IMG/VR virus record: IMGVR_UViG_3300046819_000114 | Location: 1 to 36,423 of that record | DNA from: a virus | Direction: 5' to 3' (one strand) | DNA: 36,423 nt | Shown here: positions 1-36,423 of the stretch, one piece after another | How the letters are laid out: the number at the start of each line of letters is the position of its first letter | Position numbering within the stretch: position 1 is the stretch's first letter | Made by a program: the position numbers and the translations under genes | The notes under the pieces: model-generated | What the model was told of the DNA's origin: nothing | What the model saw: the letters and a program-made list of their open reading frames with translations, nothing else | Databases searched by the model: none

Positions 1-105
1 CCAAAGGGCAAAGAAGATGCATACTTCGATGCTCCGTGGGAGATCGAAGCATATGGCCGCGAAGTTGGTCTGTATGCAAAGTGGGTTCAATATAAAGGAA
101 ATTGA
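1..105 (+). CDS. C-terminal end of a protein cut by the window edge
   Basis: Reading frame 1 is open from the first base to a TGA at 103-105 and gives 34 residues ending in KWVQYKGN. It contains the segment PWEIEAYGREVGL. An E-x-E-A stretch like this occurs near the C-terminus of zincin-type phage metallopeptidases, where the glutamate binds metal, but the HExxH part would lie outside the window, so this is only a hint. The next gene starts two bases after the stop, with its ribosome binding site (AAGGAA, 95-100) inside this frame, which supports the frame being coding. Confidence 0.55.
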   Translation, partial: PKGKEDAYFDAPWEIEAYGREVGLYAKWVQYKGN

Positions 106-106
106 T

Positions 107-319
107 ATGAGTTTTTGGTTAATCGTATATTTGTTCACCGCTGACGGTGAATACTTTGCAAAAGATGTCTATGAGACTGCGAGTAAAGAGCAGTGCGTAG
201 AGTTTGCTGGACAAGTGACAAAGACTATCGTCAATACCAGTCTGCAGGCACAGTTTCATTGCGTAAGCGACGATCACTATATGGGTCGTAAACAGGATGA
301 AGGTATCGAGTATGACTAA
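107..319 (+). CDS. Small hypothetical protein, 70 aa
   Basis: The start at 107 (MSFWLIVYLF) is chosen over an in-frame ATG at 17 because AAGGAA at 95-100 lies at good spacing and the earlier ATG would overlap the preceding frame by about 90 bases. The first ten residues are hydrophobic, followed by a polar region with two cysteines (EQCVEF and FHCVSD). I do not recognise the family. The end overlaps the next start at 312 by eight bases, so it is probably co-translated with the small membrane protein that follows. Confidence 0.6.
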   Translation: MSFWLIVYLFTADGEYFAKDVYETASKEQCVEFAGQVTKTIVNTSLQAQFHCVSDDHYMGRKQDEGIEYD

Positions 320-425
320 TCATCCTCGTCAACGTGAAATGTGGGAAGGGTTAACAAAAAAAGGTTGTTTAACTCAAATTCTCATTATTGTAGTATTTGT
401 TTTAATTATTAAGGCGTTTGTATAA
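312..425 (+). CDS. Very small single-helix membrane protein, 37 aa
   Basis: The ATG at 312 lies inside the end of the previous gene, and the TAA at 423-425 shares its last base with the ATG of the next gene (TAATG). The product has a polar, basic N-terminal half (MTNHPRQREMWEGLTKKG) and a C-terminal hydrophobic helix (ILIIVVFVLIIKAFV). It fills the gap between two genes exactly and is coupled on both sides, which argues that it is real despite its size. The likely topology is N-terminus in the cytoplasm with one membrane anchor. Function unknown. Confidence 0.6.
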   Translation: MTNHPRQREMWEGLTKKGCLTQILIIVVFVLIIKAFV

Positions 426-838
426 TGGCTGAAGAACGTGTAGGCATTGTAGCCAGTTGTTTTGATCTGTTCCATGCAGGCCACATCCTTATGCTGATGG
501 AGGCTAAGGACCACTGTGATCGTCTGATTGTGGCTCTGCAATCGGATCCGTCAGTCGACCGTCTTGAGAAGAACAAGCCTGTTCAAGCTTTGTCTGAACG
601 TTATATTCAGTTGGAGGCATGTAAGTATGTCGATCAGATCGTTCCATACGACACTGAGGCAGATCTCTACAACCTCCTTGCTGGTTATGACTGGGACGTT
701 CGTTTCCTTGGTATGGATTACATTGATCGGACAGAATTTACTGGATCAGATCTTGATATTCCTATCCACTACTGCGCACGTAGGCACAACTATAGTTCAT
801 CTGGTTTGCGTGAACGTATTTTGAAAGCAAAGAAATGA
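425..838 (+). CDS. Cytidylyltransferase-like protein (glycerol-3-phosphate cytidylyltransferase type)
   Basis: This 137-residue protein carries the HxGH signature of the nucleotidyltransferase superfamily in FDLFHAGHILML (His17, His20). A C-terminal YSSSGLRERI (about 122-131) takes the place of the family's second nucleotide-binding motif, ISSTxxR. Length and layout match TagD-type enzymes, which join CTP to glycerol-3-phosphate to make CDP-glycerol. The substrate in a phage is not known; phage members may activate other phosphorylated small molecules or modify nucleotides. The gene overlaps the dCMP deaminase gene by four bases (ATGA at 835). A second HxGH protein lies at 19005. Confidence 0.82.
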   Translation: MAEERVGIVASCFDLFHAGHILMLMEAKDHCDRLIVALQSDPSVDRLEKNKPVQALSERYIQLEACKYVDQIVPYDTEADLYNLLAGYDWDVRFLGMDYIDRTEFTGSDLDIPIHYCARRHNYSSSGLRERILKAKK

Positions 839-1278
839 GTAAGTGGGCAGCACGATTCCTTGATCTCGCCGATCATGTTGCGACGTGGTCAAAAGATCCT
901 CGGACACAAGTGGGCTGTGTCATTGTAGATAAGCACAATCGTATCGTCTCTCTTGGTTTCAATGGCTTTCCTCGTGGTGTAAAAGATCTTGCAGAGAGAT
1001 ACAACGATAGGCCTACGAAGCATCTGTTCGTAGCTCATGCCGAACGGAACGCGCTCGACAATGCGCCGCTGTCTGTCGAAGGCTGCACGCTTTATAGTCC
1101 TCTTCTACCGTGCAGCGAATGTGCCAAGAGCATCATTCAGAAGGGAATTACGAAGGTAGTATCGTACGAGCCAGTTGAAGACGTCGAACATTTTCACTGG
1201 CATGTCACAAAACAAATGTTTTTAGAAGCTGGAGTTCAACTCTATCTTATAAATAAACCTGTCACGCCTAATGGGTGA
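835..1278 (+). CDS. dCMP deaminase family protein
   Basis: The 147-residue product has the zinc signature of the cytidine/deoxycytidylate deaminase family: HAERNAL (His68, catalytic Glu70) and PCSEC (Cys93, Cys96). The family converts dCMP to dUMP, the substrate of thymidylate synthase. This fits with thyX and nrdA in the same window, so phage thymidylate supply appears largely self-encoded. It is shorter than T4 Cd (about 190 residues) but within the range of compact ComEB-type enzymes. The start overlaps the cytidylyltransferase stop (ATGA). A late promoter box for the next gene lies within its 3' end. Confidence 0.9.
   Translation: MSKWAARFLDLADHVATWSKDPRTQVGCVIVDKHNRIVSLGFNGFPRGVKDLAERYNDRPTKHLFVAHAERNALDNAPLSVEGCTLYSPLLPCSECAKSIIQKGITKVVSYEPVEDVEHFHWHVTKQMFLEAGVQLYLINKPVTPNG
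1248..1255 (+). promoter_or_regulatory. T4-type late promoter box TATAAATA
   Basis: An exact TATAAATA lies within the last codons of the dCMP deaminase gene, 55 bases before the small heat shock gene. In T4 this octamer is the whole late promoter core, read by RNA polymerase with gp55. Its position suggests hsp20 is expressed late, during virion assembly. Confidence 0.6.
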
Positions 1279-1310
1279 CAAACTTTAATCTCGCTTAATA
1301 GGAGCAAAAT

Positions 1311-1799
1311 ATGAAATTTGATACAACAAGTATTCCAAACATGGATCGTTATTTTGTTGGCGCTGATCGCGTCATGAAGAGATTGGCAGATATTGCTGAT
1401 CAATCGGCACAGATGATGCCAATCAAATATCCCCCATACAATATCAAGAAAGTCGATGAGAATCGATATGTAATCGAACTGGCAGTTGCTGGTTTCGGTA
1501 AAGCTGATATTGATATCGAATTACAAGAAGGCAAGTTGAGTATTCTAGGAAAATGCGACTCAGCTGAGTCTACTGAATATCTTTACAAAGGAATTGCTGA
1601 GCGAGGATTCAAACGTGAATTCACTCTCGCAGATAATGTAGAGGTAAAGAGTTCTTCTCTGGCTAATGGTATGCTGAAAATTTGGTTGGAAGCATTTATT
1701 CCAGAAGAAAAGAAACCGAAGAAGGTTAAAATTGAAGACGAAGATACCGAGTATCCGTCGCAAGCTGCCGAATTCTTGGCAGAAGGTAAGACTAAGTAA
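1311..1799 (+). CDS. hsp20: Small heat shock protein, Hsp20/alpha-crystallin family
   Basis: The 162-residue protein has an alpha-crystallin domain from about residue 40 to 135. It opens with YPPYNIKKVDENRYVIELAVAGFGKADIDI and includes the family-typical AERGFKREFTLADNVEV and the C-terminal strand ANGMLKIWLEAFIPEEKKPKKVKIE. Such proteins hold unfolded proteins in a refoldable state; IbpA is the closest bacterial type. Hsp20 genes are common in marine and alphaproteobacterial T4-like phages, where they may help capsid or tail assembly. The start follows TAATAGGAGCAAAAT, a strong ribosome binding site. A late promoter box lies at 1248 and a terminator directly follows the stop. Confidence 0.93.
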   Translation: MKFDTTSIPNMDRYFVGADRVMKRLADIADQSAQMMPIKYPPYNIKKVDENRYVIELAVAGFGKADIDIELQEGKLSILGKCDSAESTEYLYKGIAERGFKREFTLADNVEVKSSSLANGMLKIWLEAFIPEEKKPKKVKIEDEDTEYPSQAAEFLAEGKTK

Positions 1800-1802
1800 A
1801 AA

Positions 1803-1826
1803 GAAGGGGACCGAAAGGTCCCCTTC
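1803..1826. terminator. Bidirectional hairpin terminator between hsp20 and the endolysin gene
   Basis: A perfect ten-base-pair stem (GAAGGGGACC with GGTCCCCTTC) closes a GAAA tetraloop at 1813-1816. It is flanked by A-rich sequence on the left and T-rich sequence on the right, so it can act on both strands. It sits between the convergent hsp20 (+) and endolysin (-) genes. Confidence 0.85.
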
Positions 1827-1829
1827 AAT

Positions 1830-2990
1830 TTATCCCCAATTGGCGTATTGTTTTGTTTTCTTTAAACGATCGTCAAGACCGTGTGTACCGCCATTCACTC
1901 TCTTCGAGATTTGAGTGATCACTGCATCGGTAACACCTCTGTCTGCAATCGCAAGCAATCCATTCTTACGGAAGAACCATAATGCAGACTCAAAAGCCAA
2001 CTCACCAACCACAAGATCAGGATTCGTCAAGACGTCAGGACGTTTTACGTCAGCGGCAAAAGCTGTATAGTTGTCTTTCCCGGTCAGTTGGATCGGGCCT
2101 CGACCACGCCACTTCCAACCATCTCCAGAGGCTTCTGATCCGTTCCCCATCCGATTAGCATACACTTTGTTAGCAATCTTTTCTGGCTTACGAGCATAAC
2201 CTGCGGTCGAAGCGATCGTAGGAAAATACTTCTTGAAGATTCCGTTGAGCCCTTTATCAGAGTAGTTCAGGTTCTCAGAGAACACCTTAAACCCGCCTGA
2301 CTCGTGCGCACACTGACCGAAGAAGTGCGCTGCTTGATTGTTTGTCAGCTTGAAGTAATCTCTTGCTGCCTTATATGTGCCAGGTCCCCATTTACCATCA
2401 GCGGTTACAGCTAATGGACCAAGACCAGATACCTTTGAAGGAGCAGCCGGAGACGACTGAGGAGCAGCTTGCTTTGGCGCTGTGGCAATTGAAGGAGCCC
2501 CAGCAGCCCTTGTCGTCGATGGATCAAAGTCAGCGACCGTTGTATAGACGGTTCCGCCTGCCTTCGACTTCGTAGCGATCATACGCACTTTGCGGTTGCC
2601 TCCACCCTTCTTAATCGAAGCGTGAACCCATCCTGAATTCTTATCGCCCTTTGTATAGAACTCAAGAATCACTTGGTCAAATTCGAGATTGTCTCCAATC
2701 CAATCAGCAACGGTTTTGTTATCGACACCCTTTACTTCAAAGTCAATTGCCTGACCGTTGACGTGTTGAGATGTCTTCGAACCACCGACTGCCTTATTGA
2801 CAAGCGGAGCCCGATACGAAGAGTTGACTGTGACTGGTCCAAACTTAGCACGAACTGGTTCGAGAATCTTTTCGCAGCAGTAGCGCATATTCTCGATATG
2901 TTCTGGGGTTGGAGTATTGCTAAGTCCAAGTCTTTTTGCAGTAGGAGAAACAATCATTTCTGCCAAAGAAAAATGTTCAGTTAGTTTCAT
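1830..2990 (-). CDS. Two-domain endolysin: M15 peptidase plus GH19 chitinase-like muramidase
   Basis: The 386-residue protein combines two cell-wall hydrolase domains. Residues about 1-125 form an M15-type zinc carboxypeptidase domain: SQHVNGQAIDFEV gives His76 and Asp83, and WVHAS gives His123. An Ala/Pro-rich linker follows (about 155-190). Residues about 195-386 are a glycoside hydrolase 19-like domain with CAHESGGF (catalytic Glu230), a second Glu239 in FSENLNYS, and WRGRGPIQLTGKDNY. The first domain cuts peptide cross-links and the second cuts glycan strands. No signal peptide is seen, so release should depend on a holin. It is the only minus-strand gene here and lies about 25 kb from the spanin cassette. 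Confidence 0.93.
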   Translation of the reverse strand: MKLTEHFSLAEMIVSPTAKRLGLSNTPTPEHIENMRYCCEKILEPVRAKFGPVTVNSSYRAPLVNKAVGGSKTSQHVNGQAIDFEVKGVDNKTVADWIGDNLEFDQVILEFYTKGDKNSGWVHASIKKGGGNRKVRMIATKSKAGGTVYTTVADFDPSTTRAAGAPSIATAPKQAAPQSSPAAPSKVSGLGPLAVTADGKWGPGTYKAARDYFKLTNNQAAHFFGQCAHESGGFKVFSENLNYSDKGLNGIFKKYFPTIASTAGYARKPEKIANKVYANRMGNGSEASGDGWKWRGRGPIQLTGKDNYTAFAADVKRPDVLTNPDLVVGELAFESALWFFRKNGLLAIADRGVTDAVITQISKRVNGGTHGLDDRLKKTKQYANWG

Positions 2991-3008
2991 TTTTATCGCC
3001 TTTTACTA

Positions 3009-3037
3009 TGTACTTTATTCGGGTTTTGGGGTATAAC
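3009..3037 (+). promoter_or_regulatory. Promoter-like element before the DNA polymerase gene
   Basis: TGTACT (3009-3014), a 17-base spacer and TATAAC (3032-3037) match the TGTACA-17-TAnnnT pattern seen upstream of several other genes here. It would start transcription near 3044, about 23 bases before the preferred polymerase start at 3067. It lies in the divergent gap between endolysin and polymerase. Confidence 0.55.
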
Positions 3038-3066
3038 TAATAATGCGGCCAGACACTGGAGATCTC

Positions 3067-5574
3067 ATGAATTTTTATACCAATGTTACTCGACACAGAA
3101 ATCAAATTTTAGTACGTGGAATATCTGACGGCAAGCCCGTCAAATTTTCTGTGAAATACAAACCTTATTTATTCGTTCAAGCAAGTGCACAAACCGAACA
3201 TAAGAACCTGAAGGGTGAATATGTCGGCAAGATGCAATTCGACTCCATGTCTGAGACGCGAGAGTTTCTGCAGAGTTACGAAAACGTAGCAGGCATGAAC
3301 ATCTATGGCCTTTCCGATTGGCCTTACATGTACATTTATGACAAGTATAAGGGTGAGATCAAGTATGATCCTGCCCTCGTTTCAGTTTGTTCGATCGATA
3401 TCGAGACCAGCATCGAAGGTGGTTTTCCTGACATCGAAAAAGCTGATAACGAAATCACAGCTATTACCATCGGCCGCAATGGTAGGAAGACTACGTTTGG
3501 ATGCGGTGAATATAAGGAACATCAAGACAATGTACAATATTATAAATGCGCAGACGAATCTGCACTCCTACTCGCCTTTCTCGAAGTCTGGAACGGGTCA
3601 CTCTACTCGCCTGACGTTGTCACGGGCTGGAACATCGAGTTCTTCGACATTCCGTACCTTGTCAACAGGATTCGAAAAGTTCTTGGAGATGATCACGCTG
3701 AACGTCTCTCTCCCTGGAAAATGCTCCGTGAATACAAAGTTAACAGCCGTGGACGAGACTGCATTTGCTATGCCCCTATCGGTGTCGCAGTCCTTGATTA
3801 CATCCAGCTTTATCGGAAGTTTACGTACACAGAGCAGGAATCTTACCGACTTGACTACATCGCTCAAGTTGAACTGAACGAAGGTAAGATTGACTATCGT
3901 GATGAAGGTTACACCGACCTCGACGATCTTCGTCTCAGGAACTTCCAACGTTACATCGAATATAACGTTCGTGACGTTGAAATCGTTGAGAGGCTCGAAG
4001 ATAAGCTGAAGCTCATCGAGTTGGTCTATGCTTTGGCTTATGACGCCAAGGTTAACTATGAAGATACTATGACAACCGTGAAACAGTGGGATGTGATCAC
4101 TCACAACTACCTACTCGATCGAAACATCGTAGTGCCTCTCAACGATAAGAATAAACCCGACCGAGCCTTCGTAGGTGGATATGTCAAAGATCCAAAGGTC
4201 GGCATGAGTAAATGGGTTGTGTCGTTCGATTTGAACTCCCTTTATCCCCACCTTATCATGCAGTACAACATCTCCCCCGAGACTCTTGTTACTCGCTTAA
4301 AAGATAAGGTGTCAATCGACGACCTACTTGTTGGTGGCGCTAGTCAGTTCGGTGACTATCTTGATAAAACGAACTGTACTATCGCCGCCAACCTTTGTAT
4401 CTATACGAAAGAAAAACGTGGTTTCTTGCCATCGATTATGGATCGTATGTATGACGATCGTACGAAATACAAGAAGCAGATGATCGAGTGTAAGAAGGAA
4501 TATGAGAAGACGAAAGATCCTCGTCTTGTCAAGGAAATCGCACGACTCGATAACATGCAGATGGCCAAGAAGATTCAGTTGAACTCGGCTTATGGTGCTC
4601 TCGGTAACAAGTGGTTTCGTTGGTTTGACGTAAACAATGCCGAAGCCATCACCACATCTGGTCAGCTTAGCATTCGTTGGATCGAGAACAAACTCAACGA
4701 CTATCTCAACAAACTGTTGAAGACAGAAAACTTTGACTATGTATTGGCTTCTGATACCGACTCGGTGTATGTCACGCTCGAATACCTCGTGAAGAATGTA
4801 TTCGGCGATGACGTGCCTGAAACCAAGAAGGTGATTCAGTATATCGACAAGATCTGTAAGGAACGAATCGAACCATTCATCGATCGTTCTTATCAAGAGC
4901 TTGCTCAATATATGCATGCATACGATCAGAAGATGCAGATGAAGCGAGAGAACATCGCCGACAAGGGCATCTGGAAAGCCAAGAAGATGTACATCCTCAA
5001 TGTATGGAACTCTGAAGGCGTTGAGTATGAGAAGCCGAAGTTGAAGATGACAGGCATCGAAGCAGTTCGATCATCGACTCCGACTGCATGTCGTGATGCC
5101 ATTAAGAAGTCTCTCGAGATTATCATGGGTGGTTCTGAATCGGATCTTCAGAAGTATGTGGCTAACTTCAAGTCAGAGTTTTCCTCTCTTGGATTTGACG
5201 ACGTAGCCTTCACTCGTGGTGTCAAGGACATTGAGAAATATTGGGTAGGTGGCAGGTTCCAAAGCCAGACACCTATCCACGTCCGTGGTTCTGTGGTCTA
5301 CAACGAAATGTTGAAGAAGAAGAAACTCACGAATAAATATCAATCCATTACCAGCGGTGAGAAGATTAAGTTTGCATACTTGAAAAACCCAAATCCGACA
5401 CAAGACTATGTCATCTCGTGTCCGAATGGTCTACCAAAAGAATTGAAGATGGAAGCTTACATCGACTATGCGGTGCAGTTCGAGAAAGGCTATCTCAGCC
5501 CTATCGAGTCTATCACTAACACCATGGGATGGCAAGCAGAAAAACGCGCAACACTGGAGGATTGGTTCTCATGA
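3067..5574 (+). CDS. 43: DNA polymerase, family B, T4 gp43-like
   Basis: The replicative polymerase with 3'-5' proofreading. Exonuclease motifs are CSIDIETSIEG, GWNIEFFDIPYL and YNVRDVEIVERL. Polymerase motifs are SFDLNSLYPHLIMQYNISPET (A), KIQLNSAYGALGNKWFRW (B) and ASDTDSVY (C, catalytic aspartates), then KAKKMYIL. The start is set at 3067 (MNFYTNVTRHRNQ), where GGAG at 3058-3061 gives a ribosome binding site and the N-terminus matches the usual gp43 start; an in-frame ATG at 3043 would add eight residues, falls at the predicted transcription start and lacks a binding site. At 835 residues it is shorter than T4 gp43 (898) and close to marine T4-like enzymes. The stop overlaps the next start. 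Confidence 0.97.
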   Translation: MNFYTNVTRHRNQILVRGISDGKPVKFSVKYKPYLFVQASAQTEHKNLKGEYVGKMQFDSMSETREFLQSYENVAGMNIYGLSDWPYMYIYDKYKGEIKYDPALVSVCSIDIETSIEGGFPDIEKADNEITAITIGRNGRKTTFGCGEYKEHQDNVQYYKCADESALLLAFLEVWNGSLYSPDVVTGWNIEFFDIPYLVNRIRKVLGDDHAERLSPWKMLREYKVNSRGRDCICYAPIGVAVLDYIQLYRKFTYTEQESYRLDYIAQVELNEGKIDYRDEGYTDLDDLRLRNFQRYIEYNVRDVEIVERLEDKLKLIELVYALAYDAKVNYEDTMTTVKQWDVITHNYLLDRNIVVPLNDKNKPDRAFVGGYVKDPKVGMSKWVVSFDLNSLYPHLIMQYNISPETLVTRLKDKVSIDDLLVGGASQFGDYLDKTNCTIAANLCIYTKEKRGFLPSIMDRMYDDRTKYKKQMIECKKEYEKTKDPRLVKEIARLDNMQMAKKIQLNSAYGALGNKWFRWFDVNNAEAITTSGQLSIRWIENKLNDYLNKLLKTENFDYVLASDTDSVYVTLEYLVKNVFGDDVPETKKVIQYIDKICKERIEPFIDRSYQELAQYMHAYDQKMQMKRENIADKGIWKAKKMYILNVWNSEGVEYEKPKLKMTGIEAVRSSTPTACRDAIKKSLEIIMGGSESDLQKYVANFKSEFSSLGFDDVAFTRGVKDIEKYWVGGRFQSQTPIHVRGSVVYNEMLKKKKLTNKYQSITSGEKIKFAYLKNPNPTQDYVISCPNGLPKELKMEAYIDYAVQFEKGYLSPIESITNTMGWQAEKRATLEDWFS

Positions 5575-5771
5575 TGGTAACAGAATACAATGGTAATGGA
5601 AAATATGCAAACCGTCGAGCTGAATTGCATAAGCAAAGCTATGATGATTATTACTATGTCAAGTTTTTTGAAAATGATGAGCATATTGAAACGCGAGTTT
5701 TAAAAGAAAAAACATTACGATACGCAGAAGATTGCGCTGAAAACTGGACAATAGGAGTTATTAATGGCTAA
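5571..5771 (+). CDS. Small hypothetical protein, 66 aa
   Basis: The ATG at 5571 overlaps the polymerase stop (ATGA), with TGGAGG at 5555-5560 as ribosome binding site; a second ATG follows at 5574. The product is rich in Tyr, Glu and Asp (SYDDYYYVKFFENDEHIETRVL), with no signal peptide, membrane helix or motif I recognise. Its end overlaps the next gene by eight bases. Its place between polymerase and uvsX suggests early or middle expression. Confidence 0.6.
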   Translation: MMVTEYNGNGKYANRRAELHKQSYDDYYYVKFFENDEHIETRVLKEKTLRYAEDCAENWTIGVING

Positions 5772-5994
5772 ACTAGATATAGACTTAGACTTTGATTTTG
5801 GTTTCACGACTTCATCTGAAGAAGAAATCAAACAAGAAGGCAACGATAAGGCACGTGCAATGTACGATGCAATTATGCCTCTACTTGCAAATTTAAATAA
5901 AGATGCAGACAAAAACCCGATCATCAACTGGCCTAATCGTGCCGAGAAGATCGATCTCTTCATTACTAAATTAAATAAGATTCTTGCATCTTAA
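5764..5994 (+). CDS. Small acidic conserved protein, 76 aa
   Basis: The product begins with a strongly acidic stretch (MAKLDIDLDFDFGFTT) followed by a mainly helical region ending in NWPNRAEKIDLFITKLNKILAS. A short protein of this shape next to uvsX is, as I recall, common in T4-like phages, but its role is unknown. GGAG at 5754-5757 precedes the start. The uvsX promoter element begins directly after the stop. Confidence 0.65.
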   Translation: MAKLDIDLDFDFGFTTSSEEEIKQEGNDKARAMYDAIMPLLANLNKDADKNPIINWPNRAEKIDLFITKLNKILAS

Positions 5995-5997
5995 TGG

Positions 5998-6026
5998 TGT
6001 ACAAATAAAGATATATCGTATATACT
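5998..6026 (+). promoter_or_regulatory. Promoter-like element before uvsX
   Basis: TGTACA (5998-6003), 17 bases, then TATACT (6021-6026). The predicted transcription start near 6033 leaves an 18-base leader containing AAGGAG (6040-6045) before the uvsX ATG at 6051. It is one of the clearest members of the TGTACA promoter group. Confidence 0.7.
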
Positions 6027-6050
6027 GGGACAATCAGACAAGGAGAAGTT

Positions 6051-7121
6051 ATGTCAGACCTATTAAATAAATTGCGTAAGAATACCACAATCAAGGATTC
6101 AGATATTCTGTCTGATTCCAAGTTCTTCAATGCCAAGGACATGATCCGCACGACAGTGCCTGCAATCAACATTGCATTGAGTGGTAAAATTAATGGTGGC
6201 TTCGTTCCTGGTCTGACCATTTGGGCAGGTCCATCGAAGCACTTCAAAACTTCTTTTAGTCTTCTTATGGCGAAGGCATACATGGACACGTATCCAGATG
6301 CAGTCATGCTTTTCTATGACTCAGAATTTGGTACTCCGCAATCTTACTTCGACTCGTTCGGCATCGACACATCTCGAGTTCTCCATACTCCCATCACAGA
6401 TGTCGAACAGTTGAAGTTTGATATTATGCATCAGTTCGAAGAGATCAAGCGTGGCGATCGTGTCATCGTCGTGATCGACTCGGTCGGCAATCTCGCTTCG
6501 AAGAAAGAAGTCGAAGATGCACTGAAGCAGAACTCAGCCGCCGATATGACTCGTGCAAAACAGTTGAAGTCGCTCTTCCGCATGGTTACGCCCCATCTTA
6601 ACCTGAAGGATATTCCTCTGATCGTGGTCAACCACACTTATCAGACTCAAGAGATGTACTCGAAGGCCGTCGTATCTGGTGGTACTGGCATCTATTACTC
6701 GGCTGACAACATCTTCATTCTTGGTCGCCAACAAGAGAAAGATGGCAAGGAAGTCACTGGCTACAACTTCATTATCAACGTTGAGAAGTCTCGCTTTGTA
6801 AAAGAAAAGAGCAAGATTCCAATCGAAGTATCATGGGACGAAGGCATCAGCAAGTGGTCTGGTCTACTTGACATGGCGCTCGAGTCTGGTCACGTGATCA
6901 AGCCAAAGGTTGGTTGGTTCCAAAAGGTTGATATGATTACTGGAGAAATCTTGGATAAGTCGTATCGCTTGAATGATACCTATAACTTCAGCTTCTGGCA
7001 TCCTATTCTACAGTGTCCTAAGTTCAATGATTTCGTTGAAAAGAAGTACGCTGCAGCCAACGGTGCCATTATGCAAAGTGAAGACGAAGTGGCAGATGTC
7101 TATGAGATGGAGGATGAATGA
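6051..7121 (+). CDS. uvsX: UvsX RecA-like recombinase
   Basis: The 356-residue protein is a RecA-family strand-exchange ATPase of the T4 UvsX type. The P-loop reads GPSKHFKTSFSL (about 60-71), very close to the UvsX form, and the Walker B region reads RVIVVIDSVGNLASKKEV. The C-terminal tail is acidic (QSEDEVADVYEMEDE), as in UvsX, where it modulates single-strand DNA binding. It coats single-stranded DNA and drives recombination-dependent replication and repair. It has its own promoter element and overlaps the helicase gene by four bases (ATGA at 7118). Confidence 0.96.
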   Translation: MSDLLNKLRKNTTIKDSDILSDSKFFNAKDMIRTTVPAINIALSGKINGGFVPGLTIWAGPSKHFKTSFSLLMAKAYMDTYPDAVMLFYDSEFGTPQSYFDSFGIDTSRVLHTPITDVEQLKFDIMHQFEEIKRGDRVIVVIDSVGNLASKKEVEDALKQNSAADMTRAKQLKSLFRMVTPHLNLKDIPLIVVNHTYQTQEMYSKAVVSGGTGIYYSADNIFILGRQQEKDGKEVTGYNFIINVEKSRFVKEKSKIPIEVSWDEGISKWSGLLDMALESGHVIKPKVGWFQKVDMITGEILDKSYRLNDTYNFSFWHPILQCPKFNDFVEKKYAAANGAIMQSEDEVADVYEMEDE

Positions 7122-8533
7122 GAATTGAACACATCATATTTGGAAACCTTATCGAAAACGAGGAGTACGGTCGTAAGGTCATTCCATTCCTCAAAGAAGA
7201 ATATTTTACAGACACCGTAGATCGTAAGATCTTCTCTATCATTCATGAATATGTGGGAAAGTATAACAACTTTCCTACAAAATCTGCTGTCGAGATTGAT
7301 CTCAACGATGTCGGCGGGCTGTCTGACGATCAGTTCAAACTTGCCAAAGAAGTTGTTTCTGGACTTGATAAGTCCGAAGATCGTGATGTGGCATGGCTCG
7401 TAGATAATACCGAGAAGTTTTGTAAAGATAAGGCATTGTATAATGCTCTGATGCAATCGATTCAGATCGTAGATGATAGCAAGAAAGATAGCATCTCGGT
7501 TGGATCGATTCCACAGATCTTGACTGACGCACTCGGTGTTTCTTTCGATAGCCATATCGGCCACGACTTCTTGAATGATGCAGCAGAACGTTATGAGTTC
7601 TATCATCGTAAGGAAGTCCGCATTGGTTTCGACCTTGACTTCTTTAACAAGATTACTCAAGGCGGTCTACCTCGTAAGACACTGAACATTGCTCTTGCTG
7701 GTACTGGTGTCGGTAAGTCATTGTTCATGTGTCATAACGCCGCTCAAAACCTGATGTCAGGTCAGAATGTCTTGTATATCACTTTGGAAATGGCTGAAGA
7801 AAGAATCGCCGAGCGTATCGATGCCAATCTCCTTGGTGTGACACTCGACGATCTGAAGGATCTACCTCAAGCCATCTACTACAAGTTGGTAGGTAAAGTC
7901 AAGGAACGAGCAAAAGGCAAGCTCATTGTGAAGGAGTATCCAACAGCATGCGCAGGATCCGCAAACTTTCGACATCTCTTGAACGAATTGAAGATCAAGA
8001 AGAACTTTATCCCCGACATTATCTACATCGATTACCTGAACATCTGTGCGTCGTCGAGGATCAAGCCGGGATCGAACGTGAACTCGTACACCTACATCAA
8101 GGCGATAGCCGAAGAACTACGCGGCCTCGCCGTCGAGTTCAACGTGCCAATCGTTTCTGCTACTCAGACTAATCGTTCTGGTTTCAGCAACTCTGATGTT
8201 GGTCTCGAAGATACTTCTGAATCGTTCGGTCTGCCAGCAACGGCCGACTTTATGTTTGCCTTGATTACGAGCGAAGAGCTACGTCAACTCAATCAGATCA
8301 TGGTAAAGCAGTTGAAGAATCGTTACGGCGATCCTTCAGTGCATAAGCGATTCGTGATTGGTGTTGACTATTCAAAGATGCGTCTGTATAATGTAGAAGC
8401 ATCTGCTCAAGAGGATCTTGTGCAAGACGAAGATCGACCAGTCTTCGACAACTCCGCCTCTGGTTATCGACTCGAGAATGAATCGAAACCAGTCAGTAAA
8501 TTCGAGAAAATTAAATTTGCAGGATTTAAGTAA
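7118..8533 (+). CDS. 41: Replicative DNA helicase, T4 gp41/DnaB type
   Basis: The 471-residue protein has the two-part layout of DnaB-family helicases: an N-terminal helical domain (1 to about 150) and a RecA-like motor. Visible motifs are the P-loop LAGTGVGKSLFMC (about 196), VLYITLEMAEERIAERIDANLLGV, DIIYIDYLNICASS (Walker B) and PIVSATQTNRSG (sensor). It should form a hexamer on the lagging strand and work with the gp61-like primase encoded at 30184. Primase and helicase genes lie about 22 kb apart here. It is translationally coupled to uvsX. Confidence 0.95.
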   Translation: MRIEHIIFGNLIENEEYGRKVIPFLKEEYFTDTVDRKIFSIIHEYVGKYNNFPTKSAVEIDLNDVGGLSDDQFKLAKEVVSGLDKSEDRDVAWLVDNTEKFCKDKALYNALMQSIQIVDDSKKDSISVGSIPQILTDALGVSFDSHIGHDFLNDAAERYEFYHRKEVRIGFDLDFFNKITQGGLPRKTLNIALAGTGVGKSLFMCHNAAQNLMSGQNVLYITLEMAEERIAERIDANLLGVTLDDLKDLPQAIYYKLVGKVKERAKGKLIVKEYPTACAGSANFRHLLNELKIKKNFIPDIIYIDYLNICASSRIKPGSNVNSYTYIKAIAEELRGLAVEFNVPIVSATQTNRSGFSNSDVGLEDTSESFGLPATADFMFALITSEELRQLNQIMVKQLKNRYGDPSVHKRFVIGVDYSKMRLYNVEASAQEDLVQDEDRPVFDNSASGYRLENESKPVSKFEKIKFAGFK

Positions 8534-8724
8534 TGGACTTTGAAAAGATGTCAGTCAAACCTGAACCACAGTGGTCGGTCATCAAACCACCTGTCTACAA
8601 GTGGAGATGTCAACTCCATCCAGGCACATACTGGATGGTAGAAGATCATCGAGTTCCGAATTGGTTTCATCGTAAGATGCAAGAGTTTTGTTTTGGTATT
8701 GTATGGGAGAAGATTAATGGTTAA
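8533..8724 (+). CDS. Small hypothetical protein, 63 aa
   Basis: The ATG shares one base with the helicase stop (TAATG at 8531-8535). The product is rich in Trp and Pro (EPQWSVIKPPVYKWRCQLHPGTYWMVEDH) and ends with KMQEFCFGIVWEKING. It has two cysteines and no clear helix long enough to span a membrane. I do not recognise it; the coupling suggests it is a real replication-operon gene. Confidence 0.6.
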   Translation: MDFEKMSVKPEPQWSVIKPPVYKWRCQLHPGTYWMVEDHRVPNWFHRKMQEFCFGIVWEKING

Positions 8725-8959
8725 CTACAAGATTACAAATGAAAACCAGTTGATTGATATCGGCGCTGGATATGTAGAACGTGGTGGTGATATCCTCGAA
8801 ACCAAGACAGATCAGATCGTACTGAAAGGTTTAGGCATGCGGAAGGCGAAAGAGATGGTTAGGCATCTCAACTTTGGTGGTGGGTTTGACGGTCATACGC
8901 CAGCATTTTTTTTAGCTGATCGCGAAAAAACTTTAGAATTGACTGTAGAACTTGTATAA
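8717..8959 (+). CDS. Small conserved protein, 80 aa
   Basis: The start at 8717 (MVNYKITNENQL) is preferred over an in-frame ATG at 8693 because GGGAG (8704-8708) lies just upstream and it overlaps the preceding stop by only eight bases. The protein has alternating strand-like segments (DQIVLKGLGMRKAKEMVRHLNFGGGFDGHTPAFF) but no motif I can assign. It is the last gene of the uvsX-helicase operon; a late promoter box overlaps its final codons. Confidence 0.65.
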   Translation: MVNYKITNENQLIDIGAGYVERGGDILETKTDQIVLKGLGMRKAKEMVRHLNFGGGFDGHTPAFFLADREKTLELTVELV

Positions 8960-8962
8960 ATA
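8955..8962 (+). promoter_or_regulatory. T4-type late promoter box TATAAATA
   Basis: An exact TATAAATA overlaps the stop of the preceding gene. No gene starts within the next 200 bases; instead a foldable non-coding stretch and a strong terminator follow. If active, it would make a short RNA from about 8969 to about 9107. Confidence 0.5.
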
Positions 8963-8964
8963 GA

Positions 8965-8992
8965 TGTACACTATGTGGTGCGTGGATATACA
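8965..8992 (+). promoter_or_regulatory. TGTACA-type promoter-like element ahead of a non-coding stretch
   Basis: TGTACA (8965-8970), a 16-base spacer and TATACA (8987-8992). It would start RNA near 9000, giving a transcript of about 110 bases up to the terminator at 9079-9107. It lies directly after the late box, so the same short RNA could be made at more than one stage. Confidence 0.45.
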
Positions 8993-9107
8993 GTTTTAAC
9001 TGTGTAAGAGGCAAGTGTCTTAATTGACGACTGGAATAGGCAGGGTCACAGGTGGGGTTCCTCCTGCTACACGCATGATGGGCGGCTTTCGGGTCGCCCA
9101 TTTTTTT
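8979..9107 (+). ncRNA. Possible structured small RNA of about 130 bases
   Basis: The stretch has no open frame of useful length, yet is bounded by promoter boxes and an intrinsic terminator. It can fold: TGCGTG (8979-8984) pairs with CACGCA (9070-9075) as a closing stem; ACAGTT and AACTGT (8990-9003) make a hairpin; GCAGG (9040-9044) pairs with CCTGC (9063-9067), with a competing CAGG pairing from 9049. It contains CCTCCT (9060-9065), the anti-Shine-Dalgarno core. It is not a recognisable tRNA. If transcription starts at the downstream promoter (near 9000), the outer stem would be lost. This is inference; no known RNA family was matched. Confidence 0.4.
9079..9107 (+). terminator. Intrinsic terminator
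   Basis: TGGGCG (9079-9084) pairs with CGCCCA (9095-9100), extended inward by G-T and C-G pairs, with a TTTCGG loop, followed by seven Ts (9101-9107). It ends the replication operon or the proposed small RNA. Confidence 0.88.
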
Positions 9108-9128
9108 GTCCTTTTTTCGAAATAAACA

Positions 9129-9157
9129 TGTACATTTTATCAAAACATTGGTAAGGT
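9129..9157 (+). promoter_or_regulatory. Promoter-like element with the 15-base upstream repeat
   Basis: TGTACA (9129-9134), 17 bases, TAAGGT (9152-9157). The 15-mer AAATAAACATGTACA (9120-9134) is identical to those at 9432 and 30124. Transcription would start near 9164, leaving a short leader with AAGAAGGA before the ATG at 9186. A TATAAT at 9163-9168 is an alternative -10, but is 28 bases from TGTACA. Confidence 0.6.
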
Positions 9158-9185
9158 GGACCTATAATCAAGAAGGAAAAAACAC

Positions 9186-9431
9186 ATGTACTCCATTCAA
9201 TATTTCGATCGTCTTAATAATAACCTCGACACCTCTTCTCCTAAATTCCCTACCATTCAACTTCTCGTCGATTTTATCAATCAAAACCCGACACTCGAAT
9301 ATTCAATCGCTCTTTACAAAAACTACTTCGTCGCCGCGACCGTCGACGATATCGTCCTTAACAAAAAACCTCGTCTAAAATTCGTTAGACTTATGTCTCG
9401 CCTATCTCCTGTGATTGATAATTACAACTAA
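9186..9431 (+). CDS. Hypothetical protein, 81 aa
   Basis: The frame has its own promoter element and a ribosome binding site (AAGAAGGA, 9170-9177). The product (MYSIQYFDRLNNNLDTSSPKF...) is Asn- and Ser-rich at the start with a basic C-terminal part (KKPRLKFVRLMSRL). I recognise no domain. The codons are unusually rich in C-ending forms (CTC, TTC, ATC, CCC) compared with the small genes around it, which may mean recent arrival. Promoters on both sides suggest it is transcribed as a single-gene unit. Confidence 0.55.
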   Translation: MYSIQYFDRLNNNLDTSSPKFPTIQLLVDFINQNPTLEYSIALYKNYFVAATVDDIVLNKKPRLKFVRLMSRLSPVIDNYN

Positions 9432-9440
9432 AAATAAACA

Positions 9441-9469
9441 TGTACAATTAATACAATTCTTGGTAAAGT
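9441..9469 (+). promoter_or_regulatory. Promoter-like element with the 15-base upstream repeat
   Basis: TGTACA (9441-9446), 17 bases, TAAAGT (9464-9469), then CTATAATCAATGAGG. The 15-mer AAATAAACATGTACA spans 9432-9446. The spacer end, TTGGTAA, is also shared with the element at 9129. It would drive the gene at 9491 and the metallophosphoesterase. Confidence 0.6.
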
Positions 9470-9490
9470 GATACTATAATCAATGAGGAT

Positions 9491-9592
9491 ATGATGATGT
9501 CTGCTGAAGAACAAGAATTCTGGGACGGTTACGAAGCTTGGCTCGATGAGCAAGCTGATCGTGCTGCATATGAACGTATGGTGGAAATGTGA
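9491..9592 (+). CDS. Very small acidic protein, 33 aa
   Basis: Three ATG codons in a row (9491, 9494, 9497) follow GAGG (9485-9488); the true start could be any of them. The product reads MMMSAEEQEFWDGYEAWL followed by DEQADRAAYERMVEM, and is acidic, aromatic and probably one helix. The stop overlaps the GTG start of the phosphoesterase (9589), so it may act partly as a coupling leader. Function unknown. Confidence 0.5.
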   Translation: MMMSAEEQEFWDGYEAWLDEQADRAAYERMVEM

Positions 9593-10227
9593 CTCGATTT
9601 GTAAACAGGTTCGTAATCTCTGACCATCATCTTGGTCATACGAATTCATGGGAAAAGTTCAAGCGCGAAGACGGTAGTCCTCTGCGTCCGTTCACCTCAA
9701 CTGAAGAGATGAACGAGACCATGATTGAGCGTCACAATGCCAAAGTGAAAGAGCAGGACACTGTCTACTTTCTTGGCGACGTGGTAATCAATAAGAAGTA
9801 TCTCGAACTGGTAAAGCGTATGAACGGTCGTAAGATCCTCATCCGCGGTAACCACGACATCTTCAAGGACGAAGAGTATCGTGAAGTTGGTTTCCAACAG
9901 ATCCACGGTGTTCGTGTATTTGTGGATAAGTTCATTCTGAGCCATATTCCTCTACATCCTGACTGCGTGTCTGAGAGATTCCGTGTCAACGTACACGGTC
10001 ATCTACATGCTAATCAGGTGATGAGAACAAGAACCAACATGGTTCATGGCTATATGACTGGTCTCGTTACTGAACCAGATCCTCAATATCTCTGCGTATG
10101 CGTAGAGCAAACCGACTTCACACCTCTTCACTTTGATGAGGTAGAAGAAAGAATCCAACAACGTTGGGATTATGCAGGATATACTGGTTCTGTGAAAGCA
10201 TGGGGAAATGGAAGTGGACCTAATTAA
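9589..10227 (+). CDS. Calcineurin-like metallophosphoesterase
   Basis: The 212-residue protein shows the whole metallophosphoesterase signature in order: SDHHLGH (Asp12, His14), LGDVV (Asp64), RGNHD (Asn88, His89), LSHIPLH (His119) and VHGHLH (His138, His140). The family binds two metal ions and cleaves phosphoesters; phage members of this size may act on nucleotides, cyclic nucleotides or nucleic acid ends, which the sequence does not decide. It starts with GTG, overlapping the stop of the small upstream gene (GTGA). The stop is immediately followed by the ATG of the small membrane protein at 10228. Confidence 0.9.
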   Translation: MTRFVNRFVISDHHLGHTNSWEKFKREDGSPLRPFTSTEEMNETMIERHNAKVKEQDTVYFLGDVVINKKYLELVKRMNGRKILIRGNHDIFKDEEYREVGFQQIHGVRVFVDKFILSHIPLHPDCVSERFRVNVHGHLHANQVMRTRTNMVHGYMTGLVTEPDPQYLCVCVEQTDFTPLHFDEVEERIQQRWDYAGYTGSVKAWGNGSGPN

Positions 10228-10404
10228 ATGAGTAAAATGATTATTGCTTTCTTGTCATTGTTTGTCATCTTTTTTACAAGCATTGATATTTTCCGTCGGC
10301 TGACCGGAAAAGAAAAGATAAAAATGTTGGCCGTGGCCGGTTATTCTTTTGGAGTCACCGTTCTAGTAATGTTATTTGTTGCGTCTATTGTTATTTTGTT
10401 TTAA
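10228..10404 (+). CDS. Small two-helix membrane protein, 58 aa
   Basis: The ATG follows the phosphoesterase stop with no gap. The product has two hydrophobic segments, MIIAFLSLFVIFFTSIDIF (4-22) and VTVLVMLFVASIVILF (43-58), joined by a short basic loop (RRLTGKEKIK), typical of a helical hairpin in the inner membrane. It lies just before an SPFH lipoprotein gene, so it may act with it in the membrane; a superinfection-exclusion or holin-like role is possible but unproven. Confidence 0.62.
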   Translation: MSKMIIAFLSLFVIFFTSIDIFRRLTGKEKIKMLAVAGYSFGVTVLVMLFVASIVILF

Positions 10405-10418
10405 AGGAAAAGTGAATT

Positions 10419-11216
10419 ATGAATCGTATTGCTAAGATTGCCGTTCTTGCTGGTCTGATGGCCACTGTTTCGGCTTGTACTCGAATTGAAACTGGTGAAG
10501 TTGGTGTTCGTCGGACATTTAACAAGACTATTGAAACCACTGAACTGATGCCTGGTTCTGTTAATCAGACCATCTTTGGTGATGTATTGACGTTCCCAAC
10601 GAAGGACGTTCAGGTTGACGTAGCTGACTTGACTCCACTCGCTTCGGATAACTCGACAGTTGCCGACTTTGATATGGCTGTCATCTACTCGATTAATCCT
10701 GGTTCAGTTGCCGAACTCTACATCGAGAAGAACCGTGGCTTCCATGCTGATACTGAGGAAGGTGATACTCTTCTGATGTACAACTACATTCGTCAGCTTG
10801 GTCGTAATGCCGCTTATAAGGTTGCACGTAAGTACGAGTCGTTGAAGATGGCTGATAATCGTGCTGAAATGGAACAGCTGATTCGTCAGGAAGTTGTAGC
10901 GCAGCTTGCTTCTGAGAAGCTCGACGGCGCAATTTCCATCTCGCAGGTTCTTGTTCGTCAGGTAAAGCCTGCTGCGAACATCGTAGCCTCGGCTAATGCG
11001 CTTGTTCAAGCTCAGAATGCTGAAAAGCAAAAGCTGGTTGAAGTTCGTACCGCTAAGTTGGAAGCCGAGCGTATTGCCGCTCTGAACGCCAATGCTGGTG
11101 CAACCAAGTACATGGAAGCAACTGCTCTCGTGACGATCGCCGAAGCTGTCAAGGAAGGTAAGGTTTCTACCATTATCGTTCCTTACGACTTTAAAGGTAT
11201 CGTCAACGTAAAGTAA
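10419..11216 (+). CDS. SPFH/prohibitin-domain lipoprotein
   Basis: The 265-residue protein starts with a lipoprotein signal peptide (MNRIAKIAVLAGLMATVSAC), with the lipobox VSAC placing the acylated cysteine at residue 20. The rest matches the SPFH (stomatin/prohibitin/flotillin) layout: GEVGVRRTFNKTIET near the start, TKDVQVDVADLTPLASDNSTVADFDMAVIYSI, then a long helical region rich in Ala and Glu (NALVQAQNAEKQKLVEVRTAKLEAERIAALNANAG). Family members form ring- or cage-like assemblies on membranes and control proteases or lipid domains. AAAGGAAAAG before the start is the ribosome binding site. The lipid anchor implies a periplasmic or outer-membrane location. Confidence 0.85.
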   Translation: MNRIAKIAVLAGLMATVSACTRIETGEVGVRRTFNKTIETTELMPGSVNQTIFGDVLTFPTKDVQVDVADLTPLASDNSTVADFDMAVIYSINPGSVAELYIEKNRGFHADTEEGDTLLMYNYIRQLGRNAAYKVARKYESLKMADNRAEMEQLIRQEVVAQLASEKLDGAISISQVLVRQVKPAANIVASANALVQAQNAEKQKLVEVRTAKLEAERIAALNANAGATKYMEATALVTIAEAVKEGKVSTIIVPYDFKGIVNVK

Positions 11217-11219
11217 GCA

Positions 11220-11248
11220 TGTACAATTAATTGGTGGTAGTGTATACC
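11220..11248 (+). promoter_or_regulatory. Promoter-like element before the gene at 11271
   Basis: TGTACA (11220-11225), 17 bases, TATACC (11243-11248). Its spacer contains the left arm of a perfect 15-base inverted repeat. Transcription would begin near 11255, just at the ribosome binding site (GGAGG, 11256-11260). Confidence 0.55.
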
Positions 11249-11312
11249 AGAATCAGGAGGAAATTATATTATGACAATGCATCTTCTTGGTCCTGCTTAC
11301 ACTACCACCAAT
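11230..11312. repeat. Perfect 15-base inverted repeat around promoter, ribosome binding site and start codon
   Basis: ATTGGTGGTAGTGTA (11230-11244) is exactly complementary to TACACTACCACCAAT (11298-11312). The 53 bases between hold most of the -10 box, GGAGG and the ATG at 11271; the right arm lies in codons 10-14 of the gene. A readthrough RNA from the upstream lipoprotein gene could form the stem; an RNA from the local promoter would lack the left arm. Confidence 0.75.
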
Positions 11313-11690
11313 CATAGCAAGCGTAAGTCTAAAATGACGACGTCCAAGTATACCAAAATTGGTTTGGCTTGGCTCGAAGACTGTAAGTTCTGCAAACGCA
11401 ATGGCATCAAGCCAAAGACATTCGAAGAATATCAAGCGTATCGTGCAGGCAACTACAAGCCTAAACTTCGTGGCACTCCGATGCCTGATTACAACGTATC
11501 AGATCATCGTAAAAAGTACCCATCTCAGAACGAGATCGGTGTACACTACGCAAAGAATTCCTCTTACGAGAAAGAAAAGCTTGCCGTCAGCGGCAATTAT
11601 ATCATCGGCCAAGCCTATAATAAAGGCGGACTTGTTGTCCTTTCCAAGTCTGAAGCGGCCGATCCGGCAACTGGTAAGAGACGCGGTTGA
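11271..11690 (+). CDS. Hypothetical protein, 139 aa
   Basis: The start at 11271 follows GGAGG (11256-11260) after ten bases; the next ATG (11277) and one at 11334 (MTTSKYTKIG) are alternatives. The product is basic, with KIGLAWLEDCKFCKRNGIKPKTFEEYQAYRAG, where CKFCKRNG gives a CxxC pair, and ends in ADPATGKRRG. A single CxxC is not enough to call a zinc site. I do not recognise the family. The first 21 residues could be a leader created by the inverted-repeat region rather than part of the folded protein. Confidence 0.65.
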   Translation: MTMHLLGPAYTTTNHSKRKSKMTTSKYTKIGLAWLEDCKFCKRNGIKPKTFEEYQAYRAGNYKPKLRGTPMPDYNVSDHRKKYPSQNEIGVHYAKNSSYEKEKLAVSGNYIIGQAYNKGGLVVLSKSEAADPATGKRRG

Positions 11691-11848
11691 GCATCGTGTT
11701 CCTCCTCTCATCGTTGCCGTTCTTGGCGATCTTGGGCTTCTTCCTTTGGGTCGGGTTCAAGGTCGCCAAGATTTTTTTTCGATTTGCCCTCTATGGTTTT
11801 CTTTTTATTATTTTGATTCTTCTCGCTTTAGGGGGTTTACAAAATTAA
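11687..11848 (+). CDS. Possible small two-helix membrane protein, 53 aa, TTG start
   Basis: A TTG at 11687 overlaps the preceding stop (TTGA, like the many ATGA overlaps here); a GTG at 11696 is the alternative. The frame runs 53 codons with hydrophobic segments IVFLLSSLPFLAILGFFLWV and FALYGFLFIILILLALGG around a basic loop (KVAKIFFR). Against it: no ATG, a terminator-like hairpin with a T run lies inside it, and T-rich DNA easily encodes hydrophobic residues by chance. Reading and terminator may exclude each other. Confidence 0.35.
   Translation: MSIVFLLSSLPFLAILGFFLWVGFKVAKIFFRFALYGFLFIILILLALGGLQN
11721..11779 (+). terminator. Possible intrinsic terminator with a long loop
   Basis: TCTTGGCGA (11721-11729) pairs perfectly with TCGCCAAGA (11763-11771), with a 33-base loop, and is followed by eight Ts (11772-11779, after the A ending the stem). 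The long loop is unusual, though part of it can pair further. It lies between the gene ending at 11690 and the promoter-like element at 11836, where a terminator would be expected. Confidence 0.5.
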
Positions 11849-11864
11849 TTTTTTGTAGTAAGGT
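11836..11864 (+). promoter_or_regulatory. Promoter-like element before the SWIM zinc-finger gene
   Basis: TTTACA (11836-11841), 17 bases, TAAGGT (11859-11864). Sequence from the -10 onward (TAAGGTGAACCTATGAT) is nearly the same as at 9152 (TAAGGTGGACCTATAAT). The ATG at 11871 falls at the predicted transcription start, so the message may be leaderless; the AGGTG at 11861 would serve as ribosome binding site only for a readthrough RNA. Confidence 0.45.
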
Positions 11865-11870
11865 GAACCT

Positions 11871-12104
11871 ATGATTGACCATACACCAACTTATTCCGCC
11901 TTTCGTACACCGCTCGCAATGGCTGGTATCAATTTTCACGACCATCATTTGGTCGGTCTGACATGGCCATATATAAACTGTAAAGGCAAACAGTATCACG
12001 TCACGATGCTTGATCGAGGTTGGGTGTGTGACTGTCCTGGTTTTAATTTCTATAATAAGTGTAAGCACATTACACAAGTGCACGAAAAGGTGATAGCAGA
12101 ATGA
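11871..12104 (+). CDS. Small SWIM-type zinc finger protein, 77 aa
   Basis: The C-terminal half holds WVCDCPGFNFYNKCKHITQVHEK, which fits the SWIM zinc finger pattern CxC-x(n)-CxH (Cys54, Cys56, Cys65, His67 by approximate count). SWIM fingers mediate DNA or protein contact and occur in recombination mediators and transposases; a free-standing 77-residue form in a phage is probably a small DNA-binding or adaptor protein. It overlaps the next gene, also a zinc protein, by four bases (ATGA at 12101), so two metal-binding proteins are made as a pair. Confidence 0.72.
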   Translation: MIDHTPTYSAFRTPLAMAGINFHDHHLVGLTWPYINCKGKQYHVTMLDRGWVCDCPGFNFYNKCKHITQVHEKVIAE

Positions 12105-12496
12105 TTATTCAGAACGCAGTAAATTGCTTGTCATGTGGAGACCTTATCGTCTCAAAGCATCGTCATGACTTTGTGACGTGCACGTGTGGTGCTGTCTCGG
12201 TCGATGGTGGCCAAGAGTATCTTCGTCGCGTAGGCGACTTTGCTAATTCAGTCGACTTATCTTGGTCGTTGCCAGATAAGTTGTATTTCGATTGTGCTGA
12301 TGCTGCTGGCCTTGCGATGGACACTGGAAGAAATACCAAAGGCATTGCCAATGCAGTGATGCGTACTCTTCGTGAAGCTGGTAAGATCATTGCAGATCAT
12401 GAACAAAGAATTCTAGCTCATAATCCTCGTATGGATGAGATTATGGTCGAAGAAGCCGATGGCACCATCAATCGTTATAAGAAAGTTGTAGAATGA
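12101..12496 (+). CDS. Zinc-ribbon protein, DUF7695-like, 131 aa
   Basis: The N-terminal 40 residues form a short zinc ribbon: NCLSCGDLIVSKHRHDFVTCTCGAVSVDGG, with CxxC and CxC pairs. This pattern is shared with a family of small phage and bacterial proteins I know as DUF7695, of unknown function. The remaining 90 residues are helical, with no motif I can name. The stop overlaps the beta-ketoacyl synthase start (ATGA at 12493), so it is co-translated with that enzyme. Confidence 0.7.
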   Translation: MIIQNAVNCLSCGDLIVSKHRHDFVTCTCGAVSVDGGQEYLRRVGDFANSVDLSWSLPDKLYFDCADAAGLAMDTGRNTKGIANAVMRTLREAGKIIADHEQRILAHNPRMDEIMVEEADGTINRYKKVVE

Positions 12497-13602
12497 AGGA
12501 AGCATGTATCGTCGGCTTTGGAATGATCGACGCCTTAGGCGATAATCCCATCGATTGCTGGAAGAATATGCTTAATGATCGAGACTTCCATAAACCTATT
12601 GAACCTCACGTCCATGCCGGCCACGATCTAAAAGTAAAAACTGCTTTTTATCCAACCATCGATATTGACGAGGAAGTGATGCCTCGCACTGTACATTATG
12701 GTATGCACGCAGTCGAGCAAGCTTTGCATATGGCAAATCTGCCACATTCTTCAAATGTCGGAGTCATTTTCTCGACTTTGACTGGTGGAAAATCTTCAAA
12801 AACAAAGGCGGACGCAGAAGGCAGAAAACAAAAGCCTAAGCAAAGCCTTCGCTGCACGATGGATTATCTTTGTAGCCAAATCTCTATTAAGTATGGATAT
12901 ACTGGCATTAATACCATGGTGTATTCTGCTTGCGCTACTGGTTTGGTAAGCATCGAATATGCTATGCGAATGCTTGATGAGTATGACTACGTGATCGTGG
13001 GCGGTTCTGATGCAGGCGTCAACTATATTGATTTATTGTTCTTCTCTCAAATTAAAGCGATCGGCACGAAGTCGATGCCTTTCGATAAAAATCGCGATGG
13101 CTTTATTATGGGCGAAGGTGCAGGATGCATCATTCTACAGTCACGAGAGAAAGCTGAAGCGATGGGTTCGAAGGTTTATGCTCGCATCACTGGAGTTGCT
13201 AATGCTTCAGATGCTCATGATCCGACTGCACCGAGCGGTGCAGGTGCATGGGATTGTTTAGATCAGTTGGATCTTGAAGGCGTAGACTCGGTTAATTCAC
13301 ATGGAACGAGTACTCCACGCGGTGATATCGTAGAATATGACGTGGTTCGTGATTTTACTGATGCACCGATCTATTCCAATAAAGGAAAAATTGGACATAC
13401 TTTCGCTGCGGCAGGTGTACTTGAAACGATTTACAGTGTACTGTCTATTCAGAATGGTGTGATTCCTCATACCGCTGGTTGTCAAGACACTGATATGGAT
13501 GTAGTGACAGAGAATATCGAGACTGATGTCAAGAAGGTTCTTGTCAATTCATTTGGATTTGGTGGTAAGTGTTGTTCAATTATTGTTGAAAAGGAAAAGT
13601 AA
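12493..13602 (+). CDS. Beta-ketoacyl-ACP synthase (KAS I/II, FabF/FabB-like)
   Basis: The 369-residue protein has the complete Cys-His-His site of the condensing enzymes: SACATGL (Cys147), NSHGTSTPRGD (His270) and KGKIGHTFAAAG (Lys297, His302). Other family marks are PFDKNRDGFIMGEGAG (197-211), DAHDPTAPSGAG and the glycine-rich C-terminal NSFGFGG. KAS I/II enzymes condense malonyl-ACP with acyl-ACP to lengthen fatty acids. It is about 40 residues shorter than E. coli FabF, mostly between the N-terminal strand and the active-site Cys. No acyl carrier protein or other fatty acid gene is visible here, so host ACP would be needed. It lies in an operon starting with two zinc-finger genes and ending with an SGNH hydrolase. 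Polyketide-type or nodulation-type acyl synthesis is an alternative. Confidence 0.92.
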   Translation: MKEACIVGFGMIDALGDNPIDCWKNMLNDRDFHKPIEPHVHAGHDLKVKTAFYPTIDIDEEVMPRTVHYGMHAVEQALHMANLPHSSNVGVIFSTLTGGKSSKTKADAEGRKQKPKQSLRCTMDYLCSQISIKYGYTGINTMVYSACATGLVSIEYAMRMLDEYDYVIVGGSDAGVNYIDLLFFSQIKAIGTKSMPFDKNRDGFIMGEGAGCIILQSREKAEAMGSKVYARITGVANASDAHDPTAPSGAGAWDCLDQLDLEGVDSVNSHGTSTPRGDIVEYDVVRDFTDAPIYSNKGKIGHTFAAAGVLETIYSVLSIQNGVIPHTAGCQDTDMDVVTENIETDVKKVLVNSFGFGGKCCSIIVEKEK

Positions 13603-13603
13603 A

Positions 13604-13849
13604 ATGTCTTCTGGATATACTATAGAACTCGATTGGGAAACTGTAGACCACGTCGTGGTCGGTCAACTGCGTAATACATGGGAAGCTCTAAAGGGCAACC
13701 TCGGCAATGGCGACTGGGTTTTTGTCTGGGGTGATCAAGCTGCCGATGATGCCGAAATTCAAAAGCGCATCGACGCGCTCGAGCTTCTTCTCGCGTGGTA
13801 CTCCACTCCTGACGAGCTTGTAGAAATGGGACTCAAAGAAGGTGCCTAA
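13604..13849 (+). CDS. Conserved small protein, 81 aa
   Basis: The start at 13604 (MSSGYTIELDWETVDHVVVGQLRNTW) follows the synthase stop at once, with AAAAGGAAAAG as ribosome binding site; upstream in-frame ATG codons lie inside the synthase. The layout (DHVVVGQLRNTWEALK, then a charged helix DDAEIQKRIDALELLLAWYSTPDEL) resembles a short family seen in other T4-like phages, function unknown. It overlaps the next GTG start by eight bases. Confidence 0.65.
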   Translation: MSSGYTIELDWETVDHVVVGQLRNTWEALKGNLGNGDWVFVWGDQAADDAEIQKRIDALELLLAWYSTPDELVEMGLKEGA

Positions 13850-14114
13850 GTATCTTGTAGAGACGATTGACATGTTTCGCATGCGATATGTCATTGAATG
13901 TGAAAGCGCAGATGATGCCAAAGATATTGTGACTTTCAAAGAGGCTGAAGAGTTTAGTCAGTTACATCTTGACGAGACAATCACTTCTACTCGTGTTATC
14001 GATGATGCGGAATATCTCCGCCTATTTGATAAGGACAATGACTATCTCAAAGCTTGGCCAGAAGAACAGAAATTTAAATACGTACATAAGGTAGAAGATA
14101 ATGGAACAGAATAA
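13842..14114 (+). CDS. Conserved small protein, 90 aa, GTG start
   Basis: The GTG at 13842 follows AAAGAAG and gives MPKYLVETIDMFRMRYVIECESADDAKDIV; proteins starting with this pattern are, as I recall, frequent in T4-like phages, which supports the GTG start over the internal ATG at 13872. It has two beta strands followed by helices and ends in EEQKFKYVHKVEDNGTE, with no catalytic motif. Role unknown. It overlaps the next gene by fourteen bases. Confidence 0.68.
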   Translation: MPKYLVETIDMFRMRYVIECESADDAKDIVTFKEAEEFSQLHLDETITSTRVIDDAEYLRLFDKDNDYLKAWPEEQKFKYVHKVEDNGTE

Positions 14115-14364
14115 AGTATATACGATTAAGCTTATGTCGGGCGAAGAGCTCATCGCTCGCGTCAAGCAAGAAGGTGGTGTCACCGAACTGTTGAAGCCCC
14201 GTACAGTTGGTATGGGACCTCAAGGTTTTGCTATGATGCCATGGATGATGTCAGCTCCTGATAATAACGTTGTAATCTCTGACACCGTCATCGTCGGTGC
14301 GACTGAAACCAGCCAGCAAGTTGCAACCCAATATCTGAAACAAGTAACAGGGATACAAGTCTAA
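14101..14364 (+). CDS. Small protein with a possible Sm-like fold, 87 aa
   Basis: The segment YTIKLMSGEELIARVKQEGGVTELLKPRTVGM has the strand-turn-strand pattern G-x-E-L-x-x-x-V seen in Sm/LSm-type small barrels. The later part is Met-rich (GPQGFAMMPWMMSAPDNNVVISDTVIVGA). Similar short proteins occur in T4-like cyanophages. If the fold is right it could bind RNA or act as an assembly factor, but this is inference from strand pattern alone. The stop overlaps the next ATG by one base. Confidence 0.55.
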   Translation: MEQNKVYTIKLMSGEELIARVKQEGGVTELLKPRTVGMGPQGFAMMPWMMSAPDNNVVISDTVIVGATETSQQVATQYLKQVTGIQV

Positions 14365-14780
14365 TGTTAGAATGTCTGATTATGGGCGACTCGATCGCCG
14401 TTGGAACGAAGATGTTTGCTCCGAAAGAATGTGTATCATATTCGAAGGGCGGATATAACACATGGCAGTGGAATAAGAAGTGGGGTAAGACTCCGCTTGA
14501 AGCCAAGACAATCGTAATCAGCCTCGGAACAAACGATCATATCGGCGTTGATACGAAAAAAGAGTTGACAAAAATTAGAACTCGTGTTAAGGTAGGCAAT
14601 GTAGTATGGATTATGCCTCCTTGTAACAAAGGCTTTTGCAAGCCTAAAGTGAATGCCATAGTAAAAAGCATCGCTGTAAGTTACGGAGATCGTATCATTG
14701 CTACATCGTATGTTCAACCTGATGATATCCATCCGTCGTGGCGTGGATATAAAGATCTTGTAAAGAAAGCTGGAATATGA
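14364..14780 (+). CDS. SGNH/GDSL-family hydrolase
   Basis: The 138-residue protein shows the hallmarks of SGNH hydrolases: MGDSIAVG (nucleophile Ser10), LGTND (block III Asn) and DDIHPSWRGY (Asp and His of block V). The block II glycine is probably in the KGGYNTWQW stretch. The family hydrolyses esters and thioesters of acyl chains or acetylated sugars. At 138 residues it is short but keeps all blocks. Being in the same overlapping run as the beta-ketoacyl synthase, it may act on acyl chains; deacetylation of a surface polysaccharide is the main alternative. It has no signal peptide, so it works in the cytoplasm. Confidence 0.8.
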   Translation: MLECLIMGDSIAVGTKMFAPKECVSYSKGGYNTWQWNKKWGKTPLEAKTIVISLGTNDHIGVDTKKELTKIRTRVKVGNVVWIMPPCNKGFCKPKVNAIVKSIAVSYGDRIIATSYVQPDDIHPSWRGYKDLVKKAGI

Positions 14781-15343
14781 ATCTTTTCATTCTCGACAGT
14801 GATCCTGTAGTTGCTGCGCAGCTGCAGTGTGACAAGCATGTCGTGAAGATGATCGTCGAGAGTGCTCAAATGCTCTCGACTGTACATCGTATGCTCGACG
14901 GTGTGGAAACTCGTAAGCGATCAAAGTCTGGCAAGACCATGTCAAAGTATTGGATCTTGCTAGACCAACGCGAATATACGTTTTACAAGGCAGTGCACAT
15001 GCACCACCCATGTACAGTTTGGACGGCCGAGAGCAATAACAACTACAACTGGCATTATGTCCATTTTGTAGCTCTTTGTGACGAGTATACGTATCGCTAT
15101 GGCAAGGTTCATAGCACAGATACGCTGCTTCGTGAAGCTCTGAAGAACCCGCCTCGTAACATTCCTGTCGGTGCCAAGACTCCTCAGCCGTTGGCGATGA
15201 AGGCTAATCCTGAGTGTATCGACTACAATGATATCGTAGGCTCTTATCGTAAGTTCTATCAGACAAAGCAAGAACGATTTAAGATGGCATGGACTAAACG
15301 TCCAGTGCCGGAATGGTTTTATATAAATAAACTTGTAGCTTAA
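14777..15343 (+). CDS. Conserved phage protein sometimes annotated as pyrimidine dimer DNA glycosylase
   Basis: The 188-residue protein begins MNLFILDSDPVVAAQLQCDKHVVKMIVESAQMLST, a pattern shared by a large phage family that automatic pipelines often label pyrimidine dimer DNA glycosylase. It has conserved His and Trp residues (HMHHPCTVWTAESNNNYNWHYVH) and PQPLAMKANPECIDYNDIVGSYRKFYQTKQ near the end. I cannot confirm repair activity from sequence, since the likeness to T4 DenV is not visible by eye. It overlaps the hydrolase gene by four bases. The last codons contain a late promoter box. Confidence 0.75.
   Translation: MNLFILDSDPVVAAQLQCDKHVVKMIVESAQMLSTVHRMLDGVETRKRSKSGKTMSKYWILLDQREYTFYKAVHMHHPCTVWTAESNNNYNWHYVHFVALCDEYTYRYGKVHSTDTLLREALKNPPRNIPVGAKTPQPLAMKANPECIDYNDIVGSYRKFYQTKQERFKMAWTKRPVPEWFYINKLVA
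15322..15329 (+). promoter_or_regulatory. T4-type late promoter box TATAAATA
   Basis: An exact TATAAATA at the very end of the preceding gene, 42 bases before the ATG at 15371. It marks the left edge of the AT-rich two-gene island. Confidence 0.62.
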
Positions 15344-15370
15344 TGATCGACCAATAAAAGGGATTCTATT

Positions 15371-15850
15371 ATGTCAATTGATAATTACGTAAAGTTTATT
15401 TCAGAACAACAAAAATCAATGGTAAATGCTGGTTTGGCAGCAAATCAAATTAACGAAAATGTAGAATTCGAATCTGAAGAATTTGACAACATTGTTGAAG
15501 CCGTAATCGATGCTCTTGCTGAAGATGTACAAGATTTACAGGAACTTTCTCCAGAATTAAAGTCTAAGTATCTTCATAAAGCTGTAGCAAATATACAAAA
15601 ACGTGGTATTAGATCAGGCCGCACCGGTGAGAAAGATCCTAAAATTGCAAAGCGCGTAAGTGGTGTTGCAAAAGCCGGTGGCAATGCAGATCAAGCAAAA
15701 GACACAGCAAAATATGCAAAATCATATGGCAAACAAGCTAGTAAACCTATGCCGAACAATGATGATAAATGGGATGATGAATATCAAAAAAGAGATATAA
15801 CACATACCTACATGAGAGCTTCTGCCAGGGCCGCTAAAAAGACAACTTAA
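15371..15850 (+). CDS. Late protein with one copy of the QxxELS peptide module, 159 aa
   Basis: The N-terminal half is acidic and helical; residues about 56-72 read LQELSPELKSKYLHKAV, a copy of the module EQIDELSxxTLxSYxxKA found several times in the proteins at 23518 and 26896. The C-terminal half is basic and Lys/Ala-rich (KAGGNADQAKDTAKYAKSYGKQASKP). The gene has a late promoter, a ribosome binding site (AAAAGGG) and its own terminator, so it is a single late unit. Lysine is mostly AAA here, whereas AAG dominates in the polymerase gene. Function unknown; a packaged or head-interior protein is possible. Confidence 0.65.
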   Translation: MSIDNYVKFISEQQKSMVNAGLAANQINENVEFESEEFDNIVEAVIDALAEDVQDLQELSPELKSKYLHKAVANIQKRGIRSGRTGEKDPKIAKRVSGVAKAGGNADQAKDTAKYAKSYGKQASKPMPNNDDKWDDEYQKRDITHTYMRASARAAKKTT

Positions 15851-15869
15851 ATTTAATATAAGCTTTAAC

Positions 15870-15907
15870 AAACCGGCCCGGTAGCAATACTTGGGCCGGT
15901 TTTCTTT
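15870..15907 (+). terminator. Intrinsic terminator
   Basis: AAACCGGCCC (15870-15879) pairs perfectly with GGGCCGGTTT (15893-15902) around a 13-base loop, followed by TCTTTT. It separates the gene ending at 15850 from the next late promoter, which starts only a few bases later. Confidence 0.88.
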
Positions 15908-15911
15908 TGTC

Positions 15912-15919
15912 TATAAATA
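15912..15919 (+). promoter_or_regulatory. T4-type late promoter box TATAAATA
   Basis: Exact TATAAATA five bases after the terminator. Transcription would start near 15925, with AAAGAGG (15924-15930) as ribosome binding site for the ATG at 15937. It decides against the longer frame starting at 15907, which would contain the promoter. Confidence 0.66.
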
Positions 15920-15936
15920 GATTAAAGAGGATTAAG

Positions 15937-17202
15937 ATGAGTACTAAAGGCAAAGCAGCATGGGAAAAATATTTCCAAGGCAACGGGGATGTTGATACTA
16001 TTGTTAATAAATCTGCTGACATATATGACGTAATTAACCAAACAAAGGTTATTGGCACGCTTCCTGCCGGACAAAAAATTACATATATATCCGATGTCAA
16101 CTATAACGCTAAGCCTATTATACAATACGAATCAGCTGGCAAAAAATATAAATCCCGTATTAAATTTGACATGATGCAAAAACCTGGAGTTAGGAATACA
16201 ATCGATCCCACCAATGTAAAAACAATTGGCAATAAAGTTCTTACACCCGATGGCTTAGGCCTTGGAGGTAAAATTGTTTCTAAAAGAGATTACATTAAAA
16301 CAATTAATACCGCTATTGACAATTGCAAGTTGGTTGCCCCTCATGTCAAAGAGTTTCTAAAACTAGTTGCTAGTAAAAGTAATAATACAAGTACTATATT
16401 TGCTAAAGCCGTTAAAGATATCTCTGATAAAGATCTTGCTATTATTGCCAAGGATTTTGGTGAGATTGCAGGCGCATGGTGGTTCTTAAACAACTATGAT
16501 AAAGACATTGTTTCAATTGAGTTTCCGGCCAGAAGCAATGAACCATTGGTTGATTATTATGGAGTATATAGTAACAAATTGAAGATCGGTGTATCGGCTA
16601 AAGCAGGCGGTGGAGCAGCTCCATCTATCTCATCAGTATGGAATATGATCGGTAAAAAAACATTCAGCGACGTAAACGATAAAAAAGTACACAATTTCAT
16701 TGGTGCTATAGTAAATAATTCCGGCACTGAAGGAATTGTGCAGGCTGCAAAAGCAATGGACTCACCACTATATAAAACAGTAGGCAATCTTATAGGTAAA
16801 ATTACGTATACTGCTGATGATATAGAAAAATGGATGAAGCAATTTGATACTCCAAAGGAGGCTCATGATACTTTAACAAAACAATTTTATGAAAAAATAG
16901 GTAGATCAGCTGAATTGGCTACGTTTGAAAAGATTTGGAGAGAGTCAAAGAAAAAAAACGGCACCATTCTATCTCCAATGGCATATGCATTAATTGTTGA
17001 AGTTAACGCAGATAGTAAGAATACCAACTTCTTAACTGATATTGTTCGTACTAATAACATTGAACAGTTATATGTGTATTTAACAAAAGCTAGTTTAAAG
17101 TACGAATTAAAGGGATTTAAAGACAGCAACTTTATTTTTGAATACCACTCAAATGCTGCAGAACCGGGTGGAAATAAAATTGGTTTCAAGCTAAAAAAGT
17201 AG
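15937..17202 (+). CDS. Late protein of unknown function with a possible nuclease-like core, 421 aa
   Basis: The start at 15937 (MSTKGKAAWEKYFQGNGDVDTIV) is chosen because the late promoter and AAAGAGG lie directly upstream. Residues about 1-85 look like a small beta-rich domain. Around residues 180-230 the text AGAWWFLNNYDKDIVSIEFPARSNEPLVDYYGVYSNKLKIGVSAKAGGGAAPSIS has an Asp followed by strands and S-A-K, which could be the core of a PD-(D/E)xK nuclease; one acidic ligand is not certain. The gene is much more AT-rich than its neighbours, with AAA, ATA and AGA codons frequent, and is enclosed by a terminator and two promoters. This suggests acquisition as a unit. A structural role is the alternative. 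Confidence 0.6.
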   Translation: MSTKGKAAWEKYFQGNGDVDTIVNKSADIYDVINQTKVIGTLPAGQKITYISDVNYNAKPIIQYESAGKKYKSRIKFDMMQKPGVRNTIDPTNVKTIGNKVLTPDGLGLGGKIVSKRDYIKTINTAIDNCKLVAPHVKEFLKLVASKSNNTSTIFAKAVKDISDKDLAIIAKDFGEIAGAWWFLNNYDKDIVSIEFPARSNEPLVDYYGVYSNKLKIGVSAKAGGGAAPSISSVWNMIGKKTFSDVNDKKVHNFIGAIVNNSGTEGIVQAAKAMDSPLYKTVGNLIGKITYTADDIEKWMKQFDTPKEAHDTLTKQFYEKIGRSAELATFEKIWRESKKKNGTILSPMAYALIVEVNADSKNTNFLTDIVRTNNIEQLYVYLTKASLKYELKGFKDSNFIFEYHSNAAEPGGNKIGFKLKK

Positions 17203-17231
17203 TGTACATTTTATCGAAACTATAGTAGAGT
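17203..17231 (+). promoter_or_regulatory. Promoter-like element before the HAD phosphatase gene
   Basis: TGTACA (17203-17208) directly follows the preceding stop; after 17 bases comes TAGAGT (17226-17231). The ATG at 17237 falls at the predicted transcription start, so this message may be leaderless, as at 11871. Confidence 0.5.
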
Positions 17232-17236
17232 AAACT

Positions 17237-17842
17237 ATGATAAAGAAACGATTCAGAGAGTTTATTGGTTCAGGTACGCTTACGATATTCGATATCGATG
17301 AGACGCTGTTCCATACATATGCAAAAGTTGCCGTTGTCAAAGATGGTAAGGTTGTTCGAATGCTCGACAACCAGGAGTTCAACACTTACAAGCGTAAGAA
17401 GGGTGAAACCTACGACTTCGGAGAGTTTGCTAACGCAGAGGTATTCCGCAAGTCATCGAAGCCTATCACTCGAATGGTTGCTAAAACGAAAGCGATCTTC
17501 GCTAACTCAAAGAAGAATCCTCACAGTCGAGTGATTATCTGTACAGCACGAGCTGACTTCGATAACAAGGATATCTTCCTTCAGACGTTTCGAGATCACG
17601 GTCTACCTATCGATAATATCCATGTCGAACGTGCTGGTAACCTGAAGATCGACTCTTCGGCAGAAGCCAAGAAGATCATCTTCCGCAAATATATAAATAC
17701 TAAGAACTATGTAAAGCTTCGGTTGTTTGATGATGCTCCTAGCAATCTTCAGGCATTTCTTTCGTTGAAGAAAGAGTTTCCTGATATTACGTTCGAAGCC
17801 TTCTTTGTAAATCCTGATGGATCGGTAAAAACAGTACGATGA
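17237..17842 (+). CDS. HAD-superfamily phosphatase
   Basis: The 201-residue protein carries the HAD signature: TIFDIDETLFHT (nucleophile Asp19, acid Asp21), VIICTARADF (motif II Thr) and LRLFDDAPSNL (motif IV Asp pair). The fold and length resemble the 3'-phosphatase domain of polynucleotide kinases and small phage phosphatases; the substrate cannot be decided. It overlaps the KxDG-motif gene by four bases (ATGA at 17839), and that gene overlaps a nucleotidyltransferase, so the three are made together. A late promoter box for the next gene lies inside it at 17692. Confidence 0.82.
   Translation: MIKKRFREFIGSGTLTIFDIDETLFHTYAKVAVVKDGKVVRMLDNQEFNTYKRKKGETYDFGEFANAEVFRKSSKPITRMVAKTKAIFANSKKNPHSRVIICTARADFDNKDIFLQTFRDHGLPIDNIHVERAGNLKIDSSAEAKKIIFRKYINTKNYVKLRLFDDAPSNLQAFLSLKKEFPDITFEAFFVNPDGSVKTVR
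17692..17699 (+). promoter_or_regulatory. T4-type late promoter box TATAAATA inside a gene
   Basis: An exact TATAAATA lies inside the HAD gene, 140 bases before the next start at 17839. It could give late transcription of the ligase-like and nucleotidyltransferase genes without the phosphatase. A chance match in AT-rich coding sequence is possible. Confidence 0.4.
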
Positions 17843-19008
17843 CAAGTTTTAGAAATTTCCTCGCAGAAGAGCTTGACGAAACTAAGCTGAAGCATCTTGA
17901 GCATGCCGAAGATCACGTGATCAATGCTGGTCACGAAGGCTTTTCTCATGCTTATCACAATCTCAAAGATGTGCATGACAGGCTGACAGGTAAGAAGAAC
18001 GATACAAGAATCACCATGAAGTATGATGGTTCTCCTTCTGTGGTATTTGGTCGTCATCCTGAAACTGGTCGTTTCTTCGTAGCATCGAAGTCTGCCTTCA
18101 ATAAGAATCCAAAAATTAACTATACAGAAGAAGATATCGAGCGTAACCATGGTCATGCCCCTGGCCTCGTATCGAAGCTACGAGCTGCTTTACAACATCT
18201 TCCAAAGGTAACACCAAAGAAAGGTGTTTTCCAAGGCGATATCATGCACACTGCTGAGGACGTGCATGAATCTGATGGTCGTGTACACTTCACGCCTAAC
18301 ACTATCACTTACTCTGCTCCAAAAAATTCAGCACATGGTAAGGCTGCTCTCAACTCAAAGATTGGCGTAGCTATTCATACCAAGTATAATGGTAAGAACC
18401 TCGAGGATATGCAAGCCGAGCACGGCGCTCAGCTAAATGACTTTGGATTGCACAAAGACGTGCATCTGATTTCGACAGAACATCATCTCGATAACATCAA
18501 GTTCACGCCTCAGAATCGCGAGCGCTTTGCAAAGGCTATGACTGCAGCTGCAGCACATAACAAAAAGGCAAAGCCTGAAACTTATGAAGCTATCAAAGGC
18601 CATGAGATTCCTTTGAAAACTTACATTAATCATACTGTTCGTACTGGTACTAAGCCTAGCGTAGAAGGTTTCATGAACCACTACATGAAGGCACATCAGA
18701 AGAAGATCGAAGGTGTGAAGATGGCAGCATCGAAGGCATCTAAGACTGCTGCGATGGAATCAGACATCGGTCACGTTCAACGTAATCGTGCTCACTTTGA
18801 AAACGTTCTGAACCAGCACAAGCATCTACAAAAAGCAAAGGATATTCTTGCTCATACTCTGTCAAGCTCCGCGGAGTTTGATCACAGCATCAATGGTAAG
18901 AAGTCGAAGCCTGAAGGTTTCGTAGTAGTTAGACATAACCGTCCTACTAAAATCGTAGATCGCGCTGAATTCTCGGCTGCCAATTTCAATAAGGTTAAAG
19001 CTCAATGA
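17839..19008 (+). CDS. KxDG-motif protein, DUF6267-like, possible ligase-type nucleotidyltransferase
   Basis: The 389-residue protein resembles a family I know as DUF6267 from marine T4-like phages. Its sequence shows marks of the covalent nucleotidyltransferase superfamily (DNA/RNA ligases and capping enzymes): TMKYDGSPSVVFGR gives motif I K61-x-D-G; GVFQGDIMHT (129-138) fits motif III; PEGFVVVRH (358-366) fits motif IV; K371 in PTKIVDR could be motif V. The stretch between III and IV is long, with a helical insert. If correct, Lys61 would take AMP or GMP. The first residues (MTSFRNFLAEE) resemble the short leader common to virion-associated proteins of these phages. It is coupled to a HAD phosphatase and an HxGH protein. 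Confidence 0.7.
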   Translation: MTSFRNFLAEELDETKLKHLEHAEDHVINAGHEGFSHAYHNLKDVHDRLTGKKNDTRITMKYDGSPSVVFGRHPETGRFFVASKSAFNKNPKINYTEEDIERNHGHAPGLVSKLRAALQHLPKVTPKKGVFQGDIMHTAEDVHESDGRVHFTPNTITYSAPKNSAHGKAALNSKIGVAIHTKYNGKNLEDMQAEHGAQLNDFGLHKDVHLISTEHHLDNIKFTPQNRERFAKAMTAAAAHNKKAKPETYEAIKGHEIPLKTYINHTVRTGTKPSVEGFMNHYMKAHQKKIEGVKMAASKASKTAAMESDIGHVQRNRAHFENVLNQHKHLQKAKDILAHTLSSSAEFDHSINGKKSKPEGFVVVRHNRPTKIVDRAEFSAANFNKVKAQ

Positions 19009-19616
19009 AATCCATTCATATCACACAAGGACGATTCAATCCTGTTCATGCAGGCCACGAGATGGTCGTCAAGCATGTGATGGATGCTGCCAAGAAAGAA
19101 GGCGCAGATCATAAGATCTTGACGACGGGATCTCATGACGCAAAGAAAAATCCACTAACACCTGAACAGAAGGTCAAGCATCTTTCTCGTGCTGTCAAAG
19201 GTGCAAAAGTTGAAGCGATGGGTAAGGAACATCCTACTCTGCTTCATCAGATGTCGAAGCTACACAAAGCTGGTTATACTCACGTCACAATGCATGTCGG
19301 TTCTGATCGTGTGAATGAATTCCATACTCTGCTTCATAAGTATAACGGCGCAGATATGAAGCACGGTCACTACAACTTCAAGAGCATCAAGGTCAAGTCT
19401 GTCGGCGGTGAACGCAAGGAAGGTGGAGGTGGAATCGAATCTGCTTCTGGTACTGCTATGCGTAAGCACGTTACTGCAGGAGATAAAGAATCATTCCATA
19501 AGATGGCCCCATCTGGTATGAGCAAAGCGCATAAAGATGAGTTGTATCACGATGTTCGTAAAGGCATGGGTATTCACGAGTCGTTCATCGCAAGATTTAA
19601 AAACTGGATTAATTAA
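19005..19616 (+). CDS. HxGH nucleotidyltransferase (cytidylyltransferase-like)
   Basis: The 203-residue protein begins with GRFNPVHAGHEMVVKHV, the HxGH motif (His15, His18) of NMN/FAD/cytidylyltransferase-type enzymes. The second motif is ASGTAMRKHV near residue 146, and HVGSDRVNEF (about 98-107) lines the nucleotide site in related enzymes. It transfers a nucleotide from an NTP to a phosphorylated substrate, not identified here. It differs from the short enzyme at 425 in length and sequence. It overlaps the KxDG gene at its start (ATGA) and the next virion gene at its end (TAATG), which places it in the late operon. Confidence 0.8.
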   Translation: MKSIHITQGRFNPVHAGHEMVVKHVMDAAKKEGADHKILTTGSHDAKKNPLTPEQKVKHLSRAVKGAKVEAMGKEHPTLLHQMSKLHKAGYTHVTMHVGSDRVNEFHTLLHKYNGADMKHGHYNFKSIKVKSVGGERKEGGGGIESASGTAMRKHVTAGDKESFHKMAPSGMSKAHKDELYHDVRKGMGIHESFIARFKNWIN

Positions 19617-20350
19617 TGCCACAATACTTTCCGATGGACAATTTGTTCCTCAATATTGCAAGAGGCCTCGTAAAAGGCACTAGCTTTATTCATAAGTTTG
19701 GTGCTGTTCCTGCTATGAGCACAAGCACCACTGGTACAGTATGGGATGTAAATGATACAGTATATCCCTGGTCGGCTTGGAATACAGCAGGCACAATCAC
19801 AATTGACAGAGCAAGTACGAGTGATGCTAATAAGAGTGTGACAGTAGTAGGTTTAGATTCGAATTATAATGAACTCACAGAAACGATAGTTCTTGCAACT
19901 CCAACTGGCAATGCTTCTACTAACTCGTTTATTCGTATATTTAGAGCTTTTATTGTAGATGGTAGTACTAACGTTGGACTTATTTCTATTAAAAAGGGGG
20001 CCACAACAGTAGCTGCTATTACTGCTACTAAAGGCCAGACGTTAATGGCTATATACACAATTCCTGCTGGACATACTGGTTATCTTATGAAAGGTACAGC
20101 CTCTGCACAGGCGGGTGCTGATGCAACCGGGGATATGTTTGTTCGATACGCGGGTCAATCTTCTTTTAGAATAGGTCACTCGTTTGAAGTATCAGGCGCT
20201 GGAGGTCAATATCTATATGACTTTGTAACACCTATTCCCATTCCAGCAGAATCCGACATTGATGTAAGAGTAGTTACAAGATCCAATAACGGTCGATATA
20301 CTGCAGCATTTGACTTAATTCTTATCAAAGATTCCTTGGGTGGCGGTTGA
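19616..20350 (+). CDS. Probable virion structural protein, 244 aa
   Basis: The protein is beta-rich, with many Ser, Thr, Gly and Ala and few charged residues (TITIDRASTSDANKSVTVVGLDSNYNELTETIVLATPTGNASTNSF). It ends in a barrel-like part (SSFRIGHSFEVSGAGGQYLYDFVTPIPIPAESDIDVRVVTRSNNGRYTAAFDLILIKD), typical of phage decoration or fibre-associated proteins. I recall similar proteins in marine T4-like phages but cannot name the structure they belong to. It is coupled to the nucleotidyltransferase gene. AT-rich codons are frequent. Confidence 0.6.
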   Translation: MPQYFPMDNLFLNIARGLVKGTSFIHKFGAVPAMSTSTTGTVWDVNDTVYPWSAWNTAGTITIDRASTSDANKSVTVVGLDSNYNELTETIVLATPTGNASTNSFIRIFRAFIVDGSTNVGLISIKKGATTVAAITATKGQTLMAIYTIPAGHTGYLMKGTASAQAGADATGDMFVRYAGQSSFRIGHSFEVSGAGGQYLYDFVTPIPIPAESDIDVRVVTRSNNGRYTAAFDLILIKDSLGGG

Positions 20351-20355
20351 TTTAT

Positions 20356-20363
20356 TATAAATA
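20356..20363 (+). promoter_or_regulatory. T4-type late promoter box TATAAATA
   Basis: Exact TATAAATA six bases after the preceding stop, giving a leader of about 55 bases (20370-20424) with AAGGGA before the ATG at 20425. It would drive the block of late genes from 20425 onward. Confidence 0.68.
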
Positions 20364-20424
20364 GATTTGCGGTTAGGCTACGGCAATCCCGTTTGTTTAA
20401 CAGATAAGCCCAAGGGAAACTCTG

Positions 20425-22776
20425 ATGGAAGATAAGAATAAAAAACCGGTCGACACAAAACAATTAAAAAAGCCAACCGGAACGTCTGTAACTGGCAAAC
20501 CACTTGATGGTATCGAGATCCGTCCTCAGCTCAAAGGTCTCGGCAATCGCCAGCACAACGAGGATACCGTAGTCCTAACTGACACTTTAGCTGAGAAGAA
20601 AGCACTGACACTCGTTCAGCGCCAACGCAGAGCTCGCATCTTGAGAGCCAAAGAGCCTAAGATGCAGAGAGCCAAAGAAGTTGCTCAACACAAACTCGCC
20701 TCAGACGAAAAGCTGAAGGCTCGAGCAATTGTCAAAGCAAGAAATATTGTCAAGATGAGGTTTGCATCTCGTAGAGGCACACCTTATACTGAGCTCACCA
20801 CATCTGAAAAGATTCAAGTAGATAAGGTAGTCGATAAGAAGGTCAAGCTGATCAGAAGATTAGCCGCGCGCCTCCTACCTGCTCTTCGTAAAGCGGAAGT
20901 CAATCGTCTCGCTTCATTCCAATCGGGATCAAAAATCCAACATGCGACTGCTGCCCCGGTCAACGAAGAATTCAATACAATCGTAGAGAGTCTTGATAAT
21001 AAGACTTCTATGCAACTCGTTGACATTATCAACGATTCTATCGATGCCCTCAACGAGAATAATAACTCGATGGGTATCACGCTGAAGAGACTCCTTAGCG
21101 CAGTCCTTCCAGAAGACGTAGCAACGTCAACCCTCATGAAAAAAGCCGAAAGAACCGGCATACCGTTCTCGACCCTCAGAGAGGTGTTCGAGCGCGGTTC
21201 TTTTGCGTGGGAAGACGACGGTAGAACTACACAAGAACAATTCTCTTTCTCAAGAGTGAACAGCTATATTGCCAAGGGCAGAGCTTGGACACTCGATGCA
21301 GATCTTCGTGAAGAGAAAGAAGTCAACGATAAGCTCGATAATGTTTTCGAGGCATATCATACCGGCTTGAGCGCTTCGACTGCCAAGGCACGCGAATCTC
21401 ACTGGAAGAAGATGGAAAAGTATTCTGATCGAGATCCACGCGCATATCAAGATGCACCTGGTGACAAGGCAGCTCGTAAGAAAGATATGCCACAATCTGT
21501 ACACACAAAGAAATATAAGGCGATGTACGGAGAAGAGATCGAACAGATGGTCAACGAAGCTGCTGACGGTCTTGCTGCCAAGGCAAAGAAGTCAGGCGTT
21601 TCCTTATCCACTCTGAAGAAAGTATATGCTCGCGGTGTTGCTGCTTGGAACAGCGGCCACCGTCCAGGAACTACACCACAACAGTGGGGCATGGCTCGCG
21701 TAAACTCTTACATCACAAAGGGCAAAGGCACTTATCACGGTGCTGATAAGGATCTTCGTGAATCTGATATCAATGAAAGTCTATGGGCTAACATTCATGC
21801 CAAGCGCAAGAGAATTAAAGCCGGATCTGGCGAACGTATGCGTAAGCCTGGATCGAAGGGTGCACCGACTGCCGCAGGCTTTAGATCAGCATCTGAAGCA
21901 GTCGAAACAAATCCACCTGTAAACAAGAAGGATACTTCTGGGCAATCTGTCGCAGTGTCTACTAAACTAGATAGAAAATCACATGAATTTGTTGATAGAG
22001 GCGCTTTTAATAAAGGTGCAGCCAAGCGCCATCAAGAAATTAAAAAGAAAATTATTGACGAGTCGAACAATAAACCATACGTCAAGCCTTTTACAGAAAA
22101 GGGCAGCACAGAACAACGCGGTTGGAAAGCTTCGAACAAGCATGGCAAGGTAAAGTACTTTGGCTTAAACTTCAAAGCGTCGGCACATAAGCATGCTGGA
22201 ATCAATGAAGCTGCTGAAAAGCATCCAATTGCGAAAGAATACGACTCACTAAAGAAGCACGATATTAAAACTCTTCGCAGTATGATTTCGCGAAGTGGTG
22301 GAGTTGTTGATACCTCTGGTTTTAAAACAAAAGATCATGCGATATCACACTACCTGCGTAATAAGCATGGCCACAAAAAAGTAGATGCTGCGTTTGGATT
22401 TAATGAAGACACTGCAGCAGATCGCGAAGTCGGTACGAAGTCGCTTGTCAAGAAGTATCAGAAAGAAACTCCTGGCCAGGAAAAAGCAGATCTGAACGAA
22501 TCGTTCAACATCGAGTTTGCTGCTGGTATCGGTGTAGGTCTGACTGCAAACGAATGCGGCATCTTCATCAAGCCAGGTTTTGAAATGCATCCTGATGTAG
22601 TAGAAGAAGTACGTTCGGCTGATACCAAGGGCGAAATTGTTCCAGGTTATACGAAAATTAAAGTAGATCCTAAAACAGGCCAGCAAAAAACTATTAATGT
22701 GCAGGCACATGTTGCAAGAGGCAAAGTGCGAAGAAAGATTATTGGTTCTGGTAATGTACACGATGGTGCAGCATGA
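20425..22776 (+). CDS. Large multi-domain late protein with two DUF5824-like domains, 783 aa
   Basis: The N-terminal 165 residues are very basic and helical (LVQRQRRARILRAKEPKMQRAKEVAQHKLAS...). Two copies of a domain I recognise as DUF5824 follow: about 236-294 (KKAERTGIPFSTLREVFERGSFAW...FSRVNSYIAKG) and 385-446 (KAKKSGVSLSTLKKVYARGVAAWNSGHRPGTTPQQWGMARVNSYITKG). Between them is a DRDPRAYQDAPGDKAARKKDMPQSVHTKKYKAMYGE unit, also common in phage proteins, and after them SLWANIHAKRKRIKAGSGERMRKPGSKGAPT. The C-terminal 250 residues carry further short modules. It has the look of a domain patchwork, very basic, perhaps DNA-binding or packed in the head. No enzyme motif is seen. It overlaps the next gene by four bases. 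Confidence 0.72.
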   Translation: MEDKNKKPVDTKQLKKPTGTSVTGKPLDGIEIRPQLKGLGNRQHNEDTVVLTDTLAEKKALTLVQRQRRARILRAKEPKMQRAKEVAQHKLASDEKLKARAIVKARNIVKMRFASRRGTPYTELTTSEKIQVDKVVDKKVKLIRRLAARLLPALRKAEVNRLASFQSGSKIQHATAAPVNEEFNTIVESLDNKTSMQLVDIINDSIDALNENNNSMGITLKRLLSAVLPEDVATSTLMKKAERTGIPFSTLREVFERGSFAWEDDGRTTQEQFSFSRVNSYIAKGRAWTLDADLREEKEVNDKLDNVFEAYHTGLSASTAKARESHWKKMEKYSDRDPRAYQDAPGDKAARKKDMPQSVHTKKYKAMYGEEIEQMVNEAADGLAAKAKKSGVSLSTLKKVYARGVAAWNSGHRPGTTPQQWGMARVNSYITKGKGTYHGADKDLRESDINESLWANIHAKRKRIKAGSGERMRKPGSKGAPTAAGFRSASEAVETNPPVNKKDTSGQSVAVSTKLDRKSHEFVDRGAFNKGAAKRHQEIKKKIIDESNNKPYVKPFTEKGSTEQRGWKASNKHGKVKYFGLNFKASAHKHAGINEAAEKHPIAKEYDSLKKHDIKTLRSMISRSGGVVDTSGFKTKDHAISHYLRNKHGHKKVDAAFGFNEDTAADREVGTKSLVKKYQKETPGQEKADLNESFNIEFAAGIGVGLTANECGIFIKPGFEMHPDVVEEVRSADTKGEIVPGYTKIKVDPKTGQQKTINVQAHVARGKVRRKIIGSGNVHDGAA

Positions 22777-23069
22777 TACGGTTTAAAAAATTTCTAGAAG
22801 AAGCTCGTGGAGAAGATTCGAAAGGTCACTTCATCGCCACTGAGAAGGGTGCAGGTATGACAGCGAAGGGCGTAAAAGCCTATCGTGCCAAGAATCCTGG
22901 ATCCAACCTTCAGACAGCTGTCACTGGTAAAGTAAAGCCAGGATCAAAAGCCGCAGGCAGACGTAAGTCATTCTGTGCTCGTATGAGTGGCGTCAAAGGT
23001 CCGATGAAAGATGAAAAAGGTAGACCGACTCGCAAGGCGATGTCGCTTCGTAGATGGAAGTGTAACTAA
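22773..23069 (+). CDS. Small basic protein, DUF6321-like, 98 aa
   Basis: The protein reads KGHFIATEKGAGMTAKGVKAYRAKNPGSNLQTAVTGKVKPGSKAAGRRKSFCARMSGVKGPMKDEKGRPTRKAMSLRRWKCN. The core GAGxTAKGVKxYRxxNPGSxLxTAVT and RRKSFCARMSG are typical of a small phage family I know as DUF6321. The function is unknown; high basicity and two Cys (FCARM and WKCN) suggest nucleic acid contact. It is coupled to the large protein before it and to the Dps-like gene after it. Confidence 0.8.
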   Translation: MIRFKKFLEEARGEDSKGHFIATEKGAGMTAKGVKAYRAKNPGSNLQTAVTGKVKPGSKAAGRRKSFCARMSGVKGPMKDEKGRPTRKAMSLRRWKCN

Positions 23070-23506
23070 TGGAAGAACTCATTCAGCAGATGAAAGAACT
23101 GCTAGCCGATACCTTTGCGTTTCGGTTAAAGACACAGTATTACCACTGGAATATTGAAGGTCCTGACTTTGCTCAGTATCATAAGTTTCTTGGAAAACTT
23201 TACGAAGAGATTGACAGTGCTGTCGACGAGACTGCCGAAAAGATTCGTAGTTTGAATTCTTATGCACCAGGTTCTTTTCAAAGATACCTCGAGCTTGCAA
23301 CTATTCAATGCGATGATAATATTATTCCGGCTGTAGAAATGCTCGATCGAGTAAAGATAGATAATGATGTACTTCGAAACAAATTAAAACAAGTAAGAAA
23401 TAAGGCCGAAACTTCAGGCGAATTCGGCTTAGTGAATTTTCTAGAAGGTCGTCTAGATGCACATGATAAACATGCCTGGATGTTAAAAGCACTTACAAAA
23501 AGATAA
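23069..23506 (+). CDS. dps: Dps-like DNA-protecting ferritin
   Basis: The 145-residue four-helix protein has the Dps ferroxidase signature: KTQYYHWNIEGPDFAQYHKFLGKLYEEIDSAVDETAEKIRSL gives His26, Asp53 and Glu57 in the spacing H...D...E used between Dps subunits, with the typical YHWNxxGPxF start. Dps forms twelve-subunit shells that oxidise iron with hydrogen peroxide and protect DNA. No long basic tail is visible, so DNA binding may be weak. Its place among late virion genes, with no promoter of its own, suggests a role in the virion or late protection of phage DNA. The start shares one base with the preceding stop. Confidence 0.9.
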   Translation: MEELIQQMKELLADTFAFRLKTQYYHWNIEGPDFAQYHKFLGKLYEEIDSAVDETAEKIRSLNSYAPGSFQRYLELATIQCDDNIIPAVEMLDRVKIDNDVLRNKLKQVRNKAETSGEFGLVNFLEGRLDAHDKHAWMLKALTKR

Positions 23507-23517
23507 TAGGAGTTACC

Positions 23518-25161
23518 ATGTTAACTAAAAAGATTGCAAATTTTTCAGACGACCTTCTTAATACTGTTCTCGGTATTCTTGGAGAAGCGAAGAAATGTCC
23601 AGCCGACTGCGAGTGCGAAAAGTGCGAAGCAGAAGAAATGAAAGAAGGCTCGATGCCGACTGCTGACGAACCGACTGATGCAAATAAGAAAACCGCAGAC
23701 AAAGTTCGCGCAATGCTGGCCAAGGAAAAGAAGCCAGTCAAGGAAGATGCTGAACAGATCGACGAGATCTCATCTGATATGGCGCATCGTTACCTGAAAG
23801 GAAAGCGTGAAAGAGATTATGATATTAGTCCAGACGGTAAATCCAGCAAATTAAAGAAGCCGCAGTCTTTTGACAAGATGAACAAAGATGCAAAGAGCTC
23901 TATCCGTGCGCTCAGAACAATTGAAAAGGCTAAGAAAGCCAATGAAGATGTAGAGCATACCAATTGCGGAACTCCTGATTGCTGCGGTCAGTGCGATACA
24001 GCCGAGCCGATCAATGAAACTGCAAAGATCGTTGCTCATCTTCAAAAGCGTTATGGTGATAACATTCGTAAGAGCCATATTCGCTCAGCAGCCAGTGATT
24101 TCGGTGTTGATGCATCGAAGTTAGCAAAAGCAGTACGCGCTAAGTTAGGCAAAAATATGCTTGGAGAAGAAGAGCAGATCTCGGAGATCTCGAAGGGAAC
24201 GCTTGGCCGTTACATCAACAAAGCCAAAGATTCTATTGATACAGCTTCTTATAGACAAGGCCACAAAGAAGCTCATGGCAGTTCTTCGAAGCCGCTTGAA
24301 AAGAAGTTGACAAAGCGCCATAAAGGTATTTCAACTGCAGTCAATAAACTGACCAAGGAAGATGCAGAACAGATTGATGAGCTTTCAAGTAAGACCCTTT
24401 TTAGTTATGGCAAAAAAGCGAGAAAAGAAGCTGAAAAGCGCGATGAACCTATGCATCGCGCGCGCGGTCGTTTGCTTGCAAGCAAAAAAACTAACCCCGC
24501 GCGTGGTGGTTATAAACTTACCAAAGTAGCTGCAACATTTGGGGAAGAGTCCGAGCAGATCGATGAGCTTTCAAAAGCAACTCTTGGTTCTTACGTTAAG
24601 AAGGCGCAAGCAAAAACTTTGGCGCACGGCATGGAAATGCAACGTAATATTGATGACTTCGAAGACACAAAAGATGCAGAGCGTAAAGTTAATAATCGAT
24701 TTAAAGGCGTTTCAAAAGCCGTCAATAAGCTGACCAAGGAAGAGCAAGACTTTGTTGATTCTCTGAACGATGAGACATTCGAAGAAGTAGAAATCACTGA
24801 AGCGCGCGGCCGTCCAAAGAAAGCTGGTGCCAAGGACTTTACGATTCATCCGAAGACAAAAGAAAAGCTCATGCACAATAATCCTGAGCACATGAAAAAG
24901 ATCGAAGCTCTTCAAAAGAACGGTATTCTTGAGAAGCCAAAGGTTGAAGCAGGTCAACACATCATGAACCAACTTCGTAAAGCAAAAACATCGATGTTAG
25001 GCGGATCTAAGATCAACTTTACACACGGAGATTCGAAAGAAGTTTCAGGAACACATGCGGCAAAGATCTTGACGAAGTATGCTGGCATGAAACCAGACGA
25101 GAAAGAAAACTTCCAAAAGTTTGTAGGTCACTCGCATGAAAACCTGATGAAACACGTATAA
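23518..25161 (+). CDS. Repeat-rich late protein with four QIDELS modules, 547 aa
   Basis: The protein contains four copies of a module near EQIDELSxxTLGxYxxKA at about residues 79-97, 219-236, 284-301 and 346-363. A second repeat, xKGxSxAVNKLTKE, occurs at 268-281 and 395-408. Two cysteine clusters are seen near the N-terminus (CPADCECEKCEAEE and NCGTPDCCGQCD), which may bind metal. The rest is Lys/Glu/Ala-rich and probably flexible. Modules like this are, as I recall, frequent in marine T4-like phages, but their function is unknown; a linker or packaged protein is possible. The start follows AGGAGT in a 12-base gap after the Dps gene. Confidence 0.72.
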   Translation: MLTKKIANFSDDLLNTVLGILGEAKKCPADCECEKCEAEEMKEGSMPTADEPTDANKKTADKVRAMLAKEKKPVKEDAEQIDEISSDMAHRYLKGKRERDYDISPDGKSSKLKKPQSFDKMNKDAKSSIRALRTIEKAKKANEDVEHTNCGTPDCCGQCDTAEPINETAKIVAHLQKRYGDNIRKSHIRSAASDFGVDASKLAKAVRAKLGKNMLGEEEQISEISKGTLGRYINKAKDSIDTASYRQGHKEAHGSSSKPLEKKLTKRHKGISTAVNKLTKEDAEQIDELSSKTLFSYGKKARKEAEKRDEPMHRARGRLLASKKTNPARGGYKLTKVAATFGEESEQIDELSKATLGSYVKKAQAKTLAHGMEMQRNIDDFEDTKDAERKVNNRFKGVSKAVNKLTKEEQDFVDSLNDETFEEVEITEARGRPKKAGAKDFTIHPKTKEKLMHNNPEHMKKIEALQKNGILEKPKVEAGQHIMNQLRKAKTSMLGGSKINFTHGDSKEVSGTHAAKILTKYAGMKPDEKENFQKFVGHSHENLMKHV

Positions 25162-25169
25162 GGTGTAAC

Positions 25170-25367
25170 ATGGCAATCAATATAGGCAACTTAATAATTG
25201 GAAACAAATTAGTAACAAAGGCTGAAAATGCCGATGCTGCTCCTGTTACGGTTGAAAATAAAATCGTACAGATGGAAGAAGGTACTGTTGTTCACAACGG
25301 TAAACCAAAGAAATTTAATAAAAAAATGTCGGCATACATGATTGATATGCTTACATCTGAAGAATGA
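25170..25367 (+). CDS. Small hypothetical protein, 65 aa
   Basis: The frame follows a ribosome binding site (AAGGTG) eight bases after the previous stop. The product starts MAINIGNLIIGNKLVTKAENA and ends with a basic stretch (NGKPKKFNKKMSAYMIDMLTSEE). No domain recognised. It is co-transcribed with the repeat protein, and a late-like promoter box overlaps its stop. AT-rich codons suggest the same origin as the other small late genes. Confidence 0.6.
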   Translation: MAINIGNLIIGNKLVTKAENADAAPVTVENKIVQMEEGTVVHNGKPKKFNKKMSAYMIDMLTSEE

Positions 25368-25373
25368 TAAATA
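25366..25373 (+). promoter_or_regulatory. Late promoter-like box GATAAATA
   Basis: One mismatch from TATAAATA (first base), overlapping the stop of the preceding gene, 27 bases before the ATG at 25401. AGGAG lies at 25389-25393. A weaker late promoter for the virion proteins is likely. Confidence 0.4.
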
Positions 25374-25400
25374 AAAGAAAGTTCAACTAGGAGATCTAAA

Positions 25401-26246
25401 ATGGCTCAATGGGGCAATACAGACGATGCTGCAAACTCGGTCCTATGGGCCACAGCTGCAGTTAACTTAACACCTAACACAACAAACCAAACTGCGCTAT
25501 TTGGTAACACAACTGTCGGCGCATTTATTGCTGGCGAAGCAGTAGGCCAATTCGGTCTTGATGCTACAGAAATTCGCGTTTCTGGCAACGCAGCAGTTCA
25601 GCAATATATTATTACGAATGCTGGTTCAGGTTATGCGGCTAACGCTACGGTGTCGGTAGCTAACACAACTGGCGGTGCAAATACTCTTGCTGCTAACTCG
25701 ACAGTTGCAACAGGTCGTGTGACTGCGGTGACAGCCAACGCAACAATCAGCGGATATACATCTGCACCTGCAGTAACAATCGCTGCACCTGCTGCGCAAA
25801 GCTTTAATGCTAACTCGGCTGTCACAAATGCAACAGATGCGATTGCAATTACAACCGCAAACAGCATCTTCCTTGCTGGTGATCAGGTAACATACACTGT
25901 TGCTACTGGTAATACTGCTCTGACAAACCTGGTTTCAGGCACAGCATACTTCATCAAGACATCGAACTCGACTGCAGTAACTCTGACAGACGTTCCAAAC
26001 GGTGATACAATTGATCTGACCAAAGGCTTGACTGAAACAGGCCACTCGCTGACAGGTCAAACTGCGACTGCGGTTGCTGTTCTGACAGAAACAGGTTATA
26101 CCAAGGGTGCAGCGCATACTGGTTGGGTTCTTCGTACAGTCGGCACAGGCGGTCGTGCAGGTCGCGTTCAGTACGAAACACTCGTTGCGATGGGTGGAAC
26201 GTTCTCGACTGATGCATCTGACGATACAATTCTTCCTGACGCATAA
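25401..26246 (+). CDS. Probable virion structural protein, 281 aa
   Basis: The protein is rich in Ala, Thr, Asn and Val with few charges (NTTGGANTLAANSTVATGRVTAVTANATISGYTSAPAVTIAAP), which suggests stacked beta strands. The C-terminal part TKGAAHTGWVLRTVGTGGRAGRVQYETLVAMGG...DASDDTILPD matches a segment I know from structural proteins of marine T4-like phages. The N-terminus (MAQWGNTDDAANSVLWA) also fits that family. It is probably a capsid decoration or neck protein. It is preceded by a late-like box and AGGAG. Confidence 0.75.
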   Translation: MAQWGNTDDAANSVLWATAAVNLTPNTTNQTALFGNTTVGAFIAGEAVGQFGLDATEIRVSGNAAVQQYIITNAGSGYAANATVSVANTTGGANTLAANSTVATGRVTAVTANATISGYTSAPAVTIAAPAAQSFNANSAVTNATDAIAITTANSIFLAGDQVTYTVATGNTALTNLVSGTAYFIKTSNSTAVTLTDVPNGDTIDLTKGLTETGHSLTGQTATAVAVLTETGYTKGAAHTGWVLRTVGTGGRAGRVQYETLVAMGGTFSTDASDDTILPDA

Positions 26247-26255
26247 GGATAAAAA

Positions 26256-26507
26256 ATGAGTGATCGTGCCAAGAAAATACCTGAACTTACTTCGATTGGC
26301 ACGGCCAACACGTCGATAGCTAGCGGAGATCTCTTCATTGTTGAGGATGTCTCCGCTAACACGACAAAATCTGCTACATTATCAACGCTTCGGAAGTCTA
26401 TCTTCCAAGGACCATTCGCCAACGATTCAGTAGCAAATACTAATGGAGTGGCACTTGGCCAACCATACTTTGTAGCTGATGGGAGCGTCAAAGTAAGAAT
26501 TGCCTAA
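26256..26507 (+). CDS. Small probable virion protein, 83 aa
   Basis: The product reads MSDRAKKIPELTSIGTANTSIASGDLFIVEDVSANTTKSATLSTLRKSIFQG. This resembles the short repeat module ELTSxxTxxxxGDLFxIVDxSxxxTKKxTxxxL seen in phage tail-fibre and structural proteins. It could be a fibre or baseplate-associated part. Its stop and the ATG of the next gene overlap by one base. Function is inferred from composition only. Confidence 0.58.
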   Translation: MSDRAKKIPELTSIGTANTSIASGDLFIVEDVSANTTKSATLSTLRKSIFQGPFANDSVANTNGVALGQPYFVADGSVKVRIA

Positions 26508-26896
26508 TGATTGAAAAACTTGATGATTCCAATTTCTTGATATATGCTGCTAAGTGTTATGATAATCCACAATGTTTTGAGGATCTTGAATTTTACGAAG
26601 ACTTAGCTCGATTCAAATATATTAAGAGATTACTTAATCGCTATGAAGAGTCCGGAGATTTAAAAGATAGATTAATCGTCAATCATCTCGTTGTTCTGTA
26701 CAATGTGTTCGGTAACGAAGCTACCAGATTACTCTTCTTTAAGTTAGATGGCTATCATCATATGTTGAAGCCATTCATTATTTTATTAGGTAGGCTTCCT
26801 GAGAAGATACCGAATATAGGCATAGATAATAAAACACTTATTACTAACGATATTGCTGTAGATGAAGTTATAGTACAAAAATTAAGGAAGATTTAA
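26507..26896 (+). CDS. Conserved helical protein of T4-like phages, DUF7207-like, 129 aa
   Basis: The segment YDNPQCFEDLEFYEDLARFKYIKRLLNRYEESGDLKDRLIVNHLVVLYNVFGNEATRLLFFKL is a pattern I know as DUF7207, recurring in T4-like phages of marine and rhizobial hosts. The protein is entirely helical in appearance with no catalytic residues. Its role is unknown; its place among virion genes suggests assembly. The stop shares a base with the next ATG. Confidence 0.68.
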   Translation: MIEKLDDSNFLIYAAKCYDNPQCFEDLEFYEDLARFKYIKRLLNRYEESGDLKDRLIVNHLVVLYNVFGNEATRLLFFKLDGYHHMLKPFIILLGRLPEKIPNIGIDNKTLITNDIAVDEVIVQKLRKI

Positions 26897-27456
26897 TGGC
26901 TAATAAAGAAAAGCAAGAGTATGACTACGAAGGCGATATGGCCATGTCACAGCTCAAGTCTATCATTGCCAACGCTCAGCGCATGCATGACATGCTGAAG
27001 GTAGATACAAATCTTCCTGAATGGGTTCAGTCGAAGATTACACTCGCAGAAGATTACATCACTACTGCTTCGAATTATATGCAAGGCGAGATGAGCGAAG
27101 AAGCACAACTCGACGAACTTTCAGGTGCTACACTCGGTTCTTATGTTGTCAAATCGAAGAAAGACGAAAAAGCTCGTAAAGAACATGGCATTGCAGTACG
27201 TGACGAGATTCGTAAGAAGACTGGCTTGAACGTAGGCACACCTATGGATCCTAAACTTTATGGTCGTAAGATGAGCCGTGGCCATAATCAACAAGTTGCT
27301 ATGAAAAAGCTTACAGGACAAGCACGAGTAAATGCGACTGAAGAAGTTGCAGCGAATTCTGTTGGTTCTGGCCAGATTGCAGGCCTACAAGGTGAACCTC
27401 CAGTGAGAAAGAAAAAGAAAAACGTCATGACTTTCAATAGATTTATGAAGAAATAA
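26896..27456 (+). CDS. Late protein with one QLDELS module, 186 aa
   Basis: Residues 15-68 (GDMAMSQLKSIIANAQRMHDMLKVDTNLPEWVQSKITLAEDYITTASNYM) are a conserved helical domain I recall from T4-like phages. Next is SEEAQLDELSGATLGSYVVKSKKDEKARKEHG, a copy of the module repeated in the protein at 23518. The C-terminus has GSGQIAGLQGEPPVRKKKKNVMTFNRFMKK, also a recurring phage ending. It may be a head-interior or scaffold-type protein, but this is inference. Confidence 0.65.
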   Translation: MANKEKQEYDYEGDMAMSQLKSIIANAQRMHDMLKVDTNLPEWVQSKITLAEDYITTASNYMQGEMSEEAQLDELSGATLGSYVVKSKKDEKARKEHGIAVRDEIRKKTGLNVGTPMDPKLYGRKMSRGHNQQVAMKKLTGQARVNATEEVAANSVGSGQIAGLQGEPPVRKKKKNVMTFNRFMKK

Positions 27457-27457
27457 T

Positions 27458-27970
27458 ATGTTAGGAATGATCCCACTGCCATACAAACTGCTTGCCATTG
27501 GCGCGGCTCTGGTTGGTGTGTTCGTTTTTGGTTATATGAAAGGATCTGCTTATGCTGAAGCTGAATTGGCTCGTTTCTCTGCGCAAAAGAGTGAGCAAAT
27601 CGCGGAATTGGAGAGGAAGAATTCTGCAATTTCTACTGAGGTAGTCACTGAATATGTTGATCGCACAAATACAATTAGAGAGAAAGAATATGTATACCTT
27701 GATGCCGCTAAAAACTCTGTTCCTAGTCAGTCTGTTATGTCTAACGGCTGGGTGTTCACGCACGACATTAGTGCCAGTGCCGGTGATGCCGACGCCGCCA
27801 GAAGTTCTGATGCGTCCCCCTCAGCAGTTAAAGACACTGATGCCCTCATCGGAATCATCAGAAACTACGCCATCTGCCAATCCAACTCGGTCCAACTCGT
27901 CGAACTCCAACGATGGATAAGTGAGAATAAAATGGCCGTTGATGCGATGGCAAAAGAGAAGAAGAAATGA
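27458..27970 (+). CDS. Inner-membrane spanin (i-spanin, Rz-like)
   Basis: The 170-residue protein has one N-terminal transmembrane helix (YKLLAIGAALVGVFVFGYM, about 9-27) followed by a periplasmic coiled-coil-like region (AYAEAELARFSAQKSEQIAELERKNSAISTEVVTEYVDRTNTIREKE). This is the classic i-spanin layout. A proline-rich lipoprotein is encoded inside it in another frame (27690-27920), the usual nested partner. Together they fuse inner and outer membrane at lysis. The C-terminal part (ALIGIIRNYAICQSNSVQLVELQRWISEN) also resembles that of known Rz-type proteins. Confidence 0.82.
   Translation: MLGMIPLPYKLLAIGAALVGVFVFGYMKGSAYAEAELARFSAQKSEQIAELERKNSAISTEVVTEYVDRTNTIREKEYVYLDAAKNSVPSQSVMSNGWVFTHDISASAGDADAARSSDASPSAVKDTDALIGIIRNYAICQSNSVQLVELQRWISENKMAVDAMAKEKKK
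27690..27920 (+). CDS. Outer-membrane spanin lipoprotein (o-spanin, Rz1-like), nested in the i-spanin gene
   Basis: The frame starts at ATG 27690 after GAGAGAAAG. It encodes MYTLMPLKTLFLVSLLCLTAGC, a lipoprotein signal peptide with lipobox LTAGC (Cys22), then SRTTLVPVPVMPTPPEVLMRPPQQ, rich in proline as in lambda Rz1. The 76-residue product lies wholly within the i-spanin gene but in another frame. An earlier in-frame ATG at 27654 would spoil the signal peptide and is rejected. Such full nesting is known for lambda-like Rz/Rz1. Confidence 0.85.
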   Translation: MYTLMPLKTLFLVSLLCLTAGCSRTTLVPVPVMPTPPEVLMRPPQQLKTLMPSSESSETTPSANPTRSNSSNSNDG

Positions 27971-28179
27971 AAAAGTTTAAAGACGTACCAGAAGAAGATT
28001 CGAACGACAGTTTGATTACCATCATTGCCAACTCTCTCAATAGAGCGAGCAGTGGCAATAAAGATGATACGCGCGGTCTACTCCTTTTGATCGCCGCTCT
28101 GGGACTTCTTAATCTTTCAAAAGATGGGCTTCCTGCAAGTGTTGCAAGAAAGCTCGCATCAACATCAAATAGAAAATAA
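27967..28179 (+). CDS. Small protein of the lysis region, 70 aa
   Basis: The ATG overlaps the i-spanin stop by four bases (ATGA). The product has an acidic N-terminal part (DVPEEDSNDSLITIIANSLNRA) and a short hydrophobic stretch (GLLLLIAALGLLNL) that could be a membrane-associated helix rather than a full crossing, and ends basic. No family recognised. Coupling to the spanin gene suggests a lysis-related role or shared late timing. Confidence 0.6.
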   Translation: MKKFKDVPEEDSNDSLITIIANSLNRASSGNKDDTRGLLLLIAALGLLNLSKDGLPASVARKLASTSNRK

Positions 28180-28191
28180 TCGGAGACTGAT

Positions 28192-28377
28192 ATGTGGGAA
28201 AAAATTAAAAGCTGGTTCATGAAGACAGCAGACCTGAATTCAGACGGTAGAGTCACAGCAGAAGATCTTGAACTTGCTCGTGCTTTGGCTGATAAAAAAT
28301 ATAGAGAAGCCAATGAAACTATCAATGCAGTTGTTGAAGCCGCAGAGAAAATTAAGAAAGTTAGAAAAAAGAAATGA
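28192..28377 (+). CDS. Small EF-hand-like protein, 61 aa
   Basis: Residues 14-25, DLNSDGRVTAED, fit a calcium-binding EF-hand or dockerin-type loop: Asp1, Asn3, Asp5, Gly6, Thr9 and Asp12 in the usual positions, with flanking helices (KIKSWFMKTA and LELARALADKKY). Position 12 is Asp rather than Glu, as in dockerin loops. A single loop would need pairing to bind well. The C-terminus is a basic helix (AAEKIKKVRKKK). It lies inside the lysis region; function unknown. It overlaps the next gene by four bases. Confidence 0.68.
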   Translation: MWEKIKSWFMKTADLNSDGRVTAEDLELARALADKKYREANETINAVVEAAEKIKKVRKKK

Positions 28378-28823
28378 GTCTGATGTCATTTTTCTCATCA
28401 CCGCCGATTACTAGTTTCGAACAACTCGAACTTGAGAAGGGCAAGATCCAGCTAACCATCATGAAGATGGCTGCTGCTGTTCTTGGATCTATCATGATAG
28501 CGGTTGTATTCATCTTCCTCATTGGTATGTTTATGCCAAACGAGCTAATCGATAACAACGAAATCTTTAAGATTATTGGTCCTGCATTCTCTACTATCGT
28601 AGGTGCCTTTGTTGGTGCTTTCGCTACAATGATGGGTATGAAAGTAACTGAGCTTGATACGAATGTCAAGACACAAGAACTTGGTAAGACAGACCATAAA
28701 GAACTCGCAGAAGCACATGTCATCAACGCACAAGCTGAAACAATTGAAACCGAAAATGAAATTAAGATGATGGCAGCTATCGATAAATACAAAGATAGCG
28801 ACGAGGATTTCGGTCCTTTCTAA
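28374..28823 (+). CDS. Two-helix membrane protein of the lysis region, 149 aa
   Basis: Two hydrophobic segments are seen: AAAVLGSIMIAVVFIFLIGMFM (about 33-54) and IIGPAFSTIVGAFVGAFATMMGM (about 67-89). The ends are charged, and the C-terminal tail is long and acidic (IETENEIKMMAAIDKYKDSDEDFGPF). The arrangement fits a holin-like or other small late membrane protein. The start at 28374 overlaps the EF-hand gene (ATGA); a second ATG at 28383 is possible. No sequence-level match to T4 holin. Confidence 0.62.
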   Translation: MSLMSFFSSPPITSFEQLELEKGKIQLTIMKMAAAVLGSIMIAVVFIFLIGMFMPNELIDNNEIFKIIGPAFSTIVGAFVGAFATMMGMKVTELDTNVKTQELGKTDHKELAEAHVINAQAETIETENEIKMMAAIDKYKDSDEDFGPF

Positions 28824-28857
28824 ATTATGATTTCGTTAACCTAACGGAGTCGAAGAA

Positions 28858-29097
28858 ATGTTTAAAAAAATAAAAGATCTGATTTTCCAAACATTCACTG
28901 GAAAAGATAATAAGACACTTGATCTTGGTAGAATTCTATGGGCCAAAGGCGTAATGCTTTTCTTTGGTCTATCGATCTACGACATCTATCGTGGTGCAGA
29001 ATTTGATGCATCGACATGGGGTGTAGGATTAGGTGCAGTACTCGCCGCAGGCGGTGCAGCTCTTGCACTCAAAGCTAGTACGGAACCAACAGAATAA
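28858..29097 (+). CDS. Small membrane protein, candidate holin, 79 aa
   Basis: The product MFKKIKDLIFQTFTGKDNKTLDLGRILWAKGVMLFFGLSIYDIYRG...STWGVGLGAVLAAGGAALALKASTEP has two hydrophobic segments (residues about 28-45 and 55-74), the second very Gly/Ala-rich. Short proteins with this FTGKDNKTLDLGRxLW...GxGLGAVLAAGGAAL pattern are common beside phage lysis genes and are sometimes called holins. It could form the pore that releases the endolysin. The ribosome binding site is ACGGAG. It overlaps the next gene by one base. Confidence 0.6.
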   Translation: MFKKIKDLIFQTFTGKDNKTLDLGRILWAKGVMLFFGLSIYDIYRGAEFDASTWGVGLGAVLAAGGAALALKASTEPTE

Positions 29098-29579
29098 TGG
29101 CAACACCATCGGTCAACAAGTTAGCTGAAGATGTGTCGTATCTAAGTAGAGATATGGCAGTCGTCAATACGCTTGTTGGCCGTTTGGATACAACCATTGA
29201 TAAGCTAACTGACATTTCAAGTAGCGTATCGAATCTTCTTGCTGTGCACGAAACTAAGTTGACTTCCCAGGAAATCATAAGTAAACAACTATCAGATTTA
29301 GTGGAAGCACGCAGAGTGGAAACAGACGACAAAGTCCAGCTATTGCACGAAAGAATTTCTTCAGGCGAGCGCGAGCTCAAAGAAAGCATCGACGATCAGT
29401 ACGACGAACTCATGAAAGAAATTAAAGAGATGCGTGCTGAGTCGACAGTACAGCATAATACGTTGAGTGATCGTATCACTACAATGGAAAAATGGATGTG
29501 GACGGTGCTCGGTGGTTCTGCTATTGTAGGCGGTATCATTGCATTGGTGCCATGGAGTACAATATTCGGAATTGGATAA
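29097..29579 (+). CDS. Coiled-coil protein with a C-terminal membrane anchor, 160 aa
   Basis: Residues about 1-128 form a long coiled coil with heptad-like Leu/Val spacing (VNTLVGRLDTTIDKLTDISSSVSNLLAVHETKLTSQEIISKQLSDL...). It ends with one transmembrane helix (WTVLGGSAIVGGIIALVPWSTIFG). Tail-anchored coiled-coil proteins of this type (XhlA-like; I recall DUF7201 for the LLAVHExxLTxQE segment) lie near holins in other phages and are thought to help lysis. The N-terminus should face the cytoplasm. It starts on the previous stop (TAATG). Confidence 0.68.
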   Translation: MATPSVNKLAEDVSYLSRDMAVVNTLVGRLDTTIDKLTDISSSVSNLLAVHETKLTSQEIISKQLSDLVEARRVETDDKVQLLHERISSGERELKESIDDQYDELMKEIKEMRAESTVQHNTLSDRITTMEKWMWTVLGGSAIVGGIIALVPWSTIFGIG

Positions 29580-29582
29580 ATT

Positions 29583-30125
29583 ATGAGACGCGTGATTGAC
29601 GACTTCTTACCAAGAGGTTATTTTAATGAAATAAAACAGATGATCGAACATCCAGCATTTCGCTGGAACTTCTCATCGATACTTCCTGAAGGATACAACG
29701 GCCAGACTGAAAAAGACTGGTACTTCATGAAGAGAATCTATACAGAAAATGAACACATCGAAGATGCATTCGGGTACTGGCAAACGATCAGACCGATGTT
29801 CTATTTCTTTGAAGAAAAACTTAATTTCAATACAGAACATGTCATCAGTGTGAATGTCAATAGCATGATGAATCAGGGTCGTAAGCGCGCGCATGGCTGG
29901 CACAACGATTGCCCGTATAAACATTACGTGGCTCTGTTTTATATCAATACTTGTAATACAGCTCCCACATTATTTGAAGATGGATCAGAAGTCGATCATA
30001 TCGAGAATCGATTACTGTTTTTTGAAGGCGGAGATCATATTGATAATCGTCACAGTACTAATCTTCCATTAGATGTCGAAAGAAGATTAGCAATTAATTT
30101 TAATCTTCAAGGCTCTTTGTTCTAA
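29583..30125 (+). CDS. 2-oxoglutarate/Fe(II)-dependent oxygenase-like protein
   Basis: The 180-residue protein has the double-stranded beta helix signature: AHGWHNDCPYKHYVALFYIN gives HxD (His107, Asp109), and DNRHSTNLPLDVERRLAINFNL gives the distal His157 and a likely 2-oxoglutarate-binding Arg (167 or 168). Between them LLFFEGGDHI is the typical strand before the distal His. These enzymes hydroxylate proteins, nucleic acids or small molecules. Such genes are common in marine T4-like phages. It starts just after the lysis cassette and ends at the primase promoter, whose 15-base repeat overlaps its stop. Confidence 0.85.
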   Translation: MRRVIDDFLPRGYFNEIKQMIEHPAFRWNFSSILPEGYNGQTEKDWYFMKRIYTENEHIEDAFGYWQTIRPMFYFFEEKLNFNTEHVISVNVNSMMNQGRKRAHGWHNDCPYKHYVALFYINTCNTAPTLFEDGSEVDHIENRLLFFEGGDHIDNRHSTNLPLDVERRLAINFNLQGSLF

Positions 30126-30132
30126 ATAAACA

Positions 30133-30160
30133 TGTACAATAATCACAATCTGTGTATAAT
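30133..30160 (+). promoter_or_regulatory. Promoter-like element before the primase gene
   Basis: TGTACA (30133-30138), 16 bases, TATAAT (30155-30160), the best -10 of the set. The 15-mer AAATAAACATGTACA (30124-30138) is identical to those at 9120 and 9432. The predicted leader contains TTGGAG before the ATG at 30184. Confidence 0.72.
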
Positions 30161-30183
30161 GAAGTTAACAGATTGGAGTTATA

Positions 30184-31203
30184 ATGCTTTGGATTGAACA
30201 CAAATACATCAGCCTTCTCTCAGGTCGTCTCGAGAGATTTCAGCGAGTGAACAACACCGTCTATCGGTTCCGTTGCCCTATCTGCGGCGACTCTCAAAAG
30301 GACCGTCGAAAGACTCGTGGGCACTTGATCGAGAAGGGCGGCAAGGTTCGTTTTTATTGTCATAACTGTTCTGCGAGTATGCAGTTCAGATATTTCATGA
30401 AAGAGATCGATCCGACTCTCTACCTTGAATACATCAAGGAACAGATGAAAGAATCTGGTAATCAGAAAGACGTCGAGACTTTTGCAGAGAAGATGAAACC
30501 TCCAGTCTTTGTCAAGACCACCGCTCTGTCAAAGATAAAGAAAGTAAGTCAACTCGACCCGGGCCATCCTGTCAAGAAGTATGTGGATAGTCGGCAGATC
30601 CCTCCGCATCTTCACTACAAGCTATTCTATGCTCCAAAATTTGGTGCGTGGGTCAATACTATGATACCTGACAAGATCAAGATCGGTGAGAAAGACGAAC
30701 CTCGTCTGATCATACCATTCCTTGATAAGGAAAAGAATCTCTTTGGTTTTCAAGGCAGGTCGTTCAAGAAAGACGGTGTCCGATATATCACCATCATGCT
30801 GGATGATTCGAAACCAAAAGTATTTGGCATGGATACTATCGATGAGGACAAAGATATATATTTACTAGAGGGACCGATCGATTCGATGTTCTTGCCAAAT
30901 GCAATGGCAGCTGCAGGTGGAGATCTTGCTGCACAAGTCGAACAAACCGGTTTACTTAAAGAGAAAATTGTGGTAGTATTTGATAATGAGCCAAGGCATT
31001 CAGATACTATCAAGAGAATGCAGAAGGCGATTGACGCTGGTTATCGTGTAGTCATATGGCCTTCAGACATCCAACATAAAGATGTCAATGATATGATTTT
31101 AGCTGGCTATACGTCAGAATATATTAAGGGTGTTTTAGATGAATGTAATTACTCCGGACCTACTGCAAAACTACACTTTGCGATATGGAGAAAAGACCGT
31201 TGA
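30184..31203 (+). CDS. 61: DNA primase, T4 gp61-like
   Basis: The 339-residue protein has an N-terminal zinc-binding domain (CPICGD at 31-36, then YCHNC at 58-62), and a Toprim-type catalytic core: IYLLEGPIDSMFL (catalytic Glu) and KIVVVFDNEPRH (Asp and Glu). GFQGRSFKKDGVRYI is the family's conserved central segment. It makes RNA primers on the lagging strand with the gp41-like helicase (7118). Length matches T4 gp61 (342). Its last 65 bases overlap the frame of the next gene. Confidence 0.94.
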   Translation: MLWIEHKYISLLSGRLERFQRVNNTVYRFRCPICGDSQKDRRKTRGHLIEKGGKVRFYCHNCSASMQFRYFMKEIDPTLYLEYIKEQMKESGNQKDVETFAEKMKPPVFVKTTALSKIKKVSQLDPGHPVKKYVDSRQIPPHLHYKLFYAPKFGAWVNTMIPDKIKIGEKDEPRLIIPFLDKEKNLFGFQGRSFKKDGVRYITIMLDDSKPKVFGMDTIDEDKDIYLLEGPIDSMFLPNAMAAAGGDLAAQVEQTGLLKEKIVVVFDNEPRHSDTIKRMQKAIDAGYRVVIWPSDIQHKDVNDMILAGYTSEYIKGVLDECNYSGPTAKLHFAIWRKDR

Positions 31204-31417
31204 AGCGGTGTTGGCTCTACCTGAAGAGAAGCTTACGTGGGTAGTATATAATGCCAACATGGTGCAAACCGCAGTAACTCTGATTATTTCATTGCGTGGC
31301 ATGGATTTCTTTGATGACTACGTGAAGGTTATTTCAAGAGAATGTGGCGATGGTGCTCAAGGCGCATTGTACTTTGATCCTAACATCTTCAACCTAATAG
31401 GAAACGGATATGACTGA
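31139..31417 (+). CDS. Hypothetical protein, 92 aa, long overlap with primase
   Basis: The frame begins at an ATG 65 bases inside the primase gene, with only a weak ribosome binding site. Later start codons (TTG at 31178, GTG at 31208, ATG at 31259) would shorten it; the GTG with GGAGAA upstream is a serious alternative. The product (VEAVLALPEEKLTWVVYNANMVQTAVTLIISLRGMDFFDDYVKVISRECG) looks folded and helical but matches nothing I know. It overlaps the next start by eight bases, supporting the 3' end. Confidence 0.5.
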   Translation: MNVITPDLLQNYTLRYGEKTVEAVLALPEEKLTWVVYNANMVQTAVTLIISLRGMDFFDDYVKVISRECGDGAQGALYFDPNIFNLIGNGYD

Positions 31418-31685
31418 GTTAGTAGACAACGAGTTTGGAATCGAGTACGAGCAAATCTCGATCAAGAAGCTTCGAATATTTCGAGTAGGCAAGCAGTGGC
31501 TTGTCGAATATCAACGTTATGTTCGTCTTTGGGCGCCATGGGACCATTTCTGGTGGTACAATGATGGTCAGTACGTCGAATACTACGATGCTCTGGCTCG
31601 TGTAAATGATCTGAAGGCCAGTGGCTACGCTAATGTTCCACGGTTCATGAAGGCTAAAACTTTTGAGGTGAATGATGAAAGATGA
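31410..31685 (+). CDS. Hypothetical protein, 91 aa
   Basis: The ATG at 31410 overlaps the previous stop by eight bases. The product has many aromatic residues (KQWLVEYQRYVRLWAPWDHFWWYNDGQYVEYYDALARVNDLKASGYANVPRFM), including seven tryptophans or so, suggesting a compact beta-rich domain or sugar-binding surface. No family recognised. It overlaps the next small gene by about a dozen bases. Confidence 0.6.
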   Translation: MTELVDNEFGIEYEQISIKKLRIFRVGKQWLVEYQRYVRLWAPWDHFWWYNDGQYVEYYDALARVNDLKASGYANVPRFMKAKTFEVNDER

Positions 31686-31869
31686 AATTAAAATGGTGCT
31701 TCGCAAGCATTTTCAAGCACACATTGAGAAGCATGCAATGAACGTTCGTGTTATGATGAATAACCCAATGGCTATTCATGAACATACCGATTTTATGGGT
31801 GCGATCGAACTCGAACTTGGCCATATCGCCGAGTACAAAGACAAGTTGGAAGCATTGGAAAATATTTAA
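31675..31869 (+). CDS. Small helical protein, 64 aa
   Basis: Two ATGs occur at 31672 and 31675; GAGGTG (31665-31670) is one base from the first and four from the second, so 31675 is preferred. The product reads MKDEIKMVLRKHFQAHIEKHAMNVRVMMNNPMAIHEHTDFMGAIELELGHIAEYKDKLEALENI, all helical with several His. Similar short proteins occur near nucleotide genes of T4-like phages. Its stop overlaps the ThyX start (TAATG). Confidence 0.65.
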   Translation: MKDEIKMVLRKHFQAHIEKHAMNVRVMMNNPMAIHEHTDFMGAIELELGHIAEYKDKLEALENI

Positions 31870-32570
31870 TGAGTGAAGTAAATCTGGTCGGTATTACAAA
31901 GCCGAGTGCATATACAGAATGCGCAACCGCAAACGAACTGATTGCATGGGCCGCACGAGTATCGAATCCAACGAATCAAAACAATACTGCTACAGCGCCT
32001 AAACTGGTACAGTATCTTATTAAGAACCAACATTGGTCGCCTTTGGAGATGGTCCATGTCTCAATGGAAATCAGAACGACAAGAGATATCGCTCGACAAA
32101 TTCTGCGACATCGTTCTTTCATGTTCCAAGAATACTCTCAGCGTTACGCCGATCCAACGAAAGATCTTGGCTTTGTTAATCGAGAAGCCAGACTTCAAGA
32201 TGCCAAGAATAGGCAGAACTCAATCGAAGTTGGCGATAACAAATTACTACAAGAAAATTGGAATATACGGCAAGCCCGAGTAATAGGCGAAGCTCAGTAT
32301 GCCTATAACTGGGCTATCGAAAATGGTATCGCCAAAGAACAAGCACGTGCTGTTCTTCCTGAAGGCAATACAGAATCGGTCATGATCGTGACTGGCACGC
32401 TTCGTTCATGGGTTCACTACTGTCAGTTGCGTATGGATAAGGCAACTCAGAAAGAACATCGTATCATTGCCGAACAGTGCTGGGATATTATTGCGCACCA
32501 TTTCCCTGATGTGAAGAAGGCTCTTGACGATATGGCTGCGCAAGCAGAGTTTGAAAGGAAACTACCATGA
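31869..32570 (+). CDS. thyX: Flavin-dependent thymidylate synthase ThyX
   Basis: The 233-residue protein carries the ThyX signature RHRSFMFQEYSQRY (Arg80-His81-Arg82, seven residues, Ser90), flanked by TTRDIARQIL. The usual motif is RHRxxSxxxxSxR; the first Ser position here is occupied by Met or Phe, a common variation. ARAVLPEGNTESVMIVTGTLRSWVHYCQLRMDKATQKEHR holds the substrate-binding Arg and Gln. It makes dTMP from dUMP with FAD, NADPH and methylene-tetrahydrofolate, and replaces the T4 Td enzyme. With the dCMP deaminase and RNR it completes a phage dTMP route. The stop overlaps the next ATG by three bases. Confidence 0.95.
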   Translation: MSEVNLVGITKPSAYTECATANELIAWAARVSNPTNQNNTATAPKLVQYLIKNQHWSPLEMVHVSMEIRTTRDIARQILRHRSFMFQEYSQRYADPTKDLGFVNREARLQDAKNRQNSIEVGDNKLLQENWNIRQARVIGEAQYAYNWAIENGIAKEQARAVLPEGNTESVMIVTGTLRSWVHYCQLRMDKATQKEHRIIAEQCWDIIAHHFPDVKKALDDMAAQAEFERKLP

Positions 32571-32713
32571 TTAATTGGCTAGTATACAATAAAAATGATA
32601 TCGTCGTTGCAGACGTTGAGTCTGAAGAAGAAGCTCTCGAGGTTGTACAAGATCTTACAGAAGATCCGTGGTGGAAAGACGAAGCGCCTTATCGAATAGA
32701 GATGTTACCATGA
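32567..32713 (+). CDS. Very small protein, 48 aa
   Basis: The ATG overlaps the ThyX stop (ATGA) with AAAGGAA upstream; the stop overlaps the next ATG in the same way. The product is MINWLVYNKNDIVVADVESE, then EEALEVVQDLTEDPWWKDEAPYRIEMLP: two short strands and an acidic helix. It fills the gap between two genes exactly, which makes it likely real. Function unknown. Confidence 0.55.
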   Translation: MINWLVYNKNDIVVADVESEEEALEVVQDLTEDPWWKDEAPYRIEMLP

Positions 32714-32886
32714 GTCATAGCAGCGTAGTCAAAGAAAACGAAGACGGCGAATTGTACATAGAATTATCAGATGAACTCATGGAATCCATGGGTTGGGATA
32801 TAGATACTGAACTAGTATGGACCGTTTATGATGACGGCAAAATTGGATTAAGAAAGAGAACAGATGATTCAAGTAACGAAACGTGA
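32710..32886 (+). CDS. Small AbrB-like protein, 58 aa
   Basis: The start at 32710 (MSHSSVVKENEDG) follows the previous stop (ATGA); an in-frame ATG at 32668 would lie inside it. The stretch GELYIELSDELMESMGWDIDTELVWTVYDDGKIGLRKR fits the swapped-hairpin AbrB/SpoVT pattern (L-P/S-x-E-L-x-x-x-x-G-W-x-x-x-x-x-L). Such small domains bind DNA as dimers in bacteria, or act as antitoxins. The acidic character (pI clearly low) argues against simple DNA binding. It overlaps nrdA by 23 bases, so it could sense or tune RNR expression. Confidence 0.62.
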   Translation: MSHSSVVKENEDGELYIELSDELMESMGWDIDTELVWTVYDDGKIGLRKRTDDSSNET

Positions 32887-35131
32887 TGGAACGCGAGAGC
32901 CACTCGATATTAATAAGTTCCATAAAGTAGCGCTGCATGCGTGTGAAGGTTTAAGCGGCGTTTCTGTTTCAGATCTTGAAATCAAAACTCACATTCAATT
33001 CTATGACAAGATCAAGTCGACTGACATTCAAGAGACGCTGATCAAGGCTGCTGCCGAACTCATCACAGAAGAAGCACCTAACTATCAGTATGTTGCTGGT
33101 CGTCTGATCAACTATAACCTTCGCAAAGAAGTCTATGGTCAGTACGAACCTATCTCTCTTATCACGCACTACTTCGAAGTAGCCACGGCCAATTATTATG
33201 ATTGGGGCATTTATGATGCCTACTCTCCTGAAGAATGGGCTGAGCTCAATCGATACATCGATCATGAACGAGACAATCTTCTGACGTATGCCGCTATGGA
33301 ACAATTCCGCGGCAAGTATCTCATTCGTAATCGTGTGACGAATAAGTTCTATGAGACACCTCAGATGGCCTTCATGTTGATTGCCATGACACTGTTTCAG
33401 AATTACACTAAGAATCGAATCAAATGGGTAAAGGACCTTTATGATGCTATCAGTACATTTGACATTAGTCTTCCTACTCCTATTATGGCAGGAGTGCGGT
33501 CACCTCAACGCCAGTTTAGTTCGTGCGTACTTATCGAAACTGACGACTCGCTGGATTCCATAAATGCAACAGCCTCCGCAATTGTTAAGTATGTTTCTCA
33601 GAAAGCTGGTATTGGTATTGGCGGCGGTCGTATTAGGGCTGTTGGATCTCCTATACGCAATGGCGATGCTTCTCACACTGGTACTATTCCTTTTTATAAG
33701 CATTTCCAGTCAGCTGTTAAATCTTGTAGCCAAGGTGGTGTCCGAGGTGGAGCAGCGACTCTCTATTACCCCCTTTGGCATTACGAAGTGGAGGATCTTC
33801 TTGTCCTAAAGAACAACAAGGGCACCGAAGATAACCGTATCCGCCATCTTGATTATGGCGTACAATTTAATAAGGTAATGTATGAAAGACTTCTTTCTGG
33901 AGGTAATATCACCCTCTTCTCACCTAGTGATGTCCCGGATCTCTATGAAGCCTTTTACAAAAGCGCTGAAGACTTTAGAGAACTCTATGAAAAATACGAA
34001 CGTAGTAAGGTTAGAAAGAAAACCATCCCTGCGATTGATCTCTTCTCAGCCTTCGTTACCGAACGAAAAGATACTGGACGAATCTATCTGATGAACGTCG
34101 ACCATGCCAATGAGCATGGTTCATTCACCAAAGATACTCCGATCAAGATGAGCAACCTATGCTGCGAGATTACACTCCCAACTACACCACTAAAGGATAT
34201 TCATGATGAGTCAGGCGAGATTAGCCTATGCACGCTTGCTGCAATCAATTGGGGAAAGATTAGAAAGCCAGCTGATTTCGAAAAGCCATGCACCATTGCA
34301 GTACGCGCTTTGGATGCCTTACTTGACTATCAGGACTATCCTGTTCGAGCCGCTGCTATTGGTACTCGGAATCGTAGGCCTCTTGGTATTGGTATCATTA
34401 ACTTTGCTTATTGGTTGGCTCGTAATGACACTAATTACTCTGATCCTAACCTTGAGCTTGTTCATGAGTATGCTGAAGCATGGAGTTATTACCTTATTAA
34501 AGCCTCGGTCGACTTGGCTGAAGAAGTAGGTTCTTGCCCTCTTGATTATCAGACAAAGTATGCATATGGTACTATGCCAATCGATACGTACAAAAAAGAT
34601 GTAGACGAATTGGTGGCTCCTAACTATAAGATGCCATGGAGTGTATTGTCAAGCCGAGCATTGTCATATGGCATTCGTAACTCGACTCTGATGGCTCTGA
34701 TGCCAGCCGAGACTTCTGCTCAGATCAGTAACTCGACCAATGGCATCGAACCACCGCGTGCACTCATCTCGATCAAGCAATCGAAAGATGGCGTACTGAA
34801 GCAAGTCGTTCCAGAGCTAAGGCGACTGAAAAATAAATACGAATTACTATGGGATCAAAAGTCTCCAGAAGGTTATCTGAAGATTATGGCAGTCCTACAG
34901 AAGTTTATCGATCAGGCAATCTCGGTCAATACTTCTTATAATCCTCGCAACTATGAGGACGAGAAGATTCCGATGTCTGAGATGATCAAACATATTTTGA
35001 TGCACTACAAGTATGGCGGTAAGACGCTCTACTACTTCAACACCTTTGACGGTGCTGGTGAGATTGAAGAAAACAAACCACTCGCACAAGGGCAACTAGA
35101 TGATGAGGATTGTGACTCTTGTAAAATCTAA
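32864..35131 (+). CDS. nrdA: Class Ia ribonucleotide reductase, large subunit
   Basis: The 755-residue protein is full length (T4 NrdA is about 754). Residues 1-90 form an ATP-cone (QVTKRDGTREPLDINKFHKVALHACEGL). Catalytic residues are present: Cys221 (FSSCVL), Asn431, Cys433 and Glu435 (SNLCCEI), Cys456 (SLCTLAA), a Tyr pair (TLYYFNTFDG) for radical transfer, and a C-terminal CDSCKI (Cys750, Cys753) for reduction. It converts NDPs to dNDPs with NrdB (starting at 36014). Three small genes separate the two. The start overlaps the AbrB-like gene. Confidence 0.97.
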   Translation: MIQVTKRDGTREPLDINKFHKVALHACEGLSGVSVSDLEIKTHIQFYDKIKSTDIQETLIKAAAELITEEAPNYQYVAGRLINYNLRKEVYGQYEPISLITHYFEVATANYYDWGIYDAYSPEEWAELNRYIDHERDNLLTYAAMEQFRGKYLIRNRVTNKFYETPQMAFMLIAMTLFQNYTKNRIKWVKDLYDAISTFDISLPTPIMAGVRSPQRQFSSCVLIETDDSLDSINATASAIVKYVSQKAGIGIGGGRIRAVGSPIRNGDASHTGTIPFYKHFQSAVKSCSQGGVRGGAATLYYPLWHYEVEDLLVLKNNKGTEDNRIRHLDYGVQFNKVMYERLLSGGNITLFSPSDVPDLYEAFYKSAEDFRELYEKYERSKVRKKTIPAIDLFSAFVTERKDTGRIYLMNVDHANEHGSFTKDTPIKMSNLCCEITLPTTPLKDIHDESGEISLCTLAAINWGKIRKPADFEKPCTIAVRALDALLDYQDYPVRAAAIGTRNRRPLGIGIINFAYWLARNDTNYSDPNLELVHEYAEAWSYYLIKASVDLAEEVGSCPLDYQTKYAYGTMPIDTYKKDVDELVAPNYKMPWSVLSSRALSYGIRNSTLMALMPAETSAQISNSTNGIEPPRALISIKQSKDGVLKQVVPELRRLKNKYELLWDQKSPEGYLKIMAVLQKFIDQAISVNTSYNPRNYEDEKIPMSEMIKHILMHYKYGGKTLYYFNTFDGAGEIEENKPLAQGQLDDEDCDSCKI

Positions 35132-35143
35132 CAGGAGTATTAC

Positions 35144-35284
35144 ATGGCAAAGTCCATTACATCAAAGCAACTACACGTTCCAATCGTAACAGGAACATCT
35201 CAAGATACAAGACGTCCTAAATTATCGTCAATGAATAAGCATAAGAAGAGAAACTTTAAGGCATATCGTGGGCAAGGAAGATAA
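35144..35284 (+). CDS. Small basic protein, 46 aa, conserved between nrdA and nrdB
   Basis: AGGAG at 35132-35136 precedes the ATG at 35144. The product ends with RRPKLSSMNKHKKRNFKAYRGQGR, strongly basic; the pattern SSMNKHKKRxFKAYRGQGR is one I recall from many T4-like phages beside RNR genes. It could bind RNA, but its role is not known. Its stop and the next ATG share one base (TAATG). Confidence 0.72.
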   Translation: MAKSITSKQLHVPIVTGTSQDTRRPKLSSMNKHKKRNFKAYRGQGR

Positions 35285-35472
35285 TGCAATATATTAAAAT
35301 TGATAGTGATATGTGGTCAGACGCAGGCAAAGTTTGGTTTGTGCATAAGCATGAAACAAATCCAAACTCGACTGCTGTAAAACTCACAATTGAAGATACC
35401 ACAAACGGTGAAATTCAAACACGCACCGTTCCACAAAACCAAATTCAATGGCTCGAAGCGAAAGACTGGTAA
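35284..35472 (+). CDS. Small hypothetical protein, 62 aa
   Basis: The product reads MQYIKIDSDMWSDAGKVWFVHKHETNPNSTAVKLTIEDTTNGEIQTRTVPQNQIQWLEAKDW, with alternating strand-like segments, likely a small beta barrel. No motif recognised. It is coupled to the genes on both sides (TAATG at 35282 and at 35470), so it belongs to the nrdA-nrdB operon. Confidence 0.62.
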   Translation: MQYIKIDSDMWSDAGKVWFVHKHETNPNSTAVKLTIEDTTNGEIQTRTVPQNQIQWLEAKDW

Positions 35473-36017
35473 TGCTATACACAGGATCGGGGAATATACC
35501 TCATCACATCTACTGTTGGGTAGATTCTTCGTTCATTCGTAAAGATGCCAAACCAAACACATACGAACCTTGCATCTGGTTTGCATTGCATGCCAAAGCT
35601 GGTCATTCTTGGGGTTGTCATGTGATGCTCGAGTGTGGAGCAGTTTGGCGTGGAGTTCCGCCGCATGCATTAGCCTTCGCGCCTAATCCAGAGAAAACGT
35701 GGCATCTCGAAGACACACAAGTGTGGGATTGCTACGGAGATCAGTTTTCGGTATTGATATATAACTATCTACACAGCCAACAAGCAGAGATTCGAAAGAG
35801 CGGCCTTTTTGGCCGTTATCTTTTTACAGTGATTCCAATGCATGATGGATATTCGCAAGATCCTTCTCAGTCGAAGGAATTTATGTTTATTCAATTAGAC
35901 AATGGCAGACTGACTATCATGCCGACAAACGAACTTCGATTCCATGATAAATCATATACCGAAGGCGATTGGCCTAAGGACCTTAAATTAAATACCAGCA
36001 CCTGGAGAGTTGAATGA
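35472..36017 (+). CDS. Hypothetical protein within the RNR operon, 181 aa
   Basis: The start at 35472 ([18 protein letters not shown]) overlaps the previous stop (TAATG); an in-frame ATG at 35448 would add eight residues inside the previous gene and is rejected. The protein has a His/Trp-rich first half ([32 protein letters not shown]) and a second half rich in strands ([21 protein letters not shown]). Similar proteins occur in T4-like phages, unnamed. The stop overlaps nrdB (ATGA). Confidence 0.65.
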
Positions 36018-36423
36018 CAGTTTTTTCAAACGAAATGTTTGATGCTACAGAACAGACTTGTTTCTTCGGAAAGCAAGTCAATATTGCCCGTTACGATAAG
36101 CAACGTTACAATATCTTCGAGAAGCTGACAGATAAGCAACTCGGATTTTTTTGGCGGCCAGAAGAAGTAGATCTGTCAAGAGACGGCAAAGACTTTAAAG
36201 GGTTAAGCGACCATGAAAAGCACATCTTTACAAGCAATCTCAAGCGTCAGATTCTTCTTGACTCTGTACAGGGACGTGCGCCTAGCTTGGCGTTTCTACC
36301 GATTTGTTCGCTCCCCGAACTCGAAACCTGGATCCAAACATGGACATTTTCCGAAACGATTCATAGTCGATCCTACACTCATATCATTCGAAACGTTTAT
36401 TCAGATCCGTCAAGGGTATTTGA
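36014..36423 (+). CDS. nrdB: Ribonucleotide reductase small subunit, first part (cut by window edge)
   Basis: The frame begins at ATG 36014 and is open to the window end. The 136 visible residues include [73 protein letters not shown] and [28 protein letters not shown], which match the NrdB N-terminal region. WxFxExIHSxSYTHII holds the first-helix Glu and His of the diiron site; the later ligands and the Tyr radical site lie outside. The start overlaps the preceding stop (ATGA). Confidence 0.95.

Follow-up and report, generated by a model that had tools for sequence, protein, structure and literature searches.

Fatty acid desaturases are the best known lipid genes of phages. Desaturase AMGs were reported by Roitman et al. 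(2018, as cited in PMC8224337), and vFADs have been described in Arctic viruses (PMC7300359). In the parts of these sources considered here, the cyanophage and Arctic viral desaturases, together with fabF in roseobacter prophages, represent the nearest literature to a phage beta-ketoacyl-ACP synthase (KAS) (PMC8224337, PMC7300359); fabF was annotated in predicted prophage regions with a host-like fabG-acpP-fabF order (PMC8224337), and the term 'ketoacyl' is absent from PMC7300359. No description of a phage KAS of the type reported below was found in the open-licence literature searched. With regard to cellular enzymes, gating of E. coli FabF involves the GFGG loop, Asp265 and Asn404, the last of which follows the loop and is conserved in KAS I and II, and ACP docking involves K65/R68/K69 (region 1) and R127/K128/R206 (region 2) (PMC7138838).

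Here, we analyzed a linear virus record or fragment from IMG/VR, whose 36,423 nucleotides are hereafter called the window. It encodes a T4-type PolB that matched S-SM2 at 49.8% (cyanophages have the nearest PolBs, at ∼50%), as well as UvsX, DnaB, primase, ThyX and NrdA. Host hints from PolB and another conserved protein reached only the cyanophage/pelagiphage/Methylophilales T4 group. The carrier of the KAS gene is an aquatic T4-like phage. Other genes in the window include a lysin-like protein with Peptidase M15_3 and GH19 chitinase domains (1830-2990, minus strand, opposite to the other genes), a Dps/ferritin-like protein, judged by eye (23069-23506), and a conserved phage protein (14777-15343; phrog_624, weak Pyr_excise PF03013) that is found near the KAS in the window clade and in L045.

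The KAS gene (12493-13602, plus strand) starts with ATG, has no internal stop and encodes 369 amino acids. Both halves of the protein scored well above the Pfam gathering threshold of 20.8 bits (PF00109, 101.2 bits; PF02801, 66.5 bits), far beyond chance. Alignment to E. coli FabF/FabB confirmed the catalytic residues listed in the preliminary description: Cys147 (C163; codon 12931-12933), the nucleophile, which is invariant in all phage rows, His270 (H303; codon 13300-13302), Lys297 (K335) and His302 (H340), the last two delimiting the KGKIGH stretch (13381-13398). The signature given there as PFDKxRDGFxMGEGAG is also present, in the form PFDKNRDGFIMGEGAG. Among solved structures, an AlphaFold (AF2) model of the protein (pLDDT 93.7, pTM 0.95) matched FabF and FabB best (Z 50-54, rmsd 2.0-2.2, ∼367 residues), and superposition on FabF (Z 54, rmsd 2.0, 367 residues) indicated a thiolase-type KAS fold. 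Across diverse phages, the Cys/His/Lys/His set is invariant, and so are the equivalents of the gating Phe400 and Asp265. Since dN/dS ranged from 0.04 to 0.14 among members of the window clade, the gene is under purifying selection. The earlier impression of a functional-looking gene holds for an intact and selected reading frame, and it is very likely that the product would be a catalytically competent, elongating ketosynthase.

The gate and the carrier-docking surface showed departures from FabF. The window KAS keeps the GFGG motif (G355-F356-G357-G358, including the gating Phe; codons of GFGGKC, residues 355-360 in gating loop 1, at 13555-13572; loop role from PMC7138838) and the Asp265 equivalent (D240), and has Cys360 at the Asn404 position. 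At this position, 53 of 54 phage KAS have Cys and one has Ser, versus Asn in all 77 cellular KAS checked. The clade signature comprises K-x-K-I-G-H in 54/54 phage sequences and GFGG-K-C in 53/54 (K-S in the remaining one); the cellular counterpart is GFGG-T-N in 77/77, a set drawn by an NSFGFGG plus K/T pattern or a second pattern, in which other cellular variants are perhaps under-sampled. The second residue after GFGG, Asn in all cellular enzymes checked and Cys in nearly all phage ones, offers a natural experiment in ketosynthase gating. As for docking, the basic residues of region 2 are retained (R111, K112 and K188 for R127, K128 and R206), and region 1 is deleted in the window clade. The change of Asn404 to Cys and the loss of docking region 1 suggest that the carrier or substrate preference may differ from that of FabF.

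The same departures could also indicate a non-elongating enzyme that drains fatty acid synthesis in the host or rewires it, acting for example as a malonyl-ACP decarboxylase or as a competitor by which lipid growth of the host is brought to a stop. The KAS often occurs without a phage ACP or desaturase, and T4-type phages frequently redirect host metabolism. However, decarboxylase-type ketosynthases (KSQ, chain length factor) have the nucleophile Cys replaced, whereas the phage proteins retain this Cys and the Lys/His set without exception, and the KAS is associated with desaturases, as described below. We consider such a function unlikely. The preliminary description had named a tree position in a group lacking condensing activity as a refutation; in the tree built here, the protein fell into a virus-only clade of its own, and it keeps every condensing residue.

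In this tree, a long-stemmed branch supported at 100/100 divided the window KAS and 30 phage relatives from 26 cellular KAS (FabF, FabB, NodE-like, actinomycete and haloarchaeal). A total of 54 distinct relatives were collected from IMG/VR across metagenomes, the close ones at 83-97% identity and the distant ones at 38-70%, on contigs of up to 333 kb. None of the 54 was found in deposited phage genomes, where the best matches (∼30%) were mostly of cellular type and several lay on bacterial-looking contigs; no PHROGs family matched the KAS. Thus, the claim that condensing enzymes are rare in phages stands for deposited genomes but not for metagenomic viruses.

Recent capture from a host was rejected, as no close cellular KAS was found in plasmids (at most 33% identity), in 398 Pseudomonadota genomes (where profile A1 reached 212 bits at best, compared with 539-587 bits for phage KAS with the related profile A3) or among the matches listed in a genome scan (at most ∼33% over the full length and 39% over a C-terminal segment); in-depth profiling covered Pseudomonadota, and a nearer cellular relative is possible. 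A first genome scan had given no match. Cellular contamination of the contig was ruled out by its T4-type genes and by the 54 distinct viral sequences. A more general form of this explanation is that a host FabF gene was caught by chance, or came from contamination, and has no viral role. Phages are known to pick up host genes, the KAS is accessory, and, according to the part of the source considered, three prophages predicted in roseobacters contain fab genes (PMC8224337). Against these points, the clade confined to viruses, with its long stem and distinct signature, the low dN/dS, the T4-type core genes that share the contig with the KAS and the spread of distinct sequences across metagenomes leave this explanation with very little probability. 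On the basis of sequence comparison, the protein belongs to a KAS family that has so far turned up in viruses only and lies outside all sampled cellular KAS.

The genomic context indicated that the gene occupies a variable slot. Upstream of it, a SWIM finger gene (11871-12104, plus strand; PF04434, 18.7 bits, slightly below the threshold of 19.6) and a gene with a zinc-ribbon-like N-terminus (12101-12496, plus strand; PF24749, 78.8 bits), which forms the left border, overlap by their start and stop codons, and the latter overlaps the KAS start in the same way. The right border is a small ORF (13604-13849, plus strand) that begins one base past the KAS stop. Given the overlap with the upstream stop and this close spacing, the KAS looks translationally coupled. 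An SGNH/GDSL-like hydrolase gene (PF13472, 28.5 bits, under the 32.9 cut-off) follows at 14364-14780 on the same strand. Among UvsX-found relatives with enough downstream sequence, 5 of 21 had the KAS. In a KAS-less sibling (L242, UvsX 96%), the site is cleanly empty, with the upstream gene abutting the counterpart of the 13604 ORF, and different small ORFs fill the slot in other KAS-less siblings. Because the SGNH gene and flanking genes persist in siblings such as L242, the apparent operon is positional and the KAS is accessory cargo. The proposed functional operon with the hydrolase and two zinc-finger genes was therefore not supported, and neither was retained as a functional partner, both remaining in KAS-less siblings.

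A different association was revealed when desaturases were surveyed. They were present on 23 of 39 KAS contigs of at least 20 kb, compared with 1 of 17 KAS-less relatives of the window with the same minimum length (Fisher p 2.6e-4, indicative only, as the records are interrelated and the control group is narrow). KAS contigs were searched with PF00487, PF03405 or an L045 desaturase protein, and controls with PF00487 only; PF00487 misses L045-type desaturases, which a tblastn-type search recovered. Four contigs (G030, G034, G032 and G036) carry a desaturase ∼1.1 kb downstream of the KAS on the same strand. In L182 and L180, overlapping genes run from the KAS through a small ORF and a 265-269 aa protein to a desaturase, whose distance from the KAS is matched in G030 and G036. 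Elsewhere the desaturase lies upstream, by 3-5 kb in G004, G011, G029, G031, G033 and the L044-L061 group and by a few kb in the L032, L169, L176, L181, L191 and L045 groups. These varied arrangements support the association. In G003, whose KAS is 91% identical to that of the window, a desaturase is located elsewhere in its 129 kb; none was found in the 36 kb window fragment, and the large KAS contigs G022 (333 kb) and G044 (119 kb) yielded neither desaturase nor ACP. All eight His-box histidines are conserved in the membrane desaturases, which weakly match acyl-CoA desaturases of known structure; scans with single desaturase proteins gave few matches. Tandem paralogous membrane desaturases were observed in L181 (3134-4688) and L191 (997-2629); in L191, a gene for a class III aminotransferase comes next.

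As noted in the preliminary description, no ACP is visible in the window, where PF00550 was absent. Among the KAS contigs searched with PF00550, an ACP was seen only in L057, and a dedicated phage ACP partner was rejected on this basis. In L057, an ACP (5651-5908), the KAS (9956-11173) and a soluble acyl-ACP desaturase (11160-12086; PF03405, E 3.7e-52) all fall in a 7 kb stretch with 2OG oxygenases and PhyH on its flanks, so that the trio nearly resembles a mini acyl-modifying cluster. Genes resembling 2OG-Fe(II) oxygenases directly adjoin the KAS in L032/L072, L196 and L057, and weakly PF05118-like copies lie beside it in the L045 group. In L045 (7864-17117), the KAS is preceded by three paralogous oxygenase-like genes and followed by genes for an AdoMet decarboxylase and, judged by eye, an amidinotransferase-like protein, as well as by a set of five paralogues, the first of them PF05118-like. 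In one lineage, comprising L181 (7366-8001), L184 (2651-3247) and L186 (1466-2098), the gene that overlaps or adjoins the start of the KAS encodes a lipoprotein-like product in which a lipobox was apparent by eye. In the window, 1.3 kb upstream of the KAS, positions 10419-11216 encode a protein with an SPFH/Band 7 domain and an apparent lipobox (lipoprotein family phrog_200).

The oxygenase-like genes beside the KAS in several lineages keep a special acyl product possible. Such a product, rather than bulk membrane lipid, would be an acyl group destined for a lipoprotein of the phage, a virion part or a small molecule, with neighbouring oxygenases carrying out a later hydroxylation or desaturation. 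The lipobox genes next to the KAS, as well as the altered gate and docking region 1, would fit this possibility. On the other hand, an ACP accompanies the KAS in a single contig, the oxygenase and lipoprotein neighbours vary by lineage, and the SPFH lipoprotein is present without the KAS in L242. A dedicated product thus seems somewhat improbable. We view with similar, slightly smaller doubt a broader idea, in which an old virus-only KAS family of T4-type and jumbo aquatic phages, with the altered GFGG-KC gate and altered carrier docking, might act with phage desaturases and oxygenases to make an acyl product foreign to the hosts, which would represent a viral lipid-tailoring pathway and not a copy of a host enzyme.

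Three roles had been offered for the enzyme: reshaping of host membrane lipids, supply of an acyl group for virion or DNA modification, and production of an unknown acyl product. The first appears to be the best, because desaturases accompany the KAS in several phage lineages. Our main reading, to which we assign a probability of about 0.5, is that an elongating KAS would act on host malonyl- and acyl-ACP and, together with a desaturase, remodel membrane acyl chains. During infection, Cys147 would be loaded with acyl groups from host acyl-ACP, and His270/His302 would decarboxylate host malonyl-ACP, giving a beta-ketoacyl-ACP two carbons longer, whose processing would be completed by host reductases and dehydratase. 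In many carriers, the phage desaturase would then introduce double bonds, so that both enzymes together would alter how long and how unsaturated the acyl chains of the host membrane are. We infer the condensing activity, the use of host ACP, the product and the benefit to the phage alike. A role in host membrane lipids is about evenly balanced in our judgement; as relatives often lie beside desaturases, the carriers probably re-tailor these lipids. If this is true, a widespread virus-specific condensing enzyme would work alongside desaturases, and phages would act on fatty acid synthesis itself, beyond finished lipids. The KAS would thus be a concrete candidate enzyme for membrane alteration by phages of aquatic bacteria. 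Its many metagenomic relatives, accessory status and desaturase company extend the first reading of this locus.

Comparison with known systems places the phage enzyme close to FabF in architecture and apart from it in detail. It shares with FabF (KAS II; S. pneumoniae 2rjt, E. coli 1kas) the fold over 367 residues, the catalytic Cys-His-Lys-His, the GFGG loop, Asp265 and the full length in two Pfam halves, whereas it is only ∼27-33% identical, roughly 40 residues shorter, placed in a separate clade (100/100), and distinguished by Lys-Cys after GFGG, by K-x-K-I-G-H and, in the window clade, by the missing docking region 1; its score against the FabF NCBIfam equivalog (224 bits) is below the cut-off of 493.75. 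Similarly, FabB (KAS I, E. coli 1dd8) agrees in fold (Z 50.8) and in catalytic residues but lies on a separate tree branch, and the phage KAS scores 155.9 bits where the cut-off is 630. Another viral entry, the 366-aa KAS-like A0A6J7X0R1 of an uncultured Caudovirales phage (BFVD; automatically annotated 'FabB'), for which no study was found, is only 18% identical over the Foldseek alignment. Judging from its description in the part of the source considered, the roseobacter prophage fabF (PMC8224337) is set apart from the lone, highly divergent KAS of T4-type phages. Finally, the desaturase AMGs of cyanophages and the Arctic vFADs are likewise lipid genes of phages with a presumed effect on host membranes, and the KAS-adjacent desaturases are of the same broad membrane desaturase kind; in the portions of these reports considered, desaturases are described and a phage ketosynthase is unmentioned (PMC8224337, PMC7300359).
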